From: Thermosphaera aggregans DSM 11486
GTDB taxonomy: Archaea > Thermoproteota > Thermoprotei_A > Sulfolobales > Desulfurococcaceae
Direction: 5' to 3'
NCBI RefSeq assembly: GCF_000092185.1
Contig: NC_014160.1
Coordinates: forward strand, 806,001-870,000
DNA length: 64,000 nucleotides
How positions within the stretch are numbered: the stretch's first letter is position 1; every line of letters begins with the position of its first letter. Shown here piece by piece: positions 1 through 64,000 of this stretch. The position numbers were made by a program, and so were the translations under genes. A model generated the notes under the pieces. It saw nothing but the letters and a program-made list of their open reading frames with translations. It was not told the origin of the DNA and did no database searches.

Positions 1-384
1 GTGCTCTCTAACCAGCTTGTCTTCCAGGGCGAGCAATGCGCCGGAGTAGGTCAGCCTGAACCTCCACTTCTCGCGGAAAGGATCATAGTATAGTTGGCCG
101 AGAACGTTTCCGGATGCAACAACCTCCCACATATGGTCCCAGTGAGGGGTCTTGTTTAAAAGGATGAACCGGTTTTCGAAAAACCTGCGGTAGAGATCCG
201 GGCTCCCGTACTCATGGATTATCGCCTTCTCCAGCTTCTCTAAATCCCCTTGGAAGGCTGGGCGGGCGTCCCCGGGCTCGGACAGCCTTACAACGTAGTA
301 TAGGTCTATCTCCTCCTGCCTCGGCTTTACAATAGGTATATTCCGCCACGGATCCCAGTATATCCTTGCAATCCTGGGCCACAT
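1..384 (-). CDS. Partial; N-terminal part of a PAPS-reductase-family-like protein (tentative)
   Basis: An open minus-strand frame runs from an ATG at 384 off the left edge, giving 128 residues of the N-terminus. It begins MWPRIARIYWDPWRNIP and later has WDHMWEVVASGNVLGQLYYD. This style of N-terminus (YWDP..NIP, then EPGDARPAF) resembles, from memory, long crenarchaeal proteins annotated as phosphoadenosine phosphosulfate reductase/FAD-synthetase family with an N-terminal accessory domain; the catalytic domain lies outside the window, so the family cannot be confirmed. A TTG seven bases upstream is an alternative start. It is transcribed divergently from the ced-like operon, with about 100 bp between them. 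Confidence 0.55.
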   Translation of the reverse strand, partial: MWPRIARIYWDPWRNIPIVKPRQEEIDLYYVVRLSEPGDARPAFQGDLEKLEKAIIHEYGSPDLYRRFFENRFILLNKTPHWDHMWEVVASGNVLGQLYYDPFREKWRFRLTYSGALLALEDKLVREH

Positions 385-488
385 TCTCAATCCTAAGCAC
401 CCTACCCGGTATCTATGATCGGGTAAACAGTATTTTATGTCGTAAGTTTCGCTCTACCCACCTTGTAATCAGGCTAAACCTGTTAACG

Positions 489-761
489 GTGTCAGCCTTG
501 GACCTGCTGGAGTTTGTAAGAAACCTTACGCTGGGAGTCGTTGGATTAGCGTGGGTGGTCTTCATGCTGTCATGGGCTGTTGGATGGGTTTTGAAAGGGC
601 TCCCGCTACCATTCGTAAGGGTTAAGAAGACGGGTGCGAGGATAATAGAGGATACGGTGTGGGCCGCCTTCTGGCTTGCTATGGGCACCACAGTGTTTGC
701 CGCGATATCATACGTGGTCTCAGTTGTCTATCAACCCATGCCCCCGCCCCCCACGGTCTAG
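489..761 (+). CDS. cedA1: CedA1-like two-helix membrane protein (VirB2-type pilin candidate)
   Basis: A 90-residue protein made of two hydrophobic helices (about residues 12-37 and 55-82) joined by a basic loop containing KGLPLPFVRVKK, ending in a proline-rich tail. That is the hairpin architecture of VirB2-like pilins and of CedA1 from the crenarchaeal exchange-of-DNA (Ced) system. The frame is open upstream, but residues before the GTG at 489 look non-coding, so I chose GTG 489; no clear ribosome binding site is visible. The gene is followed at 785 by a CedA-like protein whose N-terminus aligns with it without gaps. The CedA1 assignment rests on architecture and neighbours, not on a search. 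Confidence 0.7.
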   Translation: MSALDLLEFVRNLTLGVVGLAWVVFMLSWAVGWVLKGLPLPFVRVKKTGARIIEDTVWAAFWLAMGTTVFAAISYVVSVVYQPMPPPPTV

Positions 762-784
762 CAATCCCCGGCAACGTGTCCCCC

Positions 785-2152
785 ATGGACTACTTGTTAA
801 CAGCTTTCTATCTTTCAACCCTCTCATACTACACGGGGGTTCTTCTCAAAGCCCTTCCAATACCGGTTTACGGTTTGAAAAAGCTCGCGAACACTTTAAT
901 GCTGGACGGTGTTTACTCGGCAACACTAGCGTTCTCCTTCAGGATCCTCCTCTGGCTCGTCGAATACTTCAGCGTGTTGCTAGGGGTTGACTGGGAGTCT
1001 TACACTGCCTGGGTTTTGACAAGGCTTAACGAGCTCCTGGCAATGATAGGTTTCCTGAAAATCCTGGGCTCGTTCCTGAGCAGGTCGGGATTATCCTTCA
1101 TCTCAACAGGGGTTGTCAGCCCCTTGGCAAGCCATCTCACAACGGTCTCCACAACCATCATAGTGGTCTACACGGCGAGCATGCTGGTTAGCAGGCTGAG
1201 GGAGGGCTTGATAGCACTGGGTATAATGCTTCACGCGGTCCCCTTCAGGCTCACCAGGAGTGTTGGAGCAGTACTAATATCAGTGTCCATAGTTTTCTCC
1301 ATCGGAGCCCCGTTAATGCCCGTCTTCGTCGAAACCGTTTCAAAGGGAACGCCTCCCATCCCGTACAACCAAGGTGATGTGTACTCCGTGAACCTTGTCT
1401 TCAAAGACGTGTTCAACAATACCGTGGGCTTCGGAGTGGTGGAGGGCTACGGCTCAACTGGGGGCTTAATCTACAGGTACCTGGTGAGTGAGAAAGGATT
1501 GGTTTACAAGTCATTCTACAGCGGAGGATTCCCAACCTTCGCGCACACCCTCGTCTTCGGCTTCGCCGACAAGCAGTACATGGTTGTATTCGACCCGTCG
1601 AGACACGTCAGCAACGGGCTTGTCAACGCCACCCTGAGGCTACCGGATGCTGTATCCCTCGGCGTCAACAGGATACTGTTCTTCAACTGCGCTGTTGAAC
1701 CAGTCTTCTACGGTAGAAGCGGGAACACTACAGTCGTAATAATCGACGCCCAGGGCTCCTGCACTGTTGAAGCATACTTTCAAAGAGATGATAGTGTCGA
1801 AGTCTTCGTAAACGATTCAAGAATACAGGGAGGGGTTGAAACCTCATGGAGCGGCGTAGGCATTTCCAAAACAGTTTTTGAAGTACCCGCGGGCAGGTCG
1901 AACATAACCGTCATCTCGTGGTTCAGGGGATACGCCAGGCCCATCGTCGAGGAGCAGCCTTTCACAGCCTCCCTGGTCGACCTCAACATTCTCGAGCCCG
2001 AGTCCCTCATATACTGGGTCTCGCTCACAATAGTTGACTTAATGATCCTCCCACTGGTCTACACGGCCATGCTTGCAACGGTTTCACTAACGCTTTCAAG
2101 GCTCCTTGGAGGTGTGTCGCCACGGGTGGCAAGGCTTATCACAGGTGTTTGA
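785..2152 (+). CDS. cedA: CedA-like polytopic membrane protein with a large ectodomain
   Basis: A 455-residue membrane protein. About six transmembrane helices lie in residues 5-180, one more lies near 407-435, and between them is a roughly 220-residue hydrophilic, beta-rich segment with five N-glycosylation sequons (NNT, NAT, NTT, NDS, NIT). CedA is the channel-forming (VirB6-like) component of the Ced DNA importer. The N-terminal hairpin (LLKALPIP, KK, D.V) repeats the pattern of the preceding CedA1-like protein. ATG 785 is preferred; GTG 776 is in frame. The stop overlaps the start of the next small gene by four bases, indicating translational coupling. The large insertion makes it longer than the Sulfolobus protein as I remember it. 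Confidence 0.7.
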   Translation: MDYLLTAFYLSTLSYYTGVLLKALPIPVYGLKKLANTLMLDGVYSATLAFSFRILLWLVEYFSVLLGVDWESYTAWVLTRLNELLAMIGFLKILGSFLSRSGLSFISTGVVSPLASHLTTVSTTIIVVYTASMLVSRLREGLIALGIMLHAVPFRLTRSVGAVLISVSIVFSIGAPLMPVFVETVSKGTPPIPYNQGDVYSVNLVFKDVFNNTVGFGVVEGYGSTGGLIYRYLVSEKGLVYKSFYSGGFPTFAHTLVFGFADKQYMVVFDPSRHVSNGLVNATLRLPDAVSLGVNRILFFNCAVEPVFYGRSGNTTVVIIDAQGSCTVEAYFQRDDSVEVFVNDSRIQGGVETSWSGVGISKTVFEVPAGRSNITVISWFRGYARPIVEEQPFTASLVDLNILEPESLIYWVSLTIVDLMILPLVYTAMLATVSLTLSRLLGGVSPRVARLITGV

Positions 2153-2310
2153 GAAAACCCGGGTGCATCCTGGCAACACTATCCCTCTTCCTAGCTATCG
2201 CGTGCTTGATCAACGGTGAAACAGTCTACGCGCTGTTGATCGCTTCAACAACTATTGCTTTAGAACTGGTTTCGAGGTGGGCGGGCCTTGAAGATTATAG
2301 AGAGGATTAA
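2149..2310 (+). CDS. cedA2: CedA2-like small membrane protein
   Basis: A 53-residue reading frame starts at TTG 2149, overlapping the cedA-like stop by four bases, and stops at TAA 2308-2310, 23 bases inside the following ATPase gene. The product begins LRKPGCILATLSLFLAIACL and has two hydrophobic helices separated by a short NGE turn, then an acidic tail (GLEDYRED). A small two-helix protein between CedA and CedB is what the Ced system predicts (CedA2). Overlaps at both ends argue strongly for a real, co-translated gene although it is short. The exact start is uncertain because GTG 2145 lies in another frame. Confidence 0.62.
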   Translation: MRKPGCILATLSLFLAIACLINGETVYALLIASTTIALELVSRWAGLEDYRED

Positions 2311-3901
2311 AGCCACCCTAGGCCTCGCGGGCGGAGAAGTTGAGATGGAACCCCCCGATCTCGTGGCAAAGCTAGGCGGGGGCGGGGTGGTTGTTTCAAG
2401 ATACCTTGTCTGCGACAGCGTGGACTATTCGGTGAGAGACTTCAACGAGTCCTCGGCGAGGAAGTATGTTGAAACATTCGCTTCAATACTAGACAAGCTA
2501 CCCGTTAACTCCGAGGTCAGGATTATCAAGGACGAGGTGGATCTCAAGTGGTTTACAAGGAAGCTTGTCAACGAGATATTGAACACAAGGGTTAAGCTGG
2601 AGTCGGCTCTGGATGAGCACAGCAGGGTCAAGCACAAGGTCAGGCTCGAGGTTTTAAGCAAGCTCTACGAGGCGTTGTTGAAGGGTGAGCCTTTCACAAG
2701 CACCACCCTCCTGGTCAAGATAAGGGTTGCGGCGAAGACGCTGGAGGAAGCCCGTTCAATTCTCGAATACCATGAGTCAGTTGTTTCAAGAGTCTTCAAA
2801 ACATACTACGGCTTATCCCTTAGAAGGGCTTCGAAGAGCGAGCTGGTCAGGATCCTCAGGCAAGACCTTAATCTCGAACCATGGAACAGCGCCCCGTCCG
2901 TGGTGGCGGAGTCGAGGAGGCTGGGCTTCATACACCCCTTCCCGTTGGAGAAGAGGAGCGTGTTCACGGACGGCGTCTTCCTGGGCGTTGACCTGAGGGA
3001 TGGCAGGCCTGTTCAAATACCTGTTGAACAATTCTTCAAGCACATGGTTGTAATAGGGCCTACTGGAAAGGGGAAGACAGCGCTCCTTGCAACCCTAATA
3101 GAGTCGGCGAGCATTATTGACGGGTTGAAAACCCTGTCAATAGATTTCAAAGGAGATCTCGCAAAATACTTGCCTGATAAACTAGTTAAGGCATTGACTC
3201 CCGAGGATATTGTGGTGAACCTTGCCCACAAACCCCCATGGCTCAGTAATGCCGACTGGAGGATGATAGTGGTTGACTCCTTGTCAACGGCTTTAAACAC
3301 TGACCCTGGCAGGGTTCTCGAAGCCCTTGAGCTGGTGGAGAAGACCGGGGTAGCGGCACTCCTCCATCGCGGCGAGGGCTCAATACTCCTCCCGCTGTTC
3401 GAGCTTTTCAACAGGACTCCAAGGTATGAGCTACTCGAGAGCATTCACAGGGAGAGCGTGCTTTTAGAACTACAGGGCAGGAGCACACTGTTCCAAAACG
3501 TCTACGCCGGCGTCGTGATAGGTGTTTTAAGAAACGGGCTTTCAAGGAGAGAGGGTTTTGGAAACCTTCTCGTAATTGATGAGGCGTGGAGGGTTAGCAG
3601 GCTCCGCTCTCTCGTGGAGCTGTTCAAGGAGGGCAGGAGCTGGAGAGTAGGGGTTGTAATAGCCACCCAGAACCCCGGGGATGTTCCAAGAGAGATACTT
3701 GAGAATGCTTCAAACCTCATCTTCTTCGGCTCCCTCGACGCCGATTACGTTGAGAAAGCGGTCAAGTCAACGGGAGTGGGCGCTGACTATGCTCAGCACG
3801 TCATGAAGCTGGGGGTCGGGGAAGCACTCTACGTTAACACCGAGGAAGCGGCCCCGGTCCTCCTAAGGGTTAAAACACCCATGGTTTTAAACAGCTCGTG
3901 A
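2288..3901 (+). CDS. cedB: CedB-like VirB4/HerA-superfamily ATPase
   Basis: A 537-residue P-loop ATPase. The Walker A motif GPTGKGKT starts at residue 257 and the Walker B stretch LLVIDEAW has its Asp at about residue 431, followed by ATQNPGDVP, a sensor-like segment typical of HerA/VirB4/TrwB ATPases. The roughly 250-residue N-terminal region has no recognisable motif. In Ced, CedB powers DNA uptake at the membrane. The start is TTG 2288, overlapping the small CedA2-like gene. It could be a generic HerA-family ATPase, but the membrane-protein neighbours make CedB the best reading. Confidence 0.75.
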   Translation: MKIIERIKATLGLAGGEVEMEPPDLVAKLGGGGVVVSRYLVCDSVDYSVRDFNESSARKYVETFASILDKLPVNSEVRIIKDEVDLKWFTRKLVNEILNTRVKLESALDEHSRVKHKVRLEVLSKLYEALLKGEPFTSTTLLVKIRVAAKTLEEARSILEYHESVVSRVFKTYYGLSLRRASKSELVRILRQDLNLEPWNSAPSVVAESRRLGFIHPFPLEKRSVFTDGVFLGVDLRDGRPVQIPVEQFFKHMVVIGPTGKGKTALLATLIESASIIDGLKTLSIDFKGDLAKYLPDKLVKALTPEDIVVNLAHKPPWLSNADWRMIVVDSLSTALNTDPGRVLEALELVEKTGVAALLHRGEGSILLPLFELFNRTPRYELLESIHRESVLLELQGRSTLFQNVYAGVVIGVLRNGLSRREGFGNLLVIDEAWRVSRLRSLVELFKEGRSWRVGVVIATQNPGDVPREILENASNLIFFGSLDADYVEKAVKSTGVGADYAQHVMKLGVGEALYVNTEEAAPVLLRVKTPMVLNSS

Positions 3902-3959
3902 TTTAAAACCCTGTTGAAGCATTAAACACTCTGAGTGGTTAAAGAGGGGTGGTGGATCG

Positions 3960-4043
3960 ATGGGTGGCAGGCAGAGGACAACTATTTTCATGACCAAGGA
4001 GAAGGCCAGGCCCGGGGAGAAGCAGGCTAAGGAGAAGCAATAG
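3960..4043 (+). CDS. Possible 27-residue basic mini-protein (eS25 N-terminus-like)
   Basis: An ATG at 3960, preceded by a good GAGGGGTGGTGG ribosome binding site, opens a 27-codon frame with 11 Lys or Arg residues, starting MGGRQRTTIF. MGG-[KR]-x-x-T is how archaeal ribosomal protein eS25 begins, but the winged-helix body is absent and no other frame continues it. The frame ends eight bases before the methyltransferase gene at 4052, so it would be co-transcribed with it. It is either a genuine mini-protein or the remnant of a truncated eS25 gene. Confidence 0.4.
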   Translation: MGGRQRTTIFMTKEKARPGEKQAKEKQ

Positions 4044-4051
4044 GGTTTTAA

Positions 4052-4870
4052 ATGACCGAGATAGAGGTGGCAGTTCCCACCAGCATTCTCCGGGTAGAGT
4101 CCACTCTACTTTTGAAAACCCTGAGGATACACCAGGTAGCCAGGATACTGGGGATCTTCGGGGTTTCAAGAATATTCTTCTACAGGGATTTCGAGACTGA
4201 TCCATCAACCCACAGGGAGTACGCTAGATTGATCAGGAAGCAGTGGGAGTACTTCTTCACACCCCCATACCTGAGGAGGAGGCTTGTCCCGAGGAACCCT
4301 CTCCTGAAACACGTCGGGATGCTCCCGCCCATCCGCCTGGAATGGTTCGACGTCCCCCGTAGGCTTAAACCCGGGGATGAAAGAGTCGGATACGTTTTCA
4401 AGGAGGGCGGCGGCTTCAAAGTATACGTTGACTCCTCAAGAGTTTTCAACGCGGTCGGCGAGTGCCGGGAGGGGCTGGGCGTGATAAGGATAGTGGACCC
4501 TGGGGAGAAGATGGCTGAGTGTGTCGGCAAGGACTTCTACAAGGGGCCTGAGCCCCGGTTTGCGGATAGTTTCAAGCAACTCTTAGAGGAGAGCAGGGGC
4601 GCGAGGATTGTGGCGACAAGCAGGTATGGGCGCGTCCCAGGCTTCGAAGACCTATCGGCCCTATCATCCAGCAACAGGGTGCTAATACTCTTCGGATCCC
4701 CCTCAAGAGGACTGCACGATATAGCTGGGGCCGAAGGGTTTAGGCTCGAGGAGCTCGGGGACGTGTGGAACACTGTGCCAGGTCAGAGAGTTAAGACCGT
4801 GAGAACGGAGGAGGCTTTAATAATAACTCTTGGACTAGTAAATCATGCTTTAAAATTAAAAAGGATTTGA
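4052..4870 (+). CDS. SPOUT-class RNA methyltransferase, C9orf114/SPOUT1-like
   Basis: A 272-residue protein with the layout of the archaeal 'putative RNA methyltransferase' SPOUT family: an N-terminal IHQVARILGIFGVSRIFFYRD segment, a middle PPYLRRRLVPRNPLLKHVGMLPP segment, an inserted OB-like region (HVGMLPPIRL... GYVFKEGG), and a C-terminal knot region LILFGSPSRGLHDIAG where the SAM-binding trefoil knot forms. These enzymes are thought to methylate RNA. The gene directly precedes rpl3, its common archaeal position. The RNA target cannot be read from the sequence. Confidence 0.8.
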   Translation: MTEIEVAVPTSILRVESTLLLKTLRIHQVARILGIFGVSRIFFYRDFETDPSTHREYARLIRKQWEYFFTPPYLRRRLVPRNPLLKHVGMLPPIRLEWFDVPRRLKPGDERVGYVFKEGGGFKVYVDSSRVFNAVGECREGLGVIRIVDPGEKMAECVGKDFYKGPEPRFADSFKQLLEESRGARIVATSRYGRVPGFEDLSALSSSNRVLILFGSPSRGLHDIAGAEGFRLEELGDVWNTVPGQRVKTVRTEEALIITLGLVNHALKLKRI

Positions 4871-4888
4871 GAAATTAGATTGAACAAT

Positions 4889-4900
4889 ATGCTTTAAAAC
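4889..4900 (+). promoter_or_regulatory. TATA box upstream of rpl3
   Basis: CTTTAAAA at 4892-4899 lies about 40 bp before the rpl3 ATG. That would put transcription start near 4920, with a GGTGG ribosome binding site between it and the start codon. It is the likely head promoter of the ribosomal super-operon. Confidence 0.5.
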
Positions 4901-4935
4901 CTGGTATAATAATCCATCCATGAAGGTGGAAGCTA

Positions 4936-6123
4936 ATGGGTCATCGAAAGCTACACGCGCCGAGACGCGGAAGCCTTGGCGTCAGACCAAGGAAGAGAGC
5001 GGAGGAGCTGACCCCTCGCGTCAGGACGTGGCCCGCTAAGACATGGGCCGAGCTATTGCTGGAGAAGTATGGGAAGGATGCTGAGAAGCACGGGGTAGTG
5101 TCGAAGCCAGTGCTACTCGGCTTCGCCGCGTACAAGGCTGGAATGACCCATGCCTTAATGGTTGAGGATAGGCCTAACACTCCTTTCACAGGCAAGGAGG
5201 TTTTCACACCCGTAACTATCCTGGATGCCCCGCCCATGGTTATCCTTGGTTTACGTGCTTATAGTGTTGGAGAACAGGGAGGCCTCGTCTCACTGGGCGA
5301 GGCCTGGAGAAGCCCTGTTGAAGCAGTGGGCAAGGCTTACGAGGAATACTACAGCAAGAACCCCTTGCTAACGGAGAGAGTTGACAGCGTTGTAAGGAAG
5401 TATCTGCAGGGGCTCAGGAAGCTTAACCATGGATTAGTCAAGCCAGACCCCACGGGGAAGTACGGGTTCAAGTTCGTGGAGACGAACTGGGAGGAGGCTT
5501 TCAAGAAGGTTTTCACCGGGAACGTTGTCGAGGTTAGGGCGCTGGCTTCAACAATACCCGTTCTCTCAGGCTTCGCGAAAAAGAAGCCCGAGATTGTTGA
5601 GATAAAGATCGGCGGGGGAAAGGTTGAGGAAATCGTGAAATACGGTGAGAGCGTTCTCGGCGGACTGGTCACGGTGAGGGATGTTTTCACGGAGGGTCAG
5701 TTCATCGATGTGATAGGGGTTACTAAGGGCAAGGGCTTCCAGGGCGTGGTGAAAAGGTTTGGCGTGAAAGTGCTTCCGAGATGGCATAAGCACAGGAAGG
5801 GTGCTAGGAAGATAGGCTCGAGAAGCCCTGCTTTCGGAACAATGAGCGAACCCCCGCAGGCCGGTCAGACAGGGTTCCACAGGAGGACAGACTACAACAA
5901 GCGCATCCTGAGGATAGGGTTCAACGGGCTCGAGGTCACGCCCAGCGGCGGCTTCCTACACTACGGCCTCGTCTACGGGCCCTACTTAATGCTGAAGGGC
6001 ACGGTGTTCGGCCCCGCTAAAAGGTTATTGATACTGAGACACCCGGTTAGACCGCCCACGTGGCTTCCCCTGGAATCCCCTAAGATCACGTACTTAAACC
6101 TTGAGAGCAAGCAGGGTATTTAG
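4936..6123 (+). CDS. rpl3: Ribosomal protein uL3
   Basis: A 395-residue archaeal uL3, which contacts the peptidyl-transferase centre of 23S rRNA. Diagnostic stretches are the N-terminal [20 protein letters not shown] and the central region [17 protein letters not shown] followed by the W-finger region [18 protein letters not shown]. The ATG at 4936 follows a GGTGG ribosome binding site by six bases. It is somewhat long for an archaeal uL3, mainly because of its N-terminal half. It heads the ribosomal operon. Confidence 0.97.
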
Positions 6124-6133
6124 GTGGTAGCCC

Positions 6134-6949
6134 ATGACCTGGACTTTAATGGTTCCAAGGCAGGTTGAAAGATTAGTGGTGAAGGTTTTCAACACTGAGG
6201 GGGCTGAGGCAGGCAGCCTGGAGCTACCGCCGGTGTTCCAGCTACCTGTTAGGAAGGACTTGATAAGGAGAGCCTTCCTATCGGCTTTCACAGCAATGCT
6301 CCAGCCCAAGGGCAGGGATCCGATGGCCGGTAGGAGGACAACAGCCAAATACTGGGGAGTTGGCTACGGTATTGCAAGAGTCCCGAGACTCCCCAATGGG
6401 ACGGCAAGGTTCGTTGTAAGCGCTAGGAAGGGTCACATAGCGTTCCCGCCCACCCCTGACAGAGTGCTTCGCGAGGAGGTTAACAAGAAGGAGAGGGCCC
6501 ACGCGATAGCCTCCGCCCTAGCCGCTACTTCAAGAATTGAGCTGGTTAAAGCCAGGGGCCACGTGTTCACCGCAGACACCCTCCCGATCGTAGTAGTTGA
6601 TGATGCTGAGGAGAATATTGGTGATTCAAAGCGGGCGCGGGAGTGGCTGTCCAAGCTCGGCTTATGGGATGATATCGTTAGAAGCCAGGAGGGAACCGGC
6701 ATAAGGGCTGGGAAGGGCAAGATGAGAGGGCGCAGGTATGTTGAGCCAAAGAGCATTCTCTTCGTCCTTACAAGTTACGAGAAACCGCTCGCCAAGGCTG
6801 TCAGGAACTTCCCCGGCGTGGACATTGCGACGCCAGGGAACCTGGGGATCCTCCACCTAGCCCCAGGCGGGGTGCCCGGGAGGCTCACAGTGTTTTCAAA
6901 GACTGCTCTCGAAGAAGTTTCCAGAAAGTTTGAGGTGGTGTTCCTGTGA
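6134..6949 (+). CDS. rpl4: Ribosomal protein uL4
   Basis: A 271-residue archaeal uL4 (L4/L1e type) that lines the ribosomal exit tunnel. It shows the conserved internal loop [21 protein letters not shown] and the C-terminal [22 protein letters not shown]. An ATG at 6134 follows a GGTGG ribosome binding site. Its TGA overlaps the GTG start of rpl23, so the two are translationally coupled. Confidence 0.96.
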
Positions 6950-7221
6950 GCGGTGAAACCGGGAAGCTGTACAGTATAATTGTAAGGCCTGTTCAGAGCG
7001 AGAAAGCCCTGGGCATGATTGACAAGCAGAACACTTTAACCTTCATAGTCGACATTAACGCTACCAAGCAGGATGTGAAGAAAGCTGTTGAAACACTGTT
7101 CAATGTTAAGGTTGAAAAGGTCAGAATACTTGTAACCCCTAAGGGGGAGAAGAAGGCTTACGTGAAGCTGGCCCCTGAGTACAAGGCCAGCGACGTTGCG
7201 GCTCAAATAGGTTTGATCTAG
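6946..7221 (+). CDS. rpl23: Ribosomal protein uL23
   Basis: A 91-residue uL23, which binds domain III of 23S rRNA at the tunnel exit, where signal recognition particle and SecY dock. It contains the family pattern [13 protein letters not shown] ... [19 protein letters not shown] and [19 protein letters not shown]. The start is GTG 6946 inside the rpl4 stop region (GTGA overlap), the normal coupled arrangement. Confidence 0.96.
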
Positions 7222-7232
7222 GGGTGGTTTGA

Positions 7233-7952
7233 ATGGGTAAGAGGCTTATCATTCAGAGAAGGGGGCGGGGATCCCCTAATTTCAGAACACCAGACCATCT
7301 CCACATAGCTCCCGCAAAATACCCGCTGATACCGTTCGACCAGACGTTTAAGGGAGTGGTGGCTGACTTCATCCACGACCCCGGTAGATGGGTTCCTCTC
7401 GCAGAGATAGAGCTGGAGAACGGCTTAGTGTTCTATGTTCCAGCGGTTGAAGGAATGTATAAGGGGCAGGTTGTCGAGGTGGGCCCAGCCGCTAAGCCCG
7501 TGGCCGGCAACATACTGCCCATAGGCTCAATACCCGAGGGCACACAGATATGCAATATTGAGAAGAACCCTGGCGACGGCGGAAGATTCGTAAGATCCAG
7601 CGGAACCTACGCTATTATTGTTGGAAGAGCCGGCGGTAAAACACAGGTCCAGCTCCCCAGCGGCAAGATCATCGAGGTGCCGAACGAGTCTAGGGCCACG
7701 ATAGGCGTGGTAGCCGGCGGCGGAAGGCTTGAGAAACCGTTGCTGAAAGCAGGAGCGTCATACTACAAGTGGAGTGCGAAATCCAGGTGGTGGCCCAGGG
7801 TTAGAGGTGTAGCAATGAACGCTGCGTTCCACCCGCACGGTGGTGGAAGCCACCAGCATGTTGGGAGGCCTTCAACAATCTCCAGGATGACTCCTCCGGG
7901 CAGGAAGGTCGGACACATAGCCGCCAGGAGAACGGGTAGGAGGAAAGGCTAG
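7233..7952 (+). CDS. rpl2: Ribosomal protein uL2
   Basis: A 239-residue archaeal uL2, needed for subunit association and peptidyl-transferase activity. The conserved C-terminal signature RGVAMNAAFHPHGGGSHQHV includes the functionally important His. The ATG at 7233 follows GGGGTGG by seven bases. The next ribosomal gene normally found here, rps19, is displaced about 2.9 kb downstream by a MoxR/VWA gene pair. Confidence 0.97.
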   Translation: MGKRLIIQRRGRGSPNFRTPDHLHIAPAKYPLIPFDQTFKGVVADFIHDPGRWVPLAEIELENGLVFYVPAVEGMYKGQVVEVGPAAKPVAGNILPIGSIPEGTQICNIEKNPGDGGRFVRSSGTYAIIVGRAGGKTQVQLPSGKIIEVPNESRATIGVVAGGGRLEKPLLKAGASYYKWSAKSRWWPRVRGVAMNAAFHPHGGGSHQHVGRPSTISRMTPPGRKVGHIAARRTGRRKG

Positions 7953-8016
7953 TTAAGCGTTTTTCCAAACCTTAAGGATTAATTAGGGGTTTCCCCGTAG
8001 ATTCTTCCTTGAAAGG

Positions 8017-8023
8017 TTTATAC
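8017..8023 (+). promoter_or_regulatory. TATA-like element immediately before the MoxR gene
   Basis: TTTATAC at 8017-8023 ends three bases before the ATG at 8026. If it is the promoter, transcription would start about 25 bp further on, beyond that ATG, and translation would begin leaderless at GTG 8053. It may equally be fortuitous. Confidence 0.35.
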
Positions 8024-8025
8024 AA

Positions 8026-8946
8026 ATGACTACTACTCCTCGAGACGATCCAGTGGTTAGGAAGGTATTCGAGACCTATGAGCCCGTTGTTAAACGTAGG
8101 GAGAGGATTAGGGATCCTGAGAAGATCATTGAGGTTTTGAGAAGCGAGTTTAAACTCGTCGTCAAGCCATACATTGTCTACTTGACGATCGCATCCTTCA
8201 TGAACAATCGCCCTGTACTCTACGAGGGTCCTCCTGGAACTGGGAAGACCGAGATAGGCGAAGCCATACTCTACCTATGGTCTGGCAAAACACCTTTCAT
8301 ACTGCCGTGTAGCGAGAACTACGACGAGTACAGGGTTATAGGGGATTTCCACCCCGCCATGGCGATGGCGAAGGGGTTTAACGAGGAGAGCTTCATCCCG
8401 AGGCCGCTTCTCGCAGCCTTAATCATGGGGACAGGAGTCCTCATAGACGAGATAAGGAGGAGTAGTGAGGAATTCCAGAACATGCTTCTCGACGTTATAG
8501 ATAAGAGAAGGATTATCATTCCAGAGCTGAAGAAGGTTTACAGCCAGAGTGGCGACGAATTCCAGGTGGTATTGACCAGTAACCCTCTCGACATAGCTCA
8601 GGGAGAACTTAGCGACGCCTTCCTGAGAAGGGTTGTAAGAGTGGAGTTCAAATACCCCAGTGTCGAGGAGGAGTATGAGATAGTGAGGCTCAAGCTTGGC
8701 TCACTCTTCGGGAAGCTAAGGGATGATGATGTTTTGAAAGCAATATCCATAGTTAACAAGTTGAGGGAGAAGGCTAATTACAAGCCCGGGATATCCGACA
8801 CTGTTACATGGCTCACGATGGCGGCGCTTCTCGCGGAGGCGAGGAGTAGGGAGAGGGTTGGAGACGAGGAGTTGAGGCAGGCTGGCTTGTCAGTACTGTT
8901 AAAGAACCCTGAGGACGAGGAACTGGTTAATGAAGTCCTACGGTGA
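8026..8946 (+). CDS. MoxR-family AAA+ ATPase (VWA partner)
   Basis: A 306-residue AAA+ protein with Walker A GPPGTGKT at residues 68-75, Walker B VLIDEIRR, and sensor 1 VVLTSNPLD followed by an arginine-finger region DAFLRRVVRV. MoxR-family ATPases work as chaperone-like remodelers with VWA-domain partners, and the next gene, overlapping by 17 bases, encodes one. The pair interrupts the conserved uL2-uS19 order. The start could be GTG 8053 instead (see the TATA-like element just upstream). Confidence 0.85.
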   Translation: MTTTPRDDPVVRKVFETYEPVVKRRERIRDPEKIIEVLRSEFKLVVKPYIVYLTIASFMNNRPVLYEGPPGTGKTEIGEAILYLWSGKTPFILPCSENYDEYRVIGDFHPAMAMAKGFNEESFIPRPLLAALIMGTGVLIDEIRRSSEEFQNMLLDVIDKRRIIIPELKKVYSQSGDEFQVVLTSNPLDIAQGELSDAFLRRVVRVEFKYPSVEEEYEIVRLKLGSLFGKLRDDDVLKAISIVNKLREKANYKPGISDTVTWLTMAALLAEARSRERVGDEELRQAGLSVLLKNPEDEELVNEVLR

Positions 8947-10828
8947 GGAATCACCTGAAGTTTTGAAGAAGGAGTTTTCGAGAAGAGTAGAGGATTGGAT
9001 TCGGGAAGCCTTTAAAGAAGTCGGAGGAGCAGGGGTCTCCGTAGACAGGGTCATTCTTTACGTCAAGCTCGGCCTCACGTTAGAGGGGTTGCTCAGGAGT
9101 CGCGAGCAGGTGGGGCAGTACAAGGATCTCCTTAGGAGCGCCCTGGGGCTTAAACCAGCGGGGAAGACCGGGGAGGAGGTGTTAGCGTCTTTCAGCCTTG
9201 ATCAATCATTCCAGGCAAGGCTTTCCAGGTCCAAGACCGTGAGGATTTCAGACCTGCTAGGCAAGGATTCAACGCCGCAACAGGTAATGGAGTATATTTG
9301 GTACAGGAAAACCGGGGTTATTCGGAGAAGCCGTAACGGGGGCTTCATCGTAGATGCTGAGCGCTTGAAAAGCATTGGTTCTAAGGGCTCGATCACTGTT
9401 AAAGACCTCAACAAGTATCTTGGAGAAGTACCCAGCCAGCTCTGGGGCAAGATCATCTCAGGCAGCGTACTGGGGAGGATGTCGAGGGATGAGATAGTGG
9501 AGTTTGCGAGCAGGTTTTACGGTAGGAACCCCGGGGTTGACAAGAGAATTGACCATGAGATCGCTTCAAGGCTGAACGCTGGGTGGAGGCCTAGCCTTAA
9601 CGAGTACCGTAGGATAGAGAGGGTTGTGAGCAAGGTTTCCCCGAGGCTGAGGGCCAGCGCGTTGCTCCCATACATGCTCCCCCAGGTTGACGCCGCCCTC
9701 CTGTCGAGAGATGATATATCCCGGCTCGCGAAAAGGATTGAGGAGTTGTCGTTGAAGGATAGGTGGAGGATTATTGACAAAATATATAAGAACCCCGGGT
9801 ACGAGCCTCTGCTAAACCAGCTCGGGGTTTTCTCCTTAGCAGGCATTGGAAACCCTGAGAGGCTCGGCGAGCCCTTGCGTTCCAAATCCCTGCTCGGGCA
9901 ATCACTCATGAACTACATAGTATTCCTCCTCACGCGCGACCCCTCATACCTCGACTACTCGATATACCTGGCCTCCAGGGTGAACACGGAGGCCTTGGAG
10001 CCGGGTCTGAGAAGGCTTCACGAGGGCTTACTAGCCGGGGATTCCAGGAGGCTCATAACCATTATTGCTAGGCAGGACCCTGCTGAAGCAGTTGAGGCAT
10101 TATCGTACAAGGTGTGGGAGTATGCTTCAACCAGGGGTAGGCTCGAGGTTGAATCCAGCTTGCTGAGGAGGGCTGTTGAAATAGGTTGCATGATCCTGAG
10201 CAGGGCTTGGGCCCGGAGAGGCGTTGCGGCTGAGTGGAGGGCTTCGTTCAGGAGGGGGAGGGTTGACGTGAGGAAGACAATGTTTAATCATCTTAGAATG
10301 GATGAGTCGATCGTCTACAGGAGGAGGGAGAGAAGGGTTAAGGTTGTGGGCGTCGTTGACGTGAGCGGGAGCATGTCTAGGTTCTCCTTATGGGCTATTC
10401 TCTCCCTCGCCTCCTTAACGCCTGTTTTAAGCGGTGTTGTGATGTTCTCTGAGAAACCCGTCGTATATAAGGCTCCAGGGGTGAAAACCCATAGGTTGCT
10501 TGTGAACTATTTGGAAAACCTCTTCCAACAGGGCTTTAAAGGATACACCAATATCTCCAGCGCTCTCAGGGAGGCTTACAGGTTGAGCTTGAAGACAGGC
10601 TCAAACAGGATTGTCGTTTTCACTGATCTCCAGCAGACAGTGCAAGATGTTGACCCATGGGTTGAGGCGGCCGGGATCACGGGGAGGGGTGTGAGAGTTA
10701 TTGTGATAACTCCCTCCCAGACCGACGATAAGGTTGTCGAGTTGATGAGGAGTGCTGGATGCTTGGTGGAAGTTGTTTCAAGCCCTGAGAAGATACCAAA
10801 GATTTTAAAAAGGAAATTAAATGTTTAA
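8930..10828 (+). CDS. VWA-domain protein, CoxE-like
   Basis: A 632-residue protein with a C-terminal von Willebrand factor A domain. The MIDAS metal site DVSGSMS begins at residue 477 and a second conserved Asp is in VVFTDLQQ. The roughly 450-residue N-terminal part is helical, charged and unassigned. The start ATG 8930 lies within the MoxR gene, so the two are translationally coupled. MoxR/VWA pairs are thought to mature or remodel protein complexes; the substrate is unknown. Its position inside the ribosomal operon is notable. Confidence 0.82.
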   Translation: MKSYGEESPEVLKKEFSRRVEDWIREAFKEVGGAGVSVDRVILYVKLGLTLEGLLRSREQVGQYKDLLRSALGLKPAGKTGEEVLASFSLDQSFQARLSRSKTVRISDLLGKDSTPQQVMEYIWYRKTGVIRRSRNGGFIVDAERLKSIGSKGSITVKDLNKYLGEVPSQLWGKIISGSVLGRMSRDEIVEFASRFYGRNPGVDKRIDHEIASRLNAGWRPSLNEYRRIERVVSKVSPRLRASALLPYMLPQVDAALLSRDDISRLAKRIEELSLKDRWRIIDKIYKNPGYEPLLNQLGVFSLAGIGNPERLGEPLRSKSLLGQSLMNYIVFLLTRDPSYLDYSIYLASRVNTEALEPGLRRLHEGLLAGDSRRLITIIARQDPAEAVEALSYKVWEYASTRGRLEVESSLLRRAVEIGCMILSRAWARRGVAAEWRASFRRGRVDVRKTMFNHLRMDESIVYRRRERRVKVVGVVDVSGSMSRFSLWAILSLASLTPVLSGVVMFSEKPVVYKAPGVKTHRLLVNYLENLFQQGFKGYTNISSALREAYRLSLKTGSNRIVVFTDLQQTVQDVDPWVEAAGITGRGVRVIVITPSQTDDKVVELMRSAGCLVEVVSSPEKIPKILKRKLNV

Positions 10829-10884
10829 AATACAGTCTAGCTTAGAATTAGATAACATACTGCTTACGCGCTGGGTGAACAGGA

Positions 10885-11322
10885 TTGACGCTTAGTATGC
10901 AGGACCTGCCGGTCGAGTGGCGGAAGTTCAGGTATCGAGGATACACTCTCGAGGAGTTATTGAACATGCCTATGGATGACTTGATAAACCTCCTGCCCGC
11001 GAGGCAGAGGAGGAGTTTGAAAAGGGGTTTAACCAAGGCTCAGATAAGGCTCCTCGCAAGGATTAGGAAGGTTAGGAGCAATCCCGAGCTCGCTAAGAAG
11101 GGCGTTGTTAAAACACACGTCAGGGACATGATCATCCTTCCTGAAATGATCGGTTTGACAATAGCTGTTTACAACGGCAAGGAGTTCGTCCCCGTGAAGA
11201 TCTCGCCCGAGATGATAGGGCACTACCTGGGAGAGTTCAGCATCACCACTAAGAAGGTAACCCACGGGGAGCCCGGGCTGAAGGCTACCCGTAGTAGCAG
11301 GTTCGTAGCGCTCGCTAAGTAG
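10885..11322 (+). CDS. rps19: Ribosomal protein uS19
   Basis: A 145-residue archaeal uS19 of the 30S head. It has the typical [16 protein letters not shown]-terminus and [29 protein letters not shown] followed by [15 protein letters not shown] 10885 follows GGGTGA with suitable spacing; ATG 10897 is an alternative. It resumes the ribosomal gene order after the MoxR/VWA insertion. Confidence 0.95.
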
Positions 11323-11330
11323 GTGGGATC

Positions 11331-11804
11331 ATGCCTACATGGCATTACTCGGTCAGCTTTCTCGATGAGTCAAAGATTGCTAAGGCGGCCAGGTACGATA
11401 TCCCTGTGTCGATAAAGTACATGAGGGAAATCGCTTATACTTTGAAAGGCATGAAGCTTCAGGATGCTATAAGGTTCCTGGAAGACGTTTTGAAGATGAG
11501 GCAAGCCGTCCCCTTCAGAAGGTATACGGGCAAGCTAAGCCATAAGAGAGGCTTGGCTGACAGGTTTAAATGGCCTATTGGAAGGTACCCTGTGAAAGGA
11601 GCCAAGTACATGCTCGAGGTTTTAAGGAATGTGGAGGCTAACGCGGAGAACAAGGGCCTAGACAAGGAGAAGCTCGTGATAATTCACATAGCCGCTCACA
11701 AAGGGCTTACTTTAAAGAGATATATGCCGAGGGCTTTCGGAAGGACAACTCCTAAGTATAGGAGGATGAGCAATGTCGAGGTAATTGTTAAAGAGGTGGG
11801 TTAG
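11331..11804 (+). CDS. rpl22: Ribosomal protein uL22
   Basis: A 157-residue archaeal uL22 that reaches into the exit tunnel. It shows MKLQDAIRFLEDVLKMRQAVPFRRYT and the C-terminal hairpin HKGLTLKRYMPRAFGRTTP. The ATG at 11331 lies eight bases after the uS19 stop, behind GGTGGGA. It is followed one base later by rps3. Confidence 0.95.
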   Translation: MPTWHYSVSFLDESKIAKAARYDIPVSIKYMREIAYTLKGMKLQDAIRFLEDVLKMRQAVPFRRYTGKLSHKRGLADRFKWPIGRYPVKGAKYMLEVLRNVEANAENKGLDKEKLVIIHIAAHKGLTLKRYMPRAFGRTTPKYRRMSNVEVIVKEVG

Positions 11805-11805
11805 C

Positions 11806-12495
11806 ATGGTGGGGCCTAGGGTTAAATCATACTTCCTATCATATGGTTTGAAGAAGCTAATGATTGACGAGTTTCTCGCGAACTATTTCAAGGACGCGGG
11901 ATACGCTGGCGTGGAGGTTTTCAGGACGCCTACAGGGCACAGGGTTGTGATATACGCGGAGTACCCTGGCAGGCTGATTGGAAGGGGTGGGAGCGTTATC
12001 AAGAAGCTGACAACCATTCTACAGACAAGGTTCGGGCTGGAAAACGTTAACATCACTGTCTCACCGGTGATGGATCCCGATTTGAACGCTAGAGTAGTCG
12101 CGTTCAGGATTGTCAGGGCTTTGGAGAAGGAGATACCGTTTAGAAGGGTTATGATGGGAATGTTGAAGAGGATAATGGACGCGGGCGCCGTGGGCGCTGA
12201 GATAATAATCAGTGGTAAGCTGAGGGGTGAAAGGGCTACGTACGAGAAGATGAGAGTGGGCAAGATATACAAGGCAGGCGAGCCAGTTGAATACATTATT
12301 GACAGGGCCGTTGCTAGAGCCTTGTTGAAGCCCGGTATATATGGTGTCGAGGTGTTGATTGTTAAACCGGGGATTAAACTCCCCGATCACGTGGAGATAA
12401 AGCCTGTGAAGCCCGAGGCTTTAAAGCAGGAGGCTCAGCAAGCGGGCGGTGAGGAAAAGGCTTTACAGGAGGGTGGTGGTGTTGAAGGCCAGTGA
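11806..12495 (+). CDS. rps3: Ribosomal protein uS3
   Basis: A 229-residue uS3 of the mRNA-entry site, with the KH domain motif YPGRLIGRGGSVIKKLTTIL (GxxG) and the C-terminal domain GERATYEKMRVGKIYKAGE. The frame is open further upstream, but ATG 11806 sits directly behind the uL22 stop with GAGGTGG seven bases before it. The tail is rich in Glu, Gln and Lys. The last codons overlap the start of rpl29. Confidence 0.95.
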   Translation: MVGPRVKSYFLSYGLKKLMIDEFLANYFKDAGYAGVEVFRTPTGHRVVIYAEYPGRLIGRGGSVIKKLTTILQTRFGLENVNITVSPVMDPDLNARVVAFRIVRALEKEIPFRRVMMGMLKRIMDAGAVGAEIIISGKLRGERATYEKMRVGKIYKAGEPVEYIIDRAVARALLKPGIYGVEVLIVKPGIKLPDHVEIKPVKPEALKQEAQQAGGEEKALQEGGGVEGQ

Positions 12496-12730
12496 GATAA
12501 GGAAGATGACGCCTGAGGAGAGGTTGCTAAAGCTCAACGAGCTCAGGGTGGAGCTGGTTAAGCTGAGGCTTCAGTCTAGAGTCGGCACCTTGACGAACAC
12601 TGCCAGGATTAGGAACGTTAGAAGGGATATCGCGAGAATACTCACCGTTATGCGCGAGGAATCGATCAGAGAGAGGGAGCGGGTCGAGGAGGCTAAGGAG
12701 GGGTTAGCTGTTGAAGAGGAAAAGCAGTAA
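12482..12730 (+). CDS. rpl29: Ribosomal protein uL29
   Basis: An 82-residue two-helix uL29, located beside uL23 at the tunnel exit. It begins LKASEIRKMTPEERLLKLNE and contains RVGTLTNTARIRNVRRDIAR. TTG 12482 (or GTG 12479) overlaps the end of rps3 and is preceded by GGGTGGTGG. The C-terminal end overlaps the RNase P protein gene by 20 bases. Confidence 0.93.
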   Translation: MKASEIRKMTPEERLLKLNELRVELVKLRLQSRVGTLTNTARIRNVRRDIARILTVMREESIRERERVEEAKEGLAVEEEKQ

Positions 12731-12986
12731 CCTGGTTTACCATGAGCTGATAGGGCTACGGGCACGCGTCATAGAATACCCGGATCCATCCGTGAAGGGT
12801 TTCGAAGGAGTGGTGGTTGATGAAACCCTTAAAACCCTCGTACTGGACAACGGCTTCCGCAGGATACGTGTTTTCAAGGAGAACGGGGTTTTCGAGTTCA
12901 CGCTTCCGGATGGCGGAAGCGTGGTTATTAAAGGGTTTGAAATATTGGGTAGACCTTGGGAACGTGTTAAAATGGTTTTGAGGTAG
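12711..12986 (+). CDS. rnp1: Ribonuclease P protein component 1 (Rpp29/Pop4)
   Basis: A 91-residue Sm-like protein, the archaeal Rpp29 subunit that helps the RNase P RNA remove tRNA 5' leaders. It contains NLVYHELIGLRARVIEYPD, GFEGVVVDETLKTLVL and GRPWERVK. TTG 12711 overlaps rpl29. Its place between rpl29 and rps17 is the standard archaeal arrangement; no eIF1/SUI1 gene sits between rpl29 and this gene. Confidence 0.93.
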   Translation: MKRKSSNLVYHELIGLRARVIEYPDPSVKGFEGVVVDETLKTLVLDNGFRRIRVFKENGVFEFTLPDGGSVVIKGFEILGRPWERVKMVLR

Positions 12987-12992
12987 GTTTGC

Positions 12993-13346
12993 ATGAGCAG
13001 GGTTAGGGTTAACAATATAGGTTTAGCGGGCTTGAACCCGCCGGAGAAGACGTGCGAGGATCCCAAATGCCCTTGGCACGGGCACGTGAAGGTTAGAGGG
13101 GTCGTGTTAACCGGTGTGGTGAGTAAGAGAAAGGCTCACGCAATGGTCGTGGTAAGGCACGACTATCTCCACTACGTTAAGAAGTTCATGAGGTATGAGA
13201 AGAGGAAGAAGCATATTCACGCCCACCTCCCGCCGTGCATAGAGGTTAGGGAGGGCGACACTGTAGTAATAGGTGAGACCCGGCCCCTCTCCAAGACTGT
13301 TTCATTCGTCGTGCTTGGAGTGGTTAAGAAGGAAGGTGGTGTCTGA
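12993..13346 (+). CDS. rps17: Ribosomal protein uS17
   Basis: A 117-residue archaeal uS17 (OB fold, 16S rRNA 5' domain). It carries the archaeal N-terminal extension [21 protein letters not shown] and the conserved [20 protein letters not shown] ... [15 protein letters not shown]. The ATG at 12993 has GAGGTAGG upstream; the TGA overlaps the ATG of rpl14. Confidence 0.96.
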
Positions 13347-13774
13347 TGGGTGCTAAGAGAGCTGTAGCGGGCAAGCCAGCCTTTTCTAGGAGGAGGGTTA
13401 ACACAGGGCTACAGGTTCAAACAATAGCCAAGGTGGCTGACAACAGCGGTGCTAAGGAAGTAATGATCATCGGCGTCCCAGGCTATCATGGAAGGCTGAG
13501 GAGGGTTCCACCAGCCGGCGTGGGAGACCTTGTCGTGGTAAGCGTTAAGAAAGGGATCCCGGAGATGAGGAAGCAGGTGTTTAAAGCAATAGTTGTGAGG
13601 CAGAGGAGGCCTTATAGAAGGGCCGACGGCACCTGGATTGCTTTCGAGGATAACGCGGTAGTCATACTGACTCCTGAGGGAACGCCTAAGGGGAGCGAGA
13701 TCAGGGGTCCCATTGCCAGGGAGGCTGCTGAGAGGTGGCCCCAGATAGCTAACCTGGCTTCAATGATTATCTAG
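13346..13774 (+). CDS. rpl14: Ribosomal protein uL14
   Basis: A 142-residue uL14, a subunit-interface protein. It contains [38 protein letters not shown] and [23 protein letters not shown] 13346 overlaps the rps17 stop (TGATG) behind GGAAGGTGG. Confidence 0.97.
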
Positions 13775-13785
13775 GAGGTGTGAGA

Positions 13786-14184
13786 ATGGCTGTCACAGCT
13801 TCACATAAACCGGGCAAGCAGAGGAAGGCTCTCGTTGAGATGCCCTTGCACTTGAGGAGGAAGCTTTTAACAGCAAGGCTCAGCGATGAGTTGAGAGAGA
13901 AGTATGGTGTTAAGAGGCTTCCCGTTAGAAAAGGCGACACCGTGCTCGTTATGAGAGGGGATTTCCAGGGAGCTGAAGGCAAGGTTGTTAAAGTGGATTT
14001 GAAAAGAGTGAGGATCTTCATAGAGGGTGTTCAGAAGAAGAAGGCGGATGGAACCCCCGTCTACGTTCCAATCCACCCTAGTAAGGTCATGATTACCAAG
14101 CTCGACCTTAGCGACAAGCTCCGCCTCAAGATTGTAGAGAGGCGGAGGGGTAGGACGGAGGAGTCGAAGCAGGAGGGTGAGTAG
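13786..14184 (+). CDS. rpl24: Ribosomal protein uL24
   Basis: A 132-residue archaeal uL24 with a KOW motif ([20 protein letters not shown]), an initiator of 50S assembly. A GTG at 13780 is in frame, but it is part of the AGGAGGTG ribosome binding site, so ATG 13786 is the start. Followed two bases later by rps4e. Confidence 0.95.
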
Positions 14185-14186
14185 TC

Positions 14187-14945
14187 ATGGGTAGTATGGG
14201 AGGAAGCAAGCATTTAAAATCCATAGCAGCCCCGAGGTATTGGCCAATACTCAGGAAGGAGTATAAATGGGTTGTCAAGCCAAGCCCCGGTCCACACGCA
14301 ATAGCCAGGTCAATCCCGCTACTCCTGATCGTGAGGGATGTGCTAAGGCTGGCTAAAACGGGGAAGGAAGCCAGGAGGCTGATCAGTGAGGGGTATTTCA
14401 AAATAGACGGCAAGGTGAGGAGGGATTACAAATTCCCCGTGGGAATGATGGATGTCATCGAAGTAGTGGGCACTAACGAGTACTATAGGGTTGTACCAGT
14501 CCCGACCAAAGTCCTAGACCTCGTGAAGATTGCGAAGGAGGAGGCTTCATTCAAGCTTGTTAGAATTGAGGATAAGACAACCGTTAAGAACGGGCACATA
14601 CAGTTAAACCTTCACGACGGCAGGAACATTCTCGTCAGGGTGAGCGATCCCAGGAACCCTGTCGAAGACGTCTATGAAACACTGGGCACACTCCAGATAG
14701 CGTTGCCCGGTCAGGAAATACTCAACTACATCCAGTTGAAAGAAGGAGTTATAGCCATAATCTCCGGTGGCAGAAACGTTGGGAGAGTTGGCAGGATAGT
14801 ATCGATACACAGGGGTATGAGGAGGCATAGGAGTATTGTAACCATTGAGGATAAGAATGGCGTAAAGGTTCAGACAAGCCTTGACTACATCTTCCCAATA
14901 GGTGTTGAGAAACCGTTGATAACGCTTCCCGAGGGTGCTTGGTGA
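14187..14945 (+). CDS. rps4e: Ribosomal protein eS4
   Basis: A 252-residue eS4 (archaea/eukaryote-specific 30S protein). N-terminal [17 protein letters not shown], an S4-like RNA-binding segment and a KOW-type region [21 protein letters not shown] 14187 is behind GGAGGGTGAG; ATG 14196 is an alternative. The TGA overlaps the start of rpl5. Confidence 0.96.
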
Positions 14946-15520
14946 TGTCTACCACAGCAGTGTTAACACCTGGTGTAGAGAAAAAGATCATTGAGAAATG
15001 GAACAGCAACCCGATGCTTAAGCCGAGGATAAGCAAGGTTACGGTCAACATTGGAGTAGGAGCGGAGACCGATAGGCTTCCAAAGGCTTTAAAAGTCCTC
15101 GAGGAGTTGACGGGCGCCAAGCCTGTTCCGAGAAGGGCGAAGAAGACTATTAAGGACTTCAACATTAGGAAGGGCGAGAATATTGCTGCAATAGTCACGT
15201 TGAGAGGCGCCAGGGCCAGGGAGTTCCTCCGCAAGGTTTTCGAAACCCTCGGCTACAGGCTGAAAGCCTCCTACTTCGACGATTACGGAAACGTTAGCGT
15301 GGGGATTAAGGAGCACATACACATGCCGGGCGTGAGATACGACCCCGAGATAGGTGTTTTCGGGATGGACGTTGCGATCACTATTGAGAGACCCGGCTAC
15401 AGGATTATGAGGAGGAAGCGTTGCAGGAAGAAGAGGGTTCCCAGGAGGCACCGTGTCAACAAGCTTGAGGCAATGGTTTTCCTGAAGAACGAGTTCGGGG
15501 TTGAAATAGTGGGTGAGTAG
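14945..15520 (+). CDS. rpl5: Ribosomal protein uL5
   Basis: A 191-residue uL5 that binds 5S rRNA and contacts P-site tRNA. Contains [40 protein letters not shown] and [21 protein letters not shown] 14945 overlaps the eS4 stop (TGATG) and follows GAGGGTG by six bases; further in-frame TTG/GTG codons just upstream are less well placed. Confidence 0.96.
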
Positions 15521-15521
15521 G

Positions 15522-15686
15522 ATGGGCAAGTTCAAGCCTCCTAAAATACACAAGTACGGGCGTGGAGTACAGGAGTGCCAGAGATGCGGCTCAAGAGACG
15601 CTGTCATACAAGCATACGGGCTCTACCTGTGCAGGCAGTGTTTCCGCGAAGTAGCGGGGACGATTGGGTTTAAGAAGTATAGTTAA
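15522..15686 (+). CDS. rps14: Ribosomal protein uS14, zinc-binding
   Basis: A 54-residue protein from ATG 15522 to TAA 15684-15686, beginning MGKFKPPKIHKYGRGVQECQ. Cys19, Cys22, Cys37 and Cys40 form the two CxxC pairs of the zinc-ribbon form of uS14, followed by FREVAGTIGFKKYS. GGGTGAG precedes it. It is short, but its identity is clear from sequence and from its place between rpl5 and rps8. Confidence 0.96.
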   Translation: MGKFKPPKIHKYGRGVQECQRCGSRDAVIQAYGLYLCRQCFREVAGTIGFKKYS

Positions 15687-15727
15687 AAGGTGGTGTGGGG
15701 ATTCTAAGAGGGAGAGGTGTTTAACCC

Positions 15728-16129
15728 ATGGTGGTTATGGACACGCTTTCAAACGCTCTTTCAGCAATACAGAACGCTGAGGTAAGGGCGAAGAGCGAGG
15801 TAGTACTATGGCCTGCTTCCAAGCTTGTTTTAAACGTTCTAAGGGTTTTGCAGAAAGAGGGGTACGTCGGAGAGTTCGAGTACATAGACGACGGGAGATG
15901 GGGGAAGATAAAGGTTCAGCTTCTCGGGAGGATTAACAAGATAGGTGTTGTGAAGCCGAGGCACCCGGTTTCATACAGGGAGCTCGAGGAGTTCCCCGAG
16001 TGGCTTAAGAGATACCTGCCAGCCTACAACATCGGCATTCTAATAGTGAGCACGCCCCAAGGGGTTATGTCGCACAAGGAGGCTGTTGAGAAGAAAACGG
16101 GTGGTGTACTACTAGCCTACTGTTACTGA
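15728..16129 (+). CDS. rps8: Ribosomal protein uS8
   Basis: A 133-residue uS8, which binds the central domain of 16S rRNA early in 30S assembly. Contains [38 protein letters not shown] and the C-terminal [18 protein letters not shown] 15728 is behind GGGAGAGGTG; the 41-bp gap after rps14 is among the longer ones in this operon. Confidence 0.96.
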
Positions 16130-16139
16130 GGTGGCTCGT

Positions 16140-16694
16140 ATGGTTAGAAGGCTCCATGTTGCTGAAACCGTTGAAATCCCCGAGAACGTCACGGTCGCCA
16201 TTGATGGTTTGAAAGTGACCGTTAAGGGCCCGAAGGGAGAGCTGACCCGGGATTTCTCCTACGCGAGGGATGTAATGTTAAGGCTTGAGGACGGAAAAGT
16301 TGTTGTTGAAACATTCCTAGCGGACAGGCGGAGGAAGGCGTTGACGGGTACGATAGCAGCCCATATAAGAAACATGATAACAGGAGTGACCAAGGGTTAT
16401 CGATACAAGCTTAAGATAATCTCGTCACACTTCCCGATGACAGTCGTGGTTGATGAGAAGAACAGGATTGTGAGGATAAAGAACTTCATAGGTGAGAAGG
16501 CCGATAGGATTGCGAAAATTTACGGAAACGCCAAGGTCAAGGTCAGCGGGAGCGATGTGATAGTTGAAGGGTTAGACATAGAAGGGGTTGGGTTGACAGC
16601 CGCGAGCATTGAGAGGGCTACGAAAATACCTGACAGGGATAGGCGTGTTTTCTCCGATGGAATATTCATTTACGAGAAGGGTGAGGCTGAATGA
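16140..16694 (+). CDS. rpl6: Ribosomal protein uL6
   Basis: A 184-residue archaeal uL6, near the factor-binding site. Contains ETVEIPENVTVAIDGLKVTV, the segment KGPKGELTRDF and a second repeat HFPMTVVVDEKNRIVRIKNF. GTG 16131 is in frame but lies within the GAGGTGG ribosome binding site, so ATG 16140 is the better start. The stop overlaps rpl32e (ATGA). Confidence 0.95.
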   Translation: MVRRLHVAETVEIPENVTVAIDGLKVTVKGPKGELTRDFSYARDVMLRLEDGKVVVETFLADRRRKALTGTIAAHIRNMITGVTKGYRYKLKIISSHFPMTVVVDEKNRIVRIKNFIGEKADRIAKIYGNAKVKVSGSDVIVEGLDIEGVGLTAASIERATKIPDRDRRVFSDGIFIYEKGEAE

Positions 16695-17116
16695 GCAGTG
16701 ACTTCGAAAGATTATTGAGACTCAGGAGTGAGATGAACAAGGAGAGGCCAGAGTTCCTCAGGCATTTATGGTGGAAGAAGCCGAAGTTCAAGAATGAGCC
16801 GAAGTGGAGGAAGCCTAAGGGAATAGATAATAAGATGAGGAGGCAGCTTAAAGGATTCCCGCCGGTTGTTAAAATAGGTTATAGGGGTCCAAGCCTCGTC
16901 AGGGGCCTTCACCCAACCGGTTTGAAACCCGTCGTGGTTCACAACGTGAGCGAGCTTGAAGGATTGAATCCTGCTACAACAATAATCTACATATCAGGTA
17001 GCGTCGGGCTGAGGAAGAAGGTTGAAATATTTAACGCGGCATCATCTAAGGGGTTCAGGGTTGCCAACCCGCCCAGAATCATCCAGCCCTCAACAACCGG
17101 AGGTGTTGGTCAATGA
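16691..17116 (+). CDS. rpl32e: Ribosomal protein eL32
   Basis: A 141-residue eL32. Shows RPEFLRHLWWKKPKFKNEPK, KPKGIDNKMRRQLKGFPPVV and IGYRGPSLVRGLHPTGL. ATG 16691 overlaps the uL6 stop. Its stop overlaps the rpl19e start, again ATGA coupling. Confidence 0.96.
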   Translation: MSSDFERLLRLRSEMNKERPEFLRHLWWKKPKFKNEPKWRKPKGIDNKMRRQLKGFPPVVKIGYRGPSLVRGLHPTGLKPVVVHNVSELEGLNPATTIIYISGSVGLRKKVEIFNAASSKGFRVANPPRIIQPSTTGGVGQ

Positions 17117-17571
17117 GCGATCTATCCCTTCAGAAGAGGCTTGCAGCCGAGATTCTCGGAGTAGGGGTTTCGAGAATAAGGATTGACCCGGCAAGAGCGG
17201 ATGAGGTAAGCGGTGCGATAACTAGGGAGGAGGTTAAGAGACTGTTAAAGGAAGGTGCGATATGGGTTGAGCCCGTACACGGTATTGCAGGCGTCAGCTC
17301 CAAGGTTAGGAAAACCCAGAGGGCTAAGGGCAGGAGGAGGGGTCAGGGTAAGAGGAAGGGTGTTAAAACAGCAAGGCTCGACGAGAAGGAGGCGTGGGCT
17401 AACAGGATTAGAAAGATGAGAAGGTTCCTCAGATATCTCAGGGACAAAAACCTTATCGATAAAAGGACTTACAGGAGGCTTTACAGGCTTGCAAAGGGCG
17501 GTGCTTTCAAGAACTTATCATCCCTCAAGCTGTACTTGAAGGAGAATAAGATTTTGAAGGAGGTTAAGTAG
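17113..17571 (+). CDS. rpl19e: Ribosomal protein eL19
   Basis: A 152-residue, very basic eL19. Contains LSLQKRLAAEILGVGVSRIR, the basic stretch KTQRAKGRRRGQGKRKGVK and a C-terminal helical part RKMRRFLRYLRDKNLIDKR. The ATG at 17113 overlaps the eL32 stop. It takes part in an intersubunit bridge in archaeal/eukaryal ribosomes. Confidence 0.96.
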   Translation: MSDLSLQKRLAAEILGVGVSRIRIDPARADEVSGAITREEVKRLLKEGAIWVEPVHGIAGVSSKVRKTQRAKGRRRGQGKRKGVKTARLDEKEAWANRIRKMRRFLRYLRDKNLIDKRTYRRLYRLAKGGAFKNLSSLKLYLKENKILKEVK

Positions 17572-17580
17572 GTGTTTTAA

Positions 17581-18177
17581 ATGGCGAGGGGTCCGAGATA
17601 CAAGGTTCCGAGAAGGAGGAGAAGGGAGGGTAAGACAAACTATTATAAAAGATACGTTATGATACTTTCCAAACACCCAAGGTTTGTAGTGAGGAAAACG
17701 CTCAACTATATATGGGTTCAAATCATTGAGGCGAAGCCCGAGGGCGACGTGGTCATAGCGGCGGCTCACTCCAGGGAGCTTGTCAAAAAATATGGGTGGA
17801 AAGCGGGCACTTGTAACACGCCGTCAGCGTATTTGACAGGGTTGTTAGCGGCTTGCAGGGCTTTGAAGAAGGGGGTTGAGTTCGCATCGCCCGATATCGG
17901 GCTTCACTCTTCGAGGAAGGGAGCAATCATCTATGCAGCTATAAAGGCAGCTAATGACGTTGGCTTGAAAGTGCCTGTTAGCGAGGAAGTGGTTCCATCC
18001 GAGGGTAGGATCAGGGGTGAGCACATCTCAGAGTATGCTAAAATGCTGAGCGAGAAGGGTTTATTAGAGAAGAGGTTTTCAAAATACCTTGCTAGAGGCT
18101 TAAACCCTGTCGACCTCCCCTCACACTTCGACGAGGTTAAGGAGAAGATTATGAAGGATTGCGGGGTGAAGGGGTGA
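17581..18177 (+). CDS. rpl18: Ribosomal protein uL18
   Basis: A 198-residue archaeal uL18, the 5S rRNA partner of uL5. Contains the N-terminal [40 protein letters not shown] and [20 protein letters not shown]. The ATG at 17581 follows TAGGTG by six bases. Confidence 0.96.
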
Positions 18178-18182
18178 TATAG

Positions 18183-18827
18183 ATGGCTGTGAGCGCGGTG
18201 GATAAGGTTGCTTTGGAGAAATGGGTTCCGAGAACCAGAGTTGGCAGGATGGTTGTCGAAGGCAAAATCACTAGCTTAAAAGAAATATTCGACAGGAATC
18301 TCCCTCTATTAGAGCCGGAGATAGTTGACTACCTACTACCCGATCTCAAGTACGAGAGGATAGACGCAGGTATTGTTCAGAAAATGACTGATGCGGGCAG
18401 GAGGACCAAGTTCAGGGTTGTCGTGGTGATAGGCAATGGCAACGGGTTCGTGGGCGTGGGCTCTGGCAAGGCTAAACAGTACACTGACGCGCTGGCAAAG
18501 GCCATTAGGAACGCGAAGCTCAACATAACACCGGTTAGAAGGGGTTGCGGTAGCTGGGAGTGCAGGTGTGGCGAACCCCACAGCGTCCCGTTCACTGTTA
18601 CCGGTAAGAGCGGGAGCGTTGAAATCATTATTAAGCCAGCGCCTAAGGGGACAGGCCTTGTAGCCGGAGATATCGGTAAAGTCGTTTTAAGAATGGCCGG
18701 GATCAGGGATGCGTGGACCGAATCGTTCGGTGAGACGAGGACCTCCCTGAATTTTGCCAAGGCAACGTTGAATGCTTTAAAGAACACGTACAGGTTCGTG
18801 ACACCTGTTGACTGGTTAAAGAGCTGA
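18183..18827 (+). CDS. rps5: Ribosomal protein uS5
   Basis: A 214-residue archaeal uS5, involved in decoding accuracy. Contains [32 protein letters not shown] and the C-terminal [20 protein letters not shown]. It carries a [16 protein letters not shown] segment with Cys pairs common in archaeal forms. ATG 18183 is behind GGGGTGA. Confidence 0.96.
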
Positions 18828-18837
18828 GGTGGTTTAA

Positions 18838-19332
18838 GTGACCGTTGAACTCTACGCTATAATAAGGCTCAGGGGTTTAGCGGACGCGCCGCCAGATGTT
18901 GAGCACGCTTTGAAGCTGCTCAGGCTTCACAAGAAGTACCACTTGGTCATCTACCCGTCAGACCTCCCAGGGCTTAAAGGCATGTTGGAAACCGTTAAGG
19001 ACTGGGTTACGTGGGGCGAGATTTCAAGGGAGACCCTAGTAGAATTGTTGAGGAGACGGGGCAGAACGATCGGTGGCAGGAAGCTCACAGACGAGTACGT
19101 TAACGAGAAGCTGAAACACCTCGGTGTCGCTGGAGGAGTAGAGGGGTTAGCGGACGCTTTACTAGAGGGCCGTGTCAGGCTTCACGAGATAGATAACCTG
19201 GTCAAACCTGTTTTCAGAATGCACCCGCCGAGAGGAGGGTTTAAGAGGAGCATTAAGAAATCAGTAGGGAGTGGCGGGGAACTCGGCTACAGGGGGAAGG
19301 CGATTAACGACTTAATAATGAAAATGATCTAG
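18838..19332 (+). CDS. rpl30: Ribosomal protein uL30
   Basis: A 164-residue archaeal uL30, with the short ferredoxin-like domain (YAIIRLRGLADAPPDVEHAL) followed by the archaeal/eukaryal C-terminal extension ending FRMHPPRGGFKRSIKKSVGS. The start is GTG 18838 behind GAGGTGG. Confidence 0.95.
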   Translation: MTVELYAIIRLRGLADAPPDVEHALKLLRLHKKYHLVIYPSDLPGLKGMLETVKDWVTWGEISRETLVELLRRRGRTIGGRKLTDEYVNEKLKHLGVAGGVEGLADALLEGRVRLHEIDNLVKPVFRMHPPRGGFKRSIKKSVGSGGELGYRGKAINDLIMKMI

Positions 19333-19342
19333 GGTGGTTTAA

Positions 19343-19789
19343 ATGGTTGTGAGGAAGGAGAAGAAATCCAGAAAGCTCCGGGGCAGGACTAGGACAATGG
19401 GATGGGGGAGGGTTGGACAGCACAGGAAGAGTGGTTCGAGAGGCGGCTTCGGAGCTGTTGGAATGCATAAGCACAAATACGTGTGGGTTATAAAGAACGC
19501 TCCAAGATGGTATGGGAAACACGGTTTCACCTCGCCCTGGAGTATTAGAGAAGATGTCAGAGCGATAAACGTTGGCGAGCTGGATGAAATAGCCAGGAAG
19601 CTTGAGCAGGAGGGTAGGGCGGTTGTTGAGAACGGGCTGATAGTGATCAATACTGTAGAGATGGGTTATAACAAGGTGCTCGGCAGAGGGAGGGTCACCG
19701 GGAAGCTCAAGGTCATTGCCGAGCATGTTTCCGAGGAAGCCAAGAGGAAGATTGAGGAGGCAGGCGGCAGGGTAGAGGTTTTAGAGTAA
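19343..19789 (+). CDS. rpl15: Ribosomal protein uL15
   Basis: A 148-residue archaeal uL15. Gly/Arg-rich N-terminus [20 protein letters not shown], then [20 protein letters not shown] and the C-terminal [22 protein letters not shown] 19343 follows GGGTGG. It is the last gene of the contiguous ribosomal operon; a 157-bp gap with its own promoter separates it from secY. Confidence 0.96.
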
Positions 19790-19886
19790 GAAGTATCTAC
19801 GTATTCTTGTTTTAAACCTCTCCATTCTTAAGCAACAACATTTTTCCGTCTCAACGATTCGTCAGTGGATTGGCCTGTGGAATTAG

Positions 19887-19896
19887 ATATTTAAAC
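19887..19896 (+). promoter_or_regulatory. Probable secY promoter (TATA box)
   Basis: ATATTTAAAC lies about 50-60 bp before the secY start, with T-rich stretches (TTGTTTT near 19810, ATTTTTCC near 19850) upstream of it that could terminate the uL15 transcript. GAGGTAAC near 19938 is the ribosome binding site. Confidence 0.5.
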
Positions 19897-19946
19897 GATT
19901 TATCAGTATTATTAAGGAGTCTAGAACTGATTACTAAGAGGTAACG

Positions 19947-21398
19947 GTGTCGCCGATGGGAGCGCTCGACGTAATGGCTAAGATCGCTGATTACATGCCC
20001 ACTGCTGCCAAGCCTGCTACGAAGCCTTCCCTATACGAGAGGATTTTCTGGACTGCAATAGCCCTGGTAGTCTACTTGATCATGGCTAACACGCCCTTGT
20101 ACGGTATTGTCCAGGCCGGTCCCGAGCAGATCCTGCTGGTTCAAATAATCTTCGCGTCAAACAGGGGTACTTTAATGGAGCTTGGCATAGGGCCCATAGT
20201 TACGGCTGGCTTGATAATGCAGATCCTTGTGGGGGCTAAGCTCATAGATATAGATCTATCTGACCCGGAGAACAGGAAGAAGTTTACTGCCGCGCAGAAA
20301 ACCTTGGGCGTCTTCCTAGCGGGCTTCGAGGCCGCAATGTACGTCTTATCCTGCAGGTACTGGTACCCCACGGGCGGGAACCCGTTCCTCCAGTGCAGCG
20401 CATCATGGACCACACGTTTAATAGTGTGGGCTCAGCTATTTCTCGCCTCATACATGGTTATCATGCTTGACGAGATGATTCAGAAAGGCTGGGGCTTGGG
20501 CTCAGGGGTTTCACTCTTCATCCTGTCAGGTGTGGCGACAACGATTTTCTGGAATCTTTTCAGCCCGTTCACGCTTCCAACTCAAGCAGGAGGGTCGGAG
20601 CCCGTTGGGTTCATACCATATGTTATATCGAAACTGCAGGCTGGCGGAGGGTTGGGGGACATACTGGTTCGCCCTGGGGGAAGGGATTTAACAGGGCTTA
20701 TGGCAACAATTGTGATAATCTTCATCCTGCTCTATCTCGACGCGATGAAGATTGAGATACCTGTTTCAACACCCAAAATGTACACTGTGAAGTCGAGGAT
20801 CCCGTTAAAGCTCCTCTACGTCACAAACATCCCGATATTGTTCGTGGGCATTCTCTACGCTAACATCCTAGTATTTGCAACAATATTTAGAACGTATCTA
20901 GGAGGGCTCCTGCCCACATGGGTTGTTGATTTGCTCGCGAAGTATGATGAGGAGGGAAGATTAATCGGTGGTTTAGCCTACTATCTCGCATCGCCTAACG
21001 GGCTGTACAGCGTGTACGCGGATCCTGTTCACATAATAGTCTACTCAATCCTAGTAGTAATCCTTGCGGTAGTGTTCGGGTTGATGTGGGTTGAGGTTTC
21101 AGGGCTGAGCCCTGCTGCACAGGCTGAGGAGCTTGTTAACAGTGGTTTCGAAATACCCGGGATGAGGAGGAATCCGAAAATCCTGGAGAGCATGCTGGCG
21201 AAGTATATCTATCCGTTGACAGTGCTGTCAAGCATTATAGTAGCGTTGATAGCGGTTACGGCGGACGTCTTCGGGGCTTATGGAACCGGCACCGGGTTGC
21301 TACTTGCCATAGGCATTGTCCAGCAGTACTACATGTTGATAGCTTATGAGAGAACGCTCGAGGCCTACCCGCTTCTCAAGCGCTTGGTCGGAGAGTAG
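19947..21398 (+). CDS. secY: Preprotein translocase channel subunit SecY
   Basis: A 483-residue polytopic SecY/Sec61alpha with about ten transmembrane helices. Conserved elements include the TM2 region GIVQAGPEQILLVQ, the TM5 segment MVIMLDEMIQKGWGLGSGVS and the cytosolic loop SGLSPAAQAEELVNSGFEIPG, which contacts the ribosome and SRP receptor. GTG 19947 lies behind GAGGTAAC; ATG 19956 is possible. It secretes and inserts proteins into the membrane. The next gene encodes an Oxa1-superfamily insertase, a functional neighbour. Confidence 0.96.
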   Translation: MSPMGALDVMAKIADYMPTAAKPATKPSLYERIFWTAIALVVYLIMANTPLYGIVQAGPEQILLVQIIFASNRGTLMELGIGPIVTAGLIMQILVGAKLIDIDLSDPENRKKFTAAQKTLGVFLAGFEAAMYVLSCRYWYPTGGNPFLQCSASWTTRLIVWAQLFLASYMVIMLDEMIQKGWGLGSGVSLFILSGVATTIFWNLFSPFTLPTQAGGSEPVGFIPYVISKLQAGGGLGDILVRPGGRDLTGLMATIVIIFILLYLDAMKIEIPVSTPKMYTVKSRIPLKLLYVTNIPILFVGILYANILVFATIFRTYLGGLLPTWVVDLLAKYDEEGRLIGGLAYYLASPNGLYSVYADPVHIIVYSILVVILAVVFGLMWVEVSGLSPAAQAEELVNSGFEIPGMRRNPKILESMLAKYIYPLTVLSSIIVALIAVTADVFGAYGTGTGLLLAIGIVQQYYMLIAYERTLEAYPLLKRLVGE

Positions 21399-21400
21399 TC

Positions 21401-21862
21401 ATGATAATCTCAATAGTGGTTTTCACAAGCATTCTCTTCTCCCTGAGCACAGGCTTCATAGTCGGGAGGGTTAGATCTCTAGAATACTTTAAGGATGCGA
21501 TAGAGGTCTACAAGAGTATTCAAATACCCGACACCCCTAGGAGCAAGGGCGATGTAAGGCGGATAAGGAAGTACAGGCTCATGGTTAAAACAGCTAAGAG
21601 GAGGATGCTCCTCCTATTTCTAACACAGTTCTCAGTATTCATCGGCATGTATGTTTTAATGTTGCTAACCGTCATAAGTATTGCTTCATGGATGGGGGTT
21701 GAATGGGTTAAAATACCCGTGGCCATTCCCCTCCTCTCAGTGCCTTTAGAGGAAGGGGGCTTCACAACCCACGTAACCTTCATCTCAATCATCGCGTTCG
21801 CCCTACCCCTTTACTTTGTCAACAAGAAGGTCAAGCTCTCCGAGGAGCCTTCTCCCCCATAA
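21401..21862 (+). CDS. EMC3/Oxa1-superfamily membrane insertase (DUF106)
   Basis: A 153-residue protein with three transmembrane helices (about residues 3-22, 70-95, 125-143) and a charged cytosolic hairpin (PDTPRSKGDVRRIRKYRLMV) between the first two, the layout of archaeal DUF106/Ylp1 proteins of the Oxa1/YidC/EMC3 superfamily. It starts two bases after the secY stop, so it is co-transcribed; a role in membrane protein insertion beside SecY is established for the superfamily. Confidence 0.85.
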   Translation: MIISIVVFTSILFSLSTGFIVGRVRSLEYFKDAIEVYKSIQIPDTPRSKGDVRRIRKYRLMVKTAKRRMLLLFLTQFSVFIGMYVLMLLTVISIASWMGVEWVKIPVAIPLLSVPLEEGGFTTHVTFISIIAFALPLYFVNKKVKLSEEPSPP

Positions 21863-21925
21863 AATTTAAGAAATCCTTACAATATTCATGAAACCATAGG
21901 CCAAGCCTGCTTACGGTGATCTCTC

Positions 21926-22198
21926 ATGCCACGCCCAATGCTCAGAAACAGGAGCTGGAGGAGGATAAGCGTCAGAACCCCTTCAGGAAGAGTAGTGGTT
22001 CACTATGAGAAGAGGAGGCCCGGGGTCGCCAAGTGTTCTGTTTGCGGCAGACCCTTGAACGGCGTCCCATCTCTTAGGCCTTCTGAAATGTCGAAACTAG
22101 CCAAGACTGAGAAGAGACCTGAGAGAATGTACGGCGGAGTCGTCTGCCCCAGCTGCCTCGCAAGAGGGCTGAGGGAGGCGGCTAGGGCGCAGGTTTAG
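21926..22198 (+). CDS. rpl34e: Ribosomal protein eL34
   Basis: A 90-residue eL34. Begins PRPMLRNRSWRRISVRTPSG and has a four-Cys zinc ribbon: CSVCGRPLNGVP and CPSCLARG. ATG 21926 lies 63 bp after the EMC3-like gene. The order eL34-cmk-eL14-cbf5 is the common archaeal one. Confidence 0.95.
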   Translation: MPRPMLRNRSWRRISVRTPSGRVVVHYEKRRPGVAKCSVCGRPLNGVPSLRPSEMSKLAKTEKRPERMYGGVVCPSCLARGLREAARAQV

Positions 22199-22246
22199 CG
22201 GTTTAACCAACTCTTGCTTCAGATCTAAAGGAGAGTGCTACAGGTC

Positions 22247-22789
22247 TTGGTTAGAGTAGCGGTAAGCGGACCCCCGGGTAGCGGGAAGACTACTCAGGCG
22301 AAGAGGATTGCGGAGTACTACGGGCTGAAGTATTTCTCAGCGGGCGAGATATTCAGGGAGTACGCTAGGTCCAGGGGGTTATCCCTTGAGGAGCTTAGCC
22401 TTCTGGCCGTGAAGGACCCAAGGATAGACTTGGAAATAGACAGGAGGACCATGGAGGTCGCCAAGGAGGACAACATTGTCCTGGACGGTCATCTCTCAGC
22501 ATGGATTGTCTCGGACATGATGGATGTGAAAATACTTGTTACCGCCCCGGTGTCACTAAGGATTCTCAGAATTGCGGGCAGGGATAACATACCCTTGGAG
22601 AAGGCTTACAGGGAGACGATTATCAGGGAGAACGCGCAGAGGAAAAGGTTCATGGAGTTCTACGGAATAGATCTCGACGACCTATCGATCTTCGATGTTG
22701 TAATAAACACGAGGATTATAGGGGTTGACGAGGCCTTTCAGATCATTAGGACCGTTATAGATAAGGTTTTAAAGGGAGATCGTGGTTAA
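22247..22789 (+). CDS. cmk: Cytidylate kinase
   Basis: About 180 residues, archaeal cytidylate kinase (CMP + ATP to CDP + ADP). P-loop GPPGSGKTTQAKRIAEYYG near the N-terminus, then SAGEIFREYARSRGLSLEEL, the LID/core segments DIEIDRR-like (DLEIDRRTMEVA) and VLDGHLSAWIV. The family starts only a few residues before the P-loop, favouring TTG 22247; GTG 22235 is in frame but overlaps the AAAGGAGAG ribosome binding site. Confidence 0.92.
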   Translation: MVRVAVSGPPGSGKTTQAKRIAEYYGLKYFSAGEIFREYARSRGLSLEELSLLAVKDPRIDLEIDRRTMEVAKEDNIVLDGHLSAWIVSDMMDVKILVTAPVSLRILRIAGRDNIPLEKAYRETIIRENAQRKRFMEFYGIDLDDLSIFDVVINTRIIGVDEAFQIIRTVIDKVLKGDRG

Positions 22790-22820
22790 ACGATTAGGAG
22801 ATATATAGAGGTGTTTACCC

Positions 22821-23111
22821 ATGCCGGCTATTGAAATAGGCAGGATATGTGTTAAGGTTGCTGGTAGGGAGGCTGGACGTAAATGCGTAGTTGTAGACAT
22901 TGTTGATGAAAACTTCGTAATCGTTACAGGCCCTAAGTCGTTGACCGGGGTTAGGAGGAGGAAAACCAACATAAAGCATATTGAGCCAACAGATAAGGTT
23001 TTGAACATTCCGAAAGGCGCGAGCGACGAGGATGTTTCGAAAGCCATCGGGGCATCAGGCTTAACAGATTTTATGACGCAGACCGTTAAGCCAAAGCTCT
23101 CTCCTATTTAA
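22821..23111 (+). CDS. rpl14e: Ribosomal protein eL14
   Basis: A 96-residue eL14 with a KOW-like SH3 domain: PAIEIGRICVKVAGREAGRK, CVVVDIVDENFVIVTGPKSL and GVRRRKTNIKHIEPTDK. ATG 22821 follows GAGGTG. It directly precedes cbf5. Confidence 0.95.
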   Translation: MPAIEIGRICVKVAGREAGRKCVVVDIVDENFVIVTGPKSLTGVRRRKTNIKHIEPTDKVLNIPKGASDEDVSKAIGASGLTDFMTQTVKPKLSPI

Positions 23112-23152
23112 GCCGTTAGCAAAATATTTTGTTTACAAGGTGTTCATGCTTC

Positions 23153-24212
23153 ATGAGCCTAGCTGCTAAAGGCGTGGAATTCATAGACTATATTACAAGG
23201 AAAGCCGGCTACGAGAATAAGTGGATAGTCCTTAGGGATGCTGAAACAGACCCTTCGTACGGGAAACTCCCATACGAGAGAAGCATTGAAGAACACATAT
23301 CGTACGGGGTCATAAACCTTGACAAGCCCCCGGGCCCGACAAGCCACGAGGTCGTTGCATGGGTTAAGAAGCTGTTCAACATTGACAAGGCCGGTCACGG
23401 GGGTACCCTAGAGCCCGTGTCGGCGGGGAAACCCCAAAGTGACCGGCGTCCTACCGGTGGGTCTTGACAACAGCACTAAAGTCATAGGCAACGTAGTCCA
23501 CTCGGTCAAGGAGTACGTGATGGTGATACAGTTCCACGGGGATGTGGAGATCGGTAAGCTTGTTGAAGCATTAAAGTATTTCACAGGCGAGATATATCAG
23601 AGACCTCCTCTCAGGTCGAGCGTGAAGAGGGTTCTGAGAACCAGGAGGATTCACGAGATAGAGCTCTTAGACTTCAAGGACAGGTTCGCGCTGGTCAGGG
23701 CTTCATGCGATCCTGGGACATACATGAGAAAGCTAGCACACGATATTGGGTTATACACTGGCGTGGGGGCTCACATGAGGGAGTTGAGGAGGACGAGGAC
23801 GGGCCCGTACAGGGAGGACGAGACGCTTGTAAAGCTCCAGGATGTTAGCGAAGCCCTGTACCTGTGGAGGGTTGAAAAAGATGAAAGAATGCTTAGAAGA
23901 GTAATCCTACCTGTTGAGACGGCTGTCACACACCTGCCCAAGATAGTGATAAATGATTTAGCGGTTGACGCTATCGCCCACGGGGCGAGCCTTGCCGCTC
24001 CCGGCGTGGTGAGGCTGACCGATAATGTTTCAGCAGGGGCTACGGTAGCAGTCTTCACGTTGAAGGGGGAGCTGGTCGCCCTTGCCAAGGCTTTGAAGAA
24101 TGCTCGCGAAATAGCGGGAATGGGGAGGGGCATTATTGCGAGGACGAAGAGGGTTTTAATGCCGACCGGCGTGTACCCCAGGTTCTGGAAGACCGGGGAA
24201 AGGGCTGGCTAA
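23153..24212 (+). CDS. cbf5: tRNA/rRNA pseudouridine synthase Cbf5, intron-containing
   Basis: Catalytic subunit of archaeal H/ACA RNPs, TruB family with a C-terminal PUA domain. Exon 1 is 23153-23411 (86 codons plus one base), exon 2 is 23431-24212, and a 19-nt intron separates them. Unspliced, the catalytic loop breaks (GHGGTLEPVSAG then a stop later); removing 23412-23430 restores GHGGTLDPKVTGVLPVGLDN, with the catalytic Asp codon split by the intron. The joined product is 346 residues. PUA part: HGASLAAPGVVRLTDNVSAG. ATG 23153 follows AAGGTG. Archaeal cbf5 introns at this codon are known in Crenarchaeota. Confidence 0.93.
23412..23430 (+). other. BHB-type archaeal intron in cbf5 (19 nt)
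   Basis: The pre-mRNA can fold into a bulge-helix-bulge: CCCU (23406-23409) pairs with GGGG (23425-23428) as the four-base-pair central helix, flanked by the 3-nt bulges AGA (23410-23412) and AAA (23429-23431). The inner helix is GCC (23413-23415) with GGC (23422-23424), closed by a 6-nt loop. The tRNA splicing endonuclease cuts after the second base of each bulge, which gives precisely the 23411/23412 and 23430/23431 junctions needed to restore the reading frame and the catalytic Asp. Confidence 0.88.
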
Positions 24213-24790
24213 TGCACTACTTTAAGCCCGGTAGGCCGGGCGAGAAGGTCTTAATCCCCTTCACGATACACGGGCATACTTTCGAGTTTTTATCGTACAC
24301 AAGCCTCTTCTCGGGGAAACAGGTGGATGAGGGCACGAGGCTATTGCTTGAAAACGTTAAAACCCCTGTTGAGGGAGAGGTGTTAGACGTGGGATGCGGG
24401 TATGGCGTGATAGGTATTGTGCTCGCTAAGCTCAACCCGAGGCTAAGGGTTTACATGACAGATGTCAATCCGTTAGCAGTTAAAACAGCACAGCATAACG
24501 CGGAGCTGAACGGGGTTGGCGACAGGGTTGTAATCCTGCAGGGAGATAGGTATGAGCCGGTGAAAGACAAGGTCTTCAACGCGATATACTCCAACCCTCC
24601 CTTGTCAGCGGGAATGAGGATTGTCGAGGAAATAGTGCTCGGCGCTAGGGATCATTTAGCACCCGGGGGTTTTGCACAGTTCGTGCTGGCGAGAGGGGGC
24701 GAGTATTTGAAGAGAAGGGCAATGGAAGCCTACAGGGTTGTTGAGGCTCGAAGTAAAAAAGGTTATATTCTCCTACACCTAGAACCATAA
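24212..24790 (+). CDS. Class I SAM methyltransferase, RsmC/MTS-type
   Basis: A 192-residue methyltransferase. SAM-binding motif I EVLDVGCGYGVIGIVLAK, acidic end of strand 2 MTDVNPLAV, and motif IV YSNPP, the [ND]PP signature of N-methyltransferases acting on planar amino groups, as in RsmC/RlmG-type rRNA enzymes. ATG 24212 shares a base with the cbf5 stop (TAATG), consistent with an RNA-modification operon. The precise substrate is not readable. Confidence 0.82.
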   Translation: MHYFKPGRPGEKVLIPFTIHGHTFEFLSYTSLFSGKQVDEGTRLLLENVKTPVEGEVLDVGCGYGVIGIVLAKLNPRLRVYMTDVNPLAVKTAQHNAELNGVGDRVVILQGDRYEPVKDKVFNAIYSNPPLSAGMRIVEEIVLGARDHLAPGGFAQFVLARGGEYLKRRAMEAYRVVEARSKKGYILLHLEP

Positions 24791-24795
24791 TATGA

Positions 24796-24879
24796 GCCGG
24801 GGTGCCCGAGCGGTCTAAGGGGCTGGCCTTGAGAGCCAGTGGGCACAAGCCCGCGCGGGTTCAAATCCCGCCCCCGGCG
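24796..24879 (+). tRNA. tRNA-Ser (TGA)
   Basis: GCCGGGG at 24796-24802 pairs with CCCCGGC at 24872-24878. The anticodon stem CTGGC/GCCAG encloses loop CTTGAGA, giving anticodon TGA. A long variable arm (about 15 nt) is present, as in class II serine tRNAs, and the T-loop is GGGTTCAAATCCC. No encoded CCA and no intron. A degraded copy of its 3' part lies at 37107-37157. Confidence 0.95.
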
Positions 24880-24902
24880 CTCCCCCCTTTAAACACCCAG
24901 AT

Positions 24903-25310
24903 AAATTTCACTAAGCTATCTCTCAGGGTTCCAGCCACCGTGGAAAAGGCGTGAACTACTACGTGATCTACTGGGCGAAATCACACCTACCAGCACCTGG
25001 TACAATAAGGTCAATGTCAGCGCTCTCGGGGACGATGCTAGCAGGCTCATCCCCGAGAGGGTTATGCACGCGCTCTACCTGTTCCTAGCGGTTGTATTCC
25101 TTTGGCGTGGCTACAGTGCAGGTAGCCCCGCAATGCTCGGCATGGGTGCTGTGGCAGGGCCCTCGCACTGTTGTCAGCATTGTTCTCGAGGGCTCCATGA
25201 GTTTCTAGGCAAGACTACTAGCACTAATAATCTCCGCGATATCCTCAACGGGCTCTAGTAAAGAGAAGAGACCTGTGAAAGAGGAGAACAAGCTGAAACC
25301 CGGGGGTTAG
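24903..25310 (+). pseudogene. Remnant of a small membrane-protein gene
   Basis: Protein-like reading is spread over shifted frames without a start. One frame gives PPWKRRELLRDLLGEITPTS, then NVSALGDDASRLIPERVMHA and a hydrophobic LYLFLAVVFLWRGYSAG. Another frame further on gives ARLLALIISAISSTGSSKEK and a basic tail ending at TAG 25308-25310. Together these suggest a frameshifted gene for a protein with two or three membrane helices. The function is unknown. Its end abuts the next gene's start at 25313. Confidence 0.45.
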
Positions 25311-25312
25311 TA

Positions 25313-26920
25313 TTGAGGATCGTGCTGGGGTATAGCGTTAAAAACTACATTGAGCTATCTCAGTCATCAAGCCCCGCTTTATCCCCGTTCAACTACGAGC
25401 ACATTGTATTAACAGATTATGCACTGCAACCCGAGATCACTCCATCGGGCATTCACGGAGACCCATTATTCATTAAAACCCCTGAATGCGAGCTTGGCTT
25501 ATACATTAGTAAGGATAGACTAGAGTGCAGGGCAGAGGCCGGATTCTCACACCCAACGCATGGAGTGGCAGTCGTTAAGGGGCCCCGGGGCCCCCGCGTA
25601 GTCACTAGTAGCGAGGTATTGGACTGCGAGAAGATTGCTTATGATTCGAGGCCCGGGGCTTTTGTTGCCGCCTGCTTCGACGGCTCCTCTACAAGTGTCA
25701 TCACCGCGGACTACTCGGGCTTAAGGGTGCACAGAGGCCTCTACAGAAAGAAGCCTGTCAGCGTACACGTGGGGTTTAACTCCTACAGCGTTGTATTCGA
25801 AGACTACAGGTCTATCATCATATATGGTGACAACCCATTAGAGATCGGGATACCCTTAGCGGCAATAGTGTATACTGGTAGTAGCTTCTACGGGGTCTCG
25901 GTTAAGTGGCCTGTGGGGGTGTTTCCTACGAGCCCTTAGTCCTACTAGGGGATAACTATGAATTTGCAGGGGGTTTCTAACGACCTATCCGTGTTCAATG
26001 GCAATGGGAGGCTCTACAGGCTTGAGGGAGGTGCCCTAGTTGAACTAGACTTCGTTAAGGCCCCTGTGGAGAGGGCCAGCGTATACGATATCGTGGTAGT
26101 GGATAATGCTAGGCTGCTTAGAGCCTACGACCCCTCTGGGAAAATATTCCTCGAGCTGCCAAAGGAGCCCGAGGCAAACTGCTACGCTACACGCTACGGG
26201 GTTTTGTGCTGCAGGAGCGGGCTCTGCGGTTTAATTGAGCCAGGGGTTTCAGCCATTAACTTCGAGGCCAGTAACAACGAGGGCCACGAGTTACGAATAG
26301 CCAGCGATGTACCGGTATTGCTCAGCTACGGGGATAAACAGCATTACTGCAGGCCCCGGGAGCCACTTGTAATTAGAGAGGAGAAGGCTAGTGTGTTGAA
26401 GAGGCTTGTCTTCGAGGCTGGGGTCACTCACTTGCTTAGTAGTGAGAGCATAGTGGTTGCATCGCCACCAGCCAAAGTCTCGGTGGAGGCCTATGGCAGA
26501 GTGTATGAGAGCACGGGGCTACACGAGTGCGGTGGGTTATCGCTCGTAGAGTTAATGATTAAGAGGGTTGAGAAGCCTGGTAGAGTCAAGCTCGAGGCTC
26601 TTGGGAGAGAGGTCTCTGAGGGCCAATCCACAATATGCACAGACAGAAACCCCGACACATTGTTCATCGAGGCAGTTGACGCGGTCTCAGGCGATAGAGT
26701 GGGAGTGGTAGATCTGAAGCCGGAGCGAGTATTCATACCCGGGCCAAAGTACACTGTCAACGTAGAGCACGGAGGGGAAAGCAGCACGATCGAGCTTAGA
26801 GTAGAGGACGGAGAGCTGGTAAGGGCTGTTTTAAAGTGCAGGAATGGAGAGGCCCCGTTGAAGCAAGGTGTAAACATAGTCAAGGAGTGCACTCTACCCG
26901 CAGAGATATATGTAATATAA
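25313..26920 (+). pseudogene. Frameshifted gene for a large unknown protein (two G-run indels)
   Basis: Two open stretches in the same frame, 25313-25939 and 25958-26920, are separated by in-frame stops. The intervening 50 bp reads well in another frame (YEPLVLLGDNYEFAGG). Adding one G to the GGGGG at about 25915-25919 and removing one from the GGGGG at about 25967-25971 would give a single roughly 535-residue product. The protein looks beta-rich with short strand-turn repeats; no family is recognised. Either both are homopolymer sequencing errors or the gene is recently broken. TTG 25313 is the start. Confidence 0.55.
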
Positions 26921-27258
26921 CAGGGCACACGCTACAAGTAGACACAGCCGCGGGGCAAGTAAAATGGCCCTCTTTCACCAGTGAGACAATAATGGAGACC
27001 CCAATAGCATATGCTAATATAACAAGCTACCCAGAGCTCTGGCAACTATACAATGAGACGTTGAAGACTCACCTAGCACACCCCGTGGGAGGCAAGTACC
27101 TAGTATACTACAACCCCGTGGAGAACACAGTATTCTGCGACTGGGAGAGACTAGTAGAGGGAGTAGAATTACCACCAACAACCCAGCCACCCGATGAAAC
27201 CCCACCAGAGATCCCACCAAATGCCCGAGTAGTTCTAAACACTCTCAATTTCCTTTAA
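26911..27258 (+). pseudogene. Fragment of an unknown gene (duplicated at 31.3 kb)
   Basis: A frame ending at 27258 contains protein-like sequence (HTLQVDTAAGQVKWPSFTSE, ITSYPELWQLYNETLKTHLA, PVENTVFCDWERLVEGVELP, then a Pro/Thr/Glu-rich tail), but upstream the only in-frame starts are within the previous gene or at ATG 26991. It may be the C-terminal end of the preceding broken gene or a separate short gene. The stretch 27035-27230 recurs in degraded form at 31325-31496. Confidence 0.4.
27035..27230 (+). repeat. Direct repeat, left copy
   Basis: Shares with 31325-31496 the start CTCTGGNAACTATACAA, a long identical core around TTCTGCGACTGGGAGAGACT, and the end GAAACCCCACCAGAGAT, with several small gaps between. 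Both copies are in the same orientation and flank the restriction-modification cassette. Confidence 0.75.
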
Positions 27259-27447
27259 AATGCAACGAGAATGTACATAAAATCGAGGCGTCTCCCGTAG
27301 ACATAATTAATCTCGGCTTGGGAGATAGAGAATATTTCATTAACATGTACTGGTTTTCGCTTTTCAGTGCTTGAGAGGGTGCAGGAGACCTCGCTTTTTA
27401 GACGTAACACGCTGATTGTAATATCGGAAAATTGCCTCTTTAGCAAA

Positions 27448-27457
27448 GTTTATAAAC
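27448..27457 (+). promoter_or_regulatory. TATA box of the R-M control/methylase genes
   Basis: GTTTATAAAC, itself a perfect palindrome, lies about 26-30 bp before GTG 27482, the spacing of a leaderless archaeal transcript. Confidence 0.55.
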
Positions 27458-27481
27458 CTGTGTATCATATATGTGTTTATA

Positions 27482-27703
27482 GTGTGTATTTTGAAACACA
27501 ACCAGGAAAGAAGCAGAGTTAAGAGAGTTCAGGTCACGTTCACTGGGGAACAGTGGAGTCTCATAGAACGGTTCAGAGGAGTTATGGGCAACGATGACGC
27601 GGAGATCGTGAGGAACATAGTGCTCGCGTGGCTCGCAGAGAAATCTGTCATCTCGACGCACGTGAAGGGAAATACAGGTTTTGGGAGGGGTGAACTGCGG
27701 TGA
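27482..27703 (+). CDS. Small ribbon-helix-helix-like (CopG-type) protein
   Basis: A short basic protein of about 73 residues. VKRVQVTFTGEQWSLIERFR reads as the beta-strand and first helix of a ribbon-helix-helix DNA-binding fold, and NDDAEIVRNIVLAWLAEKSV as the second helix. GTG 27482 fits the TATA box upstream; GTG 27473 is also in frame. It overlaps the methyltransferase gene by four bases (GTGA), so it is likely a control protein of the R-M operon. Confidence 0.68.
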   Translation: MCILKHNQERSRVKRVQVTFTGEQWSLIERFRGVMGNDDAEIVRNIVLAWLAEKSVISTHVKGNTGFGRGELR

Positions 27704-29100
27704 GAACATATAAGGTGCTCTCGCTTTTCTCAGGTGCAGGCGGGCTTGATTTAGGCTTTGTCATGAGCGGCAGGTTTGAGATCCTGGCAGCTAACGACAT
27801 AGAGGAACACATGGTCAAAACTTATAGTATAAATTTCGGGGCAAGGATTATTCCAAGGCTCCAGCCTCGCTTATATCCCCAAGTGATCCTAGGCGATGTC
27901 TCAAAAGTAGACTTCAGCCTACTTAAGGACGAGGGCATTAACGTCGTTGTCGGCGGGCCTCCTTGCCAAGACTTCTCAATACTCAGAAGTTCTACAGCTG
28001 AGAGAGGCGGGATACAAGTTAGAAGAGGTAGACTCTACGCTTACTTCGTTAGAGCATTGGTCGAAATCCAACCAGAGGCGTTCGTCTTCGAAAACGTTCC
28101 CGGGTTACTTACAGCTAATGGCGGGTTGGCTTACAAAGTTATACTAGAGGATTTTGCCAACTTGAATTTGCGATGGGATGAAGTGAGAAAATCGCTAGGG
28201 AACAATGGCTATGCTTCCGGCAACGTTAAAGGCTATAATATACTGTTCAGCGAGGTGGTCGAAGCCACGGCTTTCGGCGTTGCTCAGCAGAGAAGACGCC
28301 TCATCGTAGTTGGAATAAGGAAAGATCTGATTAAAAAAGACCGCACGTTTGATATAGCTACGAAGTTTAGGAAGTTAATGCTAGGGGGTCGAGAGGTATT
28401 AAAAAAGCACCCGCTCACCGCGATGGAAGTGTTTGAGGGGCTTCCCCTTACTAAACTAGGCTCTAAGTACGTTGAAGTAGTGAAGGAGTACGAAGGGGTG
28501 TGGAATGAAGTCGGGACGGAGAAGATCGCGGAGTGGAAGAGAAAAGTCTGGGACAGGCTAACCTTCGACGTTGTTAAAGATTACTGCTTCTTTAATGAGA
28601 TGAGTCCGTGTAATGAAAGAGAAGTCGGAGACATTGTTGAAACGGTTCACGGAGCATTGTTAAAGGAAATGGGGTATTACGGGGTTCGAGTAAGCGACGC
28701 CAAGGTGAGCGATAACAGCCACGTTGCTCCGGCCGAACCCTCCGACATCGTAGCAAAGGTAAAAATGATACCTTTTGGAGAAAACTTCGAGATGCTAGTT
28801 GGAAGCAAGTGGGAACTCAGGAGAAAAGGCGTAAGCCAGATATACCGCAGGCTTAGCCCCTTAATGCCCTCCTACACCGTTGTAGCCTACGGAGGTGGCG
28901 GCATGGCGATGTACCACTACGAGCGTCATCGATCTGCACTCACTATAAGAGAAAAAGCGAGATTGCAGTCTTTCCCTGATAGTTTTCGGTTCGTTGGCAG
29001 CTTGTCAAATATGAAAGCAGAAGTCGGGGAAGCAGTACCCCCTCTAATGGCAAAAGCGATAGCGTCTGCCTTAGCCGGACTCCTCGACGAAATTTTCTAA
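27700..29100 (+). CDS. DNA (cytosine-5) methyltransferase
   Basis: A 466-residue m5C methyltransferase with motifs in the usual order: I LFSGAGGLDLGF (residues 8-19), IV GGPPCQDFS with catalytic Cys89, VI FENVPG (about 130), VIII QQRRRLIVVG (about 196-205), the target-recognition region, then IX/X RHRSALTIREKARLQSFPDSF. GTG 27700 overlaps the small regulator stop. It would methylate the recognition site of the neighbouring endonuclease and so protect self DNA; the site itself cannot be deduced. Confidence 0.93.
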   Translation: MRTYKVLSLFSGAGGLDLGFVMSGRFEILAANDIEEHMVKTYSINFGARIIPRLQPRLYPQVILGDVSKVDFSLLKDEGINVVVGGPPCQDFSILRSSTAERGGIQVRRGRLYAYFVRALVEIQPEAFVFENVPGLLTANGGLAYKVILEDFANLNLRWDEVRKSLGNNGYASGNVKGYNILFSEVVEATAFGVAQQRRRLIVVGIRKDLIKKDRTFDIATKFRKLMLGGREVLKKHPLTAMEVFEGLPLTKLGSKYVEVVKEYEGVWNEVGTEKIAEWKRKVWDRLTFDVVKDYCFFNEMSPCNEREVGDIVETVHGALLKEMGYYGVRVSDAKVSDNSHVAPAEPSDIVAKVKMIPFGENFEMLVGSKWELRRKGVSQIYRRLSPLMPSYTVVAYGGGGMAMYHYERHRSALTIREKARLQSFPDSFRFVGSLSNMKAEVGEAVPPLMAKAIASALAGLLDEIF

Positions 29101-29115
29101 ATACATGTGTTTCTC

Positions 29116-29970
29116 CTAGATGAAGTTTGCCAACTTCTTCTGTGCTGACGGCTTCTCTAGTAAAGACGCAAGCTCGAAGCAGCAATTTCTCACCATGTTC
29201 CTCGCGTTATCCACGAAGTTCTTAGCCAAGAACTTGACTTGCACTTGGTTGCCCGGGTGATCTGGGCTCGTCTTGGGCTTCTTTACGTGCTTCCCGTCTC
29301 CCGCTTTTCTTTGCAACTGAATATAGTTACCTATGTTTATTCTATTTCCGAAACTTATGCCTGCCTCGGCCACGTCTTGTTCTATAAAGTCTATAACCTC
29401 ATCCACGTTGAACATGCAGAGCGTTAAACGCTCGTTATATTCCAAAATAGCGAGGACCCGGAGCTCAGGATCCGCGTTTTTGAAGGCTTCTTCAAGAAAC
29501 CTATGGAGCGATCCTCGAATGAAGTTAGAAACCTTTTGCTGATCACTCACGTTGGGAACGAGTTGCGTGGAACGACCCGCTGCTATGTTTAAGATTCCAC
29601 GCTGCAGAATCTCGACAATCTCTATAGGCATCTGCAAGACCTCTGACCATGACCTCAATCGCCCCGTACTTTTATCAAGCCATCTTCTATCTAAGTGAAC
29701 GTCGGGCCTGCCCCTCGCTTTTATAGTTTTTAAGCTTATCCCGACAGAGACGCCAGTCGACCCAGTCACGACTACGTCTGTTTTTATAAGCCCCCGCGTA
29801 GCCCCTCTCGCGACCCCCGCGACATTTTCTATTTTCGCACCCGCCAGGTGTTCTACACAGGCTACTACATCTTTCCGTGACATTAAAACCTTAATTAAGA
29901 GTTCTTCACCTCTAGCCCCAATTTTCGCTTCTTCGGTCTTTTGCTCTTTAGACATTGCGTAATCCCGCAT
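29116..29970 (-). CDS. Putative restriction endonuclease of the m5C R-M cassette
   Basis: A 284-residue protein, convergent with the methyltransferase (16 bp apart) and divergent from the glycosylase gene (54 bp). The early segment TDVVVTGSTGVSVGISLKT has the spacing of a PD-(D/E)xK-type core (Asp ... S-L-K), preceded by KIGARGEELLIKVL with an upstream acidic residue. No further family is recognised. The call rests on position between an m5C methylase and a Mig-like glycosylase and on this motif. ATG 29970 or ATG 29955 can be the start. Confidence 0.6.
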   Translation of the reverse strand: MRDYAMSKEQKTEEAKIGARGEELLIKVLMSRKDVVACVEHLAGAKIENVAGVARGATRGLIKTDVVVTGSTGVSVGISLKTIKARGRPDVHLDRRWLDKSTGRLRSWSEVLQMPIEIVEILQRGILNIAAGRSTQLVPNVSDQQKVSNFIRGSLHRFLEEAFKNADPELRVLAILEYNERLTLCMFNVDEVIDFIEQDVAEAGISFGNRINIGNYIQLQRKAGDGKHVKKPKTSPDHPGNQVQVKFLAKNFVDNARNMVRNCCFELASLLEKPSAQKKLANFI

Positions 29971-30024
29971 AGATTAATAGTTAAAACTAAGCAAAAATAT
30001 TTTTAATTCTCAAGGGAGAAAACT

Positions 30025-30699
30025 GTGGGCTCGGCACCTCGCAGCATGGATGTTACTGAGGAGAAAATCGAGTTTTTTAGAAGAAAAGTCGTAGATTTTT
30101 ACTTAACGCAGGGACGTAAATGGCCGTGGCGGGAAACCAGAGATCCTTACGTGGTATTGATAACGGAATTGTTGCTTCAAAAAACGACAGCTAAGCAAGT
30201 AGTGAAGGTTTTCAGTAGCTTCTTTTCCAAGTTCCCCAATATAGGGACGCTAGCTAAAGCCAGCGAAACCGATATTGAGGCGATTATCGGGGAGCTCGGC
30301 CTACGTAAAAGGGCCGGTTTTCTAAGAGAACTCGCTCAGCACGCGGTCGAGGAGTTCGGCGACAAGATCCCAAACACCCTGGAAGATTTAATGAAGCTGA
30401 AAGGGGTCGGCCTGTATACCGCTAACGCTGTCAGATCCTTCGCGTATGGAATGTGCGTCCCCGTAGTAGACAGAAACGTGGCGAGGGTGCTAAGAAGATT
30501 CTTTGGGCTCGAAGGGGAAAAGCCGGCATATGCGGATAGAGAACTGTGGAAATTCGCGGAAAAGATAATGCCAACTTCCGCGTGTCGAGAATTTAACTAT
30601 GGCCTAATAGATTTGGGGGCAATGATATGCACGAGCCGAGAACCCCAGTGCAGTAGATGTCCTCTAAGGCCCGAATGTGCGTATTTCCCAAGGCATTAA
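30025..30699 (+). CDS. HhH-GPD DNA glycosylase, Mig-like T:G mismatch type
   Basis: A 224-residue endonuclease III/MutY-superfamily enzyme with WPWRETRDPYVVLITELLLQ, the helix-hairpin-helix LKGVGLYTANAV, an Asp in VPVVDRNVARV and a [4Fe-4S] signature C-x6-C-x2-C-x5-C at the end. Tyr131 and Asp149 are 18 residues apart, as are the Tyr126/Asp144 active-site pair of Mig from Methanothermobacter, which removes T from T:G mismatches and is also encoded beside an m5C R-M system. GTG 30025 or ATG 30046 is the start. MutY is the alternative, but context favours Mig. Confidence 0.85.
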   Translation: MGSAPRSMDVTEEKIEFFRRKVVDFYLTQGRKWPWRETRDPYVVLITELLLQKTTAKQVVKVFSSFFSKFPNIGTLAKASETDIEAIIGELGLRKRAGFLRELAQHAVEEFGDKIPNTLEDLMKLKGVGLYTANAVRSFAYGMCVPVVDRNVARVLRRFFGLEGEKPAYADRELWKFAEKIMPTSACREFNYGLIDLGAMICTSREPQCSRCPLRPECAYFPRH

Positions 30700-31324
30700 A
30701 GCCTGAGAACAGAACATATTAAAATATTCTTCTAATAATCCAAAGGTTACTTAAGTAGCGTCAGAGACGAGCCAGAAAATAATCGACTAAATCTCGCAGT
30801 TTCAGTAAACTGAACTACTTATTATTGCTATGGAGTGGGAAAACGATGTGCTCAACAAAGTTAAATATGCTTATACACTACTCTGACGCCTAGGAGCCTT
30901 GCTATCTCCTCTATGGCCTTGTCTCATTCGTTTACGTCCATGCTCTGCGAGTGCGACTTGAATATCCTTCACAGCTCCTCTTCCTTCCCCTGCCTCCTGG
31001 CCTCCCAGAGCAGGACGTCTATCACGCAGCTCTTACGGCTGATAATGGGATGGTCGCGCTCAATGATACACGCAATACTCTTATCTCTGCTACTAGACAT
31101 AAAATGACCCCTACTAAGACCTCATACATCAACGCGTATAAACACTCTTCGAGGAGAATCAACGCTCGTTTTCTATTTTCACGCTTCAGTGTTAGGTAAA
31201 CCCAATGGGCTTCTTTACCTAACACTAGCTCACCATCAAAGTTCCCGTAGCTCATGAGACTATCACTAACAAACAAGATAATGGCGAATGCCACAGTAGT
31301 CATAGCTGAGATCGCGAGCCACCA
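30700..31324. other. Gene-poor stretch with decayed minus-strand coding traces
   Basis: No intact gene is convincing. On the minus strand around 31050-30862, separated by stops, are readable pieces such as VIDVLLWEARRQGKEEEL, IFKSHSQSMDVNE and KAIEEIARLLGVRVVYKHI, which look like a small degraded soluble protein. A minus-strand open frame at 31303-31022 (MSYGNFDGELVLGKEAHWVY ...) is possible but unsupported. AT-rich sequence with TTAAATATGCTTATAC near 30860 may be an old promoter. Confidence 0.35.
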
Positions 31325-31496
31325 GCACTCTGGTAACTATACAAAAAGACGCTGGGACTACACCTCGCAAAGCCCGTAGACGACGAGGTATACGGGACAC
31401 TGTGTTCTGCGACTGGGAGAGACTAGTAGAAGGAGTAGAACTACCACCAACACAGCCGCCTGAGGAAACCCCACCAGAGATAGCGCCAATGCCAGT
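31325..31496 (+). repeat. Direct repeat, right copy (degraded)
   Basis: Degenerate copy of 27035-27230 with internal deletions; it keeps the identical block TTCTGCGACTGGGAGAGACT and the CCACCAACA/CCCCACCAGAGAT segments but no longer has an open frame. It marks the right side of the cassette that holds the m5C R-M genes. Confidence 0.7.
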
Positions 31497-31627
31497 ATAA
31501 CGTGAGACATGCCCAGATCTCTAATTCACTAATCAAGTTAATAGAAATAGTTTGAACCTGGAGAACCCCCATAATATGCAAAATAGTTTAAAGCAGACTC
31601 AATAATAATGAATAAAGGGGAGACTGT

Positions 31628-31810
31628 TTGGTTAAATGCCCCTACTGCGGCTATGAAGGAGAGTTCAAGCCCATAAAGACATGGAAATATAGTTGGTGGG
31701 ATGTATACTTCCACGAGTGTCCTAAGTGCCATGGTAGATTCGGATTATACGTAGACCCGACGGGGAGGAGAAAGGGCTTTACTGTGAAGTTTGCACCTAG
31801 GGGTAGGTAG
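31628..31810 (+). CDS. Small zinc-ribbon protein upstream of a type IIG enzyme
   Basis: A 60-residue protein starting at TTG 31628 behind GGGGAGA. CPYCGYEGEF and CPKCHGRFGLYVDPTGRRKG form two CxxC knuckles of a zinc ribbon. It ends five bases before the type IIG gene, so the two are probably one operon. It may bind DNA or the large enzyme; nothing more specific can be read. Confidence 0.75.
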   Translation: MVKCPYCGYEGEFKPIKTWKYSWWDVYFHECPKCHGRFGLYVDPTGRRKGFTVKFAPRGR

Positions 31811-31815
31811 AGATC

Positions 31816-34800
31816 ATGGTGCTTGCTCCTAAGCGGGAGATCCAGGTAGAGGCTAGAATTAGGAGGATCTTTGAGAAGTTCGTCAATCAGAAGTTTAACA
31901 ACGTCACGATTACAGGCGTTGAGGAGCAGTACGATGTTGGAGATGGTAGAAAAGCAGATATAGCTGTGCTCAAAGACGATGGTAAGCCTCTGCTGATTAT
32001 TGAGACTAAGAAGAAGTACGAGGCAGGGGGCTATAGGGTTGAGAGACTATTCATGCCTACCTCGGAGGAGGTGGTTGGTCAAGCAGTGGCATACGCTGCT
32101 ATCCTCAAGAGTAGGGGTATCTACGTCCCCTTTGTAGCCGCAGCTAATGAGAGTCAACTAGCACTCTTCATGGTGCCGGAGAACATTGAGCAATTAGTGA
32201 ACTGGGAGGCTATAAGGAGAAGAGAGTATGGCAGAGTCATAAGGGACTTCTACGACTACAAGAACAAATATCGGCTTCAGTATAAACCTCACTCCTTCTC
32301 AGAGGAGTTCTTTAAGGAACTACTTGAGTTCGTCACCAGGAAATACATTGAATATATCAATAAGGAATATAGGCCTGAAGAGGAGAAGCCAGACCGATAC
32401 TGGGAGGTAATAGAGCTCTTAAGGAGCTTTGTAGACTTCATAGCTCCTTTCGTGGAGCGGGCTATAGCGCCAACCGGCAACTTCAGGAAAGAGATCGCTG
32501 AGAAGCTCGAAGAACACGCTAGGAGAACCGGTTATGCTCCTACGCCTAGTCAATTAGCCAGGGAGATGGCGTATGTTATATTAAACAAGGTCGTATTCTA
32601 CAAGGTCTTAGAGCGCTACTACGAGATCCCAAAACTAGAACTCCTCTACAAGAGGGGTGTTGTCAAGACCTGTAGCGAGTACTTGAAAAGACTACGCGAG
32701 TACTTTGATAAGGCTGTGGAGGCGACGAGAGACTTCCAAGCAGTATTCGAGACTGGTATCTACGATGAGGTAGACCTGGTGGAGAACGAGGAGGTTCTCA
32801 AAGCAATAGACTGGCTCATAAACTATCTAGAGGAACACCGGATTGAGAAGCTGGGAGACGTAGTGGGCTTCATCTACGAGGATCTCATCCCGGGCGAGGA
32901 GAGACATCAGCTAGGCCAGTTCTACACTCCCAGGCCGATAGCCGAGCTGATAGTCAAGTGGTGTGTCAGGAGCCCGGACGACAGGGTCTTAGACCCGGGT
33001 TGCGGCTCAGGCACCTTCCTTGTCGAGGCGTATAAGAGGCTTGCGGAGTTGAAGCTGAAGAAGCCGTGGAGCGAGATCAAGCATGTTCCCGGCGACGTCC
33101 ACAGGCAAATCCTGAGGCAACTACACGGGGTGGACTTGAACGAGTTCCCAGCCCACTTGACGGCAATGAACCTGGCTATGAAGAACGTTAGGGCGCCTAG
33201 CCCGGAGATGTACGTGTTCGTGAGAGACTACTTTACAATCATGCCGGGGCACCAGGTGTTAACACCCTACAAGGTTAGGACAGTTGAAGGCGAGAAGCCT
33301 GTAGAGGTGGTATTCAAAGACTTCGACGCTGTCGTGGGTAACCCGCCATACACTCCTTGGAATCAAATTCCAGAGGAGACTCGTGAAATTATCCTGGAGT
33401 TATATGGCAAGGTGTTAAGAAACTACAACTTGAGAAAGTTTGTAACAGGCGGGGCTCTTCCCGGTATATTCGTTCCCTGGATAGTTCATTCCGCAAAATT
33501 CTTGAGAGAAGGCGGGAGATTGGGGATGATAATAAGCGATAGCTGGCTTGGAACCCAGTATGGAGTCGGCTTCGTAAAGTACTTGGCTGACAACTTCAAA
33601 GTAGTCGCTATTATAGACCTCGCAGAGAGAGTCTTCAAGGCCCCATTGATAGGGACGTGTATTATTCTCCTAGAAAAGACCTCTAACAAGAACGAGCGAG
33701 ACGATAATAGCATTGTATTCGTGTACCTAAAGAAGCAATACGATGTAGACACTATCCTCAGAATTATTGAATCTGCGAGAAAGGGTAAAGTTGAGCCCCG
33801 TGAAGGCGTCGTAATCAGCGTTATAAAACAGGGAGAGCTCTATAGACGCCTAGAGAGGGGCGAAGTAAAGCCAATTACTCTGTTCTTCAATGTTGAAGGC
33901 ATACTAAACGTTATTGCATCCACCGGGAAGGTGGCCAGGCTCAGCGACTTCTTCCAGCCAAGCGAAGGCAATACCGGCTGGTCTGTTTACGCCTCTATGA
34001 GGGGTAGAGGTGCCGGGGTTGGAGGCGAAAAATTCTACTACCTCGATGAGAGTAAAGTTAGACAGTTCAACTTGGATAAATATATAGGCACCTACTTAAA
34101 GCCCCTTGTTTCGTCACCCGAGAGACTAAACTTCTTCACATTTACCGCGGAGGATTGGGAGAAAAAGAGAGAATATATGTTCATTGCGAACGCGCCGTTC
34201 ACACAATTACCCCCCGAGATACAGAAGTATATTAGGCTAGGAGAGACAAGTATACTGCTTACCAAAGGGCCGAACAAAGGCAAACCCGTTTCGGAGTCTC
34301 CCGTAGCCAAAGAAAGAAAAAGACTGCGATCTGTGAACGTTCTAGGCAAGTCTATAACCTTTTACGATTGGTATGACCTTGGAGGAGTGGTGAATGCACC
34401 GATATACGTAGCACGGGGTACTCGATACTGGATTAGATTTGTATTAGCTAGGTTTCAAAGTGCTTTAGATGATAGGATACTCGCTCTGATACCCCGGCAA
34501 GGCGTCCAATTCGATGAGGCTGAGCTCAAGGCCCTGCTAGCCTACCTGAACTCCACGTTCGCACAGATTCAAGCTGAGGTCATGGGCAGAACCGCTGGTG
34601 GTGTTGCAATCTTAGAGCTCGATGTTAAACCTCTGAGTAGCTTCCTGGTACTGGATGTGAAGAAGTTGCCTAGAGGGGACGTTGAGAGGCTTGCTCAGCT
34701 GTTTGACAGGCTCGAGGCTGAGGCTAGGAGGCTTGGCGGCGCTGATGTAATCGAAAACGTGTTCGGCTCCGAGCTTGCAAAAGAGCTGACTGGTGGGAGC

Positions 34801-35103
34801 GGCGTTAAACAAGGGTTAGAGGGCTTGTTCAACACTGTGATAAGGGAGATAGACCTCGAGGTCGCCAGAATACTTGGGTTGGAGGGCTTAGTTGAAACAA
34901 TTAGAGCAACGGTATTAGAGCTAGCTAAGAGGAGGTTGTCGAGGGCTGGCGAGGCTAATCGCGAGGCAATAAAAGGATCTGAAGAGCTCCCGAAGCTCGA
35001 GAAGCCCAGGAAGAAGAGGAGCGAGGAGACCGAGGCAAAGGGGAAGATGAAGAGTCTAACCGAGTTCATGAAGGAGGGCAAGGAGGCACTTGGAGAAAAA
35101 TAA
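31816..35103 (+). CDS. Type IIG restriction-modification enzyme (endonuclease-N6-adenine methyltransferase fusion)
   Basis: A 1095-residue single-chain enzyme. The N-terminal domain has a PD-(D/E)xK nuclease pattern (KADIAVLKDDGKPLLIIETK, residues about 50-70). A helical linker precedes the methyltransferase: GQFYTPRPIAELIVKW, motif I LDPGCGSGTF (Asp at 393) and motif IV VVGNPPYTPW (Asn at 509), typical of gamma-class adenine methyltransferases. The C-terminal half, with LNSTFAQIQAEVMGRTAGGV, is the target-recognition part; the tail is Lys/Glu-rich. The ATG at 31816 follows a zinc-ribbon gene. It looks intact. Confidence 0.87.
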   Translation: MVLAPKREIQVEARIRRIFEKFVNQKFNNVTITGVEEQYDVGDGRKADIAVLKDDGKPLLIIETKKKYEAGGYRVERLFMPTSEEVVGQAVAYAAILKSRGIYVPFVAAANESQLALFMVPENIEQLVNWEAIRRREYGRVIRDFYDYKNKYRLQYKPHSFSEEFFKELLEFVTRKYIEYINKEYRPEEEKPDRYWEVIELLRSFVDFIAPFVERAIAPTGNFRKEIAEKLEEHARRTGYAPTPSQLAREMAYVILNKVVFYKVLERYYEIPKLELLYKRGVVKTCSEYLKRLREYFDKAVEATRDFQAVFETGIYDEVDLVENEEVLKAIDWLINYLEEHRIEKLGDVVGFIYEDLIPGEERHQLGQFYTPRPIAELIVKWCVRSPDDRVLDPGCGSGTFLVEAYKRLAELKLKKPWSEIKHVPGDVHRQILRQLHGVDLNEFPAHLTAMNLAMKNVRAPSPEMYVFVRDYFTIMPGHQVLTPYKVRTVEGEKPVEVVFKDFDAVVGNPPYTPWNQIPEETREIILELYGKVLRNYNLRKFVTGGALPGIFVPWIVHSAKFLREGGRLGMIISDSWLGTQYGVGFVKYLADNFKVVAIIDLAERVFKAPLIGTCIILLEKTSNKNERDDNSIVFVYLKKQYDVDTILRIIESARKGKVEPREGVVISVIKQGELYRRLERGEVKPITLFFNVEGILNVIASTGKVARLSDFFQPSEGNTGWSVYASMRGRGAGVGGEKFYYLDESKVRQFNLDKYIGTYLKPLVSSPERLNFFTFTAEDWEKKREYMFIANAPFTQLPPEIQKYIRLGETSILLTKGPNKGKPVSESPVAKERKRLRSVNVLGKSITFYDWYDLGGVVNAPIYVARGTRYWIRFVLARFQSALDDRILALIPRQGVQFDEAELKALLAYLNSTFAQIQAEVMGRTAGGVAILELDVKPLSSFLVLDVKKLPRGDVERLAQLFDRLEAEARRLGGADVIENVFGSELAKELTGGSGVKQGLEGLFNTVIREIDLEVARILGLEGLVETIRATVLELAKRRLSRAGEANREAIKGSEELPKLEKPRKKRSEETEAKGKMKSLTEFMKEGKEALGEK

Positions 35104-35139
35104 CTCTTTTCCCAAATCGTTTTGCAATCATGTTCTCGT

Positions 35140-35499
35140 CTAGCATTGTATGGCTAGCCCTACCAGGATTAAAAGAGGCCCGATTACGATATATGAGAGG
35201 AATCTCCTCCACGAGAATCTACCGAACCGCACGCACCTGCTTATATTGGCACCTATGAGGTAAAACATATACTCCCCAGCTCCCACTAGAGCACCTTGTA
35301 CATATAGGCATATGTGTGGAGCCACATTACTTGCTTGAGTATTTATTATTAAACCTAGAATGCGAAGTATAAACACGAATGATGCAAAAGCGTCTAATAA
35401 ACCAAGCCACTCCCTCATCTCACGGACAAGCCAGGGGTCGAGAAACGGTAGTAAACCCAGGATAAAATAAAATAGAATCCACGCAGAGACTTCTTCCAA
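35140..35499 (-). CDS. Small membrane protein, unknown
   Basis: 119 residues with three or four hydrophobic helices (ILFYFILGLLPFLDPW, LDAFASFVFILRILGLI, GALVGAGEYMFYLIGAN, FLSYIVIGPLLILVGLA). Start TTG 35499 is preceded on the minus strand by GGGAGGAGTGG, a good ribosome binding site, which is the main reason to accept it. It is convergent with the type IIG gene. No family recognised. Confidence 0.55.
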   Translation of the reverse strand: MEEVSAWILFYFILGLLPFLDPWLVREMREWLGLLDAFASFVFILRILGLIINTQASNVAPHICLYVQGALVGAGEYMFYLIGANISRCVRFGRFSWRRFLSYIVIGPLLILVGLAIQC

Positions 35500-35719
35500 A
35501 CCACTCCTCCCTTATTAAGATTTGCAAATGGTGAGCTTATATACCAGGGTCAACGGGGTTCACCACACAGTAATGTGTTTATTGAGCCAAGCAGTATTCA
35601 TGTAAATATAAGGTATATTTATGCTCCGAAGTCCCTCAAAGCGCTCTTTGCTCTCTTTATGCCTTTAGTTAGACGCCTCTCTATTAATAAGTCGTCTTCT
35701 TAAATTATGGTGATATCCG

Positions 35720-36154
35720 GTGCTAGTTGAGCTTTTGCCCCGCGTTGGCTCGCCTAGACCCCCGGCAGGTGTGCTTGGCCCCGGCTTCACGCTGTGTATT
35801 GTTAACTCTGGTAGTGGACTGCGTGTTTTCCTAGAGTCCACGGTGAGCCCGGAGACCCTGTCAAAGTTCTACGGTGTCAAGAAGTCTGGCTATGAAGAAT
35901 TTTTCAAGGTATTTGGTAGCGAAGTATGGGTCGGTGAGGCGAGGCTTAAGCGGGAGTTCGACTTCTACCACACGGACATAATAGTGGCTGATATACCAGG
36001 CTTAGTCAACTCCCTTGAGAACAAGGGTGGCGTGTGCGTCTCCGTGTCCCGAGACCCCGGGTTGAAAATGGTCTTTGCATCTAAGGCCTCTTCGCTACTA
36101 AGTAAGGCTAGTAATACTATACTACGTGGATGGTTAGCGTGTGCAGGATGCTGA
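35720..36154 (+). CDS. Unknown 144-residue island protein
   Basis: A soluble-looking protein from GTG 35720: GPGFTLCIVNSGSGLRVFLE, then KFYGVKKSGYEEFFKVFGSE and REFDFYHTDIIVADIPGLV. No domain recognised. It runs four to seven bases into the next gene (ATG 36148 inside ATGCTGA), so the pair is likely co-translated. Upstream, 35500-35719 holds only AT-rich sequence; ATTAATAAG near 35690 may be its promoter. Confidence 0.55.
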   Translation: MLVELLPRVGSPRPPAGVLGPGFTLCIVNSGSGLRVFLESTVSPETLSKFYGVKKSGYEEFFKVFGSEVWVGEARLKREFDFYHTDIIVADIPGLVNSLENKGGVCVSVSRDPGLKMVFASKASSLLSKASNTILRGWLACAGC

Positions 36155-36771
36155 AGATCCTAGATTCACCCACCATGAAGCCCTTCACACTGAGGGATTG
36201 CGGCGACACAATGGTGGTTGAAATAGATAATATAGTCATCGTGTTGGATAAGAGGCTTGAGAAAACCCATACTGCACTAAGGAGGCTGGAGATAGGGCTA
36301 ACTCTCGACACGCCATTGGAGGCCATCGAGGAGTTTGAGAGGTTGCTAAGGAGGAGGCTTAAGAAGCTTGTAGTCGTCTCCGAGAGGTACGGGGAGGTTG
36401 GTTCTAGTGGTGGATGCCTGGGATCTTTTTTAGCTGGGGCTTTGGATCGGTTGGGAGACTTGAAGAAGCTGAGGCAAAAGCTGGGTGGATTATTGCTGGC
36501 CGAGGTCTCAATAACTGTTACGCCTTCGCCGCCACCTGGTGTTGGCCTAGCAGTCTCCACTGTATTGAGCCGGCTGATGTGGGGTGGGTGGATAACCCTC
36601 GTAGTTGCGTTTATAATTGGGGCAATAAACTTCGCTAGAGGAGGCAGCGAGAAGGGGGAGGAGTACGTTGCTGGCGCTATTAAAGGGGCGGTCGCGATGG
36701 CCTTCTACACGGCGGTAATAACTGGGCTGATTGGGTGGCAACGCGAGGATCGGTTCGGAACCTCGATGTAA
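36148..36771 (+). CDS. Unknown membrane protein with a C-terminal two-helix hairpin
   Basis: About 207 residues. The N-terminal 100 residues are charged and alpha/beta-like (DCGDTMVVEIDNIVIVLDKR; EEFERLLRRRLKKLVVVSER). The C-terminus has two membrane helices (WITLVVAFIIGAINFARGG and GAVAMAFYTAVITGLIGW) joined by the charged loop SEKGEEY. This Gly/Ala-rich hairpin resembles, in layout only, VirB2-type pilins. ATG 36130 is an alternative start. Its 3' end overlaps a convergent gene. Confidence 0.55.
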   Translation: MLKILDSPTMKPFTLRDCGDTMVVEIDNIVIVLDKRLEKTHTALRRLEIGLTLDTPLEAIEEFERLLRRRLKKLVVVSERYGEVGSSGGCLGSFLAGALDRLGDLKKLRQKLGGLLLAEVSITVTPSPPPGVGLAVSTVLSRLMWGGWITLVVAFIIGAINFARGGSEKGEEYVAGAIKGAVAMAFYTAVITGLIGWQREDRFGTSM

Positions 36772-36950
36772 ATCTTTATCTTTTCTCCACTCTGGTAGAC
36801 CTTCCTCCACAGCTCGTTCAACTCGAGCGGTAGGTATATCAAGTGACGCTCTTTCTCCGGGTTAGTCGTCATCCTAGTGTTCTTCTTAGGCCCCAGTGGT
36901 ATAAGCACCTTAGATGTGAACTCAACACTGCTCTTACCTATTGAAACCAC
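36705..36950 (-). CDS. Unknown small island protein
   Basis: 81 residues from GTG 36950: VSIGKSSVEFTSKVLIPLGP, then EKERHLIYLPLELNELWRKV and SGEKIKIYIEVPNRSSRC. Composition and codon use look real. On the minus strand a TTTAAATACCC TATA-like box lies about 20-30 bp upstream, fitting a leaderless transcript. It overlaps the 3' end of the convergent gene by 67 bases. No family recognised. Confidence 0.5.
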   Translation of the reverse strand: MVSIGKSSVEFTSKVLIPLGPKKNTRMTTNPEKERHLIYLPLELNELWRKVYQSGEKIKIYIEVPNRSSRCHPISPVITAV

Positions 36951-37106
36951 CCTAATCTAGGGAAAAGGGGTATTTAAAGCAACCGCACCCACTAATACTT
37001 CACGCTTAATCACCTGTTAATCAGTCGAAATAACAAGGGATTTCAAATTGGAAATAGAGTTCACGCTCAGGAAACCGATCATGAACCGATCCACGCGTGG
37101 GGTAAG

Positions 37107-37157
37107 CCTTGAGAGCTAGTGGGCTCAAGCCCGCGCTGGTTAAATACCATCCCCGGC
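37107..37157 (+). repeat. Decayed tRNA-Ser 3' fragment (attR-like)
   Basis: CCTTGAGAGC, AGTGGGC, CAAGCCCGCGC and CCCCGGC occur in the same order and nearly the same spacing as in tRNA-Ser(TGA) 24827-24878, with four or five substitutions and one deletion. The 5' part and the acceptor partner are missing, so it cannot be a functional tRNA. It marks the right end of the island. Confidence 0.8.
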
Positions 37158-37220
37158 TTTGCCCCGGTATTTCAAATGCTTATTAACCTTGCGGTGTTAA
37201 AGGATTATCTAGTGGTGTTT

Positions 37221-38153
37221 ATGTTCTTCAAGCTTGTCGAGGCCCAGCTTTTATCCTCCGGCGTTCTCATTGAGAAGGAGTTTGAAGTTAAAATGCTCCT
37301 TGCCTGCCTAATCGCGAGAGGCCACGCCCTCCTAGAAGGTGTTCCAGGTGTTGCTAAGACGAGCATGGCTAAATCCGTGGCGAAGCTTTTCAACCTCGGG
37401 TTTAAGAGGGTTCAAATGACACCCGACCTCCTCCCGGGCGATATCATAGGCTTCTACATATTCGACCAGAAAACAGGGGAGTTCAGGCTTAGAAAGGGAC
37501 CAATATTCACCAATATACTTCTCGTCGATGAAGTGAACAGGGCATCGCCAAGGACGCAGTCAGCTCTTCTCGAAGCAATGCAGGAGAGGCAGGTCACTAT
37601 AGAAGGCGATTCTTTCAGGCTTGAGGAGCCATTCATGGTTGTTGCAACCCAGAACCCTGTTGAAATGGAGGGGGTCTTCCCTCTGCCGGAGGCACAGCTT
37701 GACAGGTTTCTAGTGAAGATTAACACAGGGTATCCCTCGCGGGAAGGGTTTAAGACTTTGTTGAAAAAGATTGACGAGCTTGAATCAGCTATCGAGGGTT
37801 TAAAACCAGTGGTCTCGAAGGAACAGGTTGTTAAAGCGATTCACGAAGCAAGAAGCATCACTGTTGACGACGCCATATACGACTACATAGTATCTATTGT
37901 TGAAGAAACAAGGACTCATCCAGCCGTAAGGCTCGGAGGCTCCCCCCGGGCCGGGATAGCCATACTGCGCTTATCTAGAGCATGGGCTTACCTTGAAGGG
38001 AGAAACTATGTGATACCAGATGATGTGAAAGCTGTCGCGAAGCCGGCACTAGCGCACAGGCTCGTCCTCAAGCCCGAGTACGAGGTCGAAGGCGTCAGCG
38101 CTGAGAAAATAGTTGACGACGTGTTAAACAAGGTTCAGGTGCCGAAGCCTTGA
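37221..38153 (+). CDS. MoxR-family AAA+ ATPase
   Basis: A 310-residue ATPase with Walker A EGVPGVAKTSMAK, Walker B NILLVDEVNRASPRTQSAL, the MoxR hallmark MQERQVTIEG, sensor 1 VVATQNPVEMEGVFPLPEAQ and Arg finger LDRFLVK. This is canonical MoxR. The open frame extends upstream through the tRNA remnant, but ATG 37221 has GTGGTG just upstream and fits the family length. It heads a six-gene overlapping operon with a DUF58 protein, the usual MoxR partner. Confidence 0.93.
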   Translation: MFFKLVEAQLLSSGVLIEKEFEVKMLLACLIARGHALLEGVPGVAKTSMAKSVAKLFNLGFKRVQMTPDLLPGDIIGFYIFDQKTGEFRLRKGPIFTNILLVDEVNRASPRTQSALLEAMQERQVTIEGDSFRLEEPFMVVATQNPVEMEGVFPLPEAQLDRFLVKINTGYPSREGFKTLLKKIDELESAIEGLKPVVSKEQVVKAIHEARSITVDDAIYDYIVSIVEETRTHPAVRLGGSPRAGIAILRLSRAWAYLEGRNYVIPDDVKAVAKPALAHRLVLKPEYEVEGVSAEKIVDDVLNKVQVPKP

Positions 38154-38959
38154 AAAACCTTGCCTTGATCGCAACAATAGTGTTGCTAGCCCCTCTCTTG
38201 GCGAACGGGGGCATCTTCCCAGCTCCACAACCAGTTTCCTTCAACAACCCCATCAGGCACACCCCGGGATTCCCCGGAGCACTTTACGACGAGGACTTAA
38301 TCAGAGAGATTCTGTCAAGACTTACCTCTGGCAACAACGCATATTCTCCACCCGGCATGCTCATTGAAAACCCGTTTGCCCCGGGCTCATCGGCCCAGCA
38401 GCCCTCACCCAGCAACCAGGTTCAACCCCCGAGCATTTCCGACTTAGATATACCGGAGTCGCTTCCCAACCCATGGGGCGGTCTGCAGGACGCTTTCCCC
38501 AACATGCCCCAACCATCTCTCCCAGCTATTTCAATACCGAGCCTAACAGGTATCAACCCATTGCTCATCCTGCTCATCTCACTCGTTACCGCTGTTGCGT
38601 TGATTGCCTGGTATGGTAGGGGAGGTTTGAAAACAGGTTTGCAACGTGGCATAACCGGGATTATTGGCAGAATAGCTGGTAAGACCTCTCCGGGGGAAGC
38701 GATTGGCGGGGACCCGGTCTCACTGTACTGGGCGGCGGTTGCGCATGTTTCGAAAACCACTGGAAGAGTTAAGATGGACCCTGAGACGCACTGGGAGTAT
38801 TTCACAAGGGTTAGGGGCTTCTTAACTCCCCCTCTCCAAGAGTTCTTCAAAGAGTTAACGAGGATTTACGAGCTGGCAAGATACGGCCACTTCAACGATC
38901 CAGCGCTGTCTAAGCAGGCTCTAGACAACTATCGGGGACTGGTGGGGGGAGGGGGTTGA
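38150..38959 (+). CDS. Membrane-anchored protein with DUF4129-like C-terminus
   Basis: 269 residues: an N-terminal signal peptide (NLALIATIVLLAPLLANGG), a Pro/Ser/Asn-rich extracellular stretch of about 110 residues, one membrane helix (INPLLILLISLVTAVALIAW), and a cytosolic domain ending in HWEYFTRVRGFLTPPLQEFF and ELARYGHF. That ending is like the DUF4129 domain found in MoxR/DUF58 operons. TTG 38150 overlaps the MoxR stop by four bases. Confidence 0.7.
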   Translation: MKNLALIATIVLLAPLLANGGIFPAPQPVSFNNPIRHTPGFPGALYDEDLIREILSRLTSGNNAYSPPGMLIENPFAPGSSAQQPSPSNQVQPPSISDLDIPESLPNPWGGLQDAFPNMPQPSLPAISIPSLTGINPLLILLISLVTAVALIAWYGRGGLKTGLQRGITGIIGRIAGKTSPGEAIGGDPVSLYWAAVAHVSKTTGRVKMDPETHWEYFTRVRGFLTPPLQEFFKELTRIYELARYGHFNDPALSKQALDNYRGLVGGGG

Positions 38960-40083
38960 AGCCTAGCATTGTTTTCAACACTATCCCAAGGCTTACAGCT
39001 CTTCTTCTGGTTTACGAGGTTTCATCCGTCCCGACAGGGTTGTCTATTACAGGCCTCTTCACGGGGATTTGGGAAATAGCTGGTGGCGCGGCGGGCATTC
39101 TCGCGCTGATTCAATACGTAGCGGTGGCCCTGGCAGTCTTAACCCTGCTCACGGGCTCGGTGACAATGTATTCGCTCACCCTCGCAGTGATCATGGTTTC
39201 AAGACTACAGGCTGGGGCTGGATATATTCCTGTCACTGGTTTCGCAGGATTACCTGTCATGCTCTTCATTGATAATTTAAAAAACACTTACAGGGATGAT
39301 CAATCGGCCACAATAATCTATAATAAAAGGTTCGGCTTTCACAGGAGCGTCTTTAAAATGATTGCTCTCCTAACCCCTTTACTCCTCCCAGCATTGGCGA
39401 TATCTTACTACGTTTACTCGTTAAACAGCTATTTGCTGAGTGTTGAAAACCCTTTTACAAGCATTGTAAAACTCAACCGTTTACTGATTCTCGGGTTCAC
39501 AGTAGGCTTGTCAATAGCTTCTTACAAAGCGGTTTCAAACCTCTTTGAAATAATACCCCTATTCATGTATCCTTCGAGAAAGCTCTCACTGGAAATGTTG
39601 ACCAGCAGGATGGATATAGACATATGGTTTAAACCCGTTTTCAACACTATGAGGAGCATTATTTTCGGAAGCATCATAGCTCCTTTCATCTTCGCCGGGC
39701 TCGACGGGCTTGTCTCGGCAGTATTGCCTTACCTGTATTATACTTCCGAAGGCTTTAACCTCGGAATTATCATGCACATGGTCAGATTAATCTTTCCATA
39801 CCTGTCATTCATAGCGGGGGGTTACATAGCGGGCAAGCTTGTATCGGCCCTGTATTCTTTGAACTTAAAGAGGGCTTTACTAATCCCTATTCTTGCGTTG
39901 ACGATCCTGTATGTTAGTTCAGCCTTATACACTTACGTGTTGACGAAAAACATTTTGTACGCTCTGCTAAACCCTTCACTCGATAGGTTTGTGTCGGAGG
40001 CGGAAGCCGTGTTTAATAACTACTATGCGTCATTCTTCATCCTCGTAGACACTGTTGGGAACTTTTTGGGGGTGGCACCGTGA
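38956..40083 (+). CDS. Polytopic membrane protein of the MoxR/DUF58 operon
   Basis: 375 residues with about eight hydrophobic segments and little else; starts at TTG 38956 overlapping the preceding stop, and its stop overlaps the next start. No family recognised. Membrane proteins of this type between MoxR and DUF58 are usual and presumably form a membrane platform for the complex. Confidence 0.65.
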   Translation: MKPSIVFNTIPRLTALLLVYEVSSVPTGLSITGLFTGIWEIAGGAAGILALIQYVAVALAVLTLLTGSVTMYSLTLAVIMVSRLQAGAGYIPVTGFAGLPVMLFIDNLKNTYRDDQSATIIYNKRFGFHRSVFKMIALLTPLLLPALAISYYVYSLNSYLLSVENPFTSIVKLNRLLILGFTVGLSIASYKAVSNLFEIIPLFMYPSRKLSLEMLTSRMDIDIWFKPVFNTMRSIIFGSIIAPFIFAGLDGLVSAVLPYLYYTSEGFNLGIIMHMVRLIFPYLSFIAGGYIAGKLVSALYSLNLKRALLIPILALTILYVSSALYTYVLTKNILYALLNPSLDRFVSEAEAVFNNYYASFFILVDTVGNFLGVAP

Positions 40084-40310
40084 GCGGTAAGATGGAGAAG
40101 GGAAGGAAGGCATTGATCTATCTCGCATTGGCAACCGCCCTCCTCGTGTTATCCATCCTATTCCTCTTATGGTCTATTAGCTATATGGAGAGGGGTAGGA
40201 TAGCAACCTCCCTGGTCTCGGCACTGGCAGGTTTCTCTCTCCTGTCAGCAGCATTGTATGCTCTAAGGCTTTCAGCCTACATATACGGTGTTGAGAAAAG
40301 CGAGCAGTGA
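40080..40310 (+). CDS. Small two-helix membrane protein
   Basis: 76 residues from GTG 40080, overlapping the previous stop (GTGA). Helices ALIYLALATALLVLSILFLL and ATSLVSALAGFSLLSAALYA, with a basic N-terminus. Unknown function; part of the MoxR/DUF58 operon by overlap and spacing. Confidence 0.65.
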   Translation: MSGKMEKGRKALIYLALATALLVLSILFLLWSISYMERGRIATSLVSALAGFSLLSAALYALRLSAYIYGVEKSEQ

Positions 40311-40327
40311 AAAGGGTTTGATACAGC

Positions 40328-41872
40328 ATGATTAGCCGGGGGAGGAAGCAGGTTTTAACCCCCTTGGTCACAGGGTCTGTAATCCTCGTACTCATTTTCG
40401 CGGGAATCATGGGATTAGTGGAGAAGGGCCCGCCGAACCCGGCCCTGCCGGGGGGAGCATCCCCTCTCAACCCGGGAAACCTTGGAATATCCGACTTCTT
40501 CAACGCGTTGAAAAACAAGTACCCGTTGACAAAGGCGGTCACATCGCTCGCGGACTTGGACTTCGGGGGGAGTGATGGGAGATGTGTTTACATCGTTATA
40601 TCCCCTGAGACGGCTTTTACCCTTGAAGACAACATAGCGGTGTTTAAGAAACTATTAGAGTGTAGTGAGCCAGCTCTACTAGTTGCCAGCGAGTACGACA
40701 CTGGGTTATCAACACTCGCACGCCCCTCGGGAGTAATATACGGGCGTGTAGAAGATGGACTACCTTACATCACCGCTGTCTTCACCTTAAAGGCGCAAAC
40801 CGTCAACCTCACTCTCGACATCGCTTCAAGCATCGTGGTATCCGAACCCTCCTTCATCCCGTATGATATCAGGCCTGTGCCGGGCGGGCATTCAGAGACC
40901 TTCGCAATCGTCACACTCGAAGCGGAAATTACCGAGTCCAAAGTCCTCGGTTACGCCAACAATATAATAGACTTGAACACTGGCGGCAGATATGAAAGAG
41001 TCGATGTCGCCACCCTTACCCGTGCGAAGATAAAGCTTCCTGACGGCAGGGTCAGGAGCTATAGGGAGGTAGTGGTTAGTGATGGCTCAATTTTTCTAAA
41101 CCAGGTTTTAAGGTCCAAGGAGGGTGGGAAGTATTTCGAGGTAGTTATGAGCCTGGTTGACGAGCTTTGCGACGGAGAGAGGGATTGCAGGATCGTAGTG
41201 GACTCCTCTAAATACCCGGTAATCGATTCTGAAACGCTGCTTTCACGGTCAGACTTAACGCTCAGTTTATTTATGCAGGACTGGTATTTCTCAGCAGCAC
41301 TCCTTATTCCAAAGCTCCTTCACCCTTCAACATGGTTTATTCCAGCCCTCTCTATCACGGGGGACTGGCTTGAAGTAGCGATGAGGGATCAGGTTACGGG
41401 CACGTTAATAGTTCTGGCCACATTCCTCCTACTGTATCTGTTTTTTGAAAGTAAAATGCCATCGGTTAAGGATGAAAGACTGAGTGAAGTTTTGGAGAAA
41501 GAAGAGTATGCTACTTCAACCATCAGGGAGGCTGTAGTGAAAGGTAAGTATAGCTTTACACGTCAAGACTTTATCAGGCTTTACGAGATAGTGAACACTT
41601 ATTTCAGAGAGCTAGTAGGAGTATCGATGGAGAGTCGCGAGGCGTTAACACTTCTTGCTAGATATGTAGGGAGGGAGGTGGCGGAGGAATATCTGAACTC
41701 TATGAACAGGCTTCGCGACAAGGCCTTGGGAAGGAGGAGGCTCCCGTTAATCATATCCTGGCACAGACTTGTAGAGAAGAAGATCAGGGAGTCCGAGGAG
41801 ATTTTAAACAAGCTTGGGGCTTCCATGGCGGATGAGAAGGGATTCGAATACTTGGAGATGAGGAGGGTCTAG
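40328..41872 (+). CDS. DUF4350-like membrane protein
   Basis: 514 residues. A membrane helix at about 12-30, an extracellular region with a GATase-like beginning (PGNLGISDFFNALKNKYPLT, then CVYIVISPETAFTLED), a second membrane helix near residue 360-380 (VTGTLIVLATFLLLYLFF), and a C-terminal cytosolic helical part. This is the layout of DUF4350 proteins found with MoxR and DUF58. ATG 40328. Confidence 0.68.
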   Translation: MISRGRKQVLTPLVTGSVILVLIFAGIMGLVEKGPPNPALPGGASPLNPGNLGISDFFNALKNKYPLTKAVTSLADLDFGGSDGRCVYIVISPETAFTLEDNIAVFKKLLECSEPALLVASEYDTGLSTLARPSGVIYGRVEDGLPYITAVFTLKAQTVNLTLDIASSIVVSEPSFIPYDIRPVPGGHSETFAIVTLEAEITESKVLGYANNIIDLNTGGRYERVDVATLTRAKIKLPDGRVRSYREVVVSDGSIFLNQVLRSKEGGKYFEVVMSLVDELCDGERDCRIVVDSSKYPVIDSETLLSRSDLTLSLFMQDWYFSAALLIPKLLHPSTWFIPALSITGDWLEVAMRDQVTGTLIVLATFLLLYLFFESKMPSVKDERLSEVLEKEEYATSTIREAVVKGKYSFTRQDFIRLYEIVNTYFRELVGVSMESREALTLLARYVGREVAEEYLNSMNRLRDKALGRRRLPLIISWHRLVEKKIRESEEILNKLGASMADEKGFEYLEMRRV

Positions 41873-41873
41873 A

Positions 41874-43220
41874 TTGGGGACGAGCGTTTTGGCGACGCAC
41901 AGGGCGAGAACCCTTCTCATTCTATCCGCGGTCGCGATAACTGGTGGGGTGTTTTATGATTACAGAATGGTTTACACGGGGCTCGCAATATTTTTCACAA
42001 CCCTGGCTCTCCGAGGCTTAATAACTCTCTCAAGCATAGCTGCTTCAAGGCTCCAGGTTGAATGGGTTTATAAACCCTGTGTCGAGGGGGAAAGGCTGGT
42101 CGTTGAAGCTGTCTTCAGGAATAAACTCCCCTTCCCCGCGGGGCTTCTAGAGGCATCAATCAACTACACTCCTCACCTCCGCCTGCTAGAGGGTAGCAGG
42201 GCAGGGGTTTTCACAGTGCCCGGGAGGGGGGAGGTGAGATATAGGCTCGTCTTCAAAGCCAGGACTGGAAGGCATAAGATCGGCCCTTTCAAGATCATTG
42301 TGAGAGACTTGTTCGGCCTTTTCAGAACGCCGGAGTTCATGGTTGGAAGCGCGTGTGAGGTGAGGGTTAAGCCGAGAGCGAGCGAGACGGTTGTTAGAAG
42401 GCTCTTCGCCTACACAAGGACGCTCGGGTTGACGAGGACGAGGGAGCCGGGTGTTGGTGTTGAATTTTACGATGTACGGGAGTATGAACCCGGTGATGAG
42501 CTGAGGAAGATTGACTGGAAGAAGCTGGCTTCAAAGAACATTCTCGCCGTGAAGGAGATGGAGAGGGAGGCTTTCCAAAACATTATCTTCGTAGTGGATG
42601 GTACAAGTACTGCGATGAAGGGGCCTTACGGGGGGACGCCTTTCGAGCATGTGGCCAGGGTGGTTTCATCAATAACGAGGTTTTTATCCTCCAGGGGCGA
42701 CTCGGTAGGGCTCGTAGTCTACTCGGACAGAGGGGTCATGTCAACAAGTGGCTTGTTGAAAGGCAGGAGGGCCTACGCTGAAGTACTGTCTCTCCTCTCA
42801 AACACCGAGTTCGCGGTTAGGGAGGGGTCGAGCGATTACGAGAGAGCGGGAGTACTAGACATGGTTTTCAAGAGAATCCTCGAGATCATGCCTAGGGAGA
42901 GAAATGCTGTTTTCTGGTTCACCACTAGCGGGGCGCAAATATACGCTTCCTCCCTGATAAACGTCGTAAATAAGATTTCCCAGCTAGGGAACACTGTCTA
43001 CGTGGTGATTCCAGTAACTGTTGCTTACGAGGTCGTGGGCTTGGAGAAAACTGCCAGAGCGATTTTCAGGTTGAAAACGTTTGAGCAGGTGAGGAGGGAA
43101 CTAGAGTTCGCTAGGAGCTTGAAGAAGCTCGGCGTTAAAACCCTGGCCATAGGTCCCGAGCATATCCCCCAGGTTGTCGTAAACATTATTGAAACCCTGG
43201 CGGCATCGTGGAAAGGCTAG
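41874..43220 (+). CDS. DUF58-family protein (MoxR partner)
   Basis: 448 residues. Two N-terminal membrane segments, a beta domain (RYRLVFKARTGRHKIGPFKI, DLFGLF), then the DUF58 signature GVEFYDVREYEPGDELRKID and WKKLASKNILAVKEMERE, followed by a VWA-like fold (IIFVVDGTSTAMKGPYGG). TTG 41874 follows GAGGAGGGTC one base after the preceding stop. DUF58/MoxR pairs are linked to maturation of membrane or metal-containing complexes. Confidence 0.88.
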   Translation: MGTSVLATHRARTLLILSAVAITGGVFYDYRMVYTGLAIFFTTLALRGLITLSSIAASRLQVEWVYKPCVEGERLVVEAVFRNKLPFPAGLLEASINYTPHLRLLEGSRAGVFTVPGRGEVRYRLVFKARTGRHKIGPFKIIVRDLFGLFRTPEFMVGSACEVRVKPRASETVVRRLFAYTRTLGLTRTREPGVGVEFYDVREYEPGDELRKIDWKKLASKNILAVKEMEREAFQNIIFVVDGTSTAMKGPYGGTPFEHVARVVSSITRFLSSRGDSVGLVVYSDRGVMSTSGLLKGRRAYAEVLSLLSNTEFAVREGSSDYERAGVLDMVFKRILEIMPRERNAVFWFTTSGAQIYASSLINVVNKISQLGNTVYVVIPVTVAYEVVGLEKTARAIFRLKTFEQVRRELEFARSLKKLGVKTLAIGPEHIPQVVVNIIETLAASWKG

Positions 43221-43303
43221 CCAGGCTCGTGGTTAAATGATTAAATTTCCATTCTCAAATCTCAAGTACTTTGAAAGCTTAGAATCGAAAAGAGTGATTT
43301 GAA

Positions 43304-45379
43304 TTGATCAGGCTCCTGGGGCGTAGAATTATAAACGGGGGACGCGCCAGAGGGTTCCTAGTAGAGTTTTCACGCGAATGGCCCGAGAACGCGAAAAGAA
43401 TATACCTGGTAGGTAATTTTACAAGCTGGTTCCCAGGCTTTAAAAGGCTTGCCAAGAAGGGAGGCAGGGGTTTCACAGTCCTCGAGCTGTTTCCAGGATT
43501 ATATGGTTACGGGTTTGTCGTGGATAACGACTTTACAATCCTCTTAGACCCTGAAAACCCGGATACTATTCTGCTCCCAAACGTTATGACTCTAGAGGAG
43601 AAAGCTTTTAGAGGAAGCAGGCTCGAGCTAAAGCCTCCCACGGATCCAAGGGAATACGTGGTTCACGATGAGAACGATGAAGCCTTCCTACACAGGCATC
43701 TCGACTACTATGTTTTAAGGCTTAGAACAAACACAAAGGTTTCGAAATCCGTGTTAATCGCTAATAATGAAGAATATGGCGCATCAGTGGTTTATGAGAC
43801 AGGGTTTGAAAAGATTTTCGAACACCACATCCCTGCGGAGAAGGTTGGCAGAGCACTCACCTACTATTTCATGGTTGAAGTGCCAGGGGAGGCGTTCTCC
43901 TATGGTTTCAACGGGGTAGGGGAAAGGGTGCAACCCTTTCAGGTTTACGCTGGAGATGTTAAAGGTTTTGAAAAACCGTCATGGTACATGGGCACAGTGT
44001 ATTATCATGTTTTCGTTGACAGCTTCTACAATGCCGACCGTTCTAACGACCCCCCTGGAACAGTGCCTGACACTGTTCCGAGACGCCACGGGTATTTAGG
44101 CGGGGATTTGAAAGGGGTTGTCGTCAAACTAGACCATATTGTCAGCCTCGGCGCCGAAGCAATTTACTTAACCCCCATATTTCCAGCGGGCACTTATCAC
44201 AGGTATGATGTCAGGAACTACCTGGGAGTTGATCCTTATCTCGGCTCTACACGGGATTTCGAGGAGCTTGTAAGGAAGGCTGGGGAGAGGGGAGTGAAAA
44301 TAGTTCTCGACATCACGCTCCATCACATGGGGGTTTGCCACGAGTTTTTCAGGGACGCTCTAATTAAACGTGAGGATTCGAAATACTGGGATTGGTTTGT
44401 CTTTCTTGAAAAACCCCGCGAGGACTTCGTAAACGAAGCTGCTAAACTCCTCGAAGAATGCGATTACCAGGGGCTTAGAACCCTGGTTTCTAAAGCAGGA
44501 TATAGGAGGCCTTTCTACGAAGCCTTCTACACTGTCTGGGCAATGCCAAGGATTAATCATGAAAACCCTGAAACCCTCAAGTACTTCATTCATGTAGCCG
44601 AGACGTGGGTTGGGAGAGGCGTCGGAGGCTTCAGAATAGATGTTGCCCACGGTGTGATGGATACTTGGTTGCAAGCCTTCTACAGGGCTGTTAAGAAAAA
44701 CTCAGAAGACGCTGTCATAATAGGTGAGGTGTGTGATTACCCATTTCTGTATAAAGGGTGTATGGATTCGTACATGAACTACTGGCTCAGATACATTCTC
44801 CTGGGAACTCTTGTTAAAGGCTTCCTAAGCCCACGGGAAATGGTTTGGAAGATTGGGGAAATCCTGGCCTCCCACCCAGTTTACCAAGCCACCATGCTCT
44901 ACAATCTCCTCGGGTCGCACGATACTCCGAGAATTATTGAAGTAGTGAACAAGGATAAGACGTTGCTAAAGCTGTTAATAAACTTGTTAAACCTTCTCCC
45001 AGGATCCCTTGCAATATACTACGGGGATGAAATAGGGCTCGAGGGAGGGCATGACCCGGATAACAGGAGGCCTATGAGGTGGAATCAGGGCGAATGGGAT
45101 GCAGAGGTTTTAAACACCTATCTTGAAGCTATTGCTCTACGTAGAAAGCATCCTGCGGTAAGGTATGGTTTCACGAGAACATGGCTTTGCGGAGACGGAG
45201 TATTAGTTGTGGAACGATGGCTGCGAGAAGATAGAGTTATAGGATTGTTCAACTTGAATGAGCGGGAGGCCGATGTTTCAGGTTGTTTTGAAAAACTATT
45301 CGAGGAGGCTTCACACCGGGATTACGCAGGCTTGAAACCGCTACCAAGATACGGCTTCATCATTATTGAGAGCAACTAG
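43304..45379 (+). CDS. GH13 alpha-glucan hydrolase, neopullulanase/cyclomaltodextrinase-like
   Basis: 691 residues. An N-terminal CBM48/E-set-like domain (FSREWPENAKRIYLVGNFTS), a second beta domain, then the (beta/alpha)8 barrel with the four GH13 regions: I VLDITLHHMG, II GGFRIDVAHG (nucleophile Asp446), III IIGEVCDY (acid/base Glu475), IV GSHDTPR (Asp540). The C-terminal beta domain is short. No signal peptide, so it acts on glycogen or maltodextrins inside the cell. TTG 43304. Exact specificity among alpha-amylase, neopullulanase and cyclomaltodextrinase is open. Confidence 0.9.
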   Translation: MIRLLGRRIINGGRARGFLVEFSREWPENAKRIYLVGNFTSWFPGFKRLAKKGGRGFTVLELFPGLYGYGFVVDNDFTILLDPENPDTILLPNVMTLEEKAFRGSRLELKPPTDPREYVVHDENDEAFLHRHLDYYVLRLRTNTKVSKSVLIANNEEYGASVVYETGFEKIFEHHIPAEKVGRALTYYFMVEVPGEAFSYGFNGVGERVQPFQVYAGDVKGFEKPSWYMGTVYYHVFVDSFYNADRSNDPPGTVPDTVPRRHGYLGGDLKGVVVKLDHIVSLGAEAIYLTPIFPAGTYHRYDVRNYLGVDPYLGSTRDFEELVRKAGERGVKIVLDITLHHMGVCHEFFRDALIKREDSKYWDWFVFLEKPREDFVNEAAKLLEECDYQGLRTLVSKAGYRRPFYEAFYTVWAMPRINHENPETLKYFIHVAETWVGRGVGGFRIDVAHGVMDTWLQAFYRAVKKNSEDAVIIGEVCDYPFLYKGCMDSYMNYWLRYILLGTLVKGFLSPREMVWKIGEILASHPVYQATMLYNLLGSHDTPRIIEVVNKDKTLLKLLINLLNLLPGSLAIYYGDEIGLEGGHDPDNRRPMRWNQGEWDAEVLNTYLEAIALRRKHPAVRYGFTRTWLCGDGVLVVERWLREDRVIGLFNLNEREADVSGCFEKLFEEASHRDYAGLKPLPRYGFIIIESN

Positions 45380-45481
45380 CGCATGACTTTTCACGATGTT
45401 TGACGACGCTTTAGGATAGTGTTCGGCTCGTAAAACGATTTTTATACGTGTAGCATGTTAGTTAATGCTTGGTGTTTAATA

Positions 45482-46114
45482 GTGAGGCATGCATGGATCG
45501 GTCTTACAAGTATTCTCTTACTAATCTTACTCACAATCTCCACGGCGGTTTCGGTGAGCGCTGAAAGCGTGGTTTACCGCTCGGGAGATTGGGCTTCTTA
45601 TAGGGCTTCACTAAATATTGGAGGGGTTGAGTGCGTCTACAGGATTAGGCTAACAGTTAAGGAAGTTAACGGGACTATTGTAAAGTATTCCTTGGCGCTT
45701 GAACAGCTCGAGAAAGGTGATGAGCAGAAGTGTCAATTAATTTCAACGCTTCTCCTCCTTGGGCTTACGTTTTCAACAAATATTGAGAAGGATGTTTCAA
45801 CCCTAACTCCCGAGTCTAAGGAGGTTTTGATAAATCCTTCATACACAGGTAAGTACACGACAAGTGATGGAGCAGTAGTCTCTTACGCTAGAGGTGTTTT
45901 AACAATGCTCGAGCAGGAATCCAGCGATATCATTGTGGGCCGTGTTAAAATAGAGCTAGTAGATACCAGCATACTTCTAATCAAGCTATACGGTTGGCTA
46001 CCATACATAGTGATCGCGGGGGTCGCCATAGCACTTGTCGCCGCGACCGTGTGGTTGATCAGACGTCTCAGGAGGAAGGTTGAAAAACCGTTGAGCCAGT
46101 TCGAGTTTAGGTGA
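45482..46114 (+). CDS. Secreted, C-terminally membrane-anchored protein, unknown
   Basis: 210 residues from GTG 45482: signal peptide IGLTSILLLILLTISTAVSV ending near AES, a beta-rich ectodomain (VYRSGDWASYRASLNIGG; GTIVKYSLALEQ), a C-terminal helix WLPYIVIAGVAIALVAATVW and a basic tail. The frame is open to ATG 45455, but the TATA box TTTTTATAC at 45439-45447 would place transcription start near 45470, so GTG 45482 is more likely. It is similar in layout to the surface proteins downstream, but no family is recognised. Confidence 0.6.
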   Translation: MRHAWIGLTSILLLILLTISTAVSVSAESVVYRSGDWASYRASLNIGGVECVYRIRLTVKEVNGTIVKYSLALEQLEKGDEQKCQLISTLLLLGLTFSTNIEKDVSTLTPESKEVLINPSYTGKYTTSDGAVVSYARGVLTMLEQESSDIIVGRVKIELVDTSILLIKLYGWLPYIVIAGVAIALVAATVWLIRRLRRKVEKPLSQFEFR

Positions 46115-46126
46115 GTGTTTTAAACA

Positions 46127-46133
46127 TTTTTTT
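46127..46133 (+). terminator. T-run terminator between convergent genes
   Basis: Seven consecutive T residues 13 bases after the stop of the secreted-protein gene; archaeal transcription ends at such U-runs. The convergent gene ends at 46135. Confidence 0.55.
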
Positions 46134-46134
46134 A

Positions 46135-46434
46135 TTAATCAAGCTTCCTTTGATCTAAAGCTTCTTCCAGCAGGTTGTTCAGAAACATTTCAACAGCCTT
46201 ACCGAGTGGTTCTAGGTTTTCTGCAACCATCTCAACCGGGACATAGTATGTTTTGACGCCGCTCTTTCTCAGCCGGTAGAATCCCCCATTCCCTATTCCA
46301 AGAGCTATAATGGAGTAAACGCCTCGCGAAGTCAGCAACCCTACTACCCAGCTTTCTTCGCCGTGTTGATGGCTTACGTGGTGGATTTTCCAAGATCTCT
46401 GCAATCCTGTAATCATTATTTGGTGCTTGAACAA
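46135..46434 (-). CDS. NifX/NafY-family (dinitrogenase cofactor-like) protein, N-terminus unclear
   Basis: About 99 residues. GVYSIIALGIGNGGFYRLRK and SGVKTYYVPVE match the core of the NifX/NifB-C-terminal family (a GIG loop, then G[VI]K.Y). In many archaea without nitrogenase these are small proteins of unknown role. TTG 46434 is the only standard start, yet the frame remains open for about 20 codons upstream with family-like residues (GKHPSPLLF) and no ATG/GTG/TTG. Either the start is non-standard or the N-terminus is damaged. Confidence 0.55.
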   Translation of the reverse strand: MFKHQIMITGLQRSWKIHHVSHQHGEESWVVGLLTSRGVYSIIALGIGNGGFYRLRKSGVKTYYVPVEMVAENLEPLGKAVEMFLNNLLEEALDQRKLD

Positions 46435-46593
46435 TAGCGGGGAAGGATGCTTGCCCGAAGTTTGGGCTCTAATAATACTCGTTACCCGCTTTTACCACAT
46501 GTTTGAAAGTGGAAGTGTATTCCTCATATGTATGAAAGGTACGCTTGCTTTATTAATACTTGTAGCTTATTTTCAAACCAAGGTGTTTGTATT

Positions 46594-47154
46594 TTGACAA
46601 ACGTGTTCATAGTTATAACGCTCCTGCTTTCAATCCTGCTAGTAAGCGTCGGGTACGGCTTGTGGAGCGATTCCTTGAAAGCTAATGTCTACATTTACAT
46701 GTTCCCCGGGTACTTGGAAATCGGTTCCTGGAAGGTTTTCGCAGGCTACAGATGCGATGGATGCCTAGGTTACAATTTAACCTACTTGTCACCGAGCAAC
46801 GATACCTTACACATACTTATCGGGGATAGAGCCATTGAATACGCGTGGATAGGGTTAGTGATAGAGAATAATAACGAAGTTAACATCTACTTGAGGGATA
46901 TAGAGGTTAAGATCAACGATACGTCGGGAGATTATAATTTAACTCCCATATCATACCTTTATGAACCGGTTAAAACAGGCGTGGGCTATATGCCCTACTG
47001 GGGAGGAGTTAAATGCTCTGACCTACCAGTAAGCGGTTACCTGGCATGGTATCCTGTACTAGTCAAGCCGGGCTATAAAATGGTGGCGTGGCTCTATGTA
47101 GAGCTCGGGCTAAGCAACGCTGAAATTACCGTGAAGATAGTTTCAGATTATTAA
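46594..47154 (+). CDS. TasA/AbpA-like surface filament subunit 1
   Basis: About 186 residues from TTG 46594 (the frame is open further up, but this start gives a clean signal peptide). Hydrophobic TNVFIVITLLLSILLVSVGY then GLWSDSLKANVYI, the W-x-D/E-S/T-L-K-x-N motif shared with the two subunits at 47987 and 48607. The rest is beta-rich with sequons (NLT, NDT) and four Cys. By analogy to TasA/camelysin and archaeal bundling pilins, the segment after the cleavage site could act as a donor strand. It is the most divergent of the three. Confidence 0.6.
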   Translation: MTNVFIVITLLLSILLVSVGYGLWSDSLKANVYIYMFPGYLEIGSWKVFAGYRCDGCLGYNLTYLSPSNDTLHILIGDRAIEYAWIGLVIENNNEVNIYLRDIEVKINDTSGDYNLTPISYLYEPVKTGVGYMPYWGGVKCSDLPVSGYLAWYPVLVKPGYKMVAWLYVELGLSNAEITVKIVSDY

Positions 47155-47290
47155 ACACAACGTGATGTTTGATTAAACAATTTATTATCAAAAATAACTA
47201 ATTTCTTTTTAAAAATGTATGAAAAATACGGAAGGTTTATAGGTAGATAGTAACATTAAAATAACAAGATATTTAGTGAAGGTTTAATGC

Positions 47291-47893
47291 TTGAGTAATA
47301 GAACACGAATCGACATAGTTGAGAAAATCCTGGACTATATAGCAAGGGAGGAGAAAGCCCTTAAAACCCATATTCTCTACGCTTCAAACCTGAACAGCAG
47401 TAATCTTAACAGGTACCTGGACTGGATGGAAAAGCTCGGTCTAGTTGAAAGGTTTGAGGACGGGAGGAACATAGCATACACGATCACCCCAAGAGGGATA
47501 GAAATCCTCGACAAGTTGAAAAATATTAACGATGTGTTAAATGGCAAGAGGGATTTGTTCAGAGATGAGCTTGTACTCCACAGGGATGTCTTGAAGAAAA
47601 CTATGGGCTCGCAGGAATTAACAGTTGCCTATAGGTCGGTATTAGGTAGAACCGGGTTAACCTACATCCACCTTACAGTGAGATATAGAGGTTTAGAGCA
47701 TCTTCTACTCTCTTTAAACGAGACAACCGTCTCACAATACTTAGTTAGAAATCTCGCCTACTCGCTACTTGTCTCAGCTGATACCAGTATGCCCTTACTG
47801 ATTATCCTGAGAAATAAGAGGATACAGGACGTGGTCGCAAAGCTAGCCTCGCTGATCGCTTCAGGCAGGGAAGTTGAGATAGTAGCGGTTTAA
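47291..47893 (+). CDS. Winged-helix transcription regulator
   Basis: 200 residues from TTG 47291. The N-terminal 85 residues form a winged helix-turn-helix: RIDIVEKILDYIAREEKALK, LNSSNLNRYLDWMEKLGLVE (recognition helix), and wing plus ITPRGIEILDKLKNI. The C-terminal 110 residues are an unassigned alpha/beta region (LTYIHLTVRYRGLEHLLL; SADTSMPLLIILRNK) that could sense a ligand or dimerise. It sits inside the filament locus, just before a 32-bp dyad at 47894-47925, so it most likely controls these genes. Confidence 0.75.
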   Translation: MSNRTRIDIVEKILDYIAREEKALKTHILYASNLNSSNLNRYLDWMEKLGLVERFEDGRNIAYTITPRGIEILDKLKNINDVLNGKRDLFRDELVLHRDVLKKTMGSQELTVAYRSVLGRTGLTYIHLTVRYRGLEHLLLSLNETTVSQYLVRNLAYSLLVSADTSMPLLIILRNKRIQDVVAKLASLIASGREVEIVAV

Positions 47894-47925
47894 TATGTAC
47901 TAACCATACATATGGTTAATACATA
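47894..47925. promoter_or_regulatory. 32-bp operator-like dyad
   Basis: TATGTACTAACCATAC (47894-47909) and ATATGGTTAATACATA (47910-47925) are inverted repeats, 14 of 16 positions complementary, with no spacer. It begins directly after the regulator's stop and lies upstream of the TATA-like TATTTTAAATA (about 47952) of subunit gene 47987. The absence of a loop argues for a DNA operator rather than an RNA hairpin. Confidence 0.6.
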
Positions 47926-47950
47926 TTACTTCTGCACTAGTGTTTTAAAA

Positions 47951-47965
47951 GTTATTTTAAATAAC
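47951..47965 (+). promoter_or_regulatory. TATA box in a perfect palindrome before subunit 2
   Basis: GTTATTTTAAATAAC is a perfect 7-1-7 inverted repeat containing TTTTAAATA. It lies about 30 bp before ATG 47987, with AAAGGTG (ribosome binding site) between. Confidence 0.5.
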
Positions 47966-47986
47966 TCTAACCGAAAGGTGTAATAT

Positions 47987-48541
47987 ATGAAATCTATATC
48001 GAATATAATGGGCTTAACCTTCATAGGGTTAATGCTCCTAGCTCTAGGCGTGGCAACAGCTATGTGGATGGAGACATTGAAGATAAATACTTACGTCGAA
48101 ACTGGAGAGGTAAAGGTAGCTTGGACAGATTGGATGTGTTCAGACGAGGGTCCGGACCCTCAGGCCGGCGAACCCTTCCATAACGAGGAAGGCAAGGATG
48201 TTGCACAATGCATTGTAACACCGGAAATATATGATGAAGAGCAAAACGTTATCAAGGTCAACATTACGTTAGTTAACGCATACCCAGGGTATGCACCGTA
48301 TATAACGCTATATGCAGGTAATATTGGGACAATACCTGTCAAACTATTAAACTACAGTATTTCAGAGTACAATGAGGAAGCCTTGACAGTTACCCTAGAA
48401 ATTCCAGAGGACACTCAGATACACCCGGACGAATCCCTGGCGATAGGGATACAGATAATTATAAACCAGGAAGCCACAGAGCTGACAACATACTCGTTCG
48501 AACTAGAATTCACGTTCGCACAGTGGAACGAGGTTCCATAG
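47987..48541 (+). CDS. TasA/AbpA-like surface filament subunit 2
   Basis: 184 residues. Signal segment MGLTFIGLMLLALGVATAM, then W-x-E-T-LKINTYVETGEVKVAW, the motif shared by all three locus subunits. A beta-sandwich follows with ITLVNAYPGYAPYITLYAGN and IGTIPVKLLNY, ending FTFAQWNEVP; these stretches align with the next subunit (TLVNVYPWYYTHI; DGTIPLK; AIAWNE). Rich in Glu and Thr, two Cys in the first third. ATG 47987 follows AAAGGTG. It is probably processed by the SipW-like peptidase at 49322. Confidence 0.72.
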   Translation: MKSISNIMGLTFIGLMLLALGVATAMWMETLKINTYVETGEVKVAWTDWMCSDEGPDPQAGEPFHNEEGKDVAQCIVTPEIYDEEQNVIKVNITLVNAYPGYAPYITLYAGNIGTIPVKLLNYSISEYNEEALTVTLEIPEDTQIHPDESLAIGIQIIINQEATELTTYSFELEFTFAQWNEVP

Positions 48542-48578
48542 TTTTTTTAAAGTAAGATGCTCGCGCGTAGCGAGCATC
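48541..48578 (+). terminator. T-run and perfect hairpin between filament subunit genes
   Basis: A TTTTTTT run (48542-48548) follows the stop of subunit 2. Then GATGCTCGC (48556-48564) and GCGAGCATC (48570-48578) form a perfect 9-bp stem with loop GCGTA. It may partially terminate or stabilise the transcript and so set subunit ratios. Confidence 0.6.
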
Positions 48579-48606
48579 GGTCCATAGCATAATATGGTGT
48601 ATTCAA

Positions 48607-49302
48607 ATGAATAAAAGCATGATATATATGTTAAGCATGGCGCTCGTAGGGTTGTCAGTCCTCGCAGGACTAGCCATGTGGACTGATAGCTTGAAAGCAA
48701 ACAGTTATGTGTCAACAGGAGAGCTTGACTGGGAAATAGTGTCCGGGCCAACCATTTGGCTGGACGCCTGCGGCCTTGAGCCGGGGTATGGGATGTTCAA
48801 AGGGAATGACTGGAACGCAACCTTTCTCCCAATGCCAGGCGCTGCCCAGCTCGACAAGGACGTGGGGTGTACCAATGTTTCCCTCATAGATTCCGACGGC
48901 GACGGAGACTATGATACTATGAACGTTACATTAGTTAACGTTTACCCATGGTACTATACGCACATAGCTTTCAAAGTACACAATGATGGAACGATACCTT
49001 TGAAAATATGGAGAGTTGTCTTTGATGGGCACGAGTATTACGAGATAAACGAGGCTGAGTTGCAACAAGGTGTCGAAGTAGATTTGAACGGTGATGGTCA
49101 ACCCGACATACTGGTATGGTGGGGAGACAACTTCGGCAAGCAACTTCACCCTTGTCAATCAGCAGACATAAGTTTCGATTTAACAATACTGCAGACGGCT
49201 CCACAGGGAGCATCACTCTCATTCACAATATACTTTGACGCAATAGCTTGGAACGAGTATTACACTCCTTCCACGGTGACTCCAATCCCAGATAAAGAGT
49301 AA
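48607..49302 (+). CDS. TasA/AbpA-like surface filament subunit 3 with Ca-binding-like loops
   Basis: 231 residues. Signal segment MLSMALVGLSVLAGLAM, then W-T-DSLKANSYVSTGELDW. The ectodomain has two Asp-rich loops, DSDGDGDYD and DLNGDGQPD, that look like dockerin/thrombospondin-type Ca2+ sites, then LHPCQSADISFDL and the ending IYFDAIAWNEYY plus a Pro/Thr tail. Aligns with subunit 2 through TLVNVYPWYY and GTIPLK. ATG 48607. Probably a filament subunit or cap exported by Sec and processed by the adjacent peptidase. Confidence 0.72.
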   Translation: MNKSMIYMLSMALVGLSVLAGLAMWTDSLKANSYVSTGELDWEIVSGPTIWLDACGLEPGYGMFKGNDWNATFLPMPGAAQLDKDVGCTNVSLIDSDGDGDYDTMNVTLVNVYPWYYTHIAFKVHNDGTIPLKIWRVVFDGHEYYEINEAELQQGVEVDLNGDGQPDILVWWGDNFGKQLHPCQSADISFDLTILQTAPQGASLSFTIYFDAIAWNEYYTPSTVTPIPDKE

Positions 49303-49321
49303 CCCTACGGGGCGTGTTTAA

Positions 49322-50512
49322 ATGAGCAAATCTTTTTTTATCGAAAACATACACTCCTTCTATTTCATCTTTGCTTTCTCAACTACGATTCTTTTACTCA
49401 CGGGTAAAATGCTTTACAGTAACGCCTACTACTTAATCCCTTCAATGATCTTTCTCATGGGATTTGTACTTAACTATTTCTACTTAAAAGGGTTGAGCGA
49501 GGATTTGTCAAACGCTTTCAACGCTCTATCGGTGATCATATACTCGGCATCCTTCTTAGTAGCAGGCTTGATATGGGGGTTTGGATTGAACAGTTTATTA
49601 TTGACCCCTCTAACCTTAGCACTGAGGACCATGCTAGTCTTTGCAACCGTGGCTTTCACCGAGTCTTCTAGAATCCTCCTTATAGTGAAAACCCGCCTCC
49701 AATCCCACCCTGCCCTCGCCACCGTTGCCTCAGCATTCACCTTGGCAATCATATATGCGTACGTTTTCGAGGGCCCTCCTTCTAGTTTAAACTGGTTTAT
49801 AAAATATCTTGCACTATCATCGTACAGCACGGCTTTATCAATAATAGCGTGGAGGTATGGGTTTAAAACGTTGTTATTGAACGCGCTAACCTACGCTATC
49901 CTCTTTTACCTATTCCCTATCATACCGACTTCCATATCTCTTCTAACAAGTGTTCTCTCTTTAGCGTTGCAGACTATTCTACTCTCCGGGTCCTTGTATG
50001 CTCTAGCCAAGCCTGCCTCGGCCTCCTTGTGGAATCATGCTCGGAAATCCTCCTCGAAAACCCTCTCGATCATGTTTATCATTTTATCGATCCTACTACC
50101 AGGCTCTTTCCTTCTAGGGGTAAGGGTGCTAGCAGTGAGTAGTGGAAGCATGACTCCCTCAATCAATGTTGGAGATGTGGTTGTCTCGATACCTGCTTCA
50201 CCAGGCGAGCTGAAAGCAGGGGATATTATTGTTTTCAGCGGGGGTTCAAGCATTATTGTTCACAGAATTATTGAGCCAGCAGGCAATGACTGTTTTATAA
50301 CTAAGGGGGATGCTAACGAAAGCCCCGATCCCGTATGGGCTTGCGGAAGTAGCATCGTCGGGAAAGTTGTAGTCGTGGTCCCGTTTATAGGCCTGCCTAC
50401 AACTATCCTACTAAGTTTTCTACGGAGCTTCTCCTCGCTTGTATCTTTAGTCATCGCTTTATTATCCCTTGTTTACGTCTTTTATGTTGTGAAAGGAGTT
50501 GTATTATTTTGA
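49322..50512 (+). CDS. SipW/Sec11-type signal peptidase I with N-terminal multi-pass domain
   Basis: 396 residues. About seven N-terminal membrane helices (residues 10-260), then the S26 catalytic domain: AVSSGSMTPSINVGDVV with nucleophile Ser276, DIIVFSGGSSIIVHRIIEP with His314 in place of the bacterial Lys (the ER/archaeal/SipW type), and KGDANESPDPVWAC. A final membrane helix follows. In Bacillus, SipW processes TasA; here the enzyme lies directly after two TasA-like subunits. ATG 49322; its stop overlaps the next start. Confidence 0.85.
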   Translation: MSKSFFIENIHSFYFIFAFSTTILLLTGKMLYSNAYYLIPSMIFLMGFVLNYFYLKGLSEDLSNAFNALSVIIYSASFLVAGLIWGFGLNSLLLTPLTLALRTMLVFATVAFTESSRILLIVKTRLQSHPALATVASAFTLAIIYAYVFEGPPSSLNWFIKYLALSSYSTALSIIAWRYGFKTLLLNALTYAILFYLFPIIPTSISLLTSVLSLALQTILLSGSLYALAKPASASLWNHARKSSSKTLSIMFIILSILLPGSFLLGVRVLAVSSGSMTPSINVGDVVVSIPASPGELKAGDIIVFSGGSSIIVHRIIEPAGNDCFITKGDANESPDPVWACGSSIVGKVVVVVPFIGLPTTILLSFLRSFSSLVSLVIALLSLVYVFYVVKGVVLF

Positions 50513-51555
50513 GTAAAATCCTATCTAGAAGCCACTTATCCTCCGGGAAGGCCGTTAAAAGCCTCCTCATACTACTTACAATCGGATCCATGCTGGCCTT
50601 TACGGTTAGCGCCTTCTATCTTGCCGAGAGCTATAGGCTTCAGCCCTTCAGCCTTTACAAGAACTCGTATAAGGTAGCTGAGATTCGTTCTCAACCCTAT
50701 TATAGCGTGTTCGTCAAGCCATCGTTGATCTATGATTATGCAACTATTGTAAACTATTCGACAATCTACCTTTCCCTAGCGGAAAAAATTGATTATGTCT
50801 TCAACATATCCTGGGCGGTGTACAATAATACCGTGAAGGGTTCGGCTTCAAGCATTGAGTACAGTGTTGAACCCGCCCTCCTGATAACTACTTCGACATG
50901 GAGTAAAAGTTTTACTATAAACCCTGAGGTTCTTGAGACAAGCGAGGGAGTCGTGGTTAAAGGCTCTCTCAACATTGACGAGCTGGAAGGCTTAGTTGAC
51001 GCTATAGACAGGGAGATTCGGGTAAGCTCGTGGAGGTTTGACGCAAACACCACCTTGACCCTCAGGATTCACGTTACGTACTCCACGGGGGTTAGAGCCT
51101 CATACGAGTTGACGCCGTTTATAGCGTTAAGCCTAAACAGAGTGTACAATCTCTTAGCGATATCGACGGGCGGTTTAACGTCATCTTATTCCGAGGAAGT
51201 AAAGAAAACCTTGGAAAACACAATAACTCTTCCGCTAGGCTTGAGCGCTAGGGTATCCACTGTTAGAAATATTACAACTATTTCAACACTGATTACCGGC
51301 TTGTCAACTATAATACTAGCTTACACGACCCTGAGGTCTTACGGAGCGTTTAAAATTCAGAGTAGGGAGAGGTTTAGGAGAAAGATTGTTAAAGCCCGCG
51401 TGGATGAGTATCGTTTTAAAACAGTAGTTTTGGAGAACGCGGAGGATTTTGATGCCTTGGCTAGAAGAATTGATGCGCCAATAATCTATTCGGAGCCGGG
51501 TAAAAAATACTACTTGATAGTGGGAGATACTGCTTACGTTTACTCGGAGAGTTGA
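50509..51555 (+). CDS. DUF5305-like membrane protein, filament accessory factor
   Basis: 348 residues from TTG 50509 (overlapping the peptidase stop). N-terminal helix KSLLILLTIGSMLAFTVSAF, an extracellular beta domain (residues about 30-240; YSVFVKPSLIYDYATIVNYS, AVYNNTVKGSASSIEYSVEP), a second helix (ITTISTLITGLSTIILAYTT) and a cytosolic tail. This is the organisation of DUF5305 proteins, which accompany SipW-type peptidases in archaea. It ends three bases before the convergent RuBisCO gene. Confidence 0.68.
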   Translation: MSKILSRSHLSSGKAVKSLLILLTIGSMLAFTVSAFYLAESYRLQPFSLYKNSYKVAEIRSQPYYSVFVKPSLIYDYATIVNYSTIYLSLAEKIDYVFNISWAVYNNTVKGSASSIEYSVEPALLITTSTWSKSFTINPEVLETSEGVVVKGSLNIDELEGLVDAIDREIRVSSWRFDANTTLTLRIHVTYSTGVRASYELTPFIALSLNRVYNLLAISTGGLTSSYSEEVKKTLENTITLPLGLSARVSTVRNITTISTLITGLSTIILAYTTLRSYGAFKIQSRERFRRKIVKARVDEYRFKTVVLENAEDFDALARRIDAPIIYSEPGKKYYLIVGDTAYVYSES

Positions 51556-51558
51556 AGG

Positions 51559-52896
51559 CTATATTGGTTTAACAAAACCCCATTTCTCCAAAGCACGGGC
51601 AAGCTCCCTGTGGGATTCAGCATACTTGTCGAGAGGAATCCCTTTAACGATCGCGTCTAATGCTTGCCTAACAGCCATTGCGCCAGCCCTGGGACCATCC
51701 GGGTGCCCAACCACCCCGCCCCCCACCTGGAGCACTATATCGGGTCCTAGCGCATCAATCACGGGGGGAAGGTTCCCGGGGTGGAGTCCACCCGAGGATA
51801 CAGGCATTGCCGGCTTAATATGACGCATGTCCTGTGGCAGGTGGAATGGATCCTCGGGATCAGGTGTGAAACTCTGCTCTCTCAATATTTTCGCACACCT
51901 TATAACGTCTAGCCTTCCGCCCTCAAGCTTCCCAGCGCCTGCTGTTCCAACGTGGAGCTGGTCAACCCCTATCACCCTGTAAAGCTTTGCTAGCACGAAC
52001 ATTGATATTCCGTGGTAGGGGTTTCTCGTAAAGGATGCGTGCATTGCTCTGTGAGCGTGAACGGCGAGACCATACTCCTCTGCGAGATCCCTGATGTAGT
52101 TTAAAACTCCCCAACCGGACACTACTACGTCAACCATTACGTAGGGATTCCCGTAGTCAGCGACCAGCCTCAGCCTCTTCTCCATCTCCCTGACGTCAGC
52201 GGTTATGTTTGCAAACCAGGCCTTCCTCTCACCCGTCTCCTTCTCGACCTTGTCAATAACCTTCATTATAGCCTTGGCCCTTGCCTCGAAGCTACAATAC
52301 TTCGGGCTTGTCAGGTTTTCATCGTCCTTGATGTAATCCAGACCACCCATTAACAGCTCGGTGGCGAGTTTTTCAACCTCTTCGGGCGAGTAGCCAACCT
52401 TTGGCTTCGGAACAGTGCCCACGATCGGCCTGTCTTTAACCTTGAAGATCTCCCTTACCCCTTCAACACCCTTGGAGGGGCCTTTGAAATCTTTGAGAAA
52501 TCCTCCCGGCAGGTATATATCCTCAAGCCTTAATCCCTCCACCCGCCTCATTCCGAAAACATTTCCCGCAATGCTCGCCAACAATCCTGGAATATTCCCC
52601 TCCTCAAAGAGCTCGACCGGGTACGCTATCTTAACGATCCATGAACCATCCTTTAAGTCCAAGAACTCATAAGCCCTCCCGCTGAGCCTCCTAACCCTCT
52701 CCCTATCATACCAGTTGTAAACAGTTGTCCATGTACCCGTACTGCTTTCAGCAGCCACTCCCCCCGCGGCATCATCTATTGTGAAGCCCTGGGCTGGCTT
52801 AATCCTGAAGACAGCGATTACATGGTTGTCGGGGTCTGGTTTAAACGTTCTATCAATGTACTCATGATATGTTTCGAAATCGAACTTCTCAGGCAT
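51559..52896 (-). CDS. rbcL: Ribulose-1,5-bisphosphate carboxylase, archaeal form III
   Basis: 445 residues. Active-site landmarks: GGLDYIKDDENLTSPKY (carbamylated Lys190 with the Asp/Glu metal ligands), HAHRAMHASFTRNPYHGISM, loop 6 GTAGAGKLEGG and PVSSGGLHPGNLP. Sequence style and host indicate form III, which fixes CO2 onto RuBP formed from AMP-derived ribose 1,5-bisphosphate rather than in a Calvin cycle. ATG 52896 is chosen; TTG 52911 is nearer to the leaderless position relative to the TATA box at 52941-52947. No AMP phosphorylase gene is in the window. Confidence 0.95.
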   Translation of the reverse strand: MPEKFDFETYHEYIDRTFKPDPDNHVIAVFRIKPAQGFTIDDAAGGVAAESSTGTWTTVYNWYDRERVRRLSGRAYEFLDLKDGSWIVKIAYPVELFEEGNIPGLLASIAGNVFGMRRVEGLRLEDIYLPGGFLKDFKGPSKGVEGVREIFKVKDRPIVGTVPKPKVGYSPEEVEKLATELLMGGLDYIKDDENLTSPKYCSFEARAKAIMKVIDKVEKETGERKAWFANITADVREMEKRLRLVADYGNPYVMVDVVVSGWGVLNYIRDLAEEYGLAVHAHRAMHASFTRNPYHGISMFVLAKLYRVIGVDQLHVGTAGAGKLEGGRLDVIRCAKILREQSFTPDPEDPFHLPQDMRHIKPAMPVSSGGLHPGNLPPVIDALGPDIVLQVGGGVVGHPDGPRAGAMAVRQALDAIVKGIPLDKYAESHRELARALEKWGFVKPI

Positions 52897-52940
52897 GAGA
52901 ACGCGCCTCAAGTGTTTGAAAATATATTGTCTACAGGGAA

Positions 52941-52947
52941 TTATAAG
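52941..52947 (-). promoter_or_regulatory. TATA box of the RuBisCO gene
   Basis: Minus-strand CTTATAA lies about 30 bp upstream of TTG 52911 and 45 bp upstream of ATG 52896, giving a leaderless or very short 5' leader. Confidence 0.5.
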
Positions 52948-52978
52948 TATTATCGGGTTTTGACCCGGGGTGTTTTAA

Positions 52979-53446
52979 ATGATGGAGAAAGTTGTTGGAG
53001 GAATACCAGGGAGGTTTGAGTTTCTGGAGCACATGAGCGATGTTTATGTGAGAGCCTATGGGGGGAGCATTATTGAGTTGTTTGAGAATTCTGGGCTGGC
53101 ATTGTTTGAAGCTATGACGGATACTTCCAAAATCAACGGGAGTGTTGAAAGGCTTGTGGAGGCTGAGGGTTTTGACCTGGAGAGTCTTCTATACAAGTGG
53201 CTTGAGAACCTCCTAGTACTATACTATGCTGAGAGGGTAATGTGTAGCCAGGTAGAGATATGGGAGTTTAAAATCGAGAGGAAGGAGGTTGGAGAGGAAT
53301 ACAGGGTCAGGGGTGCTTGCAGAGGAGAGGTTTTCAACCCATCTATTCACGAGGCAAGGGTTGAGATTAAATCACCAACATACAGTTTAATGCGGATTCT
53401 CAAGGATGTTGATCAGTGGAGGGCTTACTTCGTGCTTGACATATAA
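52979..53446 (+). CDS. Archease
   Basis: 155 residues. GRFEFLEHMSDVYVRAYGGS with the conserved Asp, LFENSGLALFEAMTD and the C-terminal EIKSPTYSLMRILKD with WRAYFVLDI identify archease, the factor that activates the RtcB tRNA ligase and can act as a methyltransferase chaperone. Relevant here because the cbf5 intron needs ligation after endonuclease cutting, probably by RtcB. ATG 52979 or 52982. Its 3' end overlaps the convergent amzA by 22 bases. Confidence 0.9.
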   Translation: MMEKVVGGIPGRFEFLEHMSDVYVRAYGGSIIELFENSGLALFEAMTDTSKINGSVERLVEAEGFDLESLLYKWLENLLVLYYAERVMCSQVEIWEFKIERKEVGEEYRVRGACRGEVFNPSIHEARVEIKSPTYSLMRILKDVDQWRAYFVLDI

Positions 53447-53997
53447 GTTTTAAGCAGTGATTTGCACTGAGGGCAGAAGAATGCTGTTTTCTCGTCAACC
53501 TCTCTCACGCTATTGCTGAACCTCATAACACAGGCTCTATTTCCACAATGCTTAAGCCCCAATAAGTGGCCCAGCTCGTGCACAACTTCCTTCACAAGCC
53601 TCTCCAAATACTTGCCGGGGTCCGGCTCGTCCCCGTAGAACTCCGGTTTCAATCTTTTCGAGAAGACGACAGCGACTCCTTTAGAAGGGACTGCCTCGCC
53701 GAACACGAAGTTCAACCCGTACTCATAACCGTCTAAGTAGCCGATACCGATCACGAGGATTCTCCTACCAGTCTTGAAGACTGTGAAGTGCTTGTCAAGC
53801 TGCTCCACCAGGCACTGCGCCACGTACTGAGCCCTCTCCCAGTCGAAGCATTTGAGAGAAGGCTTGAATACCCCGGGCCAGGCATTGATCTCAAGGGTTA
53901 TGCCGGAGTCGGACAAGATGTTTGAAATTCTTGATGCTAAATCCTCCAGGTATTCTGACATCCCGTGGCTGGTCATGGAAACCAGTAGTAACTCCAT
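53425..53997 (-). CDS. amzA: Archaemetzincin metalloprotease
   Basis: 190 residues. The zinc-binding signature VHELGHLLGLKHCGNRACVM (HExxHxxGxxHCxxxxCxM) and the second Cys pair in FFCPQCKSLL are diagnostic of archaemetzincins. N-terminal MELLLVSMTSHGMSEY. The substrate is unknown; these are zinc-dependent aminopeptidase-like enzymes. ATG 53997. Confidence 0.92.
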   Translation of the reverse strand: MELLLVSMTSHGMSEYLEDLASRISNILSDSGITLEINAWPGVFKPSLKCFDWERAQYVAQCLVEQLDKHFTVFKTGRRILVIGIGYLDGYEYGLNFVFGEAVPSKGVAVVFSKRLKPEFYGDEPDPGKYLERLVKEVVHELGHLLGLKHCGNRACVMRFSNSVREVDEKTAFFCPQCKSLLKTYMSSTK

Positions 53998-54058
53998 AAG
54001 GGAACACCGTTCAGCCTATTTTTAAGAAAACATGGAGGGTTTAATAAAACAAAGCGAG

Positions 54059-54131
54059 TGCCGCCGCGGGGACTTGAACCCCGGGCATCCCGGTCTTCAG
54101 CCGGGCGCTCTCCCAGCTGAGCTACGGCGGC
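54059..54131 (-). tRNA. tRNA-Phe (GAA)
   Basis: Minus strand: acceptor GCCGCCG pairs with CGGCGGC, D-arm GCTCAGCTGGGAGAGC, anticodon stem CCCGG/CCGGG with loop CTGAAGA (anticodon GAA), T-arm GGGGTTCAAGTCCCC. The discriminator is A. No intron, no encoded CCA. Confidence 0.95.
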
Positions 54132-54187
54132 CTATTAAATCATTAAGGTTTCAGGGTTTATTAGTTTTATATTTCAGCTCCCGCATC

Positions 54188-54195
54188 TTATAAAT
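54188..54195 (+). promoter_or_regulatory. TATA box of the nucleotidyltransferase gene
   Basis: TTATAAAT lies about 22-26 bp before ATG 54214, placing transcription start at or next to the start codon (leaderless). Confidence 0.6.
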
Positions 54196-54213
54196 TATGC
54201 TTGGTGTGTTGCA

Positions 54214-54915
54214 ATGCTGGCAGCAATCCTGGCAGGTGGTTATGGTAAGAGGCTGAGACCATTCACTAATGACGTGCCAAAGCCCTTGGTTCAGGTCGGG
54301 GATAAGACGCTTGTCGAGTGGCAGATAGAATGGTTGAGGAAGCATGGTTTTAACGAGCTGGTTCTCTTGGTAGGGTATAAGAAGGAGAAGATGATCGAGC
54401 ATATTGGTAGCGGCATAAGATACGGGGTGAGGGTGACTTATGTTATCGAGGATGAGCCGTTGGGGACGGGAGGGGCTGTTAAAAATGCCGAACACATCTT
54501 GAGCAAGACTGATATCTTCCTCGTAGTCAACGGGGATATACTTACAGATCTCGATCCCAAACTACTTATCGAGAAGCTTGAATCGACCCGCGGATTACTG
54601 GGCGTGATAGCTTCGATACCGCTTCCAAGCCCCTACGGTGTCTTAGAGATGAATGGTGACATGGTCACAGGCTTCGTGGAGAAACCCTTGCTGAGGGATT
54701 ACTGGATTAACGCTGGAGTATATGCTTTGAAACCCGAGGCGTTAAGGTATTTCCCGGATAAAGGCGATCTCGAAAAAACAGCCTTCCCCGCAATGGCGAA
54801 AGATGGGGTTCTAGGAGCAGTGAGATTTACCGAAGTGTTCTGGAAAGCGATCGACACTTTCAAGGAGCTGGAGGAAGCGTCGAAAACGCTTATGGAACGC
54901 TATAGGAGTGGTTAG
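54214..54915 (+). CDS. Sugar-phosphate nucleotidyltransferase
   Basis: 233 residues. LAAILAGGYGKRLRPFTNDV (G-rich nucleotide site), KPLVQVGDKTLVEWQIEWLR, DEPLGTGGAVKNAE and VNGDILTDLD (metal-binding GD) define the NTP-transferase family (glucose-1-phosphate thymidylyl-/uridylyl- or mannose-1-phosphate guanylyltransferase). It lacks a C-terminal left-handed beta-helix. It makes an activated sugar for glycans or N-glycosylation; the sugar cannot be told from the sequence. Leaderless ATG 54214. Confidence 0.88.
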   Translation: MLAAILAGGYGKRLRPFTNDVPKPLVQVGDKTLVEWQIEWLRKHGFNELVLLVGYKKEKMIEHIGSGIRYGVRVTYVIEDEPLGTGGAVKNAEHILSKTDIFLVVNGDILTDLDPKLLIEKLESTRGLLGVIASIPLPSPYGVLEMNGDMVTGFVEKPLLRDYWINAGVYALKPEALRYFPDKGDLEKTAFPAMAKDGVLGAVRFTEVFWKAIDTFKELEEASKTLMERYRSG

Positions 54916-55061
54916 GGATCAGGATTTCCGGCTCTCATCACAGCTAACTGCTCAAGAGACCCTCTTGTCATCACTATTTTTAATACTAGGAGTAGCCAGT
55001 CTTATATAAGCCAGCATCGGGAAGTTTTAAAAACAACAACAAGGAATACACATATTAATGA

Positions 55062-55137
55062 GCGGCGGTCGTCTAGCCTGGACTAGGACGCCGGCCCTCC
55101 AAGCCGGAGATCCCGGGTTCAAATCCCGGCCGCCGCA
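55062..55137 (+). tRNA. tRNA-Gly (TCC)
   Basis: Acceptor GCGGCGG pairs with CCGCCGC; anticodon stem CCGGC/GCCGG with loop CCTCCAA gives anticodon TCC. T-arm CCGGGTTCAAATCCCGG, discriminator A. No intron. CTTATATAAG near 55002 and TTTTAAAAA near 55026 are promoter candidates. Confidence 0.94.
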
Positions 55138-55314
55138 TTTAATCCTCATTAATCTTCAATGGTTCATGTTTCAATGTTTTTATCATGGGAGGTATGCAAC
55201 ATCATTGTTCACAGGTAGGGTAGGCGGATTCTACGAGATGGTAAGAGCCTTGACAGGCTTTTAACTTAAGGAATCAATCTGTTTTTAAGACCAGTGCTAG
55301 CGGATCATTCGCTT

Positions 55315-55632
55315 TTACCCAGGGGTTAAATGAAATCTATTTCTGAATCTCTCATCTACTATGAGTACCTCTTCAAACCCTGCTTCCTTAAGCCTCTCCC
55401 TCATCCTGCTGATTATAGTGTTCCACAATGTGTTGTTTATGAATTTACAGAACAAGCAGCTTGGCTGGGAACCCGTGAAGTCCACGTAGACAGTTATTTT
55501 TCTTCCATCGTTTGAAATCCTGAAACCTGTGACCAACCCGCTGCTTACTACATCTACGTCGAAACCTGGGACTTCGATGCTTGATAACACCTTCTCAGCT
55601 AGCCCTGCTTTTTCATCCATAAATATGAACAC
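55315..55632 (-). CDS. Conserved-looking small protein, unknown
   Basis: 105 residues, alpha/beta. VTGFRISNDGRKITVYVDFT, then a CLFC pair (SQPSCLFCKFINNTLWNTII) and RMRERLKEAGFEEVLIVDER. Size and strand order recall the small MIP18/DUF59-like iron-sulfur assembly fold, but the family motif is not clear and I do not assign it. ATG 55632 or ATG 55620. Alone on its strand between tRNA-Gly and the KaiC genes. Confidence 0.55.
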   Translation of the reverse strand: MFIFMDEKAGLAEKVLSSIEVPGFDVDVVSSGLVTGFRISNDGRKITVYVDFTGSQPSCLFCKFINNTLWNTIISRMRERLKEAGFEEVLIVDERFRNRFHLTPG

Positions 55633-55813
55633 CCGTCCCGCTTGATATTCAGAGATTAGGGTTTTAAAGTATTAATCACGACTTTTAAAAGAAGATAAGC
55701 GAGATCATTTTTTCAAAATTTCTTCTCAACAAGATACTTGTAATCAAAAGTGGTCGAACAGCGCATCTAGAATAATGCTGGCTTCAAAAAGGATTGTTGG
55801 ATGATGGCTTCCC

Positions 55814-56173
55814 CTAACTCTCAAGGGCTTTGCGTATTATGCGGTAGAGTTCTCTAGGGTTTTCAAAGAATAGTTTTATAAGCTTCTCCATAGGTTCGTC
55901 GATGAAAATGTTAAGCTTTACGGGATAAATGAACATTCTCGCGATCATTTCAGCGGATGATGAAGACCCATATACGTTGGAGATGATGTCTCTGAAAGTC
56001 CATGGCTCCTCTAGGAAGAGTTCTGCACAGTCTTTGCCGGCTGTTCTGCGGCAATAGATATTCAGCGTGTGGATCAATCCCGGTGCAACGCTTCTAACAT
56101 AGGCTTCAATATTATTCACTAAAACGTCTTTAACGCTCCCGCTCACTTCCCTCACCCAGCCTCTGTTTTGCAA
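55814..56173 (-). CDS. Small protein coupled to the KaiC-like ATPase
   Basis: Up to 119 residues, mostly helical (VKDVLVNNIEAYVRSVAPGL; DEPMEKLIKLFFENPRELYR) with a GKDCAELFLEEPWTFRDIIS middle. ATG 56173 overlaps the end of the KaiC-like gene by 44 bases; GTG 56155 or the GTG near 56140 behind GGGTGAGG would reduce the overlap. Function unknown; the overlap suggests it works with the ATPase. Confidence 0.6.
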   Translation of the reverse strand: MQNRGWVREVSGSVKDVLVNNIEAYVRSVAPGLIHTLNIYCRRTAGKDCAELFLEEPWTFRDIISNVYGSSSSAEMIARMFIYPVKLNIFIDEPMEKLIKLFFENPRELYRIIRKALES

Positions 56174-57566
56174 GCTTGGCTAAATCCCGCGAATATGAGG
56201 CCAGTTTGCCCATATCCTCGCTCTTGAAACCTATCACTTGTGGATGGAAACCCTGCCTCCAGACTAGGAATTCAGGATGTAGCTCCCCGTTACCCTCACG
56301 TTTAAAGTATACTCGAACCACCAGGTCTGAAACAGCTTCAAGGGTCTTATTCCAGTAAGGATCTATCCTTGCAAAGTAGTTTACGACTATCTTGCCTTTG
56401 TTTTTAAGCCAAACCATAAGGTTTCTATGGTTTATCCAGAAATCGCTGAAACCCTTGTAAGTAGCGGCGAGAACCTCTCCTCCGTGAAACACGACTATTT
56501 CAGGGTTGACACTCTCGATCAAATCAGCCAGTAGCATCATTAGGTGTGATGGAGAATATGCAGAAGGGTTGAAAGAAGCTATATGCAGATATTTCTTTAA
56601 GACTTCCCTGGCAAGCTCTGCCTCGAAGTTAAGGTAATTCTGCATAATTCCTGTTAACAACTCCTCAATAACGTCCGGTGAGTATAGGAATGTTACGAAT
56701 AATATTTTTGAATCATTCGTTATCGCTAAATCTACTAGGGGTAGCAGTGTTAACGGCGTTCTACCCCATGAAGGATAACTTACAAGCAGTGTATTCCCCG
56801 TTTTCAACGAGCCTCCTAACACTTCTAGAAACTCTTTAATAGTCGTGGATAGTTTCTTGACCGGGCCGGGGCAGATTTCTCCAGGCTTAGGGGGCTTAAA
56901 AACCCTTATTCCCTTCCCCTCTATGATTACGAACGGTATTTCAACGGTCTGGAGAGGGAGGCCGCGGATTTTCCTCAACTCCATGATACGAGAGAGCATC
57001 CCGCGTTCAACCCTATGCTTCAAATATATCACGGCGTCAGCGACGAAATCTATAGGACGAGTTTCAACATTTTCACCTCTTGCTTCAACCTCAGCTAACA
57101 CTACTAGTAGTCCTATAATCGAGCTCGTTAACTGGTAAAAAAAGTTTAGCAGTATAGCCCTATGCTCTTCCCTTTTCTCCGTTAGTTCTAAAACAGGGTT
57201 TACCGAGTCTAAAACAACCACGTCAAAGTCTTCCCTCTCCACTAAGCTGGCGAATTCTTTTAGAAAACTCTCAATGGATACAACCGGTAGTTTCACGAAC
57301 TTGAAAAATCCTTTCTCCTCGGCGCTCTGAAAATCCACCCCGATCTTAGACATGTTCTTGTAAAGCTTTCCCTTATCCTCGTAGAATGTCACGTAGAGGC
57401 ACTTTTTACCGAGTCTCGTGTTAGCGTAACATATCTGTGAAGCCAGGGAGGTTTTTCCAGAGCCAGGGTGTCCTGCTATAAGTAGCATGCTATTCGGAAG
57501 AATAGGACCGATTAAATCATCAAGCTCTGGTGAACCAGTAGTATACTCGGCCTCCTTGTTCAGCAT
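56130..57566 (-). CDS. KaiC-like RecA-superfamily ATPase with a degenerate second domain
   Basis: 478 residues. Domain 1 has PNSMLLIAGHPGSGKTSLAS (Walker A), acidic DFQSAEEKGFFKF and Walker B FDVVVLDSVNPVLEL. Domain 2 (from about residue 255) keeps the fold pattern (GGSLKTGNTLLVSYPSWGRT; NDSKILFVTF; NPEIVVFHGGE), but the P-loop Lys is replaced by Arg and the Gly spacing is altered, so it probably no longer hydrolyses ATP. Archaeal KaiC-like proteins act in signalling, for instance at archaella. ATG 57566. Confidence 0.78.
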   Translation of the reverse strand: MLNKEAEYTTGSPELDDLIGPILPNSMLLIAGHPGSGKTSLASQICYANTRLGKKCLYVTFYEDKGKLYKNMSKIGVDFQSAEEKGFFKFVKLPVVSIESFLKEFASLVEREDFDVVVLDSVNPVLELTEKREEHRAILLNFFYQLTSSIIGLLVVLAEVEARGENVETRPIDFVADAVIYLKHRVERGMLSRIMELRKIRGLPLQTVEIPFVIIEGKGIRVFKPPKPGEICPGPVKKLSTTIKEFLEVLGGSLKTGNTLLVSYPSWGRTPLTLLPLVDLAITNDSKILFVTFLYSPDVIEELLTGIMQNYLNFEAELAREVLKKYLHIASFNPSAYSPSHLMMLLADLIESVNPEIVVFHGGEVLAATYKGFSDFWINHRNLMVWLKNKGKIVVNYFARIDPYWNKTLEAVSDLVVRVYFKREGNGELHPEFLVWRQGFHPQVIGFKSEDMGKLASYSRDLAKLAKQRLGEGSERER

Positions 57567-57737
57567 TCAGGACCGCCACCCTATTTTAAAATATTTCTCG
57601 GATCTCAGTTAAAAGGTATCAGACAATTTCCTGAACGCTAAACCCCCGCAGTCCATTACACGGGCCTATGTTGATCAGTACTCGTCACGAAGTGAAAGCC
57701 TCACTGCGACGGCAGTTCCCCATACTTTTCTACAAGG

Positions 57738-58169
57738 TTAACCGGTATTTGCCTCCCTGGAGGAGAATACGTTTAGGATTGTTGTGAAAACCTTCTCTGT
57801 AAGGCTCGTCAGCGAGTACAATTTAAATTTCCCCTCGCGTTTATACTGGACTAGCCCAGCCTTAAGTAGTGTTTTAAGGTGGTGTGAAACCAGGGTTTGA
57901 TCAAGGCCTAGCACATGAGATATAATGCACACTGGCAGAGACCCGTTCAGGTATAGTAGCGAGAGGATTTTAAGCCTCGTAGGGTCTGAGAAATGTTTGA
58001 AAATGTGATTTAACTCACTAAGCCCCTCTCCAGGTATTTTAATCTCTAAACTAGGGTTTAGCGGTATTGCCTCGCTAATCCTGCACGCTCCCCTATCCTT
58101 TAACTCTTTAAGGATTTCGGAAACCTTCAACGATCTAGCTATCAAATCCTTAATCCCTTGGTAATCCAA
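57738..58169 (-). CDS. ArsR-family winged-helix repressor
   Basis: 143 residues. The ArsR core FKHFSDPTRLKILSLLYLNG, then LPVCIISHVLGLDQTLVSHH (recognition helix) and LLKAGLVQYKREGKFKLYSL. A Cys at the position used by metal/thiol-sensing ArsR proteins (PVCIIS) is present, plus Cys29. An N-terminal 50-residue extension precedes the domain. It is the last gene of the minus-strand iron-sulfur operon and likely represses it through the palindrome at 58776-58789. Confidence 0.82.
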   Translation of the reverse strand: MDYQGIKDLIARSLKVSEILKELKDRGACRISEAIPLNPSLEIKIPGEGLSELNHIFKHFSDPTRLKILSLLYLNGSLPVCIISHVLGLDQTLVSHHLKTLLKAGLVQYKREGKFKLYSLTSLTEKVFTTILNVFSSREANTG

Positions 58170-58205
58170 TATTTCAGACTGTCTTAAAAAGAAATGCCTG
58201 GTGAA

Positions 58206-58424
58206 TCACTCTGCAATATCTCCATTGTAACGTATTGCTCCCGTGGGACAGACCTTCTGGCAACCTCCGCACATTTCTACACAGTTATCTGGGTTCACCA
58301 CTAACGGCTTTCCATCTTCTCGAAGACCGTAAACGCCGTGTGGGCAGAAATTGAAGCATGTGAGGCAGCCAGTACACTTCTCGTAGTCTATGACTGGGTA
58401 CCAGTTCCTCGCCACCATCCCCAC
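58206..58424 (-). CDS. Two-cluster ferredoxin
   Basis: 72 residues. CTGCLTCFNFCPHGVYGL is the first CxxCxxCxxxCP set and CVEMCGGCQKVCPTGAIRYN the second, with a slightly altered spacing (C-x3-C-x2-C-x3-CP). It would carry two [4Fe-4S] clusters and shuttle electrons to the adjacent HdrA-like protein. It lies five bases after that gene, on the minus strand. Confidence 0.88.
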   Translation of the reverse strand: MGMVARNWYPVIDYEKCTGCLTCFNFCPHGVYGLREDGKPLVVNPDNCVEMCGGCQKVCPTGAIRYNGDIAE

Positions 58425-58429
58425 CCGGT

Positions 58430-58774
58430 TTAAAGCGCGTTTTCAATTGCTTTAATAGCCTCTTCCGTCGACATGTTCCTTATTTCAACACCAACGAATT
58501 TTGACTCGTTGAACCCGAGTTCCTTAAACACCCAGCCGAACATTTTCTTCTGCATGACGGGGTCGCAACCGGCTACTATAACTTTGTCAATGTCTTCATT
58601 CTTGCTTAGCAAGACTTTCCAGAAGTTATCACCGTCTGTCGCACACAGCTGTGGGTGAATAACTGCGAAGTCGATCTTCTTATTCCGCCTAAAATGGTTG
58701 ACCACTTCGAACGGGTCCATTTTCTGGAAGGAAGGACATGTTCCCTGGCAGACACACATTATCAAGTCCTTCAT
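58430..58774 (-). CDS. HdrA N-terminal-domain-like small protein
   Basis: 114 residues. IMCVCQGTCPSFQ at the start and VIVAGCDPVMQKKMFGWVFK match the N-terminal domain of heterodisulfide reductase subunit A (VCxCGxN ... VVAxCSPRxHExTF), without the FAD part. Probably an electron-transfer or sulfur-handling protein with the ferredoxin that follows. ATG 58774 is chosen because the TATA box at 58802-58814 puts the transcript start near 58783; GTG 58783 is also in frame. Confidence 0.65.
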   Translation of the reverse strand: MKDLIMCVCQGTCPSFQKMDPFEVVNHFRRNKKIDFAVIHPQLCATDGDNFWKVLLSKNEDIDKVIVAGCDPVMQKKMFGWVFKELGFNESKFVGVEIRNMSTEEAIKAIENAL

Positions 58775-58775
58775 A

Positions 58776-58789
58776 TGAATCACGATTCA
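58776..58789 (-). promoter_or_regulatory. Palindromic operator at the iron-sulfur operon start
   Basis: TGAATCACGATTCA is a perfect 6-2-6 inverted repeat between the TATA box (minus-strand TTTTATACTTAAA, 58802-58814) and ATG 58774. It overlaps the expected transcription start, where an ArsR repressor would block initiation. Confidence 0.6.
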
Positions 58790-58876
58790 CTTGTATATCG
58801 ATTTAAGTATAAAAGCCTTGCGCTCTCCAAATGTTTTAACCTGGGTAGGGTAATAATTGCTTAAACAGGGATTGAT

Positions 58877-59623
58877 TTGAAAATACTTGTCTTATCCGAT
58901 ATCCACGGAAACCTGGACGCGTTGAAAACAATTCTCGAGCACGCTCCAAGCTGGGATGAGCTGTGGGTTCTAGGAGACCTCGTAGACTATGGGCCCGAAC
59001 CAGGTGAGGTAATAGATTTTGTCAAATCCCTCGGTCCCAGGCATCTTCTCCGCGGAAACCACGACCACGCCGTTGCCTACGGGGTTGACTGCGGGTGCGG
59101 CGAGAAAACCCACGACCTCAGCGTTTACACGAGGATTAAAATCTCGGTTAAAATGATTAGTAGAGGGCAGGTTGAATGGCTTAGGATCCTAAGCCCTGTT
59201 GAAAGAGTCGCCGATAAAGGATTGGAGGCTGTTCTAGTCCATGGGAGCCCTCGAAACCCGCTCTACGATTACATGCTTCCCACGCTCCCCCCTGAGGATT
59301 TAAGGAGAATGCTCACCCCGCCTCCTCTTTCAACATATGGGTTTAAGGGGATGGTCACAGGGCTAGTGGTTTCAGGGCATACCCACATACCTATGGATGT
59401 GAGAGTCGGCGACACGAGAATAGTTAACCCCGGTAGCGTTGGACAGCCAAGGGACGGCGATCCGAGGGCCTCCTGCGGCCTACTCGATAGCGAGACCATG
59501 GAGTTCAGGATCATCAGGGTTAAGTATGATGTTGAAAAGACTCTCTCCAAGCTTAAAGCATTGATAACTGATCAAGCAATCTACCAGAGGCTTGCATCCA
59601 TATTGTTAACAGGCAGGGTTTAG
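58877..59623 (+). CDS. Metallophosphoesterase (YfcE/calcineurin-like)
   Basis: 248 residues. ILVLSDIHGNLDALKTILEH (DxH), LWVLGDLVDYGPEP (GD), LLRGNHDHAV (GNHD), VLVHGSPRNPL (H) and VVSGHTHIPM (GHTH) are the five motifs of the two-metal phosphoesterase family. An inserted CGCGEKTH segment is odd. TTG 58877 is preceded by TTAAACAGGGATTGA. Substrate unknown; family members hydrolyse phosphodiesters, nucleotides or phosphoproteins. Confidence 0.87.
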   Translation: MKILVLSDIHGNLDALKTILEHAPSWDELWVLGDLVDYGPEPGEVIDFVKSLGPRHLLRGNHDHAVAYGVDCGCGEKTHDLSVYTRIKISVKMISRGQVEWLRILSPVERVADKGLEAVLVHGSPRNPLYDYMLPTLPPEDLRRMLTPPPLSTYGFKGMVTGLVVSGHTHIPMDVRVGDTRIVNPGSVGQPRDGDPRASCGLLDSETMEFRIIRVKYDVEKTLSKLKALITDQAIYQRLASILLTGRV

Positions 59624-59673
59624 ATTCAATGATTAATTATGGTTTAAACACTAATTGATTTAAAGGTAAAGGA

Positions 59674-62600
59674 ATGAGAGTAATGGGTTTGATAACCAAG
59701 AATGTTTTAGAGAGAAAAGGATACAGCTTCATATTCTTCACAGACCCTCCGGTAGAACCCTCATATTCTAGCTTAAAGTTTAAAGACGTCCTACCCGAGT
59801 TCTCATCAGTAGAACTGGGCGATAAACCCCTCTACAAGCACCAGCTGGAAGCATATGAATCATTGATGAAAGGCCTCAACGTGTTGTTGAAAGCTGGGAC
59901 AGGTAGCGGGAAGACCGAGGCATGGATGCTGTATGCTTTAAACAGGATTAGAGAGGATAAAAGGTTCAGGACCATAGCCCTGTACCCTACTCTCGCGCTG
60001 GCTAACGACCAGATTAGGCGGATTGAGAAGTACGTGGGCCTCGTCGGCGGTAAGAGCATTCAAATAGACAGTGTTAAGAAGGAAGAGTATGTTAAAAAGC
60101 ACGGGTTGCCATGGCTCAGGGAAGCCGTAGGCTCCTCAAACATAATCATCTCCAACCCAGCCTTCCTGATGCACGATTTGAAGAAATACTTACTAAGAAA
60201 GACGCAAGGGATCCTGGCCGGCTTATACAGTAAGCTCGACTTAATAATCATTGATGAACTCGACTTCTACGACCCGAGAAGCCTAGCCCTCTTAATGGGT
60301 GTGTTGCAAATACTCAGCGATATAAGCGATGTTAAGCCCCAGGTAGCGGTGCTGACCGCAACCCTCTCTAACCCTGAGGACATGGGGGATTTCTTGAAGA
60401 AGGCCACGGGACGGGATTACCGGGTAGTTGAGGGCGAGGCGTTCAGGATCACCAACCACTACTACATAGTGCTAGGCAAGAACATGAGGGAAGTCTACAA
60501 TAGTGTTAGAAGATTGTGGGGTGAGGCGGTCAAGGCGCATCCCGAATTAGCTAATTACACCAAGTTCGTCGAGGATTACTCATTGTTTGAGAAAGAAGCA
60601 TACAGGATAGTTTCAATACTTGAGGGTCTCGGCTACGATGTTCCAAGCATTAGTGTAAACCCCGCTGAGATAGTGTCAGAGTTTTTCCAGGATGATTACG
60701 TAACACTGGTTTTCACAAGGAGTATTAGCTCTGCCGAAGAGCTTGTAAGAAGTATTAAACAATACGTTGGGGAGGACGCACCGCTCGCAAGCCATCACCA
60801 CTTAATCTCCAAGGCGAAGAGGGAGGAGGTTGAGGAAAAGGCGAGGAGAGGGCTGGTTAAAGTAGTGGTGTCCCCGAGGACCCTTTCCCAAGGTATAGAC
60901 ATAGGCACTATAAGGAGGATAGTCCACCTCGGACTCCCGGACGATGTTAAAGAGTTCTATCAGCGGGAAGGGAGGAAGGGGAGGAGGAGGGAGCTGGGAT
61001 ATGCGGAGACTGTAATAATCCCGTATACGAGATGGGATAGGGAGCTGTTGAATAATGGTCTTGAAACCCTTCGCAAATGGCTCGGTCTTGGGATCGAGAA
61101 AACCCTTGTTAACGAGGAAAACCTCTACATATACCTATTCACGGGGATTGTTAAGCTCAAGTCACCGTGGTATCGGAAAGAGTTGAATGAGCTTGAGAAG
61201 AATGCGCTGTCTAAGGCGGGTGTGTTGCTGAAGGACAGGGTTAACACGGAACTGCTGGACTGGGTCTTCGAGAGGATGAACTTCTACGAGTTCGCCCCAC
61301 CCTACGGAATTAAAAGGTATATCGAGAGGAACGGGGAGCTTAGACCGCTTGAACCGATTGGACATGTTGACTTGATCGAAAAGTTCCAGCCAGGATGCAT
61401 CGACTACTCCGAGGACGCGCTAGTGGTTTCCATAGAGTATGGGAGAACATCAAGGCTTGTCAAAAGCGTGATAGAGAAGCCGATCAAGGACATAGACTTT
61501 TACTCTCACGACGCTTTATCAGTAGCGGCTGAAGAGTACAAGTACTGGAAGATGAACTGGGGCGAGAGGCCATCACTCGTCAAGGATCTTTTAACGGGAA
61601 GAATAACGAGCGAGGAGCTCTGCGTGGTTTATGTCCCCAGGAACGGTTTCGGCAGGTATAGGAAGATACCTGAGAGATGTATTTGGACTGTGAGGTCTGA
61701 GAAGCCCAGGTACGTGCGCGTTGACAACACGCCACTAGTCTTTTACGATAAGAAGACCATTTACGTTCCGACGCCGACAGGGGGCGAGTACAGGGATTTC
61801 ACATATGGCTACATATACGAGGTTGAAATAAGCGAGGACTCCGAGCTCCTCAGGCTGGCGCTCGCGGCATTAATGGTCCTGCTCAGGAGGCTTCACGGAA
61901 TAGCTTTCGAGACAATAATGTACGATGTCGTCAAGCTCGGAGAGTACAAGTATTTCTCGCTCCACGAGCCTGTTGCGGCCGGAGTTATAGACAGGCTTGA
62001 CTGGCTGAACATTAGGAGGGATGTTGAAAAATACGTTTTCGACGACCTAGACAGGATTTTAATATCTGAGATAGATGACATCGCCTACTCGACTCTGGTC
62101 TCCTTAAAGTTCAACTGGAGCCTTGTGAAGGCTGAGATGCTTCGTGTTGTAGACTACATTCTCTCTAAGGAGAAGGTTCGCGCGGTAATAGAGGGGGTTG
62201 AGACTCTTATTCCGAGACCCAGTCCAGCGCTGAAAACTCTCTCATTAAGCGTGATTAGTGAAATACTGGACGAGGACTCGCTCTCCCCAAGCCTACTAGT
62301 GGCGCTAGCCTACTATGACGGTGGAGTGTCAAGAGCGGTGGTTGAGCTGTACCCTCCAATTCCTTATGTTAAACCCCCGCAACCAATCCTGGAGTTTGAA
62401 AGAGAAGTCATGGATAAGATCCTCTACGAGGATTTCAAGCTTGTTGTCGAGGACAGGGCTATGGTTCTCAAGCAGTTGAGAACCGCCAACCTAAGGTTGC
62501 TCGCAGGTTTCCTCGAGAAAGAGTCCGGTAAAGTCGTAGATCTCCGGGAGAAAGCCGCCGATTTATCCATTAAGCCTTTAACGCCGGAGTCTTTGATGAT

Positions 62601-62814
62601 AGGGGAGGAGAAGGAGGCAAGGATTGAACCGGCTGATATTCAACTGGTTTTGAAGGAAGCTAGGGAGAAAAAGCAGTTAACCGAGGGCATGAGGAATACT
62701 ATTCAAAGATTCACGGCTAGAAGGGCACGAGCGAACTATATCGCGCACCTGATTCTAAAGGAGGTTTCAAGCAGGAAGAGTGTAGCCGATAGGAGCAGGT
62801 CCGGGGTCATATGA
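59674..62814 (+). CDS. Large SF2 DExH/D helicase
   Basis: 1046 residues. Motif Q/I region LYKHQLEAYESLMKG and AGTGSGKTEAWML, Ia YPTLALANDQIRRIEK, Ib ISNPAFLMHDL, II IIIDELDFYDP (DELD), III LTATLSNPED, and domain 2 with VSPRTLSQGIDIGTIRRIV and HLGLPDDVKEFYQREGRKGR (motif VI QREGRKGR). The long C-terminal half has no recognised domain. It resembles the MrfA/YprA-type DNA helicases in overall order. ATG 59674; single gene, 50 bp after the phosphoesterase. Confidence 0.85.
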   Translation: MRVMGLITKNVLERKGYSFIFFTDPPVEPSYSSLKFKDVLPEFSSVELGDKPLYKHQLEAYESLMKGLNVLLKAGTGSGKTEAWMLYALNRIREDKRFRTIALYPTLALANDQIRRIEKYVGLVGGKSIQIDSVKKEEYVKKHGLPWLREAVGSSNIIISNPAFLMHDLKKYLLRKTQGILAGLYSKLDLIIIDELDFYDPRSLALLMGVLQILSDISDVKPQVAVLTATLSNPEDMGDFLKKATGRDYRVVEGEAFRITNHYYIVLGKNMREVYNSVRRLWGEAVKAHPELANYTKFVEDYSLFEKEAYRIVSILEGLGYDVPSISVNPAEIVSEFFQDDYVTLVFTRSISSAEELVRSIKQYVGEDAPLASHHHLISKAKREEVEEKARRGLVKVVVSPRTLSQGIDIGTIRRIVHLGLPDDVKEFYQREGRKGRRRELGYAETVIIPYTRWDRELLNNGLETLRKWLGLGIEKTLVNEENLYIYLFTGIVKLKSPWYRKELNELEKNALSKAGVLLKDRVNTELLDWVFERMNFYEFAPPYGIKRYIERNGELRPLEPIGHVDLIEKFQPGCIDYSEDALVVSIEYGRTSRLVKSVIEKPIKDIDFYSHDALSVAAEEYKYWKMNWGERPSLVKDLLTGRITSEELCVVYVPRNGFGRYRKIPERCIWTVRSEKPRYVRVDNTPLVFYDKKTIYVPTPTGGEYRDFTYGYIYEVEISEDSELLRLALAALMVLLRRLHGIAFETIMYDVVKLGEYKYFSLHEPVAAGVIDRLDWLNIRRDVEKYVFDDLDRILISEIDDIAYSTLVSLKFNWSLVKAEMLRVVDYILSKEKVRAVIEGVETLIPRPSPALKTLSLSVISEILDEDSLSPSLLVALAYYDGGVSRAVVELYPPIPYVKPPQPILEFEREVMDKILYEDFKLVVEDRAMVLKQLRTANLRLLAGFLEKESGKVVDLREKAADLSIKPLTPESLMIGEEKEARIEPADIQLVLKEAREKKQLTEGMRNTIQRFTARRARANYIAHLILKEVSSRKSVADRSRSGVI

Positions 62815-62823
62815 TAGCGTAGC

Positions 62824-63825
62824 TTAAGATATTTCTAGGACTATTTGTCCGAGACTACGCCCGTGTTTAAGCTCTTTCAACGCTTCATTAGCTTGTTCCA
62901 GCCTGAATGTTTTAACCTCGGGCTTAATCCCGTGTTTAACAGCTATTTGGAGAAACTCTACCACATCCCTCCTCGTCACGTTTGCAACGGTCTTAACCTC
63001 CCTCTCCTCCCAGAGAAGCCTGTACTCGAGCCTTTCGACAGGAGTCATATATATCTCGCCAAGTACGACCCTACCTCCCTTGTCAAGCTTTCTCAAAGCC
63101 TCGACGAAGACTTGTGAAACTGGCGCGTAAACTATTGCGGCATCAAGCTTGGAGGGAGGCTCCTCACTAGTTGCCCCAGCCCACTCGGCCCCGTTCTTCA
63201 AGGCATGCTCTATTTTCCATGGACTGCTCGTGAAAACGTAAACCCTTAAACCCAGCTTCCTGGCTGTTTGAAGCATTAAGTGAGCGGCAGCCCCATACCC
63301 GAACAAGCCTAGGACTCCACCGGTTTCCAAGAGCCCGGTGAGCCTTAGAGACCTGTAGCCCACGGCCCCGGCACACATTAACGGGGCTGCTTCAAGCTCT
63401 CCGAGCTCCCCGGGTATTTTATGAATGAACCTGTAATGAGCTACCATGTATTCAGCATATCCACCATTCACCGAGTAGCCTGTGAATAATGCATGGTCGC
63501 AGAGATTCTCCAAACCCCTTCTGCAATACCTGCATTCACCGCAAGCGTAGTAGAGCCAGGGAACGCCCACAAGCTCCCCATGGCGAACGCCTTCAACGTT
63601 TCTACCAACCTCGACAACTCTCCCTATCACTTGATGCCCTGGGATTAAGGGGAGTTTTACAGGCGGAAGCTCGCCCTCAACTATGTGCAGGTCTGTCCTG
63701 CAGACGCCGCACTTCGATATTTTTATCAAGACTTCTTCACTCCCCGGCGAAGGGGTTTCAACGTCAGCGTATTCTAAAGGATTAGTCTCGACAGGGGCTG
63801 GCTTACGGAGGAGCATCGCCTTCAT
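62824..63825 (-). CDS. Zinc-dependent alcohol dehydrogenase (MDR family)
   Basis: 333 residues. Catalytic zinc region GVCRTDLHIVEGELPP and PLIPGHQVIGRV, the four-Cys structural zinc loop CGECRYCRRGLENLC, and the Rossmann motif GVLGLFGYGAAAHL. The usual GxGxxG reads G-Y-G-A-A-A, so cofactor binding may be slightly atypical. ATG 63825. It oxidises alcohols or reduces aldehydes with NAD(P); the substrate is not readable. Convergent with the helicase, 9 bp away. Confidence 0.9.
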   Translation of the reverse strand: MKAMLLRKPAPVETNPLEYADVETPSPGSEEVLIKISKCGVCRTDLHIVEGELPPVKLPLIPGHQVIGRVVEVGRNVEGVRHGELVGVPWLYYACGECRYCRRGLENLCDHALFTGYSVNGGYAEYMVAHYRFIHKIPGELGELEAAPLMCAGAVGYRSLRLTGLLETGGVLGLFGYGAAAHLMLQTARKLGLRVYVFTSSPWKIEHALKNGAEWAGATSEEPPSKLDAAIVYAPVSQVFVEALRKLDKGGRVVLGEIYMTPVERLEYRLLWEEREVKTVANVTRRDVVEFLQIAVKHGIKPEVKTFRLEQANEALKELKHGRSLGQIVLEIS

Positions 63826-63872
63826 AAGTTAAAATACACCTGTCTACTATATGGGTTGAAGGGGGTAATTAA

Positions 63873-64000
63873 TTGGTTTCGCTAGCGGGAACGAATGTTT
63901 ACCTCCTACAGGGAGTCTTAGCGGTGGTTTTGCTCGTAGAGCTTGGCTTCATATTGCTGGTTGGATTAAAGGGTTGGAGAAAGTATGTGATCACCTGGCT
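63873..64000 (+). CDS. Partial; N-terminus of a membrane protein
   Basis: A frame from TTG 63873, behind GGGGGTAA, runs off the right edge: VSLAGTNVYLLQGVLAVVLL followed by VELGFILLVGLKGWRKYVIT. One hydrophobic helix and a basic flank are visible in 42 residues. It may be a membrane protein; too little is present to name it. Confidence 0.45.
   Translation, partial: MVSLAGTNVYLLQGVLAVVLLVELGFILLVGLKGWRKYVITW

Follow-up and report, generated by a model that had tools for sequence, protein, structure and literature searches.

A six-gene cassette of the hyperthermophilic archaeon Thermosphaera aggregans DSM 11486 (Desulfurococcaceae) probably encodes a donor-strand filament system of the AbpX type, built from two or three kinds of subunit. 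Two of its three secreted proteins, here called subunits 2 and 3, are homologous to AbpX ("archaeal bundling protein X", PDB entries 9sj2 and 9rhp), as judged from sequence profiles, and the predicted cleavage sites of all three fall at the place equivalent to that of AbpX.

Organization and distribution of the cassette

The genome is a single contig of 1,316,595 bases, and the window, by which we mean the whole stretch of 64,000 nucleotides that was analysed, carries the cassette on its forward strand (Table 1). A preliminary description of this DNA had read the locus as one for surface filaments, with several subunits and a SipW-type peptidase of its own, and this reading is now largely supported by the profile match to AbpX and by conserved synteny. 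The six genes, motifs and Ser276/His314 pair that it listed are all found in the sequence, and the motif W-x-[DE]-[ST]-LK-x-N-x-Y that it attributed to three secreted proteins occurs, as W.[DE][ST]LK.N.Y, in three of the 183 open reading frames of at least 60 amino acids in the window, exactly subunits 1, 2 and 3.

Table 1. Features of the cassette, with positions in the window.
Feature	Position	Strand	Description
Six-gene cassette	46594-51555	+	All six open reading frames present
Subunit 1	46594..47154	+	186 aa, divergent secreted protein with signal segment
Subunit 1 motif	46663-46692	+	W-S-D-S-L-K-A-N-V-Y
Winged-helix regulator	47291..47893	+	200 aa; Pfam HTH_45, 3.7e-17
Subunit 2	47987..48541	+	184 aa, AbpX-like; profile against PDB, AbpX 9sj2, E 2.1e-13
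Subunit 2 donor-strand motif (predicted)	48065-48094	+	W-M-E-T-L-K-I-N-T-Y
RNA element, total	48542..48578	+	
U7 tract	48542-48548	+	Directly 3' of the subunit 2 stop
Stem-loop	48556-48578	+	9 bp
Subunit 3	48607..49302	+	231 aa, paralogue of subunit 2; hhalign to subunit 2 family, 6.8e-37
Subunit 3 donor-strand motif (predicted)	48679-48708	+	W-T-D-S-L-K-A-N-S-Y
Calcium-loop motif 1	48889..48915	+	DSDGDGDYD, subunit 3 residues 95-103
Calcium-loop motif 2	49081..49107	+	DLNGDGQPD, subunit 3 residues 159-167
Signal peptidase	49322..50512	+	396 aa, archaeal/SipW type, long N-terminal membrane part; TIGR02228
Peptidase Ser276	50147-50149	+	
Peptidase His314	50261-50263	+	
DUF5305-like membrane accessory	50509..51555	+	348 aa; PF17231, 1.1e-5

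Relatives were collected with whole-genome searches, a contig scan with a single gene having returned one relative only. The cassette recurs among relatives of Thermosphaera and in further families, and one Desulfurococcaceae MAG holds all six genes in identical order; as gene order is kept in independent genomes, the six-gene set is not a chance assembly. At E 1e-6 the subunit 3 profile has matches in 49 of the 144 genomes sampled from the order and in 19 of 250 sampled across the phylum, so that the cassette would extend AbpX-type filaments to about a third of the order's sampled genomes. A peptidase homologue lies within about 3 kb of subunit 3 on the same contig in 35 of 41 genomes of the order, the 41 being those with a subunit 3 match at 1e-50 or better, tallied across several genome searches. 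Many relatives preserve the linkage of the winged-helix gene with the cassette. In most cassettes the DUF5305-like gene comes directly after the peptidase gene, and in the window the two genes share 4 bases.

The annotations of the three accessory genes also hold. The peptidase passes the cut-off of NCBIfam TIGR02228, the archaeal/ER type (5.6e-24, 84.8 bits against 51.85), and has a match to the SipW model of Bacillus that falls short of the cut-off (4e-12, 46 bits against 190); Ser276 and His314 are invariant across 21 peptidase homologues. The match to PF17231 covers the full profile at 25.5 bits, below the Pfam cut-off of 29, which makes "DUF5305-like" a fair label; the literature searched held no mention of DUF5305. 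The HTH_45 domain bears out the winged-helix regulator.

Subunits 2 and 3 are paralogues related to AbpX

Single-sequence searches of the PDB were only suggestive of AbpX (E 0.01–0.02), and profiles were needed to establish the relationship. The profile match of subunit 2 spans positions 27–167 of 186, while that of subunit 3 (E 7.6e-6) covers the central part only. Common to both subunits, and conserved in 20 and 21 relatives, are TLVN[AV]YP[GW]Y, GTIP[VL]K and a terminal WNE, as first noticed in the window's own copies. Weak Pfam matches of subunit 2 to RWD and a FixG-like domain were rejected as chance. An identification of the subunits with the Sulfolobus thread protein Saci_0406 was rejected too.

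The locus had been likened beforehand to TasA and AbpA. As to the kind of assembly, a donor-strand filament, the likeness probably holds through AbpX; at the level of sequence it does not, since neither single-sequence nor profile searches of the PDB matched AbpA or TasA to any subunit at E ≤ 10, and the nearest solved protein is AbpX. The accompanying view that such filaments are little described in this lineage is outdated, because the genome that encodes AbpX belongs to this same order. The surprise is limited accordingly, the AbpX kind being known and already solved there; in our literature search no publication turned up that refers to AbpX as an archaeal filament.

In a tree of 61 sequences, the subunit 3 proteins of most families form one clade (support 100/98) and the subunit 2 proteins another (93/88), with the assignment to type less clean in three loci (L052, L054 and L055) and in the most distant pairs. 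The separation into two clades indicates that the pair is old and has been kept together across the order.

Cleavage site and donor strand

The motif W-x-[DE]-[ST]-L aligns with AbpX from residue 2 onward, that is, with the start of the mature protein. The solved chain in 9sj2 has 163 residues with Trp as residue 2, and the AbpX gene (genome G039) encodes 220 amino acids and reads LTYA/QWSETL, the slash marking the cut. As 220 − 57 = 163, AbpX is cut one residue before the Trp, which places the Trp at P2'. The sites predicted for subunit 1 (GYG/LWSDSL), subunit 2 (ATA/MWMETL) and subunit 3 (GLA/MWTDSL) fall at the equivalent place, each with an aromatic P2'. TasA, the SipW substrate in Bacillus, also has an aromatic P2' and is cut poorly by E. 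coli LepB (PMC10269814). The gene after that of AbpX encodes a homologue of the cassette peptidase (1.2e-54), and this neighbour, together with the AbpX cut site and the displaced segment of 9rhp described next, provides the strongest evidence for the mechanism proposed below.

In the AbpX construct 9rhp, WSETLSLSATISTG stands at the C-terminus and not at the N-terminus, an arrangement that we interpret as self-complementation of a monomer and that would be expected of a donor strand. To judge by the motif, the signal peptide of each cassette subunit is followed at once by an N-terminal donor strand. Monomers of subunits 1 and 3 modelled with AlphaFold are beta-rich and of fair confidence (82.7 and 79.4), and their donor segment is unfolded (residues 24–38 of subunit 1 and 28–36 of subunit 3, pLDDT < 50).

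When the two models were compared with the PDB by Foldseek, the best matches (E 0.01 and 0.015) were insignificant. TasA (8aur) appeared for subunit 3 at E 0.18, rank 35, and for subunit 1 neither TasA nor AbpA was among the matches listed. AbpX was not among the matches listed for the models; its entries may be newer than the library, or an uncomplemented monomer may model poorly. Such a result would suit secreted beta-sandwich proteins that do not polymerize, serving for example in the envelope or in adhesion and supplied with a dedicated signal peptidase, in an organism in which no regular S-layer was seen (PMC3035292). We consider this improbable, since the homology to AbpX includes the displaced strand segment and the donor segment is exposed and disordered in the models.

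It is highly improbable that type IV pilins or archaellins have been misread. Such proteins, too, lie at the cell surface and begin with a hydrophobic helix, but in the cassette proteins the helix is followed by a mature N-terminus of polar, beta-type character, and cleavage is predicted to be type I, by a SipW-like enzyme, and not class III. A Pfam search found no PF01917 in any of these proteins, and a class III signal is absent as judged by eye. Archaellin-like genes are present elsewhere in the genome and could explain the "flagella-like appendages" mentioned in PMC3035292; a second locus carries a thread-like gene of the Sulfolobus thread type, which may add to the surface appendages.

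Calcium-loop motifs of subunit 3

The motif D.[DN].[DN]G..[DE], a DxDxDG loop like those of EF-hands and dockerins, is found in all 21 subunit 3 homologues, usually twice, and in none of 20 subunit 2 and none of 7 subunit 1 proteins. Weak matches to FG-GAP_3 (16/21) and Dockerin_1 (2/21) fall on the same spot in subunit 3 members. Subunit 3 thus appears to be a putative calcium-binding partner of a plain subunit 2. The conservation of these loops is a new point, missed in the preliminary description. Calcium might control the stiffening or bundling of the threads, though we hold this to be less likely than not.

Calcium loops also bring to mind the cannulae of Pyrodictium (CanA), which use both donor strands and calcium according to the title of Sleutel et al. 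(cited in PMC12326000), and the cassette might accordingly form a calcium-dependent tube or sheath instead of thin bundling threads. However, the PDB search matched none of the subunits to the CanA entries and matched AbpX instead, and we regard a cannula-like structure as a distant prospect.

A covarying RNA element between the genes of subunits 2 and 3

Another new point, also missed earlier, is a covarying RNA element between the second and third subunit genes. A run of 5–7 T followed by a stem-loop is present at the equivalent place in the window and in five close relatives. Six of the nine pairs of the stem have changed on both sides and 94% of the cells in the alignment are paired, against at most 44% in slid controls. 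Folding is better than that of shuffled sequences in four of five cases tested (z −3.0 to −4.6), the exception being locus L038 (z −0.8). An Rfam search gave no match, and relatives at a greater distance lack the element. Because the T-run precedes the stem, this is not a terminator of the bacterial type; U-runs do terminate transcription in archaea. The element may cause partial termination or protect the message, in either case favouring subunit 2. A scan for sigma-70 promoters is uninformative in an archaeon.

Unequal expression, as suggested by this element, is among the features that could be accommodated if subunits 2 and 3 formed two separate homopolymers, or if subunit 2 alone formed the filament and subunit 3 were an adhesin or calcium-dependent matrix protein using its strand for attachment only. 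The distinct, old clades of the two subunits and the single-subunit locus of the solved AbpX fit equally. We nevertheless find this rather unlikely: both subunits keep the shared donor-strand and groove motifs, their genes nearly always lie side by side, upstream of a single peptidase gene, and in Bacillus cereus two paralogues, TasA and CalY, co-assemble as a heteropolymer (PMC13082335). For copolymerization of subunits 2 and 3 we see an even chance.

Subunit 1 is a divergent relative

The start of subunit 1 is most likely the TTG at 46594, not the ATG at 46528, as close homologues begin there. Compared by hhalign with the subunit 2 family, it scores 3.6e-11, and 3.6e-14 as a family of 13 members. 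Its core, with the signal and donor strand removed, gives 0.002 with seven members and 3.9e-6 once distant members are added; control families gave 0.46 and 0.88. A core motif of the NGT[LV]P type is present in distant members and absent from the window's copy. Subunit 1 is without a Pfam match and, even as a 13-member profile, without a PDB match, and is tied to AbpX solely via subunit 2; in some genomes its gene lies far from the cassette. By these profile comparisons, subunit 1 is a divergent, distant relative of subunit 2. The idea that it starts, caps or anchors the thread, as an analogue of TapA and CapP (PMC9674648, PMC13082335), is speculative, and the tip or anchor subunits that the preliminary description proposed are a guess.

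Proposed mechanism and its meaning

From the above we infer polymerization, stoichiometry, the roles of the subunits, calcium binding and a part in cell clumping. Sec would export subunits 2 and 3, probably together with subunit 1, and the dedicated peptidase would cleave each of them immediately ahead of [ML]-W, leaving the Trp at P2'. Once freed, the strand at the N-terminus (W-x-[DE]-[ST]-L-x-x-N and onward) would fill the groove in the beta-sandwich of the next subunit, and the resulting thread would be very stable. The main building block is probably subunit 2; subunit 3, the putative calcium-loop partner, may be interspersed in the thread or sit where threads touch, and there Ca2+ would stiffen or cross-link them. 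Subunit 1, present in small amounts, would start, cap or anchor the thread. The DUF5305-like protein may help at the membrane, and the winged-helix protein may regulate the cassette. The U-tract and stem-loop after the subunit 2 gene would cut readthrough or shield the upstream message, leaving subunit 2 in excess.

The fullest version of this scheme, which we put forward as conceivable but doubtful, is a copolymer that requires two components, a plain subunit and its calcium-binding paralogue, with Ca2+ switching assembly or bundling and the U-tract and stem-loop setting the ratio. In Thermosphaera the threads would help to hold together the grape-like clusters; T. aggregans forms grape-like aggregates that contain five to several hundred cells (PMC3035292). 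Donor-strand threads are emerging as a common bacterial and archaeal route to biofilms and cell-to-cell contacts. To this the cassette would add a calcium-loop partner subunit, along with a concrete gene set for the grape-like growth of Thermosphaera, and its paired subunits make heteropolymeric filaments in archaea directly testable.

Comparison with known systems

AbpX shares with the cassette the N-terminal strand motif, an AYPG/GTIP core and a location beside a homologous SipW-type peptidase. Its locus (L086) differs in encoding a single subunit, with no DUF5305-like or winged-helix neighbour detected, and its genome has no calcium-loop paralogue at E 1e-6. Given that the AbpX locus has one subunit, the two-subunit arrangement is not represented by a solved structure. 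AbpA, as cited in PMC9674648, forms donor-strand, TasA-related threads in hyperthermophilic archaea, whereas its sequence shows no similarity to the cassette subunits detectable in the PDB search. The threads of Sulfolobus (Saci_0406, PDB 7pnb) are likewise crenarchaeal donor-strand threads with a type I signal peptide (PMC9715654), but belong to a different family. The cannulae of Pyrodictium resemble the proposed system in combining a donor strand with calcium in a related hyperthermophile, while the CanA sequence does not match the subunits.

The TasA systems of Bacillus, TasA/TapA/SipW in B. subtilis and TasA/CalY/CapP in B. cereus, differ from the cassette in that they give no sequence match and have different partner proteins. 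To our knowledge, they have no calcium-loop subunit. In plan they are nevertheless alike, with a SipW-type peptidase in the operon, an N-terminal donor strand, an aromatic P2' and several SipW substrates (PMC9674648, PMC13082335, PMC10269814).

Homologues of subunit 1, the divergent relative among the probable filament subunits, are found in three of the other genomes compared (G130, G063 and G067) at a distance from the cassette or on a different contig; they may play a filament role from these remote positions, or have some other role. Ahead of the peptidase gene, some cassettes carry an extra subunit (a third, longer one), or their subunit 3 is greatly extended at its C-terminus. In a close relative (locus L037), the reading frame of subunit 2 holds a TGA at a Trp conserved in relatives, reflecting either a sequencing error or a broken gene.

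Within the window, the secreted protein encoded upstream of the cassette is outside the conserved gene set examined. The RuBisCO-like large subunit is an ordinary gene for archaea of this kind.

Features of the cassettes, their flanks and the second locus
Feature	Location	Strand	Remark
Unannotated secreted protein	window 45455-46114		C-terminal membrane helix; just upstream of cassette
RuBisCO-like large subunit	window 51559-52911	-	adjoins cassette; identity judged from sequence
Longer third subunit or extended subunit 3	L088:6877-8133; L048:4941-5924; L091:6009-7517		cassettes in relatives
Subunit 2 with in-frame TGA	L037 ~4690-5223		
Second filament-like locus	G000:C1:708500-711700 (= L098:4538-7691)		source genome; three genes in a row

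The second filament-like locus encodes a 190-aa secreted protein, whose top PDB match, a weak one (E 0.057), is the Sulfolobus 0406 thread, together with a 471-aa secreted protein and a 370-aa archaeal signal-peptidase-like protein.
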